This document shows, piece by piece, positions 1-64,000 of a DNA stretch of 64,000 nucleotides. The stretch comes from Larus michahellis (taxonomy: Eukaryota; Chordata; Aves; Charadriiformes; Laridae), in NCBI RefSeq assembly GCF_964199755.1, contig NC_133929.1:1736001-1800000 (forward strand), in the 5' to 3' direction. Below the pieces are notes generated by a model. It made no database searches. It had not been told where the DNA came from and saw only the letters and a program-made list of their open reading frames with translations. The translations under genes and the position numbers were made by a program. Every line of letters begins with the position of its first letter. Position 1 is the stretch's first letter.

Positions 1-101
1 ACTCTGTTCCCTATGTTCTGTTAGATCATACCTCCTATCCAGCAAGTATATTGAAGTTGAGTGTTTTTCATCAACCATATTTAATCAGGCAAGATCTATT
101 T

Positions 102-256
102 ACAGAATCACAGAACGGTTGAGGTTGGAAGGGACTTCTGGAGGTCATCTGGTCCAACCCCCCTCCTCAAGCAGAATCACCTACAGCCAGTTGCTCAGGA
201 CCATGTCCAGACAGCTTTTGAATATCTCCAAGGATGGAGATTCCTCAACGTCTCTC
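102..256 (-). mobile_element. CR1 LINE, 3'-end fragment
   Basis: The sequence starts with ACAGAATCACAGAACGG and GGTTGGAAGGGACTTCTGGAGGTCATCTGGTCC-type 3' UTR, the reverse complement of a CR1 3' terminus. It then runs into the last codons of ORF2 (tccaaggatggagattcctc). It is a heavily 5'-truncated copy of about 155 bp with no coding capacity. Confidence 0.85.
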
Positions 257-542
257 TTATAATTGGCATTCATTAAAGCTCTTTCATAAGTCAGGGCAAT
301 AGGCCTCCTATATTTTATTTCCTATTAAAGGAGTGTCCATATTTTAGAATGAAAAAGCCAAAACTAATCTCCATATGTGCAAATTTGCTTTAATGAGAAC
401 TCCCAGTTTCATTGTTTCATCACCTCCAAACACACACCGAAGACACTGGGTTTCATAAGACTCTACTAAAATTTTACCTTTTCCTTAGTGCCATGACAGA
501 TCTACAAGATGGGATAAAGCGGTGAAGAGAGGAGCAAGAAAC

Positions 543-1142
543 TGTGATGGTTTTGGCTGTGACAGAGTTAATTTTCTTACTAGCAGCTGGTATGGGGCTA
601 TGTTTTGGATTTGTGCTGGAAACAGTATTGATAACACACTGATGCTTTAGTTATTGCTGAGCAGTGCTTACGCAGCATCAAAGCCTTTTCCGCTTCTCAC
701 ACTGCCCCACCAGCAAGTAGGCTGGGGGTGCATAAGAAACTGGGAGGGGACAGAGCTGGGACAGCTGACCACAACTGACGAAAGGGATATTCCATACCAT
801 ATGATGTCATGCTCAGCAATAAAAGGAGGAGGAGGAAGGGGGGGGGCATTCGAAGCAATGGTATTTGTCTTCCCAAGTAACCGTTATGTGTGATGGAGCC
901 CCGTTTTCCTGGAGATGGATGAACATCTGCCTGCAGATGGGAAGCAGTGAATGAATTCCTTGTTTTGCTTTGCTTGCGCGCACAGCTTTTGCTTTACCTA
1001 TTAAACTGTCTTTATGTCAACCCACAAGTTTTCTCACTTTTACTCTTCTGATTCTCTCCCCCATCCCACCGCCGGGGGGAGGTGAGTGAGCAAACAAGCA
1101 GCTGTGCGGTGCTTAGTTGTCAGCTGTAGTTAAAACACAACA
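543..1142 (+). mobile_element. Solo LTR, ERVL-like (LTR-A)
   Basis: About 600 bp bounded by TGTGATGGTTTTGGC and ...TTAAAACACAACA (TG...CA). A TATA-like aataaaagg lies near 818-826, and the U3/R text (ggatattccataccatatg) recurs in the LTR near 37230. Flanking pentamers gaaac (538-542) and ggaac (1143-1147) look like a 5-bp target duplication with one change. No internal retroviral sequence follows, so it is a solo LTR left by LTR-LTR recombination. The short ORF inside it is not a gene. Confidence 0.8.
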
Positions 1143-1423
1143 GGAACAAAACTGGTAATGACTGCTGCTAGATTCCCCCCCCCCAATATTCTCATCAACA
1201 AATCTGCCTCCCACTAAGCTTATTTAGCTTTATTTTCCAACACTAACTAACTAAAGAAGTTTCATAAGTCAGTCCAACACTGAAGTTTGGCAGCAGATAC
1301 GGTGAATACACATTCATCATACGATGACATTTTTTCAGCTAATGTTATACGATGATATAGAAAGGCACTGTAGCAGAGACAGGGGTGTTTTTCTTCATAG
1401 CAGGTTCTGGACTACAACAGAAC

Positions 1424-1714
1424 AGAATAGAATCATAGAATTGCTGAGGTTGGAAGGGACCTTTAAGATCATCAAGTCCAACCATTAACCTACCCTGACA
1501 AAAACCACTTCTAAACCATGTCCCTAAGTACCACATCTACCCTTTTTTTAAACACCTCCAGGGATGGTGAATCCACCACCTCCCTGGGCAGCTTATTCCA
1601 ATGTTTAATAACCCTTTCAGTGAAAAAATGTTTCCTAATATCCAATCTAAACCTCCCCTGACATAACTTGAACCCGTTTCCTCTTGTCCTATCACTTGTC
1701 ACCAGGGAGAAGAG
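1424..1714 (-). mobile_element. CR1 LINE, 3' fragment
   Basis: 3' tail AATCATAGAATTGC, 3' UTR, and the last ~60 codons of ORF2 on the minus strand. The tail-end motif [10 protein letters not shown] is typical of the CR1 RT C-terminus. It closely resembles the 3' ends of the copies at 10408-11885 and 17983-24426, so it belongs to the same subfamily. It is 5'-truncated at about 290 bp. Confidence 0.9.
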
Positions 1715-4700
1715 GAATATTTTGCCTTGGTCTTCCCCTTCTACTTATATTGCATATAGGAAACCTGTCAGAGTGAGATTAAGTCATACTTAGTTGCTTA
1801 TTTCACAGTATGTGAATATGCAATGAAGATTCCAGGTCTAGCTGCAGTAAGTCTTCCCTCCTGATGCCCACTGCATACTGATAGTAGAAATCGATCTGCC
1901 AATAAAAGCTTCTCCAGGAAGGAGAAGGTGGTTTCTTTCATCAAGAATAAACTCACGTTTTGATTCAAATTAAAGATGACACAACCCAGGCAGGCATCTA
2001 AATGTCCATCAGCTATTAGTTCACATTATACATACACTTTAATAGGAGGCAAGAACACGGGCAGTCTTGAATACTGAGTTATATACAATGAGGGTGCTAC
2101 ATGGTGTTGAAGCTTATAGTGTTTTCTCATTCAGATCACTCAGTGATTGAAACAAACAGTTACTGATATCTAAACATAGCTTGAAATCTTTCATGATACT
2201 TAAGAAGTATTTGAAGTTAAGAAGTATTTGAAGTTAAGAAGTATTTGAATGAAGAATCATCCAAAATGAATAGGATTGTTAGCAAAATGTATCCTATGAG
2301 AAAAATTGTTATTTTGAAAAGTGTTTTTAGACACTAAGTGACAAGAATATAACACGGTGGACATGGTCAGCTTGATGTTCAGACTCACAAATATCCAATC
2401 AATTCTCCCAAAATGCATTCTGTAAATACCTTTGGAGTCAGTGCAGACCCAAAGAACAAAACATGATGGTACAATTTAGCCTCTCATTACAATTGTGCTT
2501 CTAGCAATAGCACCAAGAAAACCAGCATCCTGCTTCCTAAGGCAGGAATCCACTGTCCAGAATTGAGAAATAATATTTCAAATGGCATCATTGGTTTCTG
2601 TTACTCAATTTTTCTTAACAGAGGTAGGAAAATGAGTGAAAGACATCCTAAGAGGACTCAGTGTAAGAGTATGTTCTGCAGCTTTAAGATGTAGTAGTCT
2701 GTCTCTTGAGAAGAATCCCTTAATAGTAATGGAGAAGGCATTATATAATTTTGTTAGATAGAGAGCCCAGCAGAGACAAGCACAAGGAAGTTGCAGTATC
2801 AGAGGATATCCACTTCAGTTTCTGCTCTTACTTCACTATTAGAGGACTCCTCAGATGATTTGTGTAGCTAAACAGTAACACCTTAAAACTTTTCTAAGTT
2901 TCTGAGGAGCCTTTCTTAAGCCTTAACACCAACTCTGCTTTTAAGAGCAAGAAGTCTTAAGGGTCTTGTAGAGTAGTCTCTCTTCTGTTTGCTCTGTCAT
3001 TCTTTGCATCCCTCAAATTGGTTAACAGATCTTTCAAATAAAGTATCTTTCAGAGTACTCCTAGAAGATGTGAACTCTGACTTATTGACTCCCTGGCCTA
3101 GATGAAATACCAAGCATATAGATTCTTCAGTGAGATTTTCTCCAGATGTGACCCCAGGACTTCTGAATCCTCATCTTAAAATGATTCTCAAATCTTCAAA
3201 ATCTTCTCTGTTCTTTCCCATCATTTTCACACCAGATGTTTGGCCTAACTAACCTCATTATATAAATAAAGTAAAATTAAATAAAGTAAAAATAAGTTTA
3301 CTTTTATTAGGTGAATGAAGGTGGTGGGGTTTTTTTTATTTCTTTTCTGTGCCAATCATCCCTTTCTAAAACAACATTCTTCTGCTGTGACCCAGTGCCT
3401 TATTAGCATTTACATTATTTTTATATCAAAGCATTGGGCTACATATGGCTAATTGCTATATTGTTTTTAAACGATAGTGTTTAAAGTCACAGAAATACAC
3501 ACTTGCAACTGAAACCACTTTCCTAAGGATTTTTCATATGAGGTAAACACTTATGTATTTTTCCATTTCCATTTCCAGGAAAAACTGATCCTAAGAGAGG
3601 AAATGAGTCTGGTTACATGCTCAGTTCACAGTGGTGTGACTAATTATTTCTTTTAAAACATATTATGTGACCATATAAACCTTTGTGTTTTTAAGAAGCC
3701 ACACTAAAAATACCATTGTTTTCTTGACTGCTTGAGACTTAAGATAACAAGGACCTGTTCTTGTAAATGCTATCACACTTATTGCTCACTATGAGCTGTC
3801 CTGAAATCACAAATCTTTTATAGTATTACTACACTGCATTTACAGGACTATAAACCAGAATAGTGCATTTCAAAACAAAAATCAAATTTCAGTACTGTAA
3901 CCTGTAGTAAAACAGTAACGCTGAAATAGAGACCTTCAAAACCAAATCTTTGAAAGGTAAATGGTTTCTAAGCGTTCTTTCTTACTGAAAAGAAGATTCT
4001 GATAATTAAGTTAATGATAGACACTAGTAATCACCATACAATGTGGTCTAAGGAATTTGAAGAATATTTTGATTGCCGAATTAATCACTGAAATGACTGT
4101 TCTTAATAGAGTAGCAATTCTAACCTCAAAATGATTCAAAACCAAAACAAATGAAGATAAAACAGAAACCCTATAAGGATTTGAGATTGGAGTAGTTCAT
4201 ACTGACAAATTCAGGATATTCATAGATAAGCTGCACAATGCAAAACGGAGAGAGAAGAATGCGCCAAAACGCAAGTATGAGAATCTGTCTCACAACTCAA
4301 AATAACGAGAATGAAATAAAATTAGGAGCCTATTCTGCCTTTTTTATGCTATTTGCTAGCACAAAATCAATTAGGCACTTGCAGTAACTATTTGTTTGAC
4401 TTGGGGACACCGCTAACCAAGTTTTATCCTTAAAGCACTTTGGGCATATATGCATTGTATGTATGAGCTCCAAGAAAAAAAAATGCACAGTTTGGACATC
4501 AAAACCATCATAATGTCCAAAATATGAACTTTTTTGCTTCTTAGTCATTCATTTTCTTCTGATATCATCACATGGTCCAGAATCATACTTTCTGTTGGAT
4601 TCAATACAGAATGATTTTTATGCCTTCAACTTCAATAACGAGGACCTGTATGGCTTTCCTCATCTACATTTGAGGTCTCTGTATTTGCATGTTACAAATT

Positions 4701-6220
4701 GGGAAATAGAGATTTGTCTGAGGTACGTTCTCCTGTTTTCAATAACAGAAGGTTTCTATAATTCCTAAAAGGTAAAAATAGAAAAACAATAATATTAAGG
4801 GGTACACAGTTGCAACATTTTGTGATTATCACTGCAGTTTACAACTGACAATAATGAAACAATAAGATTTTGGTTGTTCACTTTATGCCAAAGTAGTTCT
4901 TACATAAGTGCTTTTTACGTAATAAGAAGCAAAATTAGTTTGTTTGAAATGCCAGGAAGAAAATAAAAACAATACATGTCTTATTCTATACAATGAAGCA
5001 TCAAAAGGAAATATACACTGTTTTTACAACATCAGGCTTCAGAAAGAGGACATTTGATATTTAGAATAGATTCTATGGAATTAATTATTGCATGTTCCAT
5101 TTTAATTAGAAGAGCACTGCTCTAATCAAGTATTTTAAAAATTCTACTCACTGTTCACTTGCACAGGTGATGTGGCTTGTTTCTATTCATAGCTCTGTAT
5201 GAAAAAACATCTTTCCTTTGGCTTACACTTCATTGAAGATGCTACAACAATATTTTTGTTTATTTCTCTCTCAAACTCATATTTGGCAAGATACTTTATT
5301 TCATCGTATTCCAATCCAAACACAAAACCCTCCTATTTGCACATGCAAATTAAAACATCTTTAGCTTACTTATAATTTACATAAAGCGCTTGAGTTCTAG
5401 AAAAATGGAGCCAGAAGTCTAGATCAGTATTTTGATAACCCATAGAGACACCAAACTTTGAGCAATGCCATTTCTTGATCATGCTTTGTGACAGTTCTAA
5501 TGGAAAGTTTATGTACTCTGTCAACTCCCCCTTACCTTGACCAGTCTTTTGTATTACTCAAACTCTCAGACTCATTTCAAAAAGCTTTCCAAGACCTTTA
5601 AATTTGACTCTACTTGAAAACAGATAAACACATAATGTGAATATAGAGCTTACATTAATGGTGCAAGCTTTACATTTTTAAAGGGCTTATTTATTTTGTT
5701 ATAGAAGAGCTCAAATATATACTTTAAAGAAGAAAATCATAAAATCTCTTCTTTCCTGTGACTATAAGGGAAAGGAGATATGCATTTTAAATGCTAAAAA
5801 AATGCAGCATACTGCTAGAATGTACCTACTGTATACGAACAGTACTGTATACATCAAAGCAGATCTTAAACACAATGACTGAAGTGCATCTGCATAGATA
5901 CTAGCTAATATTGGGGGATCCTGGGAACATTGGATGGTGTGAAACAGAAAAAATACTGCAAATATAGAAATGTAGTAAATTAGCTTAGGTAAAAAAAAAA
6001 AGTATGTCCTCATTAATTCATTAATTTAGTTAGAGTAAACATGCAATAGTGGATGCATTCTTGTCAGAAAAGGAGGTTGTTTTTAAAAACCTAAGTATCT
6101 CCTAAGAACAAGTTGATGTATTTGAATTTATTAAATATAATAATAGAATGCATGAGCAAAATAAGTATTGTTTTAAATATGTATCTGACTTCCGATAGTA
6201 GTGCTGAACAAGCACCATGA
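1715..6220. other. AT-rich DNA, no gene recognised
   Basis: About 4.5 kb of AT-rich sequence. ORFs are short and show no family motif or codon signal that I can recognise, and I see no exon with convincing splice sites. The only structure noted is a small 17-bp tandem repeat near 2202. Probably intergenic. Confidence 0.6.
2202..2249. repeat. 17-bp tandem repeat, about 2.8 copies
   Basis: The unit aagaagtatttgaagtt is repeated head to tail twice exactly, followed by a partial third copy. It is a minisatellite-like local duplication in otherwise unique AT-rich DNA. Confidence 0.9.
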
Positions 6221-9200
6221 AATCATAGAATCATAGAATCATTTAGGTTGGAAAACACCCTTGGGATCATCGAGTCCGATCATCAACCCCACTCTACAAA
6301 GGTCTCCCCTACACCATATCCCCTAACACCACATCTAAACGACTCTTAAACACATCCAGGGATGGTGACTCCGCCACCTCCCTGGGCAGCCTATTCCAGT
6401 GTCTGACCACTCTTTCTGGGAAGAATTTTATCCTGATGTCCAGTCTAAACCTACCCTGCTGCAGCTTGAAGCCATTCCCTCTTGTTCTATTGCTAATTAC
6501 CTGTGAGAAGAGACCAGCACCAACCTCTCTACAATGTCCTTTCAAGTAGTTGTAGAGAGCGATGAGGTCTCCCCTCAGCGTCCTCTTCCTCAAACTAAAC
6601 AGTCCCAGCTCCTTCAATCGCTCCTCGTAAGATTTATTCTGCAGGCCCTTCACCAGCTTCGTTGCCCTCCTCTGCGCTCGCTCCAGCACCTCGATCTCTC
6701 TCTCTCGTATTGAGGTGCCCAGAACTGGACACAATATTCAAGGTTTGGCCTCACCAGTGTAGAGTACAGGGGGACAATCACCTCCCTCCTTCTGATGGTC
6801 ACACTATTTCTAATACAAGCCAGGGTGCCATTGGCCCTCTTGGCCACCTGGGCACACTGCTGGCTCATGTTCAGCCGCTTGTCAATTAGAACCCCCAGGT
6901 CCTTTTCTGCCGGGCAGCTCTCCAGCCACACTTCCCCAAGCCTGTAGCGATGCATGGGGTTGTTGTGGCCCAAGTGCAGGACCCGGCACTTGGCCTTGTT
7001 GAAGCTCATACCGTTAGCATTGGCCCATCGGTCCAATCTATCCAAGTCTCTCTGTAGAGCCTCCCTATCCTCATGTAGATCAACACTCCCGCTTAGCTTC
7101 GTGTCATCTGCGAACTTGCTGATGATACACTCTATGTCCTTCTCAAGGTCATCAATAAAGATGTTAAACAGAAATGGTCCCAACACTGAGCCCTGAGGGA
7201 CACCGCTTGTGACCGGCCGCCAGCTGGATTTAACTCCATTGACCACCACTCTTTGGGACCGCCCATCCAGCCAGTGCTTGATCCAGCAGATCGTATGCTC
7301 ATCCAGGCCATGAGCCGCCGGTTTTTCCATGAGAATTCTATGGGGGACAGTGTCAAATGCTTTTCGAAAGTCTAGGTAGACAATATCCACAGCCTTTCCC
7401 TCGGCCAATAATCGGGTCATCTTGTCGTAGAAGGAGATCGGGTTGGTCAGGCAGGACCTGCCTTTCATAAACCCATGCTGACTAGGCCCGATCCCCTGCT
7501 TGTCCGTTATATGACTTGTAATGGCACTCAAGATGATCTGCTCCATGACCTTCCCTGCTCCCGAGGTCAGACTGACAGGCCTATAGTTTCCCGGATCCTC
7601 CTTTCTGCCTTTCTTGTAGATGGGTGCTACGTTTGCTACCCTCCAGGCCATTGGGACCTCCCCAGTTAGCCATGACTTCAGGTAGATCATGGAAAGCGAC
7701 TTGGCGAGCACGTCTGCCAACTCTTTCAGCACTCTTGGATGTAACCCATCCGGTCCCATAGACTTGTGGGCATCCAAGCGGTGTAGCAGGTCACTGATCA
7801 CTTCCTCTTTAATTGTGATGACCTCGTTCAGCTTCCCCTCCCTGTCTCCCAGCTCATGAGGCTGGGTGCCCAGCGAACAGCTAGTTCCACTGCTAAAGAC
7901 TGAGGCAAAGTAGGCATTGAGCACCTCAGCCTTTTCCTCATCCTTTGTGACTATGTTTCCCTCTGCATCCAATAAGGGAGGGAGATTTTCCCTAACCCTC
8001 CTTTGTTGTTAATGAATTTATAGAAACATTTTTTGTTATCCTTAACGGCTGTAGCTAGGTTGAGCTCTAGCTGCGCTTTGGCTCTCCTAATTTTCTCCCT
8101 GCATAGCTGCACTACATCTTTATAGTCTTCATGAGAGACCTTCCCCCTCTTCCAAAGGTCATAGACTCTCCTTTTGTTCTTGAGGTCCAGCCAAAGGTCC
8201 CTATTTAGCCAGGCCGGTCTCCTTCCCTGCCTACTTGTTTTTCGGCACACGGGGACAGCCTCCTCCTGTGCCTTTAAGACTTCTCTCTTGAAGTATGTCC
8301 AGCCTTCCTGGGCTCCTATATCCTTCAGGGCAGCCTCCCAAGGGATTTTGTCCAGCAGTCTTCTGAACAGGTCAAAATTTGCCCTCCGGAAGTCTAAGGT
8401 GGCAGTTTTACTAACCCCTCTCCTTGTTTCCCCAAGAATCAGAAATTCGATCATCTCATGATCACTGTGCCCTAGACGGCCACCAACCTTTACTTCCCCC
8501 ACAAGTTCTTCCCTGTTCACAAGAGGCAGGTCCAGGAGGGCACCTTCCCTGGTCGGCTCACTTACCAGCTGTGTGAGGAAGTTATCTTCCACACATTCCA
8601 GGAACCTCCTGGATTGTTCCCTCTCTGCTGTGTTGTATTCCCAGCAGAGAGCCGGGAGGTTGAAGTCCCCCCACAAGAACAACAGCAAGTGACCGCGAGA
8701 TTTCCCCCAGCTGCTTATAGAAAGCTTCATCCGCCTCACTGCTTTGGTCAGGAGGTCTGTAGCAGACTCCCACAGCGATATCAGCTTTATCGGCCCTTAA
8801 CCTAATCCAAACACTCTCCACCCCATCATCACTATACTTGATTTCCGAGCTCTCATAGCATTCTCTAACATACAGGGCCACTCCTCCGCCTCTCCTTTCC
8901 TGTCTGTCCCTCCTGAAGAGCTTGTAGCCATCGATTGTGGCACTCCAGTCGTGTGAGGCATCCCACCACGTTTCTGTGATAGCCACTATGTCATAGTTTC
9001 CCTGGTGCATCATGGCTTCAAGCTCCCCCTGTTTGTTGCGCATACTGCGTGCATTGGTATAGATGCACTTCAGATGTGCCAGTGACTCCAGCACCTTTTT
9101 GTGAGTGTGGGCCCCATTTCCCACCAGACCCCTCCCAGGTGCTTCCATGATTTCTAAATGTCTGTCCCTTCTCTCAAATGAAATGGCAGAGTGAGAGTCC

Positions 9201-9311
9201 TCGCTAGTCCACCATCCTTCAAGCCCTGGCATGCCTCCCTTGGGTTTAGTCCTGACAGGCCCAGTTATCTCCCCTTCCCCCCTCATATCTAGTTTAAAGC
9301 CCTGTCAAAGC
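6221..9311 (-). mobile_element. CR1 LINE, ORF2-complete copy (CR1-3)
   Basis: Minus-strand CR1 starting (3' end) with AATCATAGAATCATAGAATC and reaching the ORF1/ORF2 boundary near 9311, where the homology to full-length CR1 stops. It holds all of ORF2 but only the last few codons of ORF1. It is the same subfamily as the copy in 37276-40202, and the two are nearly identical where they overlap. It looks fairly young, with only a few small frame-disrupting indels. Confidence 0.92.
6309..9286 (-). pseudogene. CR1 ORF2 (APE endonuclease + reverse transcriptase), frameshifted
   Basis: The ORF2 polyprotein nicks target DNA and reverse-transcribes CR1 RNA. The endonuclease part (about 8100-9286) shows CIYTNARSMRNK, AITETWWD, RGGGVALYV and LGHSDHEMIEF. 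The RT part shows [26 protein letters not shown] and the catalytic SKFADDTKL. The start ATG (9286) lies 2 nt after the ORF1 stop. At least three frame breaks are visible: an extra G in a G-run near 8670 just before the GDFN-like motif, a shift near 7990, and an extra TC in the CT run near 6700. The last is absent from the related copy at 37740. The copy is therefore dead unless corrected. Confidence 0.9.
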
Positions 9312-10407
9312 CCCTCAAATGCTTGAGTCACGAAGCCACTTCCCTTCTTCTGTGAAGACTAAGACCCAAACAATCTAGAACAAAAACCCCAAAACAACCT
9401 AAAAAAACCACACAAGAAAACCCAACACAGATAAATACTGAAAAAAGTTTCCAAACATTTACTAAGGTTGATAAGCTATTTTAATCAAAAAGGTCAAAAA
9501 AAGTGAGTTATATAAGCAACAGTCTTAAGAAACAAATGCAGAAACTTCAAACAGTAATAGCCTCAAAGTGTTCAAATACAGACAACACTTTACTGTTCTT
9601 TAACACATTATTAACAATTCACAAGTTGCCTTATTTAGAGATGATCCCAACAAATTCATAAAAATCCCAGAAGTGTTCGCTATAAAGACAAATCACATTT
9701 TTGAAGTCTAACAGTCTGACAATACAACTATAAATTCAGTCTACTATTAGAGACAAGTAACTGTATTAATTTGTAAATAAAGAGATAAGCATTGTTTGTA
9801 ATGCACATCAAAAATCCACTAGCTAAGGAAATTGTGTCAAAATGTTTTGAAAGATCTACAGTCTCTGCAAAAACTAAACCTGTCAGTTAAGTATGGAAAA
9901 AGCATACGTGATAGTTTTATAACGCGTTAACTTCGTGACAACTTTGCACATGCCTGCCATTTCAACATTACTAATGCATTCAGAGCCAACGTCACAAAAA
10001 ATAGGAACAGGATTAACTTGAGGATGGACCAAAAAACTAAAAGCTAGCCACCCACTGCTTCAGGTGATCACTAGGAAAACGTGAAGCAACTTTCACAACA
10101 GTGGGAGCTTACAGAAGAACAGATCTCCTTTTTCTTACCGCTCCCTGCCACAATTGCTTTTGGTTTGCATAGAAAAGTGAATGTTGTGTTGGGTTTCAGT
10201 GGGCTCTTATTTTTTGGTTTAGCTATTAAAGTGAAAAAATACACTAGGAAACACTACAGTTTGTGTATTTGTATTTTAAGATAAATTCAAATGATAAAAG
10301 TTTCACATAAAAAGCATTCACTTCCATGTTTGCTTTCAATTATAACTTTTTGTTCATGACAGGTAGATTTTTAATTTCTTTTCCATATGTAACATATCAA
10401 GCTGTTT
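9312..10407. other. AT-rich spacer, nothing recognised
   Basis: About 1.1 kb of AT-rich DNA between two CR1 copies. There is no exon, RNA gene or repeat that I can support. Confidence 0.6.
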
Positions 10408-11885
10408 CTTTGCATCATTTATGAGCAGTCCTGGACAACCGGGGAGGTCCCAGTTGACTGGAGGTTAGCAAATGTGACACCCATCCACAAGAAGGGCCGG
10501 AAGGAGGATCCGGGGAACTACAGGCCAGTCAGTCTGACCTCGGTGCCTGGGAAGGTCATGGAACAGATCCTCCTCAGTGCCATTACACGGCACATGCAGG
10601 AGAACAGGGTGATCAGGCCCAGTCAGCATGGATTTGTGAAGGGCAGGTCATGCCTATCAAACCTAATATCCTTCTATGATAAGGTGACCCACTTAGTGGA
10701 TGAGGGAAAAGCTGTGGATGTTATCTACTTGGATTTTTGCAAAGCTTTTGACACTGTTTCCCACAGCATTCTCCTGGAGAAACTGGCTGCTCATGGCCTG
10801 GACAGGTGTACTCTTCGCTGGGTAAAAGAACTGGCTGGATGGCCGTGCCCAGAGAGTGGTGGTGAATGGAGTTAAATCCAGTTGGTGTCCGGTCACAAGT
10901 GGTGTCCCCCAGGGCTCGGTGCTGGGGCCAGTTCTCTTTAATATCTTTATCAATGATCTGGATGAAGGGATCGAATGCACCCTCAGTAAGTTCGCAGATG
11001 ACACTAAATTAGGCGGGCGCGTTGATCTGCTTGAGGGTAGGTTGGCTCTGCAGAGGGATCTGGACGAGCTGGACCGATGGGCTGAGACCAATGGTATGAG
11101 GTTCAACAAGGCCAAGTGCCGGGTCCTGCACTTGGGTCACAACAACCCCATGCAGCGCTACAGGATTGGGGCAGAGTGGCTCAAAAGCTGCCCGGCAGAA
11201 AAGGACCTGGGGGTGTTGGTGGACAGCCGGCTGAATATGAGCCAGCAGTGTGCCCAGGTGGCCAAGAAGGCCAACAGCATCCTAGTCTGTATTAGGAATA
11301 GTGTGGTGAGCCAGACTAGGGAAGTGATCATCCCCCTGTACTCGGCACTGGTGAGGCCCCACCTCGAGTACTGTGTTCAGTTTTGGGCCCCTCACTACAA
11401 GAAGGACATTGAGGTGTTGGAGCGTGTCCAGAGAAGGGCTACAAAGCTGGCGAGGGGTCTGGAGGACAAATCTTATGAAGAACGACTGAGGGAGCTGGGG
11501 TTGTTTAGCCTGGAGAAGAGGAGGCTGAGGGGAGACCTTATCACCCTCTACAACTACCTGAAAGGAGGTTGCAGAGAGATGGAGGCTGACCTCTTCTCCC
11601 TGGTGACAAGTGATAGGACAAGAGGAAACGGGTTCAAGTTATGTCAGGGGAGGTTTAGATTGGATATTAGGAAACATTTTTTCACTGAAAGGGTTATTAA
11701 ACATTGGAATAGGCTGCCCAGGGAGGTGGTGGATTCACCATCCCTGGAGGTGTTTAAAAAAAGGGTAGATGGGGCACTTAGGGACATGGTTTAGAAGTGG
11801 CTTTTGTCAGGGTAGGTTAAAGGTTGGACTTGATGATCTTAAAGGTCCCTTCCAACCTTAGCAATTCTATGATTCTATGATTCTA
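10408..11885 (+). mobile_element. CR1 LINE, 5'-truncated (CR1-4)
   Basis: Plus-strand copy starting inside the RT domain and ending with gcaattctatgattctatgattcta, the classic CR1 3' octamer tail. It is nearly identical to the 3' half of the full-length CR1 at 17983-24426, including a shared 1-bp RT frameshift, and is in inverted orientation to it. Confidence 0.93.
10474..11794 (+). pseudogene. CR1 ORF2 reverse transcriptase, partial and frameshifted
   Basis: RT fragment with [26 protein letters not shown] and [10 protein letters not shown], plus the C-terminal tail [18 protein letters not shown]. The frame breaks near 10830-10860, where the ggtaaaagaactgg form replaces the in-frame ggttaaaaactgg seen in other copies. 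Exactly the same break occurs in the copy at 18991-19010. Confidence 0.9.
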
Positions 11886-12276
11886 ATAACTGCATCAAGA
11901 AGTTCTGATTTTCTGTAGTTTCTTTTAGCCTGTATCCATGTTTTCAAGCATTCTTCCTAGACAAACATAGCCTCCTACTCAATGTATAGATTAATTTACC
12001 TCGCCAACCAGCTTACTGATAAGTACCTAATAGTGATTCTTCCACCAACTTAGAAAACTCATCAAGACTGGCTTAACATTGTTTCTTCAAGAAAGCAGAA
12101 GCTTGCTTATTTTTCTCCAAAGTAGAAAAACACGAAAAAAGTCAAACAACCCTCCTGCAAGTAGATGTATAACTATGAAATAACTAAACAGGACTCCATT
12201 TCAGTCTCTGTGGTATCAGTCCTTGAAGAAGTTTTAGCTCTTATTGCAGCATCTCCATCTAAATCCTGAAAGTCAG

Positions 12277-12586
12277 AGGTGGGGTCAGTCTCTCGGTCTC
12301 TCCTCCCAAGTAACAGGCGATAGGATAAGAGGAAACAGCCTCAGGTTGCACCAGGGGAGGTTTAAACTGGATATTCGGAAAAATTTTTACAACAAAAGGG
12401 TTATCAAGCATTGGAACAGGCTGCCCAGGGAAGTGGTTGAGGCACCATCCCTGGAGGTATTTAAAAGACAGGTAGACATAGCGCTTAGAGATATGGTTTA
12501 GTGATGGTTTTTGTCAGAGTTAGGTTGATGGTTGGACTAGATGATCTGAAAGGTCCCTTCCAACCTAGGCGATTCTATGATTCTAT
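12277..12586 (+). mobile_element. CR1 LINE, 3' fragment (CR1-5)
   Basis: The last ~70 ORF2 codons ([18 protein letters not shown]) and 3' UTR, ending gcgattctatgattctata. 5'-truncated at about 310 bp. Divergent from CR1-4. Confidence 0.9.
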
Positions 12587-14013
12587 ATCTATAGTGAGCA
12601 ATGATGCTCTCCAATACAAGAATGAGTTATACTGACAAAATTCTTCTGCTTGCTTTTAAGAGAGTCAAACAAGCAAAAAGGCAACAAAGCATTAATGTAT
12701 ATCACAGCAGTAAAAGAAAATAAGAAAAAAAAAAGCTTTAACAAAAAAAAAGTGTAGGCAGAGAAGGGTTACTCAACTATTCTATATTGTCAGATCTTAT
12801 CATTTTATAAGGAAAAAAATGAGCTAAGCAAAACATCATAAAAAAAAACCAAAACAAAAACCTCAACCAAATCATAACTAACTTTTGTCCTTTAAAGTAT
12901 TCTTGCAAAGAACTGTAAGGGTACATGGAAGGAGAGAGCATCTGTTCCTTTAAGGGTATTTGGTCAAAAGCCTTTTAAGTGCAAAAGGAGATAATAAGAA
13001 GGGGGGGGGGAAGAAAGATGTTTAACAATGGAGTTTTATAACCTGTCTGCTCTGTCTGCTACCCTTACAGATTCTTCTCAGTTTTAAAAGGAATTCCACT
13101 TCTAGTTTAATAAGAAGTTCCTGCTCAAACCATGAGGTAGATACAAGTCAGAAAACCACTGTGCTACCTACTTTGTATGCAGAATAAACTGACAGCATTC
13201 TTGTTACAAAGAGATTATAATCTAAAACCTAACAACCACAAAAATATACATACTCCTAATTTCAGACTCAGACTACATATGAGATTAATCTGAAGAGCAT
13301 TCAGTTCTCCAGAGCAGCAGCACTGCTGTTTATTTGTATCCTCCAGAAAGATTCCGTGCGAAAATGAACAAAACCAAACAGCACAAAAGACAGCGGACAT
13401 TCAACAGTAATAAATAAAAACATATAGTAAAGCATCAAATATTCCTATTGACCTAAACATCTTTCAAAACTGGTTTTGAGAAGAAATGCTAGCTAAGTAG
13501 GTTACATACAGCAAAGTCAGAGACACTATGGCTCAATTTCTATAATGAAGTTGTTTCATTTTTAAGTTGATTTCCTAACTCTAGTTTCAAAGGTGTGCTT
13601 GCAACTATAACTCGAAAAATCTCTCTTCTTTAGCCAACTGCAGTACTATTGGGAGTGCTCATAACTTTACTAAAGAGCAGTACAAACTCTACAGTATAAT
13701 GCTTATTACTGTAACATTATAGAAGAAGCCACAAACCAGCAAACAATAATGACAACTTAAGACTATTTTCAGGAAGGTGTAGAAATTATAATCAGAAATA
13801 TTTGTTCTTATGAAAGATTTAAAACATACAGGTAGGACACAGAAGATGGAAAAAAACCCCACCTCTTCTACCATTAACCAGGCTTTATTTTTAAAGTGGA
13901 AATATTTTTATATAATACTGTATATGGGAAGCAAAGTGTTTAAGAACACGGTCCTATAAAAATATATGGAATTATTTCAGAAAGTACTCTCTCAACTCTT
14001 TACGAGATGAAAG
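12587..14013. other. AT-rich spacer, nothing recognised
   Basis: About 1.4 kb of AT-rich DNA with simple A-runs and one G-run near 13002-13010. No gene, RNA or mobile element that I can support. Confidence 0.6.
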
Positions 14014-14109
14014 TCATAGAACCATAGAATCATAAAAACTGTTGGGTTGGAAAGGACCTTTAAAGGTCATCTAGTCCAACCCCCATGCAGTCAGCAGGGA
14101 CATCTTCAA

Positions 14110-15390
14110 CTAGATCAGGTTTCTCAGAGCCTCATCAAGCCTGGCCTTGAATGTCTCCAGGGATGGGGCCTCCAACACCTCTCTGGGCAACCCGTTCCAG
14201 TGCCTCACCACCCTCACAGTAAAGAACTTATGTCTAATGTCTAATCTAAACCTGCCCTGCTCTAGTTTAAAGTCATTATCCCTCGTCATATCCCTACGTG
14301 CCCTTGCAAACAGCCCCTCCCCAGCTTTATTATAGGCCCCCTTCAAGTACTGGAAGGCCGCTATAAGTTCTCCCTGGAGCCTTCTCTTCTCCAGGCTGAA
14401 CAACCCCAACTCTCTCAGCCTGTCTTCATAGGAGAGGGGCTCCAGCCCTCTGATCATCTTCGTGGCCCTCCTCTGGACCCGCTCCAACAGGTCCATGTCC
14501 TTCTTGTGCTGAGGGCTCCAGAGCTGGATGCAGTACTCCAGGTGGGTTCTCATGAGAGCAGAGTGGAGGGGCAGAATCACCTCTCTGGATCTGCTGGCCA
14601 TGGTTCTTTTGATGCAGCCCAGGATGCGATTGGCCTTCTGGGCTGCGAGTGCACATTGTTGGCTCATGTCCAGCTTTTCATCCACGAGTACCCCCAAGTC
14701 CTTTTCCATGGGGCTACTCTATCATGTCATCCCCCAGCCTGTACTGATAACGAGGGTTGTCCTGACCCAAGTGTAGGACCTTGCACTTGGCCTTGTTGAA
14801 CTTCATAAGGTTTGCTTGGGCCCACCTCTCTAGCTCATCCAGGTCCCTCTGGATGACATCCCATCCCTCTGGCCTGTCATCTGCACCACTCAGCTTGGTG
14901 TCATCTGCAAACTTGCTGAGGATGCACTTGATCCCACTATGTCATTAATGAAGATGTTGAACAGCACTGGTCCCAGCACGGATCCCTGAGGGACACCACT
15001 TGTCACCCCTCTCCATCTGGGCATCAAGCCATTGACCACCACCCTCTGGATGCGACCATCCAGCCAGTTCCTTATCCACCGAACAGTCCACCCATCAAAT
15101 CCGTATCTCTCCAACTTAGAGAGAAGGATGTTGGGGGGGGACCGTGTCAAAGGCCTTTAGCTCTCCCCTTGTCCACTGATGCAGTCACTCCATTGTAGAA
15201 AGCCACCAGGTTGGTCAGGCAGGACTTGCCCCTGGTGAAGCCATGCTGGCTGTCTTGAATCACCTCCCTGTCCTCCATGTGCCTTAGCATAGCTTCTAGG
15301 AGGATCTGTTCCATGATCTTCCCAGGCACAGAGGTGAGGCTGACAGGGCGGTCATTCCCAGGGTCCTCCTTTCTACCCCTTTTAAAAATG
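14110..15390 (-). pseudogene. CR1-6 ORF2 reverse transcriptase remnants
   Basis: C-terminal RT from [20 protein letters not shown] to the tail [20 protein letters not shown] (14110-14709). Upstream pieces carry [12 protein letters not shown] (about 15000) and [19 protein letters not shown] (about 15300-15370). Stops and frameshifts separate the pieces, and the catalytic FADD region near 14900 is degraded. It is a decayed reverse transcriptase. Confidence 0.88.
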
Positions 15391-15399
15391 GGTGCGATG

Positions 15400-15759
15400 T
15401 GTGAGGAGAAATAACTGGACTCCAGACGATCCAATGTGAATCAACAGAAGCCGTTTATTAAGCACAGATCATCATCTTTTATACCCTGTGTTGTAGCCAT
15501 ACACGCGACTCGCTTATTTCTGATTAGCTCGTTACACTGTCCACGCACTGTCCATGCAGTTCATTCACAGATCAGATTGGTTACAAGAATTCACATAGTA
15601 AATTGCTTAGTCATTAGCACAACATGTTTTCTACCTTCTCAGTTCCCATTTTTCCCATGTACTAATTCCATCTTCTACCACCTGTTTTGCCCTTAATCTA
15701 ATCTCTCATAGTAGGGAGGCTGGCTCACGTGATCATTTTCTCTCAGACACATTCCTACA
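15400..15759 (-). mobile_element. Solo retroviral LTR (LTR-B)
   Basis: 360 bp. Read on the minus strand it begins TGTAGGAATGTGTC and ends CTCACA (TG...CA). It contains a TATA box (TATAAAAG, 15476-15483) and an AATAAA poly(A) signal (15454-15459), the layout of a U3-R-U5 LTR. It sits inside CR1-6 and is flanked by GATG on both sides (15396-15399, 15760-15763). A 4-bp duplication is typical of class I (gamma-like) elements. No internal region remains. Confidence 0.82.
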
Positions 15760-16088
15760 GATGTGTCCCTTTTTCCAGTCACCAGGGTCTTCACCTGACT
15801 GCCATGACTTTTCAAATATCATGGAGAGTGGCTTGGCAATTCCCTCAGGACTCTGGGGTGCATCTCATCAGGTCCCATGGACTTGTGTATATTCAGGTTC
15901 CTCAGGTGGTCACGAACCTTGTCTGCACTTATAGTGGGAGGGACTTTGTCCCCCAGATCCCCGTCTTGCGGTCCTTCAACCCGGGAGGTGTGAGGAGAGA
16001 GGCTGGCAGTGAAGACCATGGCAAAAAAAGTTGTTGAAAACCTCAGCCTTCTCCTCGTCTGTTGTTACCAGTTTGCCATTCTCAGTCA

Positions 16089-17568
16089 TCAGGGAGGGCA
16101 TGCTTTCTTTGATCTTCCTTTTCTGGCTGACATATCCCTCAGGACTGTGAACTCCACCAGTGCGTGGCTACTGCAACCCAGGCTGCTTCCAATCTTGATA
16201 TCCCCAATGAGCTGGGCTGTTGGCTGCGATGCCTTCTTAGAGGAGCACCTCTTGGGGTGTTTCTCGGGTGTTTCCCTGTTGACTCGGACTACCTCAGGAG
16301 CCCCTGGCTCATCTCTGTAAGACTTTGGCTGTGATGTAGCATCCCTAGCATGCCTCGGGGCAACAGGTTGAAGGCCCTTCCTAGCGCCCCATCCCTCTAA
16401 CCCTGACGTGTTATCCCACAGCTTGTCACAGACAAGCCTAATAGTATCATCCCCCTCCCCCTTCACATCTAGTTTAAAGCCCTGTCAATCAGCCCCGCAA
16501 TCTCTCTTCCCGCTTTGAGAAAGGTGTTTCCCATTTGATGCCAATAAGCCCGGTGCTGTGTAGGCCATCCCATTATCAAAAAAACCCCAAACTGTGGCGG
16601 TGACACCAGCCACAGAGACATGTATTAATGGACTGGATGCGTCTGTTCCTTCCAATGTCACTACCTGCAACTGGAAGGAGTGAGGAGAAAATAACCTGTG
16701 CCCCAGACTCCCTTACCAACCTTCCCAAGGCCCTGAAGTCCCCCTTGATTGCTCTTGGTCTACGAGTCACAGCTTCATCTCCACCTACATGGAAAATCAT
16801 TACCGGGTAATAGTCCGAGGACTGTATCAAACTAGAGAGTTTCCTAGTTATGTCTTTAATCCGGGCTCCAGGAAGACAGCAGACTTCCCTGTGAACAGGG
16901 TCTACCTGGCATATTGGACCCTCTGTTCCCCTCAGGAGGGAGTCACCAACAACTATAACCCTCCTTTTCTTCCTTGGGGATGTGGTGATGATACGGGCGG
17001 TAAGCCTTTCTGACTGTGGAGATGTCTCTGGTGTAGATTTGCCATCATCCAAACTCTCATTTGACTGGCCTTCCTCATCCAGTACCTCATATCTGTTGTT
17101 CGGAGGTACCAAGGGGGGCGGGGGGGGGGGCAAGGAGAGAGTTTGCCCGCTGCCCCAACTGTAAACTTGCCTCCATTCACTCCCTTCATTTAGGCTTCTG
17201 CCTTCTGCCTGACAGGAGCAGGGTACAGGGGCCCCTTGATCCTGACTACTTTCTGACAGGTGCTCCTGTTTCTGTATCAAGGAGGGCAGAGCCTGGCTCC
17301 ACCAGTCTATTTCTTCTTCAGCCTCCCTAATGCTCCTTAACCTTTCAACTTGCTCTCTCAGCTCTGCCACCAGGCTGAGCAGGTCATTTACCTGTTCACA
17401 ACATACACAGTTGTTCCCATAGCTGCCTCCCGTTGCCAGTGAAAGGCTCCGGCACTCTCTGCAGCCCGTGACCTGGACAGCTGCATGTTCCTGTGGGAGC
17501 TCTGTCTGGGTTCCCACATCCATTCTGGCTAAGGTTGAGTGCACAACTTTCTTCTGGGTGGATGGCAT
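16089..17568 (-). pseudogene. CR1-6 ORF1 (zinc-finger/coiled-coil/esterase-like) with the start of ORF2
   Basis: ORF1 runs from 17568 (MPSTQKKVVHSTL) through paired cysteines (GCRECRSL, CVCCEQVNDLL), a coiled-coil segment (VAELREQVERLRSI) and an SGNH-esterase-like start (VIVVGDSLLRG) to about 16480. The known CR1 ORF1 role is RNA binding and particle formation. A frameshift near 16580, in an A-run, breaks the C-terminus. ORF2 would begin at 16466 with GTG, 2 nt after the ORF1 stop, and is then mostly deleted. The LTR insertion at 17588 separates ORF1 from its 5' UTR. Confidence 0.82.
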
Positions 17569-18092
17569 AGCTAAGCTACTTGGCTCCTGTCATGGTTTTG
17601 GCCAGATTGGCCAATCAGAATCACAGATGGCCCTCCCCCCCCACTCTCCAAAGAGAGGAGAGGAAGAGATAAGGAGATTTACGAGTTTAGAAAAAGAACT
17701 AAACTACTTTAATGAAAATAATAAATAAATAAGGAAATAGTAAATAATAATAGAATAATAAAAATAATTTAAAAAAGTATACGATATATACAAAACCGTA
17801 TCCAGCTCCCAGGATGATGATCGCGTCACCAGCAGATGCAGGGAAAGTCCCAGACTGGAGTCAGCAATGGACGGGAGCAGGATTCCAGATCTGGAGTCAG
17901 GAATGCTCGTATCGGGATCAAAGGCAGATGAACAGACAGGGTCCTCCTCAAATATTGGCCGCTGAAGAAAGAGAGACTTGTCATAGAATCATAGAATTGT
18001 TGAGGTTGGAAGGGACCTTTAAGATCATCGAGTCCAACCTTTAGCCTACCCTGACAAGAGCCACTTCTAAACCATGTCCCTCAGTGCCCCAT

Positions 18093-21014
18093 CTACCTTT
18101 TTTTTTTTTTAAACACCTCCAGGGATGGTGAATCCACCACCTCCCTGGGCAGCCTATTCCCATGTTTAATAACCCTTTCAGTGAAAAAATGTTTCCTAAT
18201 ATCTAATCTAAACCTCCCCTGACATAACTTGAACCCGTTTCCTCTTGTCCTATCACTTGTCACCAGGGAGAAGAGGTCAGCCCCCATCTCTCTGCAACCT
18301 CCTTTCAGGTAGTTGTAGAGGGTGATAAGGTCTCCCCTCAGCCTCCTCTTCTCCAGGCTAAACAACCCCAGCTCCCTCAGTCGTTCTTCATAAGATTTGT
18401 CCTCCAGACCCCTCGCCAGCTTTGTAGCCCTTCTCTGGACACGCTCCAACACCTCAATGTCCCTCTTGTAGCGAGGGGCCCAAAACTGAACACAGTACTC
18501 GAGGTGGGGCCTCACCAGTGCCGAGTACAGGGGGATGATCACTTCCCTAGTCTGGCTCACCACACTATTCCTAATACAGACTAGGATGCTGTTGGCCTTC
18601 TTGGCCACCTGGGCACACTGCTGGCTCATATTCAGCCGGCTGTCCACCAACACCCCCAGGTCCTTTTCTGCCGGGCAGCTTTTGAGCCACTCTGCCCCAA
18701 TCCTGTAGCGCTGCATGGGGTTGTTGTGACCCAAGTGCAGGACCCGGCACTTGGCCTTGTTGAACCTCATACCATTGGTCTCAGCCCATCGGTCCAGCTC
18801 GTCCAGATCCCTCTGCAGAGCCAACCTACCCTCAAGCAGATCAACGCGCCCGCCTAATTTAGTGTCATCTGCGAACTTACTGAGGGTGCATTCGATTCCT
18901 TCATCTAGATCATCGATAAAGATATTAAAGAGAACCGGCCCCAGCACCGAGCCCTGGGGGACACCACTTGTGACCGGACACCAACTGGATTTAACTCCAT
19001 TCACCACCACTCTCTGGGCACGGCCATCCAGCCAGTTCTTTTACCCAGCGAAGAGTACACCTGTCCAGGCCATGAGCAGCCAGTTTCTCCAGGAGAATGC
19101 TGTGGGAAACAGTGTCAAAAGCTTTGCAAAAATCCAAGTAGATAACATCCACAGCTTTTCCCTCATCCACTAAGTGGGTCACCTTATCATAGAAGGATAT
19201 TAGGTTTGATAGGCATGACCTGCCCTTCACAAATCCATGCTGACTGGGCCTGATCACCCTGTTCTCCTGCATGTGCCGTGTAATGGCACTGAGGAGGATC
19301 TGTTCCATGACCTTCCCAGGCACCGAGGTCAGACTGACTGGCCTGTAGTTCCCCGGATCCTCCTTCCGGCCCTTCTTGTGGATGGGTGTCACATTTGCTA
19401 ACCTCCAGTCAACTGGGACCTCCCCGGTTGTCCAGGACTGCTCATAAATGATGCAAAGTGGTCTGGCGAGCACTTCCACCAGCTCTTTCAATACCCTTGG
19501 GTGGATCCCATCCGGCCCCATAGATTTGTGCACCTCCAGGTGCTGAAGCAGGTCCCTCACCATTTCCCTTTGGATTACAGGGGCTTCATTCTGCTCCCCA
19601 TCCCTGTCTTCTAGCTCAGGGGTCTGGGTACTCAGGGAACAACTGGTCCTACTGCTGAAGACTGAGGCAAAGACTGCATTAAGTACCTCAGCCTTTTCCT
19701 CATCCTTGGTCACTATGTTGCCGGCCCTATCTACTAGAGGACAGAGATAATCCTTAGTCCTCTTCTTATTGCTAATATATTTATAAAAACTTTTTTTTTT
19801 TGTCCTTGACAACAGAAGCCAGGTTTAGTTCTAGCTGGGCTTTGGCCCTCCTGATTTTTTTCCCTACATAGCTTCACTACCTCTTTGTAGTCCTCTTGAG
19901 TGGCCTGCCCTTCCTTCCAGAGGCCATAGATCCTCTTTTTTTCCCGAAGTTGCAACACTAGCTCCCTGTTTAGCCAGGCCGGCCTTTTTCCCCGACGGCT
20001 TGTCTTCTGGCACATGGGGACAGCCTGCTCCTGCGCTTTTAAGACTTCCTTCTTGAAAATCATCCAGGCTTCCTGGGCTCCTTTGCCCTGGAGGACTGCC
20101 TCCCAGGGGACACTGTCAAGCAGGCTCCTGAAAAGCCCAAAGTCCGCTCTCCGGAAGTCCATGGTGGCAGTTCTGCTGACCCCTCTCCTTGCTTCTCGCA
20201 GAATTGAAAACTCTATCATTTCATGGTCACTGTTCCCAAGACAGCCTCCAACCTTCACATCCCCCACAAGACCTTCCCTATTTACAAACAACAGATCCAG
20301 CAGGGCACCTTCCCTAGTTGGCTCTCTCACCAGCTGTGTCAGGAAGTTATCCCCAGCACATTCCAGGAACCTTCTAGACTGTTCCCTCCCTGCTGTATTG
20401 TATTCCCAGCAGATGTCCGGCAAATTGAAGTCCCCCACGAGGGCAAGAGCTCGCGATCTTGAGACTTCTCCCAGCTGTTTATAGAATATTTCATCTGCCT
20501 CCTCATCCTGGTTGGGCGGTCTATACCAGACTCCTACTACGATATCTGCCTTGTTAGCCCTGCCCCTGAGTCTTACCCATAAACACTCAACCCCATTATC
20601 ACCATCATTTAGTTCAAAGCATTCATAACACTCCTTAACATACAGGGCCACACCCCCGCCTCTCCTTGCTTGCCTATCCTTCCTGAAGAGCCTATAGGCA
20701 TCCATGGCAGCACTATAGCTATGTGAGTCATCCCACCACGTTTCTGTGATGGCAACTACATCATAATTATCCTGCTGCACAATGGCTTCCAGCTCCTCCT
20801 GTTTGTTACCCATGCTACGTGCATTAGTGTATAAGCACTTCATCTGGGCTATTGGTCCTTTCTCCTTTTTACTGGCGGGAGCCGAAATTCTGCCACCCCC
20901 AGACTTATTCCTAAGGAGCCTGGTTATGCCCCCTATCTTTTCCAAGTCTAGTGCCAGCATGCCACCTTCAGGCTTTTTGCTAGCAAACATGGATCTATCC
21001 CCATCCCCCTTCAA
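18093..21014 (-). pseudogene. CR1-7 ORF2 (endonuclease + reverse transcriptase), frameshifted
   Basis: The endonuclease (about 21014-19900) shows CLYTNARSMGNK, AITETWWDDS, GDFNLPDICW and LGNSDHEMIEF. The RT shows [26 protein letters not shown] and [10 protein letters not shown], with C-terminus [17 protein letters not shown]. Frame breaks lie in homopolymer runs near 19855-19861 and 19791-19801, and a 1-bp insertion sits near 19032-19038 (shared with the copy at 10408-11885). The C-terminus is altered by a poly-T run at 18099-18110. The first in-frame codon after the ORF1 stop is TTG (21014), not ATG. Confidence 0.9.
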
Positions 21015-21016
21015 AT

Positions 21017-22123
21017 CTAGTTTAAAGCCCTGTCAATGAGCCCCGCCAACTCTTGCCCTAAAACCCTTTTCCCCCTCTGAGACAGGCTTTTGCCGTCTGT
21101 TGCCAGCAGGCCTGGCGTCCTGAAAAGCAGCCCATAATCAAAGAACCCCAAGTCCTGCCGATGACACCAGTCTCTGAGCCAGGCATTGAACAGCTGGCAT
21201 TTCCTATTAATCTCCTCATCTATCCTTGCAACTGTTGGGATAGAAGCAAACACTACTTGTGCTCCTGATCCCCTAACCAGCCGTCCCAGGGCCCTGAAGT
21301 CTTTCTTCATTGCCCTCAGGCTTCTTCCTGAAATTTCATCATTGCCTAACTGAAAAATCAATAAAGGGTAGTAGTCAGCAGGCTTAACTAGGGTAGGGAG
21401 TTTCCTCTGGACATCCTTAACTTTGGCCCCAGGGAGACAGCAGACCTCCCTACAGATTGGGTCTGGTCTACATATGGGACCTTCCACTCCCTTCAGAATT
21501 GAGTCCCCTACTACAAGGGCCCATCTTTCTTTCATAACTGAGGATGTTGTTATACAAGGCTTAATCCGTCTCGGCCTCAGTGACAACTCCAAGTTCAGTA
21601 AGCTGTTGTCCTCCTCATCCTCCGGTTCCCTTTGCAGAACATCATATCCGTTCTGCAAGGGCACCTCAGATGGTGTGGGGGTCACCTGGGTGGCACACCT
21701 GCCACGCCGGACAGGGACTTGTTGCCACTGGCCCCTGTCCTCTGAATCTCCACATTCAGCTGTGCTGCTAGAGGGTGGGGAGTGCTCTGTATGTGGAGCT
21801 CTGTCTGCCTGAGGTGCTTCTTTCAGGGAAGGCAGGGTGTGACTCCAGTTGTCTATCTCCTGTTCACACTCCCTTATACTTCTCAGACGACTTACCTCCT
21901 CACGGAGCTCCATCACTAGGTGAAGGAGTTCCTCTACCTGGGCACACCTCCCACAGGTCTGCTCACCACTGCCATTCAACACAGGCACAAGAGCAGGGCA
22001 CACCCTGCAACCTGACACCTGGGTGGCAGCATGTTCCCACGCAACCTCTGTCTGAGTGGCCACATCAGAGCTGCTTGGTGCAGAGCTCAGGGATAGCATG
22101 GCCTTCTGCCGAGTTCTTAGCAT
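21017..22123 (-). CDS. CR1-7 ORF1 protein, intact (368 aa)
   Basis: Uninterrupted ORF1, taken from the ATG at 22123 (MLRTRQKAML); the frame stays open further upstream into the 5' UTR monomer, so a longer start cannot be excluded. In order it has C-x2-C pairs (GCRVCPAL about residue 38, CGRCAQVEELL about 57), a coiled-coil stretch (VMELREEVSRLRSI), a Pro/Ser-rich linker, and an SGNH-esterase-like domain opening with VVGDSILKG. It ends RALN at 21017. CR1 ORF1 proteins bind element RNA and act in trans with ORF2. The stop is followed after 2 nt by the ORF2 frame. No frame damage is seen, unlike ORF2. Confidence 0.88.
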   Translation of the reverse strand: MLRTRQKAMLSLSSAPSSSDVATQTEVAWEHAATQVSGCRVCPALVPVLNGSGEQTCGRCAQVEELLHLVMELREEVSRLRSIRECEQEIDNWSHTLPSLKEAPQADRAPHTEHSPPSSSTAECGDSEDRGQWQQVPVRRGRCATQVTPTPSEVPLQNGYDVLQREPEDEEDNSLLNLELSLRPRRIKPCITTSSVMKERWALVVGDSILKGVEGPICRPDPICREVCCLPGAKVKDVQRKLPTLVKPADYYPLLIFQLGNDEISGRSLRAMKKDFRALGRLVRGSGAQVVFASIPTVARIDEEINRKCQLFNAWLRDWCHRQDLGFFDYGLLFRTPGLLATDGKSLSQRGKRVLGQELAGLIDRALN

Positions 22124-22232
22124 GACGTCCTGGTCAGGTCTAGAGGCTTCCAGTAACTTACTGTTCAAGGAGCTTCGTCCTATACGACCGCTCTCGCCGG
22201 GGTGACACCGCCCAGCTGCCTGTGTGCTGGCT

Positions 22233-22254
22233 GCGCAGCGGCCGGCCGCTGCGC
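22233..22254. repeat. Perfect 22-bp GC palindrome in CR1-7 5' UTR
   Basis: Half-site GCGCAGCGGCC followed directly by its reverse complement, with no spacer and no mismatch. It lies between the monomer array and ORF1 and would form a strong hairpin in the transcript or act as a symmetric protein site. Confidence 0.9.
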
Positions 22255-22260
22255 TCCGGG

Positions 22261-24424
22261 ACAGTCCGTTTAGAACTGCCACGTGAGTCGTTGTCTCCGC
22301 CCCCGCCGCGTCAGCAGCCCACCCCCGAGCTGCCGGCTCCGCCACGAGGCAGCCGCCTTTCCCAGCCACGAAAGCCCTCAAAAGAGCCTTTTTGCCGGCC
22401 TTACCCGCCGCGATCCCCTTCCCCAGTGAGGCCTTACCTGCACTGGAGCTGGTCTCCTCGGCGACTGACCGTTGGCGTGTTTACAGTCCGTTTAGAACTG
22501 CCACGTGAGTCGTTGTCTCCGCCCCCGCCGCGTCAGCAGCCCACCCCCGAGCTGCCGGCTCCGCCACGAGGCAGCCGCCTTTCCCAGCCACGAAAGCCCT
22601 CAAAAGAGCCTTTTTGCCGGCCTTACCCGCCGCGATCCCCTTCCCCAGTGAGGCCTTACCTGCACTGGAGCTGGTCTCCTCGGCGACTGACCGTTGGCGT
22701 GTTTACAGTCCGTTTAGAACTGCCACGTGAGTCGTTGTCTCCGCCCCCGCCGCGTCAGCAGCCCACCCCCGAGCTGCCGGCTCCGCCACGAGGCAGCCGC
22801 CTTTCCCAGCCACGAAAGCCCTCAAAAGAGCCTTTTTGCCGGCCTTACCCGCCGCGATCCCCTTCCCCAGTGAGGCCTTACCTGCACTGGAGCTGGTCTC
22901 CTCGGCGACTGACCGTTGGCGTGTTTACAGTCCGTTTAGAACTGCCACGTGAGTCGTTGTCTCCGCCCCCGCCGCGTCAGCAGCCCACCCCCGAGCTGCC
23001 GGCTCCGCCACGAGGCAGCCGCCTTTCCCAGCCACGAAAGCCCTCAAAAGAGCCTTTTTGCCGGCCTTACCCGCCGCGATCCCCTTCCCCAGTGAGGCCT
23101 TACCTGCACTGGAGCTGGTCTCCTCGGCGACTGACCGTTGGCGTGTTTACAGTCCGTTTAGAACTGCCGCGTGAGTCGTTGTCTCCGCCCCCGCCGCGTC
23201 AGCAGCCCACCCCCGAGCTGCCGGTTCCGCCACGAGGCAGCCGCCTTTCCCAGCCACGAAAGCCCTCAAAAGAGCCTTTTTGCCGGCCTTACCCGCCGCG
23301 ATCCCCTTCCCCAGTGAGGCCTTACCTGCACTGGAGCTGGTCTCCTCGGCGACTGACCGTTGGCGTGTTTACAGTCCGTTTAGAACTGCCGCGTGAGTCG
23401 TTGTCTCCGCCCCCGCCGCGTCAGCAGCCCACCCCCGAGCTGCCGGCTCCGCCACGAGGCAGCCGCCTTTCCCAGCCACGAAAGCCCTCAAAAGAGCCTT
23501 TTTGCCGGCCTTACCCGCCGCGATCCCCTTCCCCAGTGAGGCCTTACCTGCACTGGAGCTGGTCTCCTCGGCGACTGACCGTTGGCGTGTTTACAGTCCG
23601 TTTAGAACTGCCGCGTGAGTCGTTGTCTCCGCCCCCGCCGCGTCAGCAGCCCACCCCCGAGCTGCCGGCTCCGCCACGAGGCAGCCGCCTTTCCCAGCCA
23701 CGAAAGCCCTCAAAAGAGCCTTTTTGCCGGCCTTACCCGCCGCGATCCCCTTCCCCAGTGAGGCCTTACCTGCACTGGAGCTGGTCTCCTCGGCGACTGA
23801 CCGTTGGCGTGTTTACAGTCCGTTTAGAACTGCCGCGTGAGTCGTTGTCTCCGCCCCCGCCGCGTCAGCAGCCCGCCCCCGAGCTGCCGGTTCCGCCACG
23901 AGGCAGCCGCCTTTCCCAGCCACGAAAGCCCTCAAAAGAGCCTTTTTGCCGGCCTTACCCGCCGCGATCCCCTTCCCCAGTGAGGCCTTACCTGCACTGG
24001 AGCTGGTCTCCTCGGCGACTGACCGTTGGCGTGTTTACAGTCCGTTTAGAACTGCCGCGTGAGTCGTTGTCTCCGCCCCCGCCGCGTCAGCAGCCCACCC
24101 CCGAGCTGCCGGCTCCGCCACGAGGCAGCCGCCTTTCCCAGCCACGAAAGCCCTCAAAAGAGCCTTTTTGCCGGCCTTACCCGCCGCGATCCCCTTCCCC
24201 AGTGAGGCCTTACCTGCACTGGAGCTGGTCTCCTCGGCGACTGACCGTTGGCGTGTTTACAGTCCGTTTAGAACTGCCGCGTGAGTCGTTGTCTCCGCCC
24301 CCGCCGCGTCAGCAGCCCGCCCCCGAGCTGCCGGTTCCGCCACGAGGCAGCCGCCTTTCCCAGCCACGAAAGCCCTCAAAAGAGCCTTTTTGCCGGCCTT
24401 ACCCGCCGCGATCCCCTTCCCCAG
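22261..24424 (-). repeat. Tandem array of 222-bp CpG-rich monomers (CR1 5' UTR)
   Basis: Unit starts recur exactly every 222 bp (22261, 22483, 22705, 22927, 23149, 23371, 23593, 23815, 24037, 24259); the last unit is partial, giving 9.75 copies. Each unit has about 20 CpG by my count. I find only three variable sites across the array: CACGTG versus CGCGTG, a T/C site giving ggctccg or ggttccg, and cccaccccc versus cccgccccc. A diverged single copy is the 5' end of the older CR1-6 at about 24920-25113, which identifies the monomer as CR1 5' UTR. A promoter role is inferred by analogy with mouse L1 monomers. On the minus strand each complete unit carries GTGCAGGTAAGG, a strong splice-donor match. 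Confidence 0.93.
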
Positions 24425-24806
24425 GGGACCTTGTCCTTTTGATTTCTCAGCTTTTATACTGAACATGATGCATATGGGATGGAATACCCTGTTGGTCAGT
24501 TTTGGGTCACCTGTCCTGTCTGCTCCTCCCTGCAGGTGGGACCCCTCTAGGCTTCTCTGCTTCTTACCCTCTAATGGGGCAAATAGCGAAGTTAGCTGAC
24601 CTTGGTTGTTATAGCAATAAGTATAAGCAAGAGCCTCTCTGCATACCATTCCTTGGTATAATCAGGTCTTATCACTCCGAGAGTGATCAGTTTCTGAACA
24701 ATATGCTGTTAATTTCAGAATTTAGTCAGTTAGAAGAGGCCCAGCTAAAAAGTAAAATTACAAACCAGAAAACTGGTTCTGTTTTACCTCAAACCAGGAC
24801 AGCTCC

Positions 24807-25113
24807 TTAGAGAGTGGGAAGACAGCCCTTGTCGTGGTGCTCCTAGGTACGCCCAGGGCGATACCCACTCACTGCTTGCTTGCTCCCAAAAGGCTTATTT
24901 TATGTGGGGGGCGGGGAGGGGAATTTACACCTCGTTTAGATCTGCTACCACGGGTGCTGGCTGCGCCCCCCGGAAGTGCCGGGTACCGGCCCGGGCTTGC
25001 CGCTTTTCCTGGCTACGAAAAGCCTCAAAAAACGAGCCCCTAGCCGGCCCTTTTTTGCTGCGATTCCCTTCCCCAATGCCGACTTACCTGCACTGGAGCT
25101 GGTCTCCTCGTCG
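24807..25113 (-). mobile_element. 5' UTR of old CR1-6 with a single diverged monomer
   Basis: Continues CR1-6 beyond LTR-C. From about 24920 it aligns by eye with the 222-bp monomer: cgtttagatctgc against cgtttagaactgc, then cctggctacgaaaagcctcaaaa, gcgattcccttccccaatg, and finally cttacctgcactggagctgg, which is shared almost word for word. There is one copy only, with many substitutions and lost CpGs, consistent with greater age. Confidence 0.82.
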
Positions 25114-25309
25114 AGTCCAAGGGGCTTACTGCCTTCCCTACCACAACTGTGGAATAATTACTAAAACGATCAAAAAAACAGCATTGTTCACACATTAAGG
25201 AAAGGTATAAAATCAAAAAGTTTCTAGGACAGAATACAGCCGCAGCTGGTATGCGAAGAATCCACCACGTCATCTGCGGTTCCCTGTACAATATTGCTTG
25301 CAAAGCAAC

Positions 25310-25646
25310 TGTCCTGGTTCTGGCAGGGATAGGGTTAATTTTCCCTGGTATTCCATGCCATGTGAGCCATGCCCACCCTGAGCTGCCGGGGGAGGGGGCA
25401 GGAAGTCCCCGATTGGAGTGGGCTGGGGTGTCCCGGTCTGGTTGGTGAGCAGCGGTTTGGTAATCGTTTTGTATATTCCTCTATCCGTGTTGTTATTGTT
25501 GTATTCTTGTTCCCTTTGCTGTTCTGTTAAACTGCCTTTGTCTCAACCCAAGAGTCTTGCCTTTTTCTTCCGATTCTTCCTGTATTGGGAAGGCCCGAGC
25601 GAGCTGCATGTGGTTCTTTGTTGCCTTCTGAGGCCAAACCACGACA
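25310..25646 (+). mobile_element. 5' LTR of a broken ERVL provirus (LTR of ERVL-1)
   Basis: 337 bp from TGTCCTGGTTCTGGC to AACCACGACA (TG...CA). It carries the avian ERVL-like opening (agggataggg ttaattttc) and is followed 8 nt later by a primer binding site and gag. No 3' LTR is seen downstream, so the provirus is truncated. Confidence 0.85.
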
Positions 25647-25654
25647 ATCCTTTT

Positions 25655-25672
25655 TGGCGCCCAACGTGGGGC
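25655..25672 (+). promoter_or_regulatory. Retroviral primer binding site, tRNA-Lys type
   Basis: TGGCGCCCAACGTGGGGC matches the 3' end of tRNA-Lys (1,2 type) over 18 nt. It lies 8 nt after the LTR end (atcctttt between), instead of the 0-3 nt usual in many retroviruses. Confidence 0.85.
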
Positions 25673-25771
25673 TCGAAGGCTTGAGATAACAACAGAATCC
25701 AACTAGAGCTTGGAAAAACAAATTTGTTGTATGCATTTATTGTATTAGGCAAATAGTCGCTGGTCACCACG

Positions 25772-27665
25772 TTGCTTGGTTTGTTCTCATGGCTGTGTTA
25801 TGTGAATTCCTATATGGCTTATGTACTCCCTGCGATGATTTTTGTTACTTCTGGGAGAGGGATGAGGATTATCATTTTGTTGTCCTGTGCGATATCGGCT
25901 TATGAGATGATAACATCACTTGTTAGACAGTTACTTTGGGGCGTTTATGTGGTGTTGCTGTCCTGCCCGTACCTTGGGCACCGTCTCTCAGAATTTATTA
26001 ACAATTACACCCAGTCTATGGGGGAAACAGGGGGGGACACTTTCCCCAGCAATTTTGCCTCCCTTTTCTCCTTCGGGTCAGGTATGACAGCTTTTGACAA
26101 TTTTGAATATCCTTGGGATACTCAAACCAGCCTGGTCCTATTGTTATGTCTCCTGAATGTGTTCCAGGTCCTGTTTAGGGTTAAACAGCTATTTAAGACT
26201 ACCACTCAGAGATCTGCCCCAAGGCTGGCTAGTCAGGGGTGGCATGGCATGTGGGAGAACATGGGCAGGTACCTAGAGAACTTCTCACCTCCAATGGTCT
26301 GGGACTTCACCCCTGAACAATTACAGGACCCTGATAAAGCGGTAGAATATTTGAAGGGAAAATGCTGTGGCTATTCTAGAGAGGCACAACTCACCACACT
26401 GTGCTGGGCCCTGGCCAGTATCTACCAGGCACTGTTCAATATTATGCAGCACCCTCAGGGGAAAGAGATGGAGACCAGACCAGCAGCCACTGCGGCTACT
26501 GCAACCCCTGCGGCAGACACTGCGGCTGCTGCAACCCCGGTGGAAGGTACTGCCGCTGAACCAGGAAACCAACCCATGCCGGTATCAGTTGCCGCTATAC
26601 AGAAGAAGTAGTACACGAAGAAATCAGTTCGCTCAGTAAGAGATGATGATGAACCAGGGTCATCACGAGAGCAGGAGGAAGAGGCAGAACCAGAGATATT
26701 TACTCGATCCCTATCCTTGAATGAGCTGCGGGATATGCGAAAAGATTTTAGCCGACTTTCAGGCGAGCACATTGTCACCTGGCTGCTCCGGTGCTGGGAT
26801 AACGGGGCCAGTAGCCTGGAATTAGAGGGTAGGGAGGCCAGGCAGCTGGGATCCCTGTCCAGGGAAAGGGGCATTGACAAGGCAATTGGGAAGAAGACCC
26901 AAGCCCTCAGCCTCTGGAAACAACTCCTGTCAGGTGTAGAGGGAGAGGTACCCCTTCAGTGAGGATGTATGTCAACCAAGCAAGTGGACTACCATGGAAA
27001 GAGGTATCCAGTACCTGAGAGAATTAGCTATGCGGGAGATGATTTATTATGACCTGGACAATGCAGACTTACCCACAGACCCTGATGAGGTGCAGTGCAC
27101 AAGGCCCATGTGGCGGAAGTTTGTACGGAGCGCACCACAGTCATATGCCAACTCACTGGCAGTAATGGAATGGAAAGGCAAAGAGGGACCAACGGTGGAT
27201 GAGGTGGCTGGCCAGCTCCGGCGATATGAAGAAAGTCTCTCTTCCCCCCTTGTCTCAGCTGTGGAGAAACTGCCCCAGAAGATCCAGCAACTTGAAGAGA
27301 ATATATCCTACTCCCCACCTGCACAGGCCAGCGTCTCAGCTATTAGGAGCAGGCATTTCCCCACTCAAGAGAGAGAGTACAGAGGGTACACACCACGAGG
27401 CACCCTGTGGTTCTACCTGCGGGACCACGGGGAGGACATGAGGAAGTGGGATGGACAACCTACTTGGATCCTGCGGACACGGGTACAGGAGTTGCAAGGA
27501 AGGACAACCACAAAAGGGGATCCCTCCAGGAAAAGTGCCGCCCCAGTTTCCAGCGGGCAGTTCCCCAGACAGAGCAGAAGGCCTGATCTTGCTTCTGATC
27601 CTCTTGAAGGAACTTCCAAGTCATTTCTGCAAGAAGTGAGTAATGGATACTATGACCAGTATTAG
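25772..27665 (+). pseudogene. ERVL gag, interrupted
   Basis: A gag-like frame runs from 25772 with an in-frame TAG at 26609-26611 and continues to about 26945, where a 1-bp shift moves the reading to the frame ending at 27665. Recognisable capsid-type wording includes HIVTWLLRCWDNGASSLELE (about 26770) and RPMWRKFVRSAPQSYANSLA (about 27100). The N-terminal part (25772-26200) is rich in hydrophobic stretches and I cannot assign it a domain; an Ala/Thr-rich repeat (near 26480-26560) precedes the first stop. The structural polyprotein cannot be made intact. Confidence 0.8.
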
Positions 27666-27769
27666 AGGGGCCCTGTCTCTGCCAGGTGGAGGAAAGGGAC
27701 ATCCGGGTTTATTGGACGGTGTGGATTTGATGGCCTGGCACATCAGACCCACAGGAGTATAAGGCCCTA

Positions 27770-28507
27770 GTGGCTCTAGTGGACACGGGTGCACAGTGTA
27801 CCCTAATACCATCAAGCTATAGAGGGGCAGAACCCATTTGCATTTCTGAGGTGACAGGGGGGTCCCAAGAGTTGACTGTACTGGAGGCAGAAGTGAGCCT
27901 AACTGGGAATAAATGCGAGAAGCATCCCATTGTGACTGGCCCAGAGGCCCCGTGCATCCTTGGCATAGATTACCTCAGGAGAGGGTATTTCAAGGACCCA
28001 AAAGGGTACCGGTGGGCCTTTGGCATAGCTGCCTTGGAGATGGAGGAAGTTAAACAGTTGTCTACCTTGCCTGGTCTCTCGGAGGACCCTTCTGTTGTGG
28101 GGTTGTTGAGGGTCAAAGAACAACAGGTGCCGATCGCTACCACAACGGTGCATCGGCGGCAATATCGCACTAACCGAGACTCTCTGATTCCCATCCATAA
28201 GCTGATTCGTCACCTAGAGGTTCAAGGAGTGATCAGCAAGACTCACTCACCCTTTAACAGTCCCATATGGCCGGTGCGAAAATCTAATGGAGAGTGGAGG
28301 CTAACTGTAGACTATCGTGGCCTGAATGAAGTCACGCCACTGCTGAGCACTGCCGTGCCGGACATGCTAGAACTGCAGTACGAACTGGAGTCCAAGGCAG
28401 CCAAGTGGTATGCCACAATTGATATCGGTAATGCATTCTTCTCAATCCCTTTGGCAGCAGAGCACAGGCCACAGTTTGCTCTCCTGCACAGGAGATCCAG
28501 TTTTTAG
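27770..28507 (+). pseudogene. ERVL pol: protease and N-terminal RT only
   Basis: The aspartic protease signature LVDTGAQCTLIP lies near 27780 and is followed by the RT entry motifs (NSPIWPVRKSNGEWRLTVDY) and the first catalytic-aspartate motif ATIDIGNAFFSIP near 28420. The frame ends at 28507, and the sequence then resumes in another frame with a later RT segment (28490-28610). The region that would hold the second catalytic motif (Y-x-D-D) is missing by internal deletion. There is no polymerase activity. Confidence 0.85.
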
Positions 28508-28920
28508 GAATAAAATGGCAAGATGGATGCTGTCAGATTCCAATGGATGTGATCAACAAAATAGCAGCTATGTCTCCACCAACTAGTAAAAAGGAAACAC
28601 AAGCTTTCTTAGGCTGCAGGGCATGCCCTGCTCTTACACTGGAACAGGATGGCAGCAGCGAGCACACCTTTGGGGGGTATGCCCAGGTAGAGGAACTCCT
28701 CTGCTTAGTGACAGAGCTCCAGGAGGAGGCAAGTAGGTTGAGGAGCATTAAGGAGTGTGAGAGAGAGATTGACCACTGGAATCACATCCTACCTTCCTTG
28801 AGACAGGCCCAACAGGAAGACAAGATACATAATATGGAGGATTCCCTACCCTCTCTCCACCTGACTGAATATAGTAACCTGAAGGATAGGGGGCAATGGC
28901 AACAAGTTCCTGCCTGGTTG

Positions 28921-29608
28921 TGATGGGGAGAAAAGAACTTCACTGAGAGGTTCAAATTAACAACTTATTTGGTCTTCACTCACAGGTCTGATATGCCACT
29001 ATTGCAAGTTTTATGGATACAATGGAGAATGCACTATTGCAATTTAAAAAGCAATTCACAGAATACACTATTACAACCTACAAGTGATCCTGAAAAGTAC
29101 CAACACAAACCACAAGCGTGCTAGATATTAATAGTTTAGTGCACTAAACTATTAATAGATAAATAATAAATAGATAAAAAATAAAAAAATAAATAGATAA
29201 ATAATAGATTAAAAGTGCACTGACCACAATCTTAAAGCATGCCAAATATCATACGTATGTTAAATCACTTACCCTCTCTCTGGTAAGGCCGCTAAATTCC
29301 TGGGAAGTTACCCTGTACAGTGGCCTGGACAAGGGGGGGAAGAATCGGGCATTTCATTTGTTAAAGGCACCATTCGGGTTTTGGTTCTTATTGTGATGCA
29401 GTGTTTGGCAACACCCAGGCTGAGCTGTTTCCACAGCTCCTACAAATTATTTCTGCATAGATAAGGATCTGTCAATGATCTGTCAACCTACAAGTTATTT
29501 CTGCATAGATAAGGATCTGTCAAGGCAAGAGGAAGCTGAGTCGAATGACAACTCCCTGCATTTCAGCTTTTGTGCTCTGAAACCGGTTTGGCCCGGTGAA
29601 CCCATTCA
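28921..29608. other. Unidentified ~690-bp insert in CR1-8 ORF1
   Basis: CR1 ORF1 text is continuous across this segment (tggcaacaagttcctgcctgg before, gtgcagcaggcacatctcc after), so it is an insertion. It includes an ataaataaatagat low-complexity stretch (29150-29210) and a local duplication of about 45 bp containing ttatttctgcatagataagg twice (about 29448-29522). No coding region, and no TG...CA ends that I can fix; it may be a decayed LTR. Confidence 0.6.
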
Positions 29609-29751
29609 CCGGTGCAGCAGGCACATCTCCTCCATAACAACCCCACCTTCCCAGGTGCCCTTGCATAACAGGTATGAGGCTCTGCAAGTGGAACTTAACA
29701 GAAACGAGGATGATGGTTCATCTATCTTAGAAATGTCACTGAGGTTGAGTT

Positions 29752-30074
29752 TGTGGCAATTAGTCACATTTGTGATAAGCACAAAATCGTTTATTGCTTC
29801 TCGGACCTCGGCTTTTATACCTGAGCTCTAAAACTTTCCATGCACCTACTAGGCAAGTAAACACATATTTCAGATCACTAACCCAGTCGCCTTATTCAGT
29901 TCCCACCAAGATAAGCACATGAAGCTGTTTTCTTGTTCCATGTTTATATTGGACCAATTCCTCTTCATTCCATCCGTATCGACATCTGCGTTCCTGTTTC
30001 TGTGTGCTCTGCTCACTGTGTCTTTGGCCATATGCAGGCCTCTGCCCGTAGATCTGCCATAAAGTTGGCCTACA
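29752..30074 (-). mobile_element. Solo LTR in CR1-8 (LTR-F)
   Basis: Read on the minus strand it begins TGTAGGCCAACTTTATGG and ends TAATTGCCACA (TG...CA), 323 bp. It has TATAAAAG (29812-29819) and AATAAA (29790-29795) in the order and spacing of an LTR. It resembles LTR-B in layout but not in sequence. I see no clear target duplication. Confidence 0.72.
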
Positions 30075-31028
30075 CCCTGCATCAAAACTACTCCCACAAA
30101 GAAAAAAAGATGGGTCATTGTCATAGGTGACCCCTTCCTGAAGGGAACAGAAGGCCTGATATGCAGCACAGACACACTTCTTAGGGAAGTCTGCTGCCTC
30201 CCTGGGGCCTGGGTTAAAGATGTGGCAAGAAAACTTCCAACCCTGGTACAGCCCTCAAATTATTATCCATTATTGATTTTTCAGGTAGGCAGCGATTAAG
30301 TTGCAACAAGAAGTCCAAGGGCAATCAAGAGAGTCTTCAGGGCCTTGGGACAACTGGTTAAGGGATCAGGAGCACAAGTATTATTCTCCCCTATCCCTCT
30401 AGTTGCAGGGAATGATGAGGGAAGAAACAGGAAGACCCAGCAGATCAATACCTGGCTCTGAGCCTGGCATCACCAGTAGGACTTTCAGTTTTTTGATCAT
30501 GAGTTGGTTTGCATGATACCAGGCCTGCAGGCGACAGATAGGGTACACCTGTCTCAAAGGGGGAAAAAGATTTTTGCACAGGAGTTGGCAGGGCTCATTG
30601 AAAGAGCTTTAAACTAGATTTGAAGGGAGAAAGGGATAAAACCAGGCTCACTAGAGACAAGCCTGGGGACAGCACATCAATGTTTGTGGGACAGCGTGCT
30701 AGCTAGGTCCTTCGGTCTTCCATCCCAGTGGAGGTAAGGGATGGAGTGCCATGTGATAGCAAAGACACAAGAGATATTGATGGGCTAGAAATCACGGAAG
30801 CACCTGGGAATGGTCAAGTAGGAATTAAGGTAAAGCCACAGAATAATTGCATCCCGTCCTGTACCTCATGTAGCTTCACAAGCATCCTTATCAGGGAACC
30901 ACAGATGTTGTATTCTTCATGCCAGCTGCAGCTGTTTTCTACCTCAGAAGCCTCTTGATTTATACTTTTCCTTAATGTGTGAACAATGCTGTACTTTTGT
31001 ATTTTTAGCCAATTTAGTATTTATTCCA

Positions 31029-31172
31029 CACCATCCCTGGAGGTATTTAAAGGATGCATAGATGTAGTGCTGAGGGACATGGTTTAGCAGTGGTTTTGTC
31101 AGTGTTAGGTTAAAGGTTGGACTTGATGATCTTAAAAGTCTCTTCCAACCAAAACAATTCTATGATTCTATG
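31029..31172 (+). mobile_element. CR1 3' end
   Basis: Last ORF2 codons (ccatccctggaggtatttaa) and 3' UTR, ending acaattctatgattctatg. It could be the 3' end of CR1-8 after loss of the middle, or a separate truncated copy; 30861-31028 between them is unassigned. Confidence 0.85.
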
Positions 31173-32135
31173 GGCAGGGACATCTTTCACTAGATCAGGT
31201 TCCCCAAAGCCCAGTCCAACCTGACTTTGAATGCTTCCAGGGATGGGGTATTGACAACATCTCTGGTCCGCCTTTACCAGTGTCTCACCACCCTCATAAT
31301 AAAAAAAATATTCTTCCTTATGTCCAATCTAAATCTACCGTCTTAGAGTTAAAAACCCTTAAGGTGTCCCCAGAGCCTTCTCTCCTCCAGGCTGAATAAC
31401 TCCAACTCTCAGCCTTTCCTTATAGGAGAGGAGTTCCAGCCCTTTGATCGTTTTTGTGGCCCTCCTCCAGATCTGCTCCAACAGGTCCATGTCTTTCCTG
31501 TGCTGAGGGCTCCAGAACTGGACACGGTACTCCAGGTGGAGTCCCAGGAGAGCAGAGTGGCCATGCTTCTTTTGATGCAGCCCAAGATATGATTGGTGCT
31601 CTGGGCTGCAAGCCCACATTGCCAATTCACGTCCAATTTTTTATCCACCAGTACCCCCAAGTCCTTTTCCTCAGGGCTGCTCTCAATCTACTCATTCCCC
31701 AGCCTGTATTGATACTAGAGACTACCCTGACCTAGATGCAGGACCTTGCAGTTGGTCTTGTTGAACTTCATGAGTTTCACATGGGCCCAGTCCTCAAGCC
31801 TGTCAAGGTCTCTCTGGATGGCATCCCTTCCCTCAAGCGAATCAACTGCATCACTCAGCTTGGTGTCATCTGTAAACTTGCTGAGAGTGTACTCAATCCC
31901 ACTGTCTATGTCATTGGTGAAGAAGATATTAAATAGCATTGGTCCCTCTATGGACCCCTTGAGGGAAACCACTCGTTACTGCTTTCTGCTTGGATACTGA
32001 ACCATTGACTGCAACTCTTCGGACACGGACATCCAGCCAATTCCTTATCCATCAAAAGCATATCTCTCCAATTTCTGAGAACATTGCCAATTCCCTCATG
32101 ACCCTGGGATGTATCTTGTCTGGTCCCATGGACTT

Positions 32136-32671
32136 ATAATCCTCATAGTTGGAAAGGACCTTTGAAATCATTGAGTCCAACCATACACACACAAAAAAAA
32201 CCCCCCTACAATCTCTGTCACTGGAGCATGCCCTGAAGTGCCAAATCTACATGTTTCTTAAATACCTCTAGGGATGGGGACTCAACCCCCTCCCTGGGCA
32301 GGCTGTTCCAGTGCCTGACCACTCTTTCAGCAAAGTAATTCTTCCTAATATCTAATCTAAACCTCCCCTGCCACAACTTCAGACCATTTCCTCTGGTCCT
32401 GTCATTATTCACCTGGGAGAAGAGGCCAACACCCACCTCTCTCCAACCTCCTTTCAGGTAGTTGTAGAGGGCAATGAGGTCTCCCCTCAGCCTCCTCTTC
32501 TCCAAGCTAAACATGCCCAGCTCCCTCAGTCTCTCCTCATATGCCCTGGTCTCCAGACCCCTCACCAGCCTGGTAGCTCTCCTCTGGACGCGCTCCAGCA
32601 CTTCAATGTCCCTCTTGTACAGAGGGGCCCAGAACTGAACACAGTACTCGAGGTGAGGCCTCACCAGTGCC
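32136..32671 (-). mobile_element. Nested CR1 3' copy (CR1-10)
   Basis: RT C-terminus ([20 protein letters not shown]) and 3' UTR on the minus strand, inserted into CR1-9. The host text cccatggactt is interrupted and resumes gacttgggtaagttc, so GACTT (32131-32135 and 32672-32676) is a likely 5-bp target duplication, although 2 bp could be CR1 microhomology. Confidence 0.88.
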
Positions 32672-32946
32672 GACTTGGGTAAGTTCAGGTTCCTCAGGTG
32701 GTCTCAAACCTGATCTTCTCCTACAATGGAAGGGACTTCATTCCCCCAGTCCCTGCCTTGAGGTTCAGGGGGTTGAGAGATGTGGGAAGAGAAATTACCA
32801 TTGAAAACTGAGATAAAAAAGAAATAATTACTGAGTATCTACTCAGCCTTCTCCATGTTAGCAGATCTCCTGTCTTAGTTATGGGGGGTGGGTGGTGTTA
32901 CATTGTCTTTAATCTTCCTTTTCTGGCCAACATACCTTTAAAACCC

Positions 32947-33696
32947 TGTTGTGGTTTGTGCCATACTTGCCACTGAAACAAATGACAGATGCTCTCCCCC
33001 AGCTCTCCCTTCACAGAGAGAACAATGAGAGAGAAAGAGACTTATGAGCTTATAAGAAAAATAAACTACTTTAATGAAATATTAATAATAAAATAATAAA
33101 AATAAAAGATAATAATATCAAAAAAGAAAATAATGAAATATATAGAGTACATACATAACCAGTATTGAGCTCCAAGGATGATGATCACTTCACCTGCAGG
33201 CACTGGGAAAGTCCCAGACTGGACTCAGTGACAGACAGAAGCTGGATTCTGGATCTGGATTCAGAAACACACCAATTGGGATCAAAGGCAGACAAACAGA
33301 CAGAGTCTTCCTCAGACACTAGCCATTGAAGAAAGGTACTGACCCCTTTGATCCCTCAGCTTTTATACTGAGCATGAGGCAGATAGGATGGATTGGTCAG
33401 GTTTGGGTCACCTGTCCTGTCCACTCCTCCCCACAGGCGCAACCCCTCTACGATCTTCTGCTTCAGACCCTCCAATGGGGCATTATAACAAAGTTAGCTG
33501 ACCTTGGTTGTTACAGCAATAAGTATAAGCAGGAGCCTCTTATTAACTACAAACATCAGGCCTTATCTCTGCTAGAAGCCAACAGCGTCTGAAAAATATG
33601 CTGTTAATTTCAGAGAGCGCAGTTAGTTAGAAGAGGCTTAACTGAAAAGTAAAATTGCTGAACAGAAACTTGTTTGTTTTACCTCAAACCAGGACA
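32947..33696 (-). mobile_element. Solo ERVL-like LTR (LTR-D)
   Basis: 750 bp. On the minus strand it runs from TGTCCTGGTTTGAGG (33696) to CCACAACA (32947), with a TATA box at 33360-33367. The flanks aaccc (32942-32946) and aagcc (33697-33701) suggest a 5-bp target duplication with one change. It is the undisturbed relative of LTR-C and lets the CR1-7 insertion point be read. Confidence 0.87.
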
Positions 33697-34395
33697 AAGC
33701 CCTTCTTATTCTTCACACCCCTTGCCCTATTCAGTTCCCACTGTGCCTTAGCTTTCCTAATCCCACCCCTACCCATCTAGGCAGTATCCCTATATTCTTT
33801 CCAGGCTACACATCTCTGCTTCCACTGTCTGTGCATTTTCTCCTTACTCAGCCATGATAGTCTCCTATCTCCCTTGCCTGATTTCCAGTACAAGGGAATT
33901 AAGAGCTCTTGTGCTTTAAGAAATAGGTCCTTAAAGAGCTGCAAACTCTGTTCTGCTCCTTTGTACCTGAGGGGACCCCATTCACCAGTCCCTTAAACAA
34001 TTTAAATTTGCTCTCCTAGAATTCAGTGTCCTGACTCTAATCTTCACCTGTCCCATATCCCTCATGATTGTGAATTCCAGCAGGGCGTGCAGCCCAGGCT
34101 ACCACCCATCTTGACATCTCTAATATGTTCATCAGGTCTAGTAATGCTTTTTCACAGTAAGGCTGTCTATCACCTAGATTAAGAAATAATCCTCAATGCA
34201 CTCTAAGAGTCTCCTGGACTGCTTACAGCTTGCTAAGCCATTTTTCCAGTGGATGTCAGGGCGATACAAGTTCCCCAACAGAATCAGAACCTGAAAGCAC
34301 AATGCTTTCTGAAGTTGAAGTAAGAATGCTTCATCAACACACTCCCCTTGATTAGGCAGCCTGTAGTAAACACCAGCCACAAGGTTTCATTTGTC

Positions 34396-35989
34396 TGCTT
34401 GATGCCATAGGTTATATGGCATGCTGCAACATTTGGGAGACAGAGGTTTTTGCAGCACCCCAGGAAGTAGGAAAAACCTCTTGGAGCAATTCTTGGTCAT
34501 AATGTTTCCACAAGACACTTAATCCATGTATTCAACAAAAAACTTCAGAACTTTCAGACATCTTGATGACACTCCTGGGAATTTTAATGCAATAGCTGAT
34601 TACGTACCAAGAATAAATAAATAAAAAAGACAAAAATCAAATCTTACCATTGAGTAAATTATAAAAACCAAAGATGAGTCATCAAGTCATACTGCAAACT
34701 TTAATATCCAAGAAAAAAAATAAAAATCAAGGCTATCGTATACATTATCACCATAACTGATTTTATAATATACTACATGTAAATAAAAATACAGGACACT
34801 ACATTTGTCAAACTTACTCCATATAAAGAAGTATTACTCTGCAGATTATGCAGCATTTTATTTTGCACAATTACAATACCATATACAGTTTAAGTGACCT
34901 AAATTATCTTGGCTTCAGCTGCTTAGTAAGTTACGCAGGTTTTTTTCCCCCATGTGTAAAATTGAAGAAGAAAAGAATGCAGTCACACAGAATAATACAC
35001 AATTATCCCTGTCCATAAAAATACAAATAATGATTTTTAGGAACTCATAAATAGGACTGCAGGTAAAACACTACCTCATACAAGTAATTCATAAGATTAC
35101 TGTAACTGTTATACATCAAAAGGACAGAATCAGGAAAAAAAACCCACACGATATTTTCTAAATTTAAAATAGAAGCACATCGACTATGCACCTGATTTAA
35201 GTCAATTAAAAAAATTTATATTTTTTCCAAAAGCAATGCAAAAAATGGCAGTTTTGACAGTGTGGGGTAGTGAAGAAAAAAACCTAAGAGAACAAAGGAT
35301 ATCGAGATTCAACCAGAATGCCAGAGTGCAACTGTCTATTTGTAAAAAGAAGAACACCACATTTTAAGAGTAACTACAGACTGGTTGAGAGAGACATAAA
35401 TTGGGCAATATTACAGATGTAAATACTCGTCAATTGCATAATCAACGTTTACCTAACCTTACCTTATTTCAAGGAACTTGAAGAATCAAATTAAACACTA
35501 ATCACATTTTATCTAATAAAAAAAACACACACACACAAAAACCCCAAAACCTCCATAATAAAGGCAAAGTATCCAAGTTCATAGGAAAAAAAAAGAGTAA
35601 ATAGTACAATAAGGAAACTAAAGGGAAAAAAATTATTCTTTTTTTGTGCTGTGCAAGGGTTTGTTTTCTTGTTTGTTTGTGGGTGGTTTTGGTGTGGGTT
35701 TTTTTGTTGTGGTTTTTTTTTTTTTAAATTAGTTATAACGGTAGTGTTTCAGCTTTAAATAGGTCTTTCTTGGAGCAGGCATCTGTCCCTCTTGTATTTG
35801 TAGATTGAATATCCACCTAAACCTCAGTTGCCTCAGGAAAAACATTAGGATAAGGAAACAAGAGGTTAGGCTAAGGAAAAAAAGAGGTAGATCTTAATGT
35901 AGCATGAGTAAACTGCCTTCAAGTCACAAATTGTCTACCCATTGGCCTGGATATGCCATATGCTGACTCTGATAAGGAGATGGTTTGGT
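34396..35989. other. AT-rich spacer, nothing recognised
   Basis: About 1.6 kb of AT-rich DNA with A-runs and a T/G-rich stretch near 35640-35730. No exon or RNA gene seen. Confidence 0.6.
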
Positions 35990-36144
35990 TATATTATTTA
36001 TTATTTGTCTTCACCAGCAAGTATTCTAGCCACACCGCCCGAATTGCGGAAGGCAAAGGCAGGGACTGGGAGAATGAAGAACTGCCCACTGTAGGAGAAG
36101 ATCAGGTTTGAGACCATGTAAGGAACCTGAAGGTACACAAGTCC

Positions 36145-37039
36145 ATGGGACCTGATGAGATGCATCCGTGGGTCCTGAGGGACCTGGCAGATGAAGTTTC
36201 TAAGGAGGTGATTGGTGACAGCCAATGTGGCTTCACTAAGGGAAAATCATGCCTGACAAATTTGGTGGCCTTCTACGACAGGGTTCCAACATTGGTGGAT
36301 AAGGGAAGAGCAACTGGCATCATCTACCTGGACTTGTGCAAAGCATTTGATACTGTCCTGCACGACAGCCTTGTCTCTAAATTGGAGAGACATGGATTTG
36401 ATGGATGGACCACTCGGTGGATAAGGAATTGGCTAGGTGCTTGCACTCACAAGAGTTGGGGTCAACAGCTTGATGTCCAAGTGGAGACCAGTCATGAGCG
36501 GCATTCCTCAGGGGTTGGTATTGGGACCAGCGCTGTTTAATATCTGCGTCAGCAATGTGGACAGTGGGATTGAATGCACCCTCAGCATGTTTGCTGACGA
36601 CACCAAGCTGTGTGGAGCGGTCAACACACTGGAGGGAAGGGATGCCATCCAGAGGGACCTGGACAGGCTTGACAGGTGGGCCCGTGCAAACCTCATGAGG
36701 TTCAACCAGGCCAAGTGCAAGGTCCTTCACCTGGGTCGGGGCAATCCCAAGGTGATTCTCCCCATCTACTCTGCTCTTGTGAGACTCCACCTGGAGTACT
36801 GTGTCCAGCTCCAGGGTCCCCAACATAAGAAGGACATGGACCTGTTGGAACGAGTCCAGAGGAGGGCCACAAAGATGATCAGAGGGCTGGAGCACCTCTC
36901 CTATGAGGACAGGCTGAGAGAGTTGGGGTTGTTCAGCCTGGAGAAGAGAAGGCTCCGGGGCGACCTTATAGCAGCCTTCCAGTACTTAAAGGGGGGCCTA
37001 CAGGAAAGCTGGGGAGGGACTCTTTCTCAGGGAACGTAG
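36145..37039 (+). pseudogene. CR1-11 ORF2 reverse transcriptase, broken
   Basis: RT from [14 protein letters not shown] wording through the motif-A region ([13 protein letters not shown]) to the catalytic [10 protein letters not shown] and the C-terminal [20 protein letters not shown]. The PVSLTS block is deleted near 36195, one frame change occurs near 36440, and the DLGVLVD block is absent near 36750. Non-functional. Confidence 0.82.
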
Positions 37040-37357
37040 CGACAGGACAAGGCACAAGGGTTTTAAACTTAAAAGAGGAAAGATTTAGATTAGATATTAG
37101 TGTCCTAGTTTCATCTGGGAAAGAGTTTCATGCTGTGAAAGGAATGTCAATAATACCTACTGATTTTAGTTGTTGCTAAGTGATGTTTACGCTATTCAAG
37201 GACTTTTTTCATCTTCCCATAGAAGCATAGACAGAACAATGTAATGGCCAAAGGAATATTCCATACCATAGACATAGAATCATAGAATCATTTAGGTTGG
37301 AAAAGACCCTTGGGATCATCGAGTCCAACCATCAACCCCACTCTACAAAGGTCTCCC

Positions 37358-38554
37358 CTACACCATATCCCCTAACACCACATCTAAACGACTCTTAAAC
37401 ACATCCAGGGATGGTGACTCCGCCACCTCCCTGGGCAGCCTATTCCAGTGTCTGACCACTCTTTCTGGGAAGAATTTTTTCCTAATGTCCAGTCTAAACC
37501 TCCCCTGCTGCAGCTTGAAGCCATTCCCTCTTGTTCTATCGCTAATTACCTGTGAGAAGAGACCAGCACCAACCTCTCTACAATGTCCTTTCAAGTAGTT
37601 GTAGAGAGCGATGAGGTCTCCCCTCAGCGTCCTCTTCCTCAAACTAAACAGTCCCAGCTCCTTCAATCGCTCCTCGTAAGATTTATTCTGCAGGCCCTTC
37701 ACCAGCTTCGTTGCCCTCCTCTGCGCTCGCTCCAGCACCTCGATCTCTCTCTCGTATTGAGGTGCCCAGAACTGGACACAGTACTCAAGGTGTGGCCTCA
37801 CCAGTGCAGAGTACAGGGGGACAATCACCTCCCTCCTTCTGCTGGTCACACTATTTCTAATACAAGCCAGGGTGCCATTGGCCCTCTTGGCCACCTGGGC
37901 ACACTGCTGGCTCATGTTCAGCCGCTTGTCAATTAGAACCCCCAGGTCCTTTTCTGCCAGGCAGCTCTCCAGCCACACTTCCCCAAGCCTGTAGCGATGC
38001 ATGGGGTTGTTGTGGCCCAAGTGCAGGACCCGGCACTTGGCCTTGTTGAAGCTCATACCGTTAGCATTGGCCCATCGGTCCAATCTATCCAAGTCTCTCT
38101 GTAGAGCCTCCCTACCCTCATGCAGATCAACACTCCCGCTTAACTTGGTGTCATCTGCGAACTTGCTGATGATACACTCTATGTCCTTCTCAAGGTCATC
38201 AATAAAGATGTTAAACAGAAATGGTCCCAACACTGAGCCCTGAGGGACACCACTCGTGACCGGCCGCCAGCTGGATTTAACTCCATTGACCACCGCTCTT
38301 TGGGACCGCCCATCCAGCCAGTGCTTGATCCAGCAGATCGTATGCTCATCCAGGCCATGAGCCGCCGGTTTTTCCATGAGAATTCTATGGGGGACAGTGT
38401 CAAATGCTTTTCGAAAGTCTAGGTAGACAATATCCACAGCCTTTCCCTCATCCAATAATCGAATCATCTTGTCATAGAAGGAGATCAGGTTTGTCAGGCA
38501 GGACCTGCCTTTCATAAACCCATGCTGACTAGGCCCGATCCCCTGGTCATCCAT
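37358..38554 (-). pseudogene. CR1-12 reverse transcriptase, open over 398 codons but truncated
   Basis: A single open frame covers RT from [20 protein letters not shown] through [26 protein letters not shown] and [11 protein letters not shown] to the C-terminus [18 protein letters not shown] and stop. The N-terminal RT part and the endonuclease are absent because CR1-13 interrupts and the copy is 5'-truncated. The clean frame suggests a recent insertion. Confidence 0.88.
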
Positions 38555-38560
38555 TATATG

Positions 38561-40140
38561 CCTAACTTGCCTCCATCTTCAATAGTCACACCAGCTTTCC
38601 CCAGGGTGTTCAGCCTCCTGAGCTGGAAGATAAGGATGGAGAGCAAAATAACCCACCCATAATCCAGGAGGAAGTAGTCAATGATCTGCTTCTGCACCTA
38701 GACATACATAAGTCTATGGGGCCGGAGGGGATTCACCCAAGAGTACTCAGGGAGCTGGCGGGAGAGCTCACCAAGCCTCTCTCCATCATTTATCAACAGT
38801 CTTGGTCAACAGGGCAGGTACCAGATGACTGGAGGGTGGCTAATGTGACGCCCATCTACAAGAAGGGTCGAAAGAAGGATCCAGGGAACTGACCTGGATC
38901 TCTTTCTATGACCATGTGACCTGCCTTCTGGACGCGGGGAAGGCCGTGGACATTGTCCATCTGGACTTTGGTAAGGCCTTTGACACCGTCCCCCACAGCA
39001 TTCTCCTGGAGAAGCTGGCGAATCATGGCATAGACAAGTGTACTCTTCGCTGGGTTAAAAACTGGCTGGATGGCCGTGCCCAGAGAGTTGTGATTAATGG
39101 GGTGAAATCCTCTTGGCAGCCAGTCACCAGTGGTGTCCCTCAGGGCTCAGTTTTAGGGCCGGTTTTGTTTAATATCTTTATCGATGATCTGGATGAGGGG
39201 ACTGAGTGCACCCTCAGTAAGTTTGCAGATGACACCAAACTAGGTGGGAGTGTTGATCTGCTTGAGGGTAGGAAGGCCCTACAGAGGGACCTGGACAGGC
39301 TGGGTCAATGGGCCAAGGCCAACTGTGTGAGGTTTAATAAGGTCAAGTGCCGGGTCCTGCATTTTGGTCAGAACAACCCCAAGCAATGCTACAGGCTTGG
39401 GGCAGAGTGGCTGGAAAGCTGCCCAGCAGAAAAGGACCTGGGGGTGCTGGTGGACGGCCAGCTTAACATGAGGCAGCAGTGTGCCCAGGGGGCCAAGAAG
39501 GCCAACAGCATTCTAGCTTGTATCAGGAATAGCGTGGCCAGCAGGAGTAGGGAAGTGATGGTGCCTTTGTACTCGGCACTGGTGAGGCCTCACCTCGAGT
39601 GCTGTGTTCAGTTCTGGGCCCCTCTGTACAAGAGGGACATTGAAGTGCTGGAGCGTGTCCAGAGGAGAGCTACCAGGCTGGTGAGGGGTCTGGAGACCAG
39701 GTCATATGAGGAGAGACTGAGGGAGCTGGGCATGTTTAGCTTGGAGAAGAGGAGGCTGAGGGGAGACCTCATTGCCCTCTACAACTACCTGAAAGGAGGT
39801 TGGAGAGAGGTGGGTGTTGGCCTCTTCTCCCAAGTGAATAATGACAGGACCAGAGGAAATGGTCTGAAGTTGTGGCAGGGGAGGTTTAGATTAGATATTA
39901 GGAAGAATTACTTTGCTGAAAGAGTGGTCAGGCACTGGAACAGCCTGCCCAGGGAGGTGGTTAAGTCCCCATCCCTAGAGGTATTTAAGAAACATGTAGA
40001 TTTGGCACTTCAGGGCATGCTCTAGTGACAGAGATTGTAGGGGTTGGGATTTTTGGGGTTTTTTTTTGTTTTTGTGTGTGTATGGTTGGACTCGATGATC
40101 TCAAAGGTCCTTTCCAACCATGAAGATTCTAGGAAGATTC
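38561..40140 (+). mobile_element. CR1 inserted in CR1-12, innermost layer (CR1-13)
   Basis: Plus-strand 5'-truncated CR1 with tail aagattctaggaagattc. It is bounded by a perfect TATATG repeat (38555-38560, 40141-40146) from the interrupted CR1-12 text ttatatgacttgtaatggc. This is one of the clearest target duplications for a CR1 in the window. Confidence 0.9.
38916..40025 (+). pseudogene. CR1-13 reverse transcriptase, partial
   Basis: Open frame with [36 protein letters not shown] and C-terminus [18 protein letters not shown]. Just upstream (near 38890) the block between EDPGN-type and ISFYD-type wording is deleted and replaced by a stop. The N-terminal remnant at 38640-38890 (DIHKSMGP type) is in another frame. 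Confidence 0.85.
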
Positions 40141-40553
40141 TATATGACTTGTAATGGCACTCAAGATGATCTGCTCCATGACCTTCCCTGGTACTAAGGT
40201 CAGACATCATGCTCAGTATATAAATGGGGGTTAGCCGGGGGGTGGGAATCTGTGATCACTGCTCAGGACCGTGCCAATTCACCAGACAGAGTGACCCATG
40301 TCATTATTATTATTGTTATTTTTCCTTTTCTGCTATTGTTTCTATTATACTGTCTTTATTTCAACCCATGAGGGTTTTTTCCTCCCTTTCCCCTTGGGCC
40401 CAGGGAGGGTGTGGGGTGTGGGGGGGGAAGAGTTGTTGGAGCAGATGAGTGGTTCTAGTTGCTGGGTCTAGTGGGAGGTGTCCCTACCCATGGCAGGGGG
40501 GTTGGAACTAGATGATCTTTAAGGTCCCTTCCAACCCAAACCACTGTATGATA

Positions 40554-41598
40554 TGCTTGGGTTCTTTTTTGTACTTTGGGTGGGTTTTTTAGGGGGTGGT
40601 GTGTGTTGGCTTTTTTTTAAAAAAAAAGACATTTCCTATATCCCACCACCTCTTCGTGGTATGGATAACTCAGCTATGCTACTAGTTTTAAAAAAGAAAA
40701 GAACTCAAACATAATTAAACAGAAAGTTCTCTTAAACAAAAATATTGCTTCCACAGCTTTGGCATAAGCAATAGGTAGGTGACTCAAAAGATCAATATAT
40801 TTTAAGTCTGCAAAGCATCCAATATTTCAGTTTCAACACTAAGATTCATCAGAATTAGTGTTATTCCTGAACTGAGGTTAATTTACTGCTCCTCTGACAT
40901 GCTGCTTTCTTTCATTCGATACTATTCTTTCACATAGTATTTCAAATTGTCTACAGATTGTGTTTTGAGTAAATGGTTAACAGTGGTATAGTCCCAAAGA
41001 TTAGAATTCATACAATAGTCTACTTCGTTCCTATTTACACTATTTCCAGTTCCACAGAAAATGCTGTAACAGTTCTGATAGTTGTTATATGTCAAGAATC
41101 ATTTTACAGCTTTTCAACCCATTTCAGACTTCATAATTTAAGTGTACATTTAGAAATACTTCTGTGAACTGTGACACAGCTAGTACACTAAATACTACTA
41201 TGCATCCCTAAAATCAGAAAACAGAAAGAAGAAAATTGTTATAAATTTCTGAAAAAATGAGGCAGCATTTATGAAGAACCAATCTGGTTAGGGAAAACGT
41301 TAAATTTTATACAGATGAAAATGTTGTTTGGTTGGGTTTTTTTTAATGCATTCCAAAGCATAAAGATAGTGCATGTGAACATTTCCCCCTCCATTTTCAA
41401 TAATACATTACAAATATGCATGGCACACTACATGTCTGGATAGCAATAGAAATGATGTTCAGAAAATAGATGTTATCTAAATCCTATTAGGTGTAAGAAG
41501 GCACCACTGATTTGTCCAGACATCACTCAGTCTGTTTTGTTCTCAATTTTACAATTCGAGCCAGCATTTCTTTCTGATTAACCTATACAAACCCACTT
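40554..41598. other. 3' flank of CARNMT1, AT-rich
   Basis: About 1 kb downstream of the CARNMT1 stop codon (minus strand). It probably contains the CARNMT1 3' UTR; I cannot fix the poly(A) signal. Purine/T-rich simple stretches occur at 40560-40630. Confidence 0.5.
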
Positions 41599-41700
41599 CT
41601 ATTCTGGTTTTCTCACGACAAACAACACACATTCATAGTAGTATTTCATCATGGAAAGTTCATTCACAGTGTATGTTGAGGATACAGATTCTTTCTCCAC
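41599..41700 (-). CDS. CARNMT1: CARNMT1 last coding exon
   Basis: Encodes [18 protein letters not shown] and on to the C-terminus FVVRKPE, stop TAG at 41599-41601. The acceptor is ttttactttcag just before GTG at 41700, in phase 0 with the preceding exon, which ends at GAG. The wording matches the C-terminus of carnosine N-methyltransferase, the cytosolic/nuclear enzyme that makes anserine from carnosine with S-adenosylmethionine. The 33-codon length and exon boundary fit the family as I know it. Confidence 0.94.
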
Positions 41701-42044
41701 CTGAAAGTAAAAATCGGTGGCCTTCAAAATACTTTATCTACAGGAACTGTAGAAATTTCTCTCCATAAGAAATTGCTATATACTTTCTACTAACAGATTT
41801 CACAGTCTATCTACACATGTTAAAAAAAAACAAAAAAGAAAACACAACACAAAAAACAACAAAAAAACCAAAAACCACCAACCACAACAATGATAAAAAG
41901 TTGCAACACAACTATAAATATTTAACTCTTAGAAGTTATTAGTCTAGGCATTAAATTGAAGAACATTTAAGGTAAAGGTCTGTATGAAGAAGTTCATTCT
42001 CTTTAAACCAATACTATTCATTCCAAATTGCAGCATCATCTTAC

Positions 42045-42148
42045 CTCTATATGGAATCCATACTGCAGTATAACATTTTTTATATCCTCATAGCTTAATT
42101 CTATAGAAAGTTCATTCGCCAAGTTTTCAAAATGGTAAAGGAGAGGAC
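42045..42148 (-). CDS. CARNMT1: CARNMT1 coding exon (penultimate)
   Basis: Acceptor tactgtag before GT at 42148; donor GAG|gtaaga at 42045. It encodes [20 protein letters not shown] and ends QYGFHIE. It joins the previous exon in phase (a glycine codon split G|GT) and the last exon in phase 0. In the family this is the part of the methyltransferase fold after the post-I strands, near the substrate pocket. No stop or frameshift. Confidence 0.94.
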
Positions 42149-42510
42149 CTACAGTACAAAGACACAATGGAAATAGCTATTAAAAAAAAAAAAGCAAGCT
42201 TTTTTTTTAAAAGCCAGAGCATATACTGAAAGCATTAAGAATGCTGATATCCAAGTTCACAACATTCAAATATGGACAAAAAAATACATATTTCTATCAC
42301 TCAAATATGATTTTTATAACGAACTTCAGTCTAGCATCACTGTGCTATCTATGGAATAGGAGGCAGGACATGCTGTGGGCTATTCAAGAGCTATGTTCAC
42401 ATTCTGTGACTACCCAGGACTGGTGTAACTGCTACTATACAAAATGTTTAATGCCCAAGTTTAGTCTGCCTTTCCCTTACCATGGCAAAAGTTTTAAGTC
42501 TCTTCTTTTC

Positions 42511-44936
42511 ACAGAATCACAGAATGGCAGGGGTTGGAAGGGACCTTCGGAGATCATCTAGTTCAAACCCCCTGCCAAAGCAGGTTCACCTAGAGCAGGT
42601 TGGGCAGGAACACGTCCAGGCGGGTTTTGAATGTCTCCAGAGGAGACTCCACAGCCTCTCTGGGCAGCCTGTCCCAGTGCTCTGCCACCCTCAAAGTAAA
42701 GTTTTTCCTCATGATGAGATGGAACTTCCTGTGTTACAGATTTTGCCCATTGCCCCTTGTCCACTGAAAAGAGTCTGGCTCCATCCTCTTGAAACCCACC
42801 CTTTAGATATTTATAAGCATTGATAAGATCCCCTCTCAATCTTCTCTTCTTCAGGCTAAACAGACCCAGGGCTCTCAGCCTTTCCTCATAAGAGAGGTGC
42901 TCCAGTCCCTTGACCATCTTTGTAGCCCTTTTCTGTACCCTCTCCAGCAGTTCCCTGTCCCTCTTGAACCGGGGCGCCCAGAACTGGACACGGTACTCCA
43001 GGTGCAGCCTCACCAAGGCAGAGTAGAGGGGGAGGATGACCTCCCTCCACCTGCTGGCCACACTCTTCTTGATGCACCCCAGGATGCCATTGGCCTTCTT
43101 GGCCACAAGGGCACATTGCTGGCTCATGGTCATCCTGTTGTCCACCAGGACTCCCAGGTCTCTTTCCACAGAGCTGCTCTCCAGCAGGTCAGCCCCCAAC
43201 CTGTCCTGGTGCATGGGGTTATTCCTCCCCAGGTGCAGCACCCTACACTTGCCCTTGTTGAATTTCATAAGGCGTCTCTCCACCCAACTCTCCAGCCTGT
43301 CCAGGTCTCTCTGTATGGCACCACAGCCTTCTGGTGTGTCAGCCACCCCTCCCAGCTTTGTGTCATCAGCAAACTTGCTGAGGGTGCACTCTATCCCTTC
43401 ATCCAGGTCATTGATGAATATATTGAACAAGACTGGACCCAGTACTGACCCTTGGGGGACGCCACTTGTCACTGACCTACAACTAGACTGTGCCCCTAAT
43501 CACGACCCTCTGAGCTCTGCCATTCAGCCAGTTCTCAATCCACCTTACTGTCCACTCATCTAACCCACACTTCCTAAGCTTACCTATGAGGATGTTATGG
43601 GAGACAGTGTCAAAAGCCTTGCTGAAGTCAAGGTAGACAACGTCCACTGCTCTCCCCTCATCCACCCGGCCAGTCATTCCATTGTAGAAGGCTATCAGAT
43701 TGGTCAAGCATGATTTCCCCTTGGCGAATCCATGCTGACCACTCCCGATGACCTTCTCTTCCTCCACATGCTTAGAGATGACATCCAGGATGAGCTGTTC
43801 CATCACCTTCCCAGGGATGGAGGTGAGGCTGACTGGCCTGTAGTTTCCTGGGTCCTCCTTCTTGCCCTTTTTGAAGACTGGAGTGACACTGGCTTTCCTC
43901 CAGTCCTCAGGCACCTCGCCTGTTCTCCAGGACCTTTCAAAGATGATGGAGATCGGCCCAGCAATAACATCTGCCAGCTCCCTTAGCACTCGTGGGTGCA
44001 TCCCATCAGGGCCCGTGGATTTGTGGGTGTCGAGATTGCCTAAATGATCTCGAATCTGATCCTCCTTGATCGAGGGAGAGTCTTCCTTACTCCAGGCTCT
44101 CTCTCCTACCTCCAGGGTCTGGGGTTCCTGAGGGCCGACCTTAGCAGTAAAGAATGAAGCAAAGAAGACATTCAGTAACTCCGCCTTCTCTGCGCCCTCC
44201 ATCACCAGGGCACCTACCTCATTCAGCAGCAGGCCCACAGTTTCCCTAGTCTTCCTTTTACTGATGATTTACTTGAAGAAGCCCTTCTTGTTGTCGTTGA
44301 CATCCCTTGCTAGGTTTAATTCCAAGCGGGACCTTGCATTCCTCATTGCATCCCTGCATCCTCTGACAACGTTCCTATACTTCTCCCAAGTGGCCAGTCC
44401 CTTTTTCCACATTCTGTAAACTTCTTTCTTCCATCTGAGTTTTTCCAGAAGCTCATCCATGCAGGTTTCCTGCCTCCTTTGCCTGATTTCTTGCTCCTAG
44501 GGATGCACTGATCTTGAGCCTGGAGGAAGTGGTGCTTAAATATTAACCAGCTCCCTTGCACCTCCCCTTCCTTCTAGAGCCTTAGCCCATGGGATTCCTC
44601 CAAGTAGGTCTTTGAAGAGGCCAAAGCCAGCTCTCCTGAAGTCCAGGGTTGTAATGCTACTTTTTGCCCTGCTTCTTCCACGCAGGATCCTGAACTCTAC
44701 CATCTCGTGGTCACTGCAGCCAAGGCTACCCCCGACTCTCGCACCTCCAACTAGTCCTTCTTTGTTTGTCAGCACAAGGTCCAGCCGTGCACCTCTCCTC
44801 GTTGGTTTGTCCACTACCTGTATCAGGAAGTTACCATCAATGCTCTGCAGAAACCTCTGGGACTGTGCATGCCTGTCTGTGTTGTCTTTCCAGCAAACAT
44901 CAGTGTAGTTGAAGTTCCCCATGAGAACCAGGGCCT
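42511..44936 (-). mobile_element. CR1 LINE in a CARNMT1 intron (CR1-14)
   Basis: Minus-strand CR1, same sense as CARNMT1. It runs from the 3' end ACAGAATCACAGAATGGC to the endonuclease near 44936 (5'-truncated). It is the same subfamily as CR1-22 at 61065-63103 but in the opposite orientation, so the two form a long inverted pair around three CARNMT1 exons. Confidence 0.92.
42558..44922 (-). pseudogene. CR1-14 ORF2, frameshifted
   Basis: Endonuclease C-terminus (LGCSDHEMVEFRILRG, about 44700), a linker, and RT with [14 protein letters not shown] (about 43630), [12 protein letters not shown] (about 43460) and [10 protein letters not shown] (about 43370). The frame changes near 44550, 44270, 43480 and 42760. 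The coding tail after [11 protein letters not shown] is out of frame. Non-functional. Confidence 0.87.
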
Positions 44937-45389
44937 GTAAGAGCTTTTTGAGCCAAAGCTCTTACACCTTATTCTACTTACAAGCATAGTACAAATTAGA
45001 CAACAAATTAAGAAAATAAGAAGAAAATAAGAAGGATGTATTAACAGACAGAGTAAGGTCTATTTTCTTAGAAAACCAGCAAAGAGAATACAGGACACTA
45101 CATTAGTCGAATTTAAATGTGTGACACACAAATGTAAAACCTGGCACTGGGCAGCTTTGCTTCTCTATTTAGAAAAAAAAAATAAAAAATCACATGGTGT
45201 TGACATGATTATAACTAACACACATCTGGACATATTCTGAACAGGCCTGAGAATTTGAAAGCCCTAGCTCTGCAGGATTTTCATCACAGACACTTTCATC
45301 CCCACAACTCTTTTCAGGTACTAGGTGCCTAGTATGTGAGGAAACAGAAGTCGAGTTTGTGGAAAAAAACACTGGTCACACTTACTTAC

Positions 45390-45503
45390 CTACATTTATC
45401 CATATTCCTCCAGGCTTTAATATTTTCCATATAGTATCAATATAATCAATAACGTTATGTGCTGTATCTATAAAGAAGCAAGTTGCTATGCAGTCCCATG
45501 TAT
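45390..45503 (-). CDS. CARNMT1: CARNMT1 coding exon
   Basis: Acceptor ttttgtgcag before ATACATGG at 45503; donor G|gtaagt at 45390. It encodes [20 protein letters not shown] and ends KPGGIWINV. The C-F-F-I-D-T-A-H-N segment and the KPGG turn are hallmarks of the CARNMT1 methyltransferase domain. It joins the upstream exon by a split asparagine codon and the downstream exon by a split glycine codon, both in frame. Intact. Confidence 0.95.
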
Positions 45504-45662
45504 CTGCACAAAAAGAACATATTACACAGATATTAGTTTCAATGTTTCTCCCCCATAAAAATGTATCATTTAACACTGATATTTGTTTAACACTCAGGAT
45601 TGACTTCAATTAACAATAAGAGTTGAAGACTTCTCATGTTTACCAGGGACTATATGCAAAAT

Positions 45663-48290
45663 ATAATGAATGGCTACCAACTTTTCAGAAGGGATAGGCA
45701 AGGAAGGAGAGGTGGCAGGGTGGCCCTCTATGTTAGGGACAGTTTTGAATGTCTGGAACTTAACAGTGTGAATGACAGTGTTGAGTGTGTATGGATAAGA
45801 ATTAAGGGGAAGGCCAACAAGGCAGATATCGTGATGGGAGTTTGTTATAGACCCCCTAATCAGGATGTAGAATCTGATGAAGTAGTCTATAAGCAGCTGG
45901 CAGAGGTCTCACGATCATTTGCCCTTGTTCTTGTGGGGGACTTCAACTTCCCAGACGTCTGCTGGAAATACTACGCAGCAGAGAGGGAACAGTCCTGAAG
46001 GTTCCTGGAGTGTGTGGAAGACAACTTCCTAACACAGCTGGTGAAGGAACCTACAGGGGAAGTGCCCTACTGGACCTACTGTTTGTTAGCAGAGAAGGTC
46101 TTGTGGGGGATGTAAAGGTTGGAGGTCGTCTTGGGCACAGTGACCATGAAATGGTAGAATTTTCAATTCTTGGAGAGGCAAGGCGGGGAGCCAGTAGAAC
46201 TGCCACCTTGGATTTCCGAAGGGCAGACTTTAGCCTGTTTAGGAGCATGGTCGAGAGTGTCCCTTGGGAGGCAGTGTTGAAGAGCAAAAGTGCCCAGGAA
46301 GGCTGGTCATACTTCAAGCAGGTGCTCTTAGAAGCACAGGAGAAGGCCATCCCCATGTCTCGAAAAACGAGCCGACGGGGAAAAAGACCAGCCTGGCTAA
46401 ATAGAGAGCTTTGGCTGGACCTCAGGAAAAAAAGGAAAGCTTACATTCTCTGGAAAAAGGGATTGGCAACTTATGAGGATTATCAAGATATAACAAAGCT
46501 ATGTAGGGGGAAGATTAGAAGGGCCAAAGCTCAATCAGAACTCAGCTTGGCCACTGCAGTTAAAGACAATAAGAGTTTCTATCAGTATATCAATAGAAAA
46601 AGGAAGACTAGGGAAAATGTAGGCCCACCGATGAATGAGACGGGTGCCCTAGTGGTGGAAGACACAGAGAAGGCAGAGTTACTGAATGCCTTCTTTTCTT
46701 CGGTCTTCACTGATAAAGCTGTCCCTCACGAATCCCATACCCTGGAGGCAAGGGGGAAGGTCTGGAGAGAGGAAGATTTTTCCCTTAGTTGAGGAGGACC
46801 GGGTCAGAGACCACTTGGCCAAGCTGGACATTCATAAGTCCATGGGCCCTGATGGGATGCACCCGCGAGTGCTGAGAGAGCTGGCAGATGTTATCGCTAG
46901 ACCACTCTCCATCGTCTTTGAAAGGTCATGGGGAACAGGAGAGGTGCCCGAGGACTGGAGGAAGGCTGACATCGCTCCAATCTTCAAAAAAGGCAAGAAG
47001 GAGGACCCAGGGAACTACAGACCGGTTAGTCTCACCTCCGTCCCTGGGAAGGTAATGGAGCGACTCATTCTGGATGTCATCTCCAAACACGTAGAGGAAC
47101 AGGAAGTTATTGGAAGTGGTCAGCATGGATTTACCAAGGGTAAATCATGCTTGACCAATCTGATAGCTTTCTATGATGTTATAACGGGTTGGCTGGATGA
47201 GGGGAGAGCCGTGGATGTCATCTACCTTGACTTTAGCAAGGCTTTTGACACTGTCTCCCATAACATCCTCATTAGGAAGCTGAGGAAGTATGGGCTAGAT
47301 GAGGTGACAGTGAGGTGGATCGAGAGCTGGCTGTGTGACAGAACTCAGAGGGTTGTGATCAGCGGCATAGAGTCTAGTTGGAGGCCTGTAACCAGTGGTG
47401 TCCCCCAGGGGTCAATACTTGGACCAGTATTGTTTAACATATTCATCAACGACCTGGATGAGGGGACAGAGTGTATCCTCAGCAAGTTCGCTGATGATAC
47501 CAAACTGGGAGGGGTGGCTGACACCCCAGAGGGCCGTGCTGTCATCCAGCGTGACCTGGACAGGCTGGAGAGCTGGGCAGAGAAGAACCTAATGAGGTTC
47601 AACAAAAGCAAGTGCAAGGTCCTGCACCTGGGAAGGAAGAATGCCAAGCACCAGTATAGGTTAGGGGTGGACCTGCTGGGAAGTAGTTCTGAGGAGAAGG
47701 ACCTGGGGGTCCTGGTAGACAGTAAATTATCCATGAGCCAGCAGTGTGCCCTTGTCGCCAAGAAGGCCAATGGAATCCTGGGCTGCATAGGGAAGAGTGT
47801 GACCATCAGGTCAAAGGAGGTCATTCTCCCCCTCTACTCTGCACTGGTGAGGCCACAACTGGAATACTGCGTCCAGTTTTGGGCTCCCCAGTTCAAGAGG
47901 GACAGGGAACTACTGGAGCGGGTCCAGCGTAGGGCAACTAAGATGACTGAGGGACTGGAGCATCTCCCTTATGAGGAAAGGCTGAGAGAGCTGGGACTCT
48001 TTAGCCTGGAGAAGAGAAGGCTGAGGGGAGACCTTATTATGGCATATAAGTATCTAAAGGGTGGGTTGAAGGAGGATGGAGCCAGACTCTTTTCAATGGT
48101 TCCCAGTGACAGGACGAGGGGCAACGAGCACAATTTAGAACATAGGAAGTTCCATTCAAATACATGGAAAAACTTCTTTACAGTGAGGGTGACAGAGCAC
48201 TGGAACAGGCTGCCCAGGGAGGTTGTGGAGACCCCTTCTCTGGAGATTTTCAAGACGCGCCTGGATGCAGTCCTGAGTAACGTGCTCTAG
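45663..48290 (+). pseudogene. CR1-15 ORF2, nearly complete but broken
   Basis: Endonuclease: RRGGRVALYVRD, GDFNFPDVCW and [39 protein letters not shown] and [11 protein letters not shown]-terminus [18 protein letters not shown], stop after 48287. Breaks are an in-frame TGA near 45996, a shift near 46010-46060, and a shift near 46785 in a T-run; the RT frame from 46686 is then open for 534 codons. The endonuclease N-terminus is missing. Confidence 0.88.
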
Positions 48291-48381
48291 GCAATCCTGC
48301 TTTAGCAGGGCAGTTGGACTAGATGATCTCTAGAGGTCCCTTCCAACTCTGAAGTTTCTGTGATTTCTGTGATTTCTGTGA
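45663..48381 (+). mobile_element. CR1 LINE in a CARNMT1 intron (CR1-15)
   Basis: Plus-strand CR1 (antisense to CARNMT1) from inside the endonuclease (NGYQLFRRDRQGRRGG) to a 3' tail made of three exact 9-bp units tttctgtga (48355-48381). 5'-truncated. The 9-bp period differs from the usual CR1 8-bp tail unit. Confidence 0.92.
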
Positions 48382-48740
48382 TAAATGATGGACAGTTAAG
48401 TTTGGGTTTGTGAGGTCTTTATTTTGAAAAAAATCTAAAATATCAATGCATATCTATATGTATTTTATGAAATAATTATTTGCATTTATTATATAAAATA
48501 TTGCTTATATATTATAAAACCTAATTACTGTAATATATAAATTGAAAGCCCAAACGTGTTAATATTCACCTGATCTATGAACTTCATTACCATAACTGTG
48601 AAAAATAGAAATACAAACATACCCAACAGCTTTGGGACTCTGGTTACATTAAAACCTAGAACAATACAAGTCTGTACACTGAAGTGTAGTTTTACAACCC
48701 ATGTAACCCATATTTTATCCAGTATCTGAATGTTCCAATT

Positions 48741-48869
48741 CATAGATTCATAGAATGGTTTGGGTTGGAAGGGACCTTAAAGATCATCTAGTTCCAACCC
48801 CCCTGCCATGGGCAGGGACACCTCCCACTAGACCAGGTTGCTCAAAGCCCTGTCCAACCTGGCCTTGAA
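48741..48869 (-). mobile_element. CR1 3' fragment (CR1-16)
   Basis: CATAGATTCATAGAATGG tail followed by the 3' UTR (gatcatctagttccaacccc) on the minus strand; about 130 bp. Confidence 0.88.
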
Positions 48870-50078
48870 TTGTTTTTTCTAGCGTATTTAGCAAGCATGA
48901 ACTACCTTTAGCATATTTAGCAAGCAAGAACTACCTTTTAAAGCATGAGTCTGTTTTTGTCTAAACATGCATCTCTGAAATTGTAAAGGTTTAAGTTCTG
49001 TAAAATTGGAAAAAAAATAATAAAAAATTAATATATCACCAGCATCGGATATTCTAACAAGACAGAATCTGCAGAAAATTAAGCAATTATTAAGGAAGGC
49101 TTCCTACAAAAAATATCTGGAAGCCTAGCTGCAGAAAGAAGGGGCAGATCAAAAGCTAGTTTATTTTTCATCATAATGAAATATGGGTCCAACAAGGACA
49201 AGGATAGAGATGTGGAATTGGAAAACAGAAGTCCTTGGTGATAATCCAATACTATGTGAGGAAAAAAAATAATTAGTGACCTCTAAATAGGTATACTTCA
49301 TGTTTCTTATTATTTGCTCTGCTAGGACCCGAAGTGTTAAATATTAGACTACATATGAAAGAAAAAAACCTGGATAAGTGCTATTCTCCGATCAAAGAAT
49401 AAATGTGTAATTGGTACGTGCTAAACAAGGTCATCTTCTGCAGATTAATTCAACATTAGGTTAGTCATACAGAGACTACTTTATAGCTGCAATGAAGACA
49501 GCTCGATTAATCTGATATCACCAGGAAAAGTAAGGGTATTTGTACTGATGGGAAGTCTCAATCTCTAATAATTATCATCCCCATAATGTGCCCCTGAAAT
49601 ACTTGCTACTGACAGTCAATAAGCATATATTTGTTTCATTTATAATTAATTAGTATCAAAAAAGTTTGCTTTGCTTTTACAATAGAAAATTAATTAACAA
49701 AAAATACTTTTTTTTCCACTGAAAAAGTAATGCATTAGTTACATTGTTCACTTCCTTAACATCACTTTTTAAAAAAATCAAGTAAAACTTTACCTAACTT
49801 TGCCATATTGTCTTTATTCTGAAAGAGACTACTGCAACAAAGATCTGTTAGGCAGGTAGCTAGCTACAGCAAATATATTATCTGTATGTTGGGGTTTTTC
49901 TTTTTAGTTATTAAAAAAAAAAGCTGATTTGGAATAAGAAAATCTTGTTATAGTTAGTACTTTTCTGATTAATGATTACAGATACAGTTCCATTCTATTT
50001 GTAATCATTTCTTATTGTCTCATAACAAATACACTAAAGATAGCTATATGTAAAAATTAAATATTTGCATTTACTCAC
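48870..50078. other. CARNMT1 intron sequence, AT-rich
   Basis: Intron between the exons at 45390-45503 and 50079-50257. No recognisable element in this part. Confidence 0.7.
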
Positions 50079-50257
50079 TACACTCAGAGTAAATTTCTTG
50101 AAAATCCCCTGCTGTCATAGAGAAGTTCGAACCAGAAGGAAGACTGTGAGGGTCAACATCAGGGAAATAGATTGGTCGTATCTGATCAGCAGATCTTTTG
50201 TTATTGCTAAACTGATGAATCCAGGGATAAAGCTTACATGAGTTAATTTCAGTGCAT
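50079..50257 (-). CDS. CARNMT1: CARNMT1 coding exon
   Basis: Acceptor gttttgcag before ATGCACTG at 50257; donor TGTA|gtgagt at 50079. It encodes [20 protein letters not shown], then [20 protein letters not shown], and [18 protein letters not shown]. The [15 protein letters not shown] and [10 protein letters not shown] blocks are diagnostic for CARNMT1. Phases fit both neighbours (split arginine codon upstream, split asparagine codon downstream). 179 bp, no disruption. Confidence 0.96.
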
Positions 50258-53200
50258 CTGCAAAACATGGAAGTCAGAACAATTCCGTTTCAATTAATTG
50301 TTTATGTATTATCTAGAAATGTAAGTGTCTTGAATATAAAATGATCTATAAAAGGCTTTCACAAACATCCACTGTTTTATTGATAAAGTTAATGCTAAAG
50401 CTAGAACTTTTCTAAGGGAATTATCTAGTTCATAACACTTCAGACTGGCCAATTTATGAGCTGGTCAAAAAAATCCAAAACAATTTAACTCTGACACGAA
50501 CTATCATGACACAACAATTGCATTTTTAATATTTTACTTTTTTTTAAAGCTTTAAAAACTGACCGCTTCCCCCCACCTTTTTTTCCACTGGGGAAAAACA
50601 ACCAAACCAAACCCGATTCATTCTGTAGGATGGATGAAATTTGCGATTCAGTATATCCAGAAAAGCTAAGCCTTTTGGGGTTGTCTTCTTTTTGTTTGTT
50701 TTATTAAAAAAAGAAACAATAGCACCATACTTGTCTTAAATTTCCTTGGGAATATTTGTTCCCATTCTAGACTCTTCTGTCTTTTCTGAACCATAATCAC
50801 AGACGTTTTGAAGCACAGCAAAACACAAGCATTTTTCAGATGCAAAATGAAATGATGCATTTAAATTTCAAAAGATTAATAAATTTAATCTATTCATAAA
50901 GCACAGGAACTTTTCACTAGATGTCATTTTAAGTTAATAACATCTGGAGTATTGCAATTATGCTAAGCAAACATATTTTTATTTATTTGTGGACTGACAC
51001 AATCAATTAAATGATCACTTACTCTGAGAAGTGATGAAAATAGGATTTAAGTATAAAAAGCTTTTCCCAGTCCTGTAAACAATTTTTAATTAAAAAAAAC
51101 AAAAAACAAAAAACAAAACCAACAAAACCCCCACAAAATAACAATAAAATAAACCGAAACCAATTTTCTCTCCCATGCATCACCACCAAATTCTGCAGTC
51201 AAGCCCACATACTAAAGCTATGTTACACATACATAACTAGATATTCAGAGATAACAGAGGATAAGCATTTTATAAGACAGATGTTGTCAACAAGCACTTT
51301 TTAAAATGTAAGCAGTCTACCAGGTTATAGAAAATGCACTCTTGGCTCATGGATAGAAAGCATCTGAGGTAAACTCTCTGAAATAAAATTTTTTTACCAT
51401 CTCCATATAGTATTTAGTTTTCTCAGTAAAAACAAAAATTAACTGTATTTGAACAACAATATACCAAGTTCATCAACTGTCTCCACATATAATGTATATA
51501 TAAATATCAGAGATATACGCAATGAGTCAAAGAAACAAGCAGGAAAATAACCCTGACAACATAGGCCTTGTTTCCTTCAAACAAGACATGTCTATTTTGA
51601 CTGACTTAACATTTAAGGGATTAACTTTTTTGTTTTGTTAACTATTTCAGCATTCTTTGTGTGCTCACAGTCAGTTTGTATAATCCTCAGAATATTTCTG
51701 TAAAACAATGAAGTTTTCAGAAAAGCAAGGCAAAGAAACTAAGAGACCAGAGTAGATAACAAATGAAATCTTTTCTGAGCTATATGGGAACACACACCTT
51801 CCAGTACTTTTCTTATTTTTGAGCATAAAATATATACACATAGACTTCAACAGTTCCAGCAGCAATTCCCTATTTAATACAAAAGGCCAAACCCTCTCCA
51901 TATTCAAACCTGAAAACCTCCCCTTTCCAGCTTTGATAATTTATATCTCAAACTTAAGTACTGCAGTCCTTTACAGCTACCATCCTTCCAATGGAAAAAA
52001 TATAGGTAGGCAGGGGGTTAAAGTTGTTAAAGTAGTAGAGCATGAGGCGCTTCTATCTAATAGGCACAGTATATATATTGGGTAACACTCAGTCTGAAAA
52101 AGTAATTCTAGAAAAGATGATTAGGTCAAATCTTACTTTTGACCAATTAAGAAACCTTCTCAAGGTATTAAGATTTATCTACAAAGATGCTTTTTTAGGA
52201 AAGTAAAGGCTAGCCAACTGTCAGTGTGAATCCTACTTGTATGAATTAAAGCATTTTAAGTCACCCCTACTCTCATTTGGGTGCAAAGTGATTTTATATT
52301 ATTCCAACTGAACTTTTTCAAATATTCATAAGTGCTGCTTCTACTAAAGGGCTGTTAGACTGAGGCTACCGAGTCTGCTCTGAATCTCCAGCTGCCAAAC
52401 ACAGCAAGTCAGCAATCAGCTGCACACTAGACCAATCCTGTTGCACAGTGGAGAAATGAGACCATGTAAGATCTGGTGTCTCCTCCACTTCAATACCACC
52501 CTGGTCTTTCCCCTCCTATCAGATGTCAAAGGGATGCAATGTGTCCTTGTGACTCTAGGCCACCTGAAAATTTTCATATGCTTTCCAGAGGAAGACTGAT
52601 TATGTTTCTTACAGGTTTTGCTCTTCCAAAACACACGTAAGAAAAGAAGCGTGTCTGTATATCACCAGTGATCACCTCTGCCATCTGTCATTACACCCAG
52701 GACTCATCTAAACACAAGAAAAATATACTAGGTGTATAAAGAACCTTATCCATTAAAAAAAAAAAGCGGCAATCTCCCATGCAAGGATCGAAGCAGCTTT
52801 GGAGCCATTATTGTTTAACTCCTTCAGAGCCACTTCATTTTCAAATTGAAGCTTCCTTAATGCACTTTAACCAATACAGATTTTCAAAGCTGTGTTGATT
52901 TATTTCAAATATTCATAGCAACCATAATTATGCCTTGATGCACTTCTGTGTTCACGACATACCAAACTAGGACATTTTATCCATAATAACAAAGGCTCTC
53001 AATTTGAGAGCTGATGGGGTTTTTTATGCATATTAAAAACCATCAGATATCACTTTGTATACAGAAGATTTAAGTCACTATACCAAATCTAAAAGGCCCA
53101 CTGGAGTAGTAGACCTGATATTCAAGATTGACCTTGGTTTAATTTTAGGAAGACAAAATACTGAGAAAGAATGCAGATCCAAACTATAAGCATACAATAG

Positions 53201-55272
53201 CAAAACCCTCATGCCACTATAAACTGAAAATAAAAATTAATTAGGAATCATGTCATGCTGTTTAAATGGTAAAATTAAAAATATTTTTTAAAAAGTTATT
53301 TCATATTTAACTTAAAAAAAATCACAGAAAAGGTCCCGCCAATAAACTAAACTAGCATTTCATTCAAAGCTGTTACTTTTCTTCAAACATGGAAAGCCCT
53401 AGGCGCCAACTTGGTCCCCTTTGTGGATAAATTAAGAGGGAAAAAGGAAAGGAACTGTAGCTAAACACTTAATTGCAAAATCCTTCTTTCTTACCGTATT
53501 CTTCCTTAACTGGTATCTTCAGCTCATATTGTTCATTGCTGTTTCTTCCAGTTCCAGGAAGGCAAACATGTCAATTTCAAAAGTCTAACTGGGAACAGTC
53601 ACTTAAAACTAAAATGATAGATCTCAAAAAACCTTAAAACCTTCTTAATAGACAACCCAAGGTTAAATCTGACAGAAAGGAATGCCTGCACCTCAACTGA
53701 ACTGACTGAAAATCAAAGACAAGTTAGCAGTTATCTGTATTGTCTTCTGTGCTAATAGCAAAACTTGTGATCAATAACCTGCCCAGGAAAGATGAAGGTT
53801 ACAGAAGCTGAGCAACACTCAATTTCACTGTCTAAAATTAAATACTGTTAGCAAATATAATACATATATACCTCTTTGCTAAATACATTTTATACTAATA
53901 GAAACACCATGTGAACATTAGATGCTAATAATTATGGAATACTAGAATAAGGTAAGCATGAATTTTCAGAATTCCACATATGGGCCAAAACTCCATATGT
54001 AAGGAAGACAGAAAACAGTTAACATTCTGGTTTCAACCAACATGACAGCTAACCAGCGCTTCCAAATAGGGGAACTAAATAATTTTATACTGCTCTGAAT
54101 CATTTCAAAAGTTCTAAAGAACATAAGAGCCAGTAGGGCTGTATAGCTAGGAATAAGAAAAAACATGACCTCCTCCTTTCAGTAGCTGCAAGGCATTAGA
54201 TCAACTCAACTGTAACATGCAATTTCATCACCAGATGATAATAATTTATGAATGATGTAAGGAAAGAGCAAATAAATCTATAGCAAATATCTATTATAGT
54301 GACCACTACTGTCTTAAGCATACATGCAGCAACCATAAACAATGTCTTCCCATTGGGTCTATATTTGAATGGTAAGCAATAACAGATTTGGGATCATCTT
54401 TTTGTTCCCATGCACAGCATAAGGGAATAACAGTCCACAGAGCTCCAAAACACCATGATAATAGAGTATAACCCAATATTTTAGGTGTTTTCAAAGGCAT
54501 ATAATTTCATACTTGCCCACCCACAATCTTCCCATCCTCATTCTTACAAGAACAATTACATTTTACTAGCTTCTTTCTTCTAAGTTCATTGTGAGACCAA
54601 TAATTTCCAGTACAAGTGACAGAACACCAAATACAAAAACATCACTCTAAATTAAACCTATATAGTAAAATTTATGGTTTTGGCCTACATTCAAATTTAG
54701 TACCACAGTTTAATTGTAGAACTATCATATTATTTTAACTGTTACTCAAGTGACAGAACTTGCTTAAGAAGTGGTGCAGCATGTTTTGTTGGTTGCTTTT
54801 AATGCAGAAACAGTACCTTACATTTTAGTATGAATATAAAATTTTCATTAATAGGTTTCCTCTGTTACTAATCACCATCACTAAGTATCACGCATATCTT
54901 AATTAAGGCATATTTGATACCTGAGACTGTTGTTCATTTTGCAGAAATACATTTGAAATAAAAATCATAAAGCCTATTCAAGATTATGCAGGAAGTCTGT
55001 GGCAGAGTCCAGAAATCTCAAGTCTCATTACTTAAAAGTCATGCTTGCTACTATAAGCCTAACGACTTACCCATTAAACTCAAATACAATGCTTTCTGCT
55101 CCAATTATCCCCACTCATTTTTTCATCAAAACACTCTACACAAAGTAGTTGTCTGTTAAGACTTGCAAATCTATTATCGAGAGCTTTATTTATTCAAGTT
55201 TTTCCTGATTTATACTTTTGCCTCCCTAGTACTTGTAGGTTTCAAACAGCAAGTAAAACATAAGCTATGTAC
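50258..55272. other. CARNMT1 intron, free of large repeats
   Basis: About 5 kb of AT-rich sequence between two exons. By eye there is no CR1 or LTR and no further exon with good splice sites. It stands out as the longest CR1-free stretch in the window. Short A-runs occur near 51085-51120 and 52755. Confidence 0.65.
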
Positions 55273-55413
55273 CTGTTGAGTACAAAGTTAGAAGAAAAGA
55301 GCATAAAGAGGCTCCATTCATTTCCTTGGCAAGCATAACCGAGCATAGCTATTTCCCATGCCAATCTACCTAGCCCAGCACCAGGTACCAGGATATTAAC
55401 TTTGGAGAAATCC
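55273..55413 (-). CDS. CARNMT1: CARNMT1 coding exon with the SAM-binding motif
   Basis: Acceptor gttttgttgcag before GGATTTCTCC at 55413; donor CAACAG|gtacat at 55273. It encodes [20 protein letters not shown], then [20 protein letters not shown] and [21 protein letters not shown] is the glycine-rich S-adenosylmethionine-binding motif I. 141 bp. The first base completes a split tryptophan codon from an upstream exon that I do not find in this window. The upstream coding exons (the N-terminal ~200 residues in the human protein) probably lie beyond 64000. Confidence 0.96.
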
Positions 55414-56021
55414 CTGCAACAAAACAAAAATAATAGTTAAGTCGTTATCATATACCTCTAACAAAAACATATTGAGGTGCAGTCCAACATTTTTTCCCCC
55501 ATATGCTTAGATGTTAATAATGTACTTCCTGTATGATATTACTTTCTAAAGACAAACTGAACCAGTTCTGATCAGTTCACTCAATTATATAAAGAAAAAC
55601 CCAGAGAAAAGGCTCAAAATAATATTCACACAGAATAAAAGTATTTAGACCTACGTAATCCTTAGAGTACAGTGCATAATTAAGAAATATTTTTTCTAAT
55701 AACTTTTATAGTTAAAGTTAAAATACTCAAGTGATTTGCAGAAAGAACACGATCACATATCAATACTTATTCTTCTATAACGTCCATTGATAACTAGTAT
55801 TCTAGCAATCAGAAATGCAGTTCTTTCTTACATCACTTTAAAATCATTAAAAAAAAAAAATTTTGACAGCAAAACCACAAAGCAAATATGAGCTCATGAG
55901 CAATTCAGATTCTAAAAACTCGAAAATAGTTAACTTTTCAGCAACTCTGTTTTTTTTAAATATGTTGTTCACAGATTTCACTCAAGCACATAAGCAACAT
56001 AGGATTTCCTAAACCTAAGTA
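55414..56021. other. CARNMT1 intron, AT-rich
   Basis: Nothing recognised between the exon acceptor and the next CR1. Confidence 0.6.
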
Positions 56022-56480
56022 TTCCCACAGCATTCTCCTGGAGAACCTGGCTGCTCATGGCTTGGACGGGAGTACTCTTCGCTGGGTTAAAAACTGTCTG
56101 GAGGGCCAGGCCCAGAGAGTGGTGGTGAATGGAGTTAAATCCAGTTGGTGTCCGGTCACAAGTGGTGTTCCCCAGGGCTCTGTATTGGGGCCAGTTCTCT
56201 TTAATATCTTTATCAATGATCTGGACGAGAGGATCGAGTGCACCCTCAGTAAGTTTGCAGACAACCCCAAGTTGGGTGGGAGTGTCCACCTGCTTGAGGG
56301 TAGAAAGGCTCTACAGAGGGACCTGGACAGGCTGGATCGATGGGCTGAGGCCAGTGGTATGAGGTTCAACAAGGCCAAGTGCCAGGTCCTGCACTTCGGT
56401 CACAACAACCCCATGCAATGCTACAAGCTTGGGGAAGAGTGGCTGGAGAGCTGCCTGGCAGAAAAGGACCTGTGGATGCC
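56022..56480 (+). mobile_element. CR1 internal RT fragment (CR1-17)
   Basis: Plus-strand RT segment ([42 protein letters not shown]) truncated at both ends. FADD has become FADN, so it is catalytically dead. It is close to CR1-4/CR1-7 but lacks their shared frameshift. There is no 3' UTR, so the end was lost by deletion or rearrangement. Confidence 0.87.
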
Positions 56481-56559
56481 TTTCCCACCTTCCAAGTCGA
56501 GCAACTAGTAAATACAAGAACTAAGTATCTCAAAATATTCTCCTCTTCCAGGCAGAAAA

Positions 56560-56693
56560 ATCAGGAGGTGCTCAAAAGCTGTCTGAGTGTAGTCTTATGC
56601 AACCTGCCCTAGGTGTCCCTGCTTGAGCAGGGGGTTTAGACCAGATGACCTCCAGAGGTCCCTTCCAACCCCAGTCATTCTGTGATACTGTGA
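56560..56693 (+). mobile_element. CR1 3' end (CR1-18)
   Basis: 3' UTR of a different subfamily (caacctgccctaggtgtccc, gatgacctccagaggtccc), ending ccagtcattctgtgatactgtga. 56481-56559 between it and CR1-17 is unassigned. Confidence 0.82.
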
Positions 56694-56888
56694 GAAAAGG
56701 CAATATATACATATTCTAACTAACCAGCAGTCACATCACAATACAATACAACCTTCACTCTTAAAAAAACACACACCTACAACAAAAAGAAAAGATATAT
56801 CTCCTAAAAATATTATTTCAAATAACAAAAGAAATTATAATTTAAGTAGATAATACTCAAGTTTGAAATATACTCTCTAGAGCAAACA

Positions 56889-58280
56889 ATCATAGGATGG
56901 TTTGGGTTGGAAGGGACCTTAAAGATCATCTAATTCCAATCCCCTTGCCAAGGGCAGGGACACCTCCCACTAGACCAGGTTACTCAAAGCCACTTCAACA
57001 CTTCCACTGGCCTTGAACACTTCCAGGGATGGGGCATCCACAACTTCCCTGGGCAACCTGTTCTAGTGCCTCACCACTCTCACAGGAAGAATTTCTTCCT
57101 GATATCCAATCTAAATCTACCCTCTTTCAGTTTAAAACCATTACCCCTTGCCCTATCACTACGCTCCCTGATAAACAATCCCTCCCCATCTTTCCTGGAG
57201 GCCCCCTTCAGGTACTGGAAGGCTGCTATAAGGTCTCCCCAGAGCCTTCTCTTCTCCAGGCTGAACAACCCCAACTCTCTCAGCCTGTCCTCATAGCAGA
57301 GGGGCTCCAGCCCTCGGATCATCTTTGTGGCCCTCCACTGGACCCGTTCCAACAGGTCCATGTCCTTATATTGGGGGCCCCAGAGCTGGACGCAGTACTC
57401 CAGGTGGGATCTCACGAGAGCAGAGTGGAGGGGCAGAATCACCTCCCTCGACCTGCTGGCCACGCTTCTTTTGATGCAGCCCAGGATGCGGTTGGTTTTC
57501 TGGGCTGCAAGTGCGCATTGATGGTTCATGTTGAACTTATCCACCAGCATCCCCAAGTCCTTCTCCTCAGGGCTGCTCTCAAGGCATTCTCCACCCAGCC
57601 TGTATTTGTGCCCGGGATTGCCCTGACCCAGGTGCAGGACCTTGCACTTGGCCTGGTTGAACTTCATGAGGTTGGCACGGGCCCACCTCTCAAGCCTGTC
57701 CAGATCCCTCTGGATGGCATCCCTTCCCTCCAGCATGTCAACTGCTCCACACAGCTTGGTGTTGTCAGCAAACTTGCTGAGGGTGCACTCAATCCCACTG
57801 TCCATGTCACCGACAAAGATGTTAAACAGCACTGGTCCCAATATCGACCTCTGAGGAACACCACTTGTCACTGGTCTCCACTTGGAGATCGAACCGTTGA
57901 CCGCAAGTCTCTGAGTGTGACCATCCAGCCAGTTCCTTATCCACCGAGTGGTCCATCCATCAAATCCATGCCTTTCCAATTTAGAGACAAGGATGTTGTA
58001 TGGAACAGTGTCAAATGCTTTGCATAAGTCCATGTAGATGACATCAGTTGCTCTCCTCTTATCCACCAATTCTGTAACGTCGTTGTAGAAGACCACCAAA
58101 TTTGTCAGGCACAATTTCCCCTTATTGAAGCCATGCTGGCTGTCACCGATCACCTCCTTACTTTCCATGTGCCTTAGCAGATTCCAGGAGGATCTGCTCC
58201 ATCATTTTGCCAGGCACAGAGGTGAGACTGACTGGCCTGTAGTTCCCCAGGTCTTCCTTTTTTCTCTTTTTAAAAATGTA
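56889..58280 (-). mobile_element. CR1 LINE, 5'-truncated (CR1-19)
   Basis: Minus-strand copy with 3' tail ATCATAGGATGG at 56889, RT to about 58280, then unique AT-rich sequence. Relatives of this subfamily are CR1-6 and CR1-11. Confidence 0.9.
57080..58168 (-). pseudogene. CR1-19 reverse transcriptase, partial
   Basis: Open frame of 362 codons with [27 protein letters not shown] and [10 protein letters not shown]. The catalytic pair is FADN, not FADD, so activity is not expected. The C-terminus is cut by a frame change at 57080 ([10 protein letters not shown]). Confidence 0.86.
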
Positions 58281-58493
58281 ATCTGAGAGGAGGAAAAAAA
58301 ATCCACTTTGGGGAAGAAGTTCAAAGAACTTGCAGCTTTTTCTATTAGTAGTGCTATATCTATTCACAATCTTTCCAAACGTATTTCTACCTAACTTTTT
58401 CTTTACAATTTACCTTTATTAAATATTTAAACTAGTGCAACAGATTTTTGTAACCCCATGTGGACACATCTATTTTATGAGTGGCTTGAAAAG

Positions 58494-58833
58494 CCAATCT
58501 CTGTCACTAGACCATGCCCTGAAGTGCCAAATCTACATGTTTCTTAAATACCTCTAGGGATGGGGACTCAACCACCTCCCTGGGCAGGCTGTTCCAGTGC
58601 CTGACCACTCTTTCAGTAAAGTAATTCTTCCTAATATCTAATCTAAACCTCCCCTGCCACAGCTTCAGACCATTTCCTCTGGTCCTGTCATTATTCACCT
58701 GGGAGAAGAGGCCACCACCCACCTCTCTCCAACCTCCTTTCAGGTAGTTGTAGAGGGCAATGAGGTCTCCCCTCAGCCTCCTCTTCTCCAAGCTAAACAT
58801 GCCCAGCTCCCTCAGCCTCTCCTCATATGACCT
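58494..58833 (-). mobile_element. CR1 3' coding fragment (CR1-20)
   Basis: ORF2 C-terminus ([38 protein letters not shown]) on the minus strand. Its 3' UTR and tail are absent: the homology stops at ctctgtcac near 58500. It directly abuts the ORF segment at 58842-58992. Confidence 0.87.
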
Positions 58834-58841
58834 ATCTATAC

Positions 58842-58992
58842 TCTTTATATTGGTTGCTAGGGGACTTGTGCTGGCCATCAGCTTCATTTCAGCATATAGA
58901 GCACCTGCTAACAGAGCACAAAATATAATCAAATCTGAGTCCACGAACATGTAACGTTTTGGAAAGCAAGTGTCCAAGAGGATTTCTGCCAT
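58842..58992 (-). other. Exon-like open segment, not recognised
   Basis: A minus-strand open segment follows a good acceptor (taatttctctgattatag) and begins [20 protein letters not shown], then a hydrophobic stretch ([16 protein letters not shown]). Only this frame is open after the acceptor. It runs into CR1-20 without a clear donor. I do not recognise the protein; it does not match the CARNMT1 N-terminal exons as I know them. It could be an exon of another gene, a processed fragment or chance. Confidence 0.3.
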
Positions 58993-60654
58993 CTATAATC
59001 AGAGAAATTAGGTATGTAGCAAACTCAGTGTAACAGGTGTTGATAGTGTCTTGCTACAAAACAACAACAACAAAGTGTGCTACTTTGGCTTTTAAAGACT
59101 TAAATGAGCTGTTGATGGATTAAAAAAAAATTAAAAAAATAAGGTATGAATCCAGTGGTAATGGTAGTGGTAGTGGGAGCGCTCCATTGCAGTATATTAT
59201 GCTACTTCTGAATCATTATCAACAGTCAATAGATTAGTTGTTGCCACATTTTCTGAAGGCTCAGTCTGAACCTATAACTTATTTGACGGCTAGGTGCTGT
59301 CAAAAGGGGGTCCTCTAGCCACACCACTGGTTTTCTGAAGCAAATGCCTAAAAAGAGCCAGTTGAATAATCTAGCATAAAAAAAAAATATAAAATGCACT
59401 GTACAAAAAAAACCACCACCAAAACACCAAAAACCCCCACAAACAGAACCTAGCTAAAACTATCTATCTAACCAGCTCACTGAAGACTCAGGCAAGCATT
59501 TATCCGAGCAGTAGGTACATAGCAAGAGCACATGGCCAAGGCCTGTTTTCATAGCTGTAACATTGAACTACATCTGAAAAATCAGCTGAAAGAAAAGCTG
59601 GGAATTAGAACTGCTAACAACTAAATTGCACAGAAACTACTTTTTTAATGGATAAACAGTCATAACACAATTTAGGAGGTTAGAAAGACCTGCTTTCCTA
59701 TGGTAAATACATAATAGCAGCAGTAGCGAAAAAAATTAACGCACAACCCTGATACCACCACCTCCACAGTGAAATTAGCCTTAAACTAGCAAGCAGCAGA
59801 AGGGTTTCTAAGCCACAGATCAGAAGAGTTCTGGTATTAGTTAGGGGTCCCCCTAAAGCTTAAACATCTGCAGGGCATAAGGGGAGAAATATCAGCCTAT
59901 AGGTGTATTCGGGGGGTACAGGCAAAGACAGGAAAGAGGGCTAACATTATACTGTTCAGCATAAATTATGTGCACCGCATTTTGCAGTTTGATAGATTTT
60001 CAGGTTTTAAAAGCCTAATGCCATTCCTGAAGATTTTAGAATGGTATCAATTTCTAAAGGAAAAAATACGTGATAAAAATATAGGCTTTATACCTATTGT
60101 ACTTCAACAAGAGAAACCTAAAGGTGCTGAAGGGGAAAAATTACATAGAATAGTTCAGTTGGAAGGTACTTACAACAATCATCTAGTCCAACTTCATCAA
60201 ACAGAAAAATATTACTGTGTGCAATTGTAGACATACCTCATTTTCATAAAGTAAACACTGCAATTCAATGTTATCTACTCAGGAGAAGCGATCAGAAATA
60301 TACACCTTGTATACAGAAGACCAGTGGAAACGTTGGCACAGAATCACTGTGGAACCTGTAATCTGATTCTTTCCTGAAGTCTTATCGCTGTAATATTTGT
60401 GAATGTAATGTTCAGGCCCTCTCCAGGCATCCCTTCAAACTGAAGCAACAGCTCCCTACCAAAACTTAAAATAAAAATAGTAATACAAAATAAACAATTA
60501 AAACAAACAAACAAACAAAACCCAGATTGGCCTGCCAGCCTTCCCTGGCAGGCAAGTTACCTCTTCCACAAGGTTGAAATGTCACCGACAGGAAGCCTCA
60601 CAACACACAAAGAAAACGGGTACTTCTGAACCATTGTGCTTCTTGCCTCAAAGA
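58993..60654. other. Spacer without recognised gene
   Basis: About 1.7 kb, AT-rich, with an ACAACAACA run (near 59060), an AC/A-rich stretch near 59405-59450 and a tiny CR1-like 3' scrap (acatagaatagttcagttgg, about 60143-60195). No CARNMT1 exon found here. Confidence 0.55.
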
Positions 60655-61048
60655 GGCAGCGTACTCCTAAGGAAAGAAAGAGATCTGGGGGTGCTGGTTG
60701 ATAGCAGGCTCAATATGAGTCAGCAGTGTGCCCTGGCAGCCAAGAGGGCAAACTGCATCCTGGGGTGCATCAAACACAGCATAACCAGCTGCTCAAAAGA
60801 GGTGATTATCCCGCTGTATTCAGCATTGGTGCGGCCTCACCTTGAGTACTGTGTGCAGTTCTGGGCCCCACAATTTCAGTAGGATGTGAAGGTCCTTGAA
60901 TGCACCCAGAGAAGGGCAACCAAGCTGGTGAAAGGGCTGGAAGGAATGTCCTATGAGGAGTGGCTAAGGACTCTGGGTTTGTCTAGTTTGGAGAGAAGGA
61001 GGCTGAGGGGTGACCACATTGCTCTCTACAGCTTCCTAAGGAGGGGAA

Positions 61049-62791
61049 GTGGAGAGGGAGGTGATGATCTTTCTCCAAGCTCAGGATTGGTGCATCCCTA
61101 AGAGCAAGAAATCGGCCAAGGGATGCAGGAGACCTGTGTGGTCGAGCAGGGAGTTTCTGAAAAAGCTCAAGTGGAAGAAGGAAGTTTACAGCAAGTGGAA
61201 GAAGGGACTGACCCCTTGGGAGGATTACAAGAATGCTATCAGAATATGCAGGGATGAAACGAGGAAAGCCAAGACCTCCTTGGAATTAAACCTGGCAAGG
61301 GATGGCAAGCTCAACAGGAAGGGCTTCTACAAGTATATTGGAGGCAAAAGGAAAACTAGAGAAAATGTGGGTGAGCTGTTGAATGAGACAGGAGCCATGG
61401 TGACGGAGGATGCAGAGAAGGTGGAGTTACTGAATGCCTTCTTTGCTTCGGTCTTTACTGCTTGGGCCAGCCCTCAGGAGTCCCAGACTTTGGAGAAGGT
61501 AGCAGGGAAAGAGAAAGACTTCCTCTTGTTTGAGGAGGATCAAGTGAGAGATCAATTAGGTCAATTAGATATCCACAAGTCCATGGGTCCCGATGGGATG
61601 CACCCGAGAGTGCTGAGGGAGCTGGCAGAAGTCATTGCTGGGCCGCTCTCCATCATCTTTGAAAGGTCCTGGGGAACAGGCGAGGTGCCTGAGGACTGGA
61701 GGAAAGCCAATGTCACTCCAGGCTTCAAAAAGGGCAAGAAGGAGAACCCGGGGAACTACAGGCCGGTCAGCCTCACCTCCATCCCTGGAAAGATGATGGA
61801 ACAGCTCGTTCTGGGAGGCATCTCAAGGCATGTGGAGGAAAAGAAAGCTATCGGAAGTAGTCAACATGGATTCACCAAGGGGAAATCATGTCTGGCTAAT
61901 CTGATAGCCTTCTACGATGGCATGACTGGATGGAGAGATGACGGGAGGGCAGTGGATGTGGTCTACCTTGACTTCAGCAAGGCTTTTGACACTGTCTCCC
62001 ACAGCATCCTCATAGGGAAGCTTAGGAAGAGTGGGTTAGATGAATGGACAGTGGGGGGGATTGAAAACTGTCTGAAAGACAGAGCTCAGAGGGTTGTGAT
62101 TAGGGGCACAGAGTCTAGTTGGAGGTCAGTGACAAGTGGTGTTCCCCAGGGGTCAGTACTGGGTCCAGTCCTCTTCAATATACTCATCAATGACCTGGGT
62201 GAAGGGATAGAGGGCACCCTCAGCAAGTTTGCTGATGACACAAAGCTGGGAGGGGTGGCTGACACACCAGAAGGCTGTGGTGCCATTCAGCAAGATCTGG
62301 ACAGGCTGGAGAGTTGGGCAGAGAGGAACCTTATGAAATTCAACAAGGGCAAGTGTAGGGTGCTGCACCTGGGGAGGAATAACCCCCTGCACCAGGACAG
62401 GTTGGGGGCTGACCTGCTGGAGAGCAGCTTGGTGGAAAGAGACCTGGGAGTCCTGGGGGACAACAGGATGACCATGAGCCAGCAATGTGCCCTTGTGGCC
62501 AAGAAGGCCAATGGCATCCTGGGCTGCATCAAGAAGAGTGTGGCCAGCAGGTGGAGGGAGGTCATCCTCCCCCTCTACTCTGCCTTGGTGAGGCCGCACC
62601 TGGAGTACCGTGTCCAGTTCTGGGCTCCCCGGTTCAAGAGGGACAGGGAACTGCTGGAGAGGGTGCAGCAGAGAGCTACCAAGATGATTAGGGGACTGGA
62701 ACACCTCTCCTATGAAGAAAGGCTGAGGGACTTGGGTCTCTTCAGTCTGGAAAAAAGAAGGCTGAGGGGGGAACCTTATCAACGCTCATAA
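61049..62791 (+). CDS. CR1-22 ORF2 C-terminal part (RT), long open frame
   Basis: 580-codon open frame whose first ~5 codons come from CR1-21. It contains the end of the endonuclease/linker region and a complete [28 protein letters not shown], the catalytic [10 protein letters not shown], and [19 protein letters not shown] 1-bp insertion in the G-run at about 62765-62770 shifts the last ~80 codons (continued in frame at 62838-63032). The endonuclease is missing by 5' truncation, so it is not autonomous. Confidence 0.86.
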
Positions 62792-63103
62792 ATACTTAAA
62801 GGGTGGGTGTCAGGAGGATGGGGCCAGGCTCTTTTCAGTGGTGCCCAGTGACAGGACAAGAGGTAACAGGCACAAACTTGAGCATAGGAAGTTCCACCTA
62901 AACATGAGGAGGCACTTCTTTACTTTGAGGGTGGCAGAGCACTGCCACAGGCTGCCCAGAGAGGTGGTGGAGTCTCCATCTCTGGAGACATTCAAAACCC
63001 ACCTGGACACATTCCTGTGCAACCTGCTCTAGGTGACCCTGCTCTGGCAGGGGGGTTGGACTAGATGATCTCCAGAGGTCCCTTCCAACCCCTACCATTC
63101 TGT
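61065..63103 (+). mobile_element. CR1 nested in CR1-21 (CR1-22)
   Basis: Plus-strand copy of the CR1-14 subfamily. The 5' truncation point is near ctccaagctcagg (61073-61085) and the 3' end is ccattctgtc (about 63103). CR1-21 text atct(c)ttctccc occurs at both edges, giving a target duplication of 4-11 bp that cannot be fixed exactly because of microhomology. Confidence 0.88.
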
Positions 63104-63397
63104 CATCTCTTCTCCCTGGGATCCAGGGACAGGATGCATGGGAATGGGTCAAAGCTGTATTGGAGAAGGTTCAGACTAGACATTAGGAAAAATTTCTTTA
63201 CTGAGAGGGTGGTCAAACACTGGAACAGGCTTCTAAGAGAGTTGCTCAGTGCCTCATGTCTGTCAGTGTTTAAGAGGCATTTGGGCAATGCCCTTGATAA
63301 CATGCTTTAACCTTGGGTCAGCCCTGAAGTAGTCAGGCAGTTAGACTAGATGATTGTTGCAGGTCCCGTCCAACAGGAACTATTCTATTCTATTCTA

Positions 63398-64000
63398 GCT
63401 TCTGAACCCTGGGAAACAGAGCGATCGGGGGACAATAATGAGGGGAGGTGGGTGGGGTGGTCATGTTTACATAAGTGCTACCACATCTCCATAATGATCA
63501 CAGATATGAAACTTTTAAATAGATACACACGCAATACACATTTTCAGAATACAAAATATTTCCTTCAACAGAAACTCAAACTTGTAACAGAGACTATTCT
63601 AAACTGAGATAAAAAAAAAAGCATCAACTGGTATTTCGGAGCTATCACAACAGGGACAGAAGAGGTATCACATTAGTTGACAACAGAATTCCTAGTAAAG
63701 TAGCACAAAGCTGTTGCCTTCAGAATCGTACAACCTGTTATCAGATGTTGTTTCCTCACACCAATCTGAATTTTTGATATAAAGTTTATTGATGATAAAT
63801 GTACAAGTCAAAACTTTCCAACTTCAGTCATACATCTCTACGACTTTAGATCGGTTACTTCTTCCATAACCAAAAGCTTTGAAAGTTAACATACAAAAAA
63901 AAAACAAACCCCAAAACCACCCCAAAATGTGAACTGCTGAAAGCAATAATTTTATTCTTCAAAATAGAACTATGAGCTCTCCTATAGATCTACAGTAGAG
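63398..64000. other. AT-rich end of window, nothing recognised
   Basis: About 600 bp after CR1-21; no exon with CARNMT1 wording or other recognisable feature. Confidence 0.55.

Follow-up and report, generated by a model that had tools for sequence, protein, structure and literature searches.

Tandem 222-bp monomers upstream of ORF1 in gull CR1 retrotransposons, a candidate promoter array with phased 5' ends

A CR1 retrotransposon on the minus strand of the 64,000-nucleotide stretch of Larus michahellis DNA analysed here (the window) carries 9.75 units of 222 bp, 99% alike, directly upstream of its leader and ORF1, as the sequence-only reading of this DNA had described. Most of the unit-bearing CR1 insertions in the 1.4-Gb genome that were counted as independent have their 5' ends clustered tightly around a single unit position. 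Judged from the sequences, the array is probably the promoter region of a CR1 family, with transcription starting inside the units; that each unit adds to the output is suggested less firmly.

Architecture of the window copy and its linkage to CR1

Tandem Repeats Finder assigns the array at 22261-24424 a period of 222, 9.7 copies, 99% matches and 0% indels, and a second repeat search of the window returns the same register for the 222-bp array. Unit position 1 is defined as the A of TCAGTC, a motif that occurs nine times in the array at 222-nt spacing and is present at all nine complete starts. The element runs from its 5' end at 24424 to its 3' end near 17981 in the order array, leader, ORF1, ORF2 in three overlapping frame pieces and ATTCTATG repeats. 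Its features are as follows.

22261..24424, minus strand: tandem monomer array, 9.75 units of 222 bp (repeat finding and unit alignment)
22261..22466, minus strand: ORF1-proximal unit, unit positions 1-206
22466, minus strand: putative start site, the A of TCAGTC (from the phase of the 5' ends of other copies)
22688, 22910, 23132, 23354, 23576, 23798, 24020 and 24242, minus strand: equivalents of the putative start (TCAGTC at 222-nt spacing)
22438..22457, minus strand: conserved core GGAGACCAGCTCCAGTGCAG, followed by the splice-donor-like GTAAGG, in each of the nine units that hold this part
22100..22260, minus strand: unique leader ("tether") between the array and ORF1
21017..22099, minus strand: CR1 ORF1, 360 aa from the ATG at 22099, with a second in-frame ATG 24 nt upstream
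19734..21014, minus strand: ORF2 piece, endonuclease (Exo_endo_phos, Pfam)
18991..19812, minus strand: ORF2 piece in another frame, N-terminal part of the reverse transcriptase (Pfam)
18093..19010, minus strand: ORF2 piece in another frame, C-terminal part of the reverse transcriptase (Pfam)
17981..18092, minus strand: 3' region ending in ATTCTATG-type repeats (from the sequence; the tail is matched in other copies)
24925..25119, minus strand: diverged unit remnant, about 75% identical, beginning at unit position 1-3 and apparently outside this CR1 copy

The unit adjoining ORF1 comprises 206 of 222 nt. The outermost unit is missing 40 nt at its 5' end and begins at unit position 41, and ORF2 shifts frame twice, so the copy is near full-length rather than full-length as earlier proposed. 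The two frame changes may be mutations or homopolymer sequencing errors. A search with the 20-base unit core at up to 2 mismatches gives 10 matches in the window, all of them exact, and none in 100 shuffles. Nine lie in the array and one, at 25088-25107, lies within the separate, more diverged unit. This remnant at 24925-25119 runs into the inter-unit spacer and, from its sequence, suggests a further lineage of this monomer, probably an older one.

On the plus strand, positions 22222-24462 form a single open frame that would encode 746 aa. It was rejected as coding, as the 221- and 233-bp units of the families B and C described below would break it; that so long a frame runs through the array is most simply accounted for by 222 being divisible by 3. 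When a 222-aa piece of it was compared with proteins, none of 7995 candidates reached E<=0.001. Rfam gives no match at the gathering score over the window.

The ORF2 pieces contain Exo_endo_phos and RVT_1 by Pfam, that is, an APE-type endonuclease and a reverse transcriptase (RT), as expected of CR1. RVT_1 is present in many frames of the window. ORF1, whose counterparts in avian CR1 are marked by an SGNH/GDSL-like C-terminal part, shows a Lipase_GDSL_2 match below the curated cut-off. Judged from its relatives, it is an ORF1 of avian CR1 type and not of the L1 clade. It has 158 relatives at E<=0.001; among the best 120 of these the named organisms are mostly birds, and the best named relative is Charadrius vociferus at 65%. 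Charadrius and Limosa are the closest named relatives among the matches listed. The element ends in short ATTCTATG-type repeats at 17981-17999 with no poly(A), as in CR1, and we take 3' repeats of this type to be a defining mark of CR1. No unit-like sequence was seen by eye in the N-terminal extensions of ORF1 proteins (14 of the 158 relatives). The unit core has no matches in viral and prokaryotic contig collections, a result that has no bearing on birds.

The window lies on contig C38. At all 20 further array loci fetched with their surroundings (L009-L028) the array leads straight into a CR1 ORF1 that is read on the same strand, indicating that the arrays are 5' UTR and not a free satellite, the outcome that the sequence-only reading had named as refuting its proposal. 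The opposite approach, a query with the leader and the start of ORF1, gave 319 candidates, of which the best 40, all A-type starts, were scored. In 26 of these the leader is immediately preceded by unit sequence. Another 13 have no unit there, five of them beginning inside the leader and eight belonging to one group on contigs C550 and C36; the remaining one, C38:15364314, is assigned to neither class. All genome counts are lower bounds because the best 40 candidates were scored per search.

The C550/C36 group (L055-L057) consists of eight truncated A-type CR1 starts, three of which were fetched and have a gene-like flank in common, while the other five were assigned by equal start positions. 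The flank was considered as a different CR1 5' UTR and rejected, as L056 and L057 match a stretch of about 1 kb of L055 at 98% and 97%. Since this stretch is also mostly CpG-poor and gene-like by eye in the three of eight fetched, the group looks like a duplicated locus. At L048, on contig C2, units are present and the short fetched stretch does not run into a leader.

Phased 5' ends and the candidate promoter unit

The 5' ends of 29 of the 42 monomer-bearing insertions that were counted as independent fall at unit positions -1 to 5, a span of 7 of the 222 positions in which uniform 5' ends would place 1.3 (P 5e-34), and 21 of the 42 start exactly at position 1 or 2. Loci with shared flanks were counted once, namely ten satellite loci, the L016/L017 pair and one C38 pair recognised by equal match ranges; the flanks of short fetched stretches were compared by eye, and C38:12721725 was placed by coordinates. 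Because unit searches favour copies with more unit sequence, two checks for bias were run. Of the 26 copies selected through leader and ORF1 without the unit, 21 are in phase (0.8 expected), and when only starts from -111 to 5 are considered, 29 of 37 are in phase (2.2 expected). The 5' end of a complete LINE insertion corresponds to the first nucleotides of its RNA, and the most likely meaning of the phasing is therefore that transcription starts within the unit. TCAGTC resembles the initiator consensus. Start sites inside the monomers of mouse L1 were likewise deduced from clusters of 5' ends and checked against CAGE (PMC6454616). The likeness to mouse L1 promoters that had been put forward from the array alone thereby gains support that was not planned for.

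The 13 off-phase insertions begin at position 41 (the window copy), 62 (L010), 91 (L013) and 80 (L052 and L066), and the other eight (L045-L047, L051 and L062-L065) at -12 to -67, two of them exactly at -40 with different flanks. These eight ends, 12-67 nt upstream, may reflect truncation or a second, looser start. Contig C38 (26.9 Mb, 1.9% of the genome) holds 19 of the 42 insertions, of which 8 are in phase, as against 21 of the 23 elsewhere; this contig is possibly the W chromosome. L011 has TCAGCC in place of TCAGTC at its five inter-unit junctions, although its own 5' end is in phase.

The observed/expected CpG ratio is 0.97 in the window array and 0.85 in the leader, compared with 0.19 in ORF1 and 0.28 from ORF2 to the 3' end, and the GC content of the array is 66%, so that the array resembles a CpG island. 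The family B array of L014 has a CpG ratio of 0.96. The window array contains no ATG on either strand, and the sole ATG in the 2325-nt 5' UTR is the in-frame one ahead of the ORF1 ATG; an ATG-free unit is mildly unusual, as 6% of shuffled units also lack ATG. A donor-like CAG/GTAAGG starts at unit position 27 in each full unit of the window array, and CAGGTAAG is kept in 95 of the 99 matched units of the fetched loci, among which no spliced retrocopy using CAG/GTAAGG was noticed. Such a site may act on transcription through U1.

The number of units tabulated at CR1 5' ends, as the sequence-only reading had proposed to do, ranges from about 1 to 13.9. The longest arrays are those of L009 and L014 (13.9 units each, the latter of family B), followed by the window (9.75), L011 (about 5.5), L028 (4), and L016 and L027 (3). 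Two units are found in L012 and in the satellite group, and about one unit is the commonest class. Therefore, long arrays are the exception, and a copy can insert without carrying units in tandem. The mean divergence within arrays is 0.07% for the 14 units of L009, 0.66% for the window and 0.75% for L011, whereas units differ by 2.4-3.3% between these three arrays, and so the long family A arrays look locally homogenised. Homogenisation is not general: the two units of L012 are 8.3% apart and those of L010 3.1%, and family C arrays are no more uniform internally than they are among one another (2.2% within L027 and 2.5% within L028, against 0.5-2.4% between arrays). The unit variants of the window array read, outermost first, 1, 2, 1, 2, 2, 3 and then four alike; these block patterns suggest that both single units and pairs of units were duplicated. 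Multi-unit A copies are 96-97% identical to the window copy and one-unit copies 87-98% (Mann-Whitney p 0.006), and unit number correlates with identity to the window (Spearman 0.44, p 0.03), a weak comparison of 4 with 21 copies that takes the window as the reference and uses rounded values entered by hand.

These observations lead to a hypothesis in which each 222-bp unit would be a small internal promoter, made of the initiator-like TCAGTC and a CpG-rich body. RNA polymerase II would start at the A or G of TCAGTC in any unit. Starts in outer units would carry the remaining units along as an ATG-free 5' UTR, and ORF1-proximal starts would give copies with about one unit. Units would be lost through inner starts, 5' truncation or recombination, and individual arrays would make up for the loss by expanding in tandem and becoming homogenised, through unequal exchange or a similar process. 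The anatomy, the linkage to ORF1, the phasing, the CpG and ATG pattern, the homogeneity of the long arrays and the mosaic families described below are observed; that transcription starts at the phased ends, that every unit works, and the way in which arrays expand are inferred.

A rival explanation, which we consider rather unlikely, is that only the outermost unit, or only the ORF1-proximal one, is a promoter and that the others are passive duplications expanded by unequal exchange after insertion. It accommodates the predominance of one-unit copies, which mostly begin at position 1, as well as the local homogeneity of long arrays with their array-specific variants and the block patterns of the window units. 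It does not readily account for TCAGTC at each of the nine complete starts of the window array, nor for the single start phase shared by in-phase arrays of about 1, 2, 3, 4, 5.5 and 14 units. Moreover, in-phase copies with one unit lack the 16-bp spacer (unit positions 207-222) and could not, on their own, give rise to arrays that contain it.

Probable exchange of the 5' part between CR1 families

Three families of unit-bearing CR1s were compared. Members of family A (the window copy and L009-L012) share 93-100% identity in each 200-bp stretch of the aligned body, with the exception of L010, whose match stops near window position 19600. The ORFs of family B (L014 and its relative L013) differ from those of A by about 31-36%. 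The window units are 222 bp long, as against 221 and 233 bp in families B and C. Family C, compared through L018, resembles B on its 5' side, at 91-100% in each 100-bp stretch between the unit and approximately window position 20800, and from there to the 3' end it is 93-100% like A. The sites that tell A and B apart were counted within window positions 21164-20373. Down to 20766, 96 of them are B-like, 1 is A-like and 3 are unresolved, whereas from 20730 on they are 68 A-like, 0 B-like and 4 unresolved. Family C is thus a B/A chimera whose switch lies within EN, at the following place.

20730..20766, minus strand: equivalent of the family C switch (B-like on the 5' side, A-like on the 3' side), from the site count; the window copy itself belongs to family A

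Of the 14 family C loci fetched, 8 are in the body alignment and four of these, each representing an insertion counted as independent, are in the site count; the other six loci show the same ORF1/EN pattern by tblastn.

Families A and B differ by 13.7% in the unit and by 35.6% in ORF1. Since related units are joined to ORF1s about 35% apart, and since family C is a B/A chimera in EN, the 5' part appears to move between families. Units and leader, with or without ORF1, would have been transferred by recombination, probably through RT template switching. The likeness of the A and B units could instead reflect strong selective constraint and not recombination, a reading to which we give a low probability. 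The first 60 nt of the unit, including the start and the donor-like site, are indeed well conserved, even in the diverged remnant. However, L013 is close to B in ORF1 (8.0% different) and far from A (33.8%), yet its unit is 8.3% from A and 8.3% from B. Constraint alone should have kept the ratio, and the observed 17 versus 17 differences have a rough P of 5e-5, the sites being partly non-independent. In addition, family C demonstrates that recombination between A and B happens. On the 206 bp compared, exchange of the 5' part accounts for these differences better than constraint alone.

Satellite context and comparison with known promoters

Unit-bearing CR1s lie inside tandem satellites at L012 and L015-L026 (contigs C13, C75, C71, C26, C283, C444 and C131). 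The period of the surrounding satellite is 180 bp as measured at L012 and L018 and 195 bp as measured at L016. Ten satellite loci have one junction in common, as if one CR1 insertion had been amplified with its satellite.

It is very unlikely that CR1 merely picked up a CpG-rich satellite that does not act as a promoter, the common 5' ends marking an RT stop or a structure. The units are tandem, GC-rich and partly homogenised, and some CR1 copies are located inside satellites, all of which would fit such a capture. But the units stand upstream of ORF1 at 20 of 20 fetched loci, the surrounding 180- and 195-bp satellites differ from them in consensus, and RT must have passed the proposed stop in each multi-unit copy, if arrays were inserted whole. 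An assembly artefact, which the sequence-only reading had named as a danger, is the least credible explanation: near-identical units are prone to copy-number error in assembly, but the window array has an internal order of variants, and arrays on C3, on C41 and at two places on C38 differ in length, in period (222 versus 221) and in their own fixed unit variants, which makes an artefact of a single locus unlikely.

A promoter array with starts inside its units has a known counterpart in mouse L1. According to PMC9022269 and PMC6454616, L1Md A, Tf and Gf carry tandem monomers of about 200 bp and a non-monomeric tether before ORF1, and the number of monomers varies, younger subfamilies having more. 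The gull CR1 shares the tandem units of this size directly 5' of a unique leader and ORF1, the variable number of units between copies and the clustering of 5' ends within the unit (29 of 42 insertions, and 21 of 26 when copies are selected through leader and ORF1). The LINE clade is different, as judged from ORF1, and the likeness described here is one of architecture. One-unit copies are the commonest in the gull CR1, unlike in mouse L1. The gull 5' ends mostly fall within a few nucleotides of one motif, whereas those of mouse type A are described as occupying a zone such as nt 70-100.

Among CR1 elements, the subfamilies of 5' UTRs are reportedly treated in a 2001 paper in Gene. Repeats also occur in the 5' UTR of turtle and pufferfish CR1, for which we know of no start-site phasing. 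In PMC2734521 these are 32-bp direct repeats, as against 222 bp here, and are not obvious in chicken CR1-B. The same paper describes promoter sequence in the 5' UTR of CR1-B, which is about 240 bp long, and in the unrelated 5' UTR of CR1-F, which bears out the earlier statement that CR1 subfamilies differ in their 5' UTRs (PMC2734521). The chicken elements and, putatively, the gull elements thus have promoter sequence in the 5' UTR; the word "tandem" occurs in that paper in two reference titles only (PMC2734521). A literature search, which left most subscription journals outside, found no report of tandem monomer promoters in avian CR1, in line with the expectation that they were undescribed. 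Monomeric 5' promoters are described as special to mouse L1 in PMC6454616.

There is about an even chance that an avian CR1 lineage has convergently evolved mouse-L1-like promoters with a sharp start in each unit, that the cassette spreads between distant CR1 families by template switching, producing chimeric families, and that the U1-like site may protect or boost the array transcript. If so, such promoters would have arisen a second time, in a different LINE clade and a different class of vertebrates. This would suggest that tandem promoters are a repeatable answer to 5' truncation, and it would offer an independent system for the open question of monomer gain and loss. Full-length CR1s are rare in six surveyed bird genomes (0-8 per genome, PMC8310711), and therefore a lineage with dozens of copies reaching the putative start would be a good case for the study of CR1 activity. 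Arrays of this kind might be mistaken for satellites when repeats are annotated.

Other elements adjoin the window copy. A second, different CR1-like element lies just downstream on the minus strand (14010-17568); it is cut shortly upstream of ORF1, and no unit is seen there. An endogenous-retrovirus-like remnant on the plus strand (25300-28520), with an RVT_1 match below the cut-off, adjoins the array. A CR1 ORF1-like stretch at 28649-28822 lies in the opposite orientation and is 77% complementary to 21802-21975.
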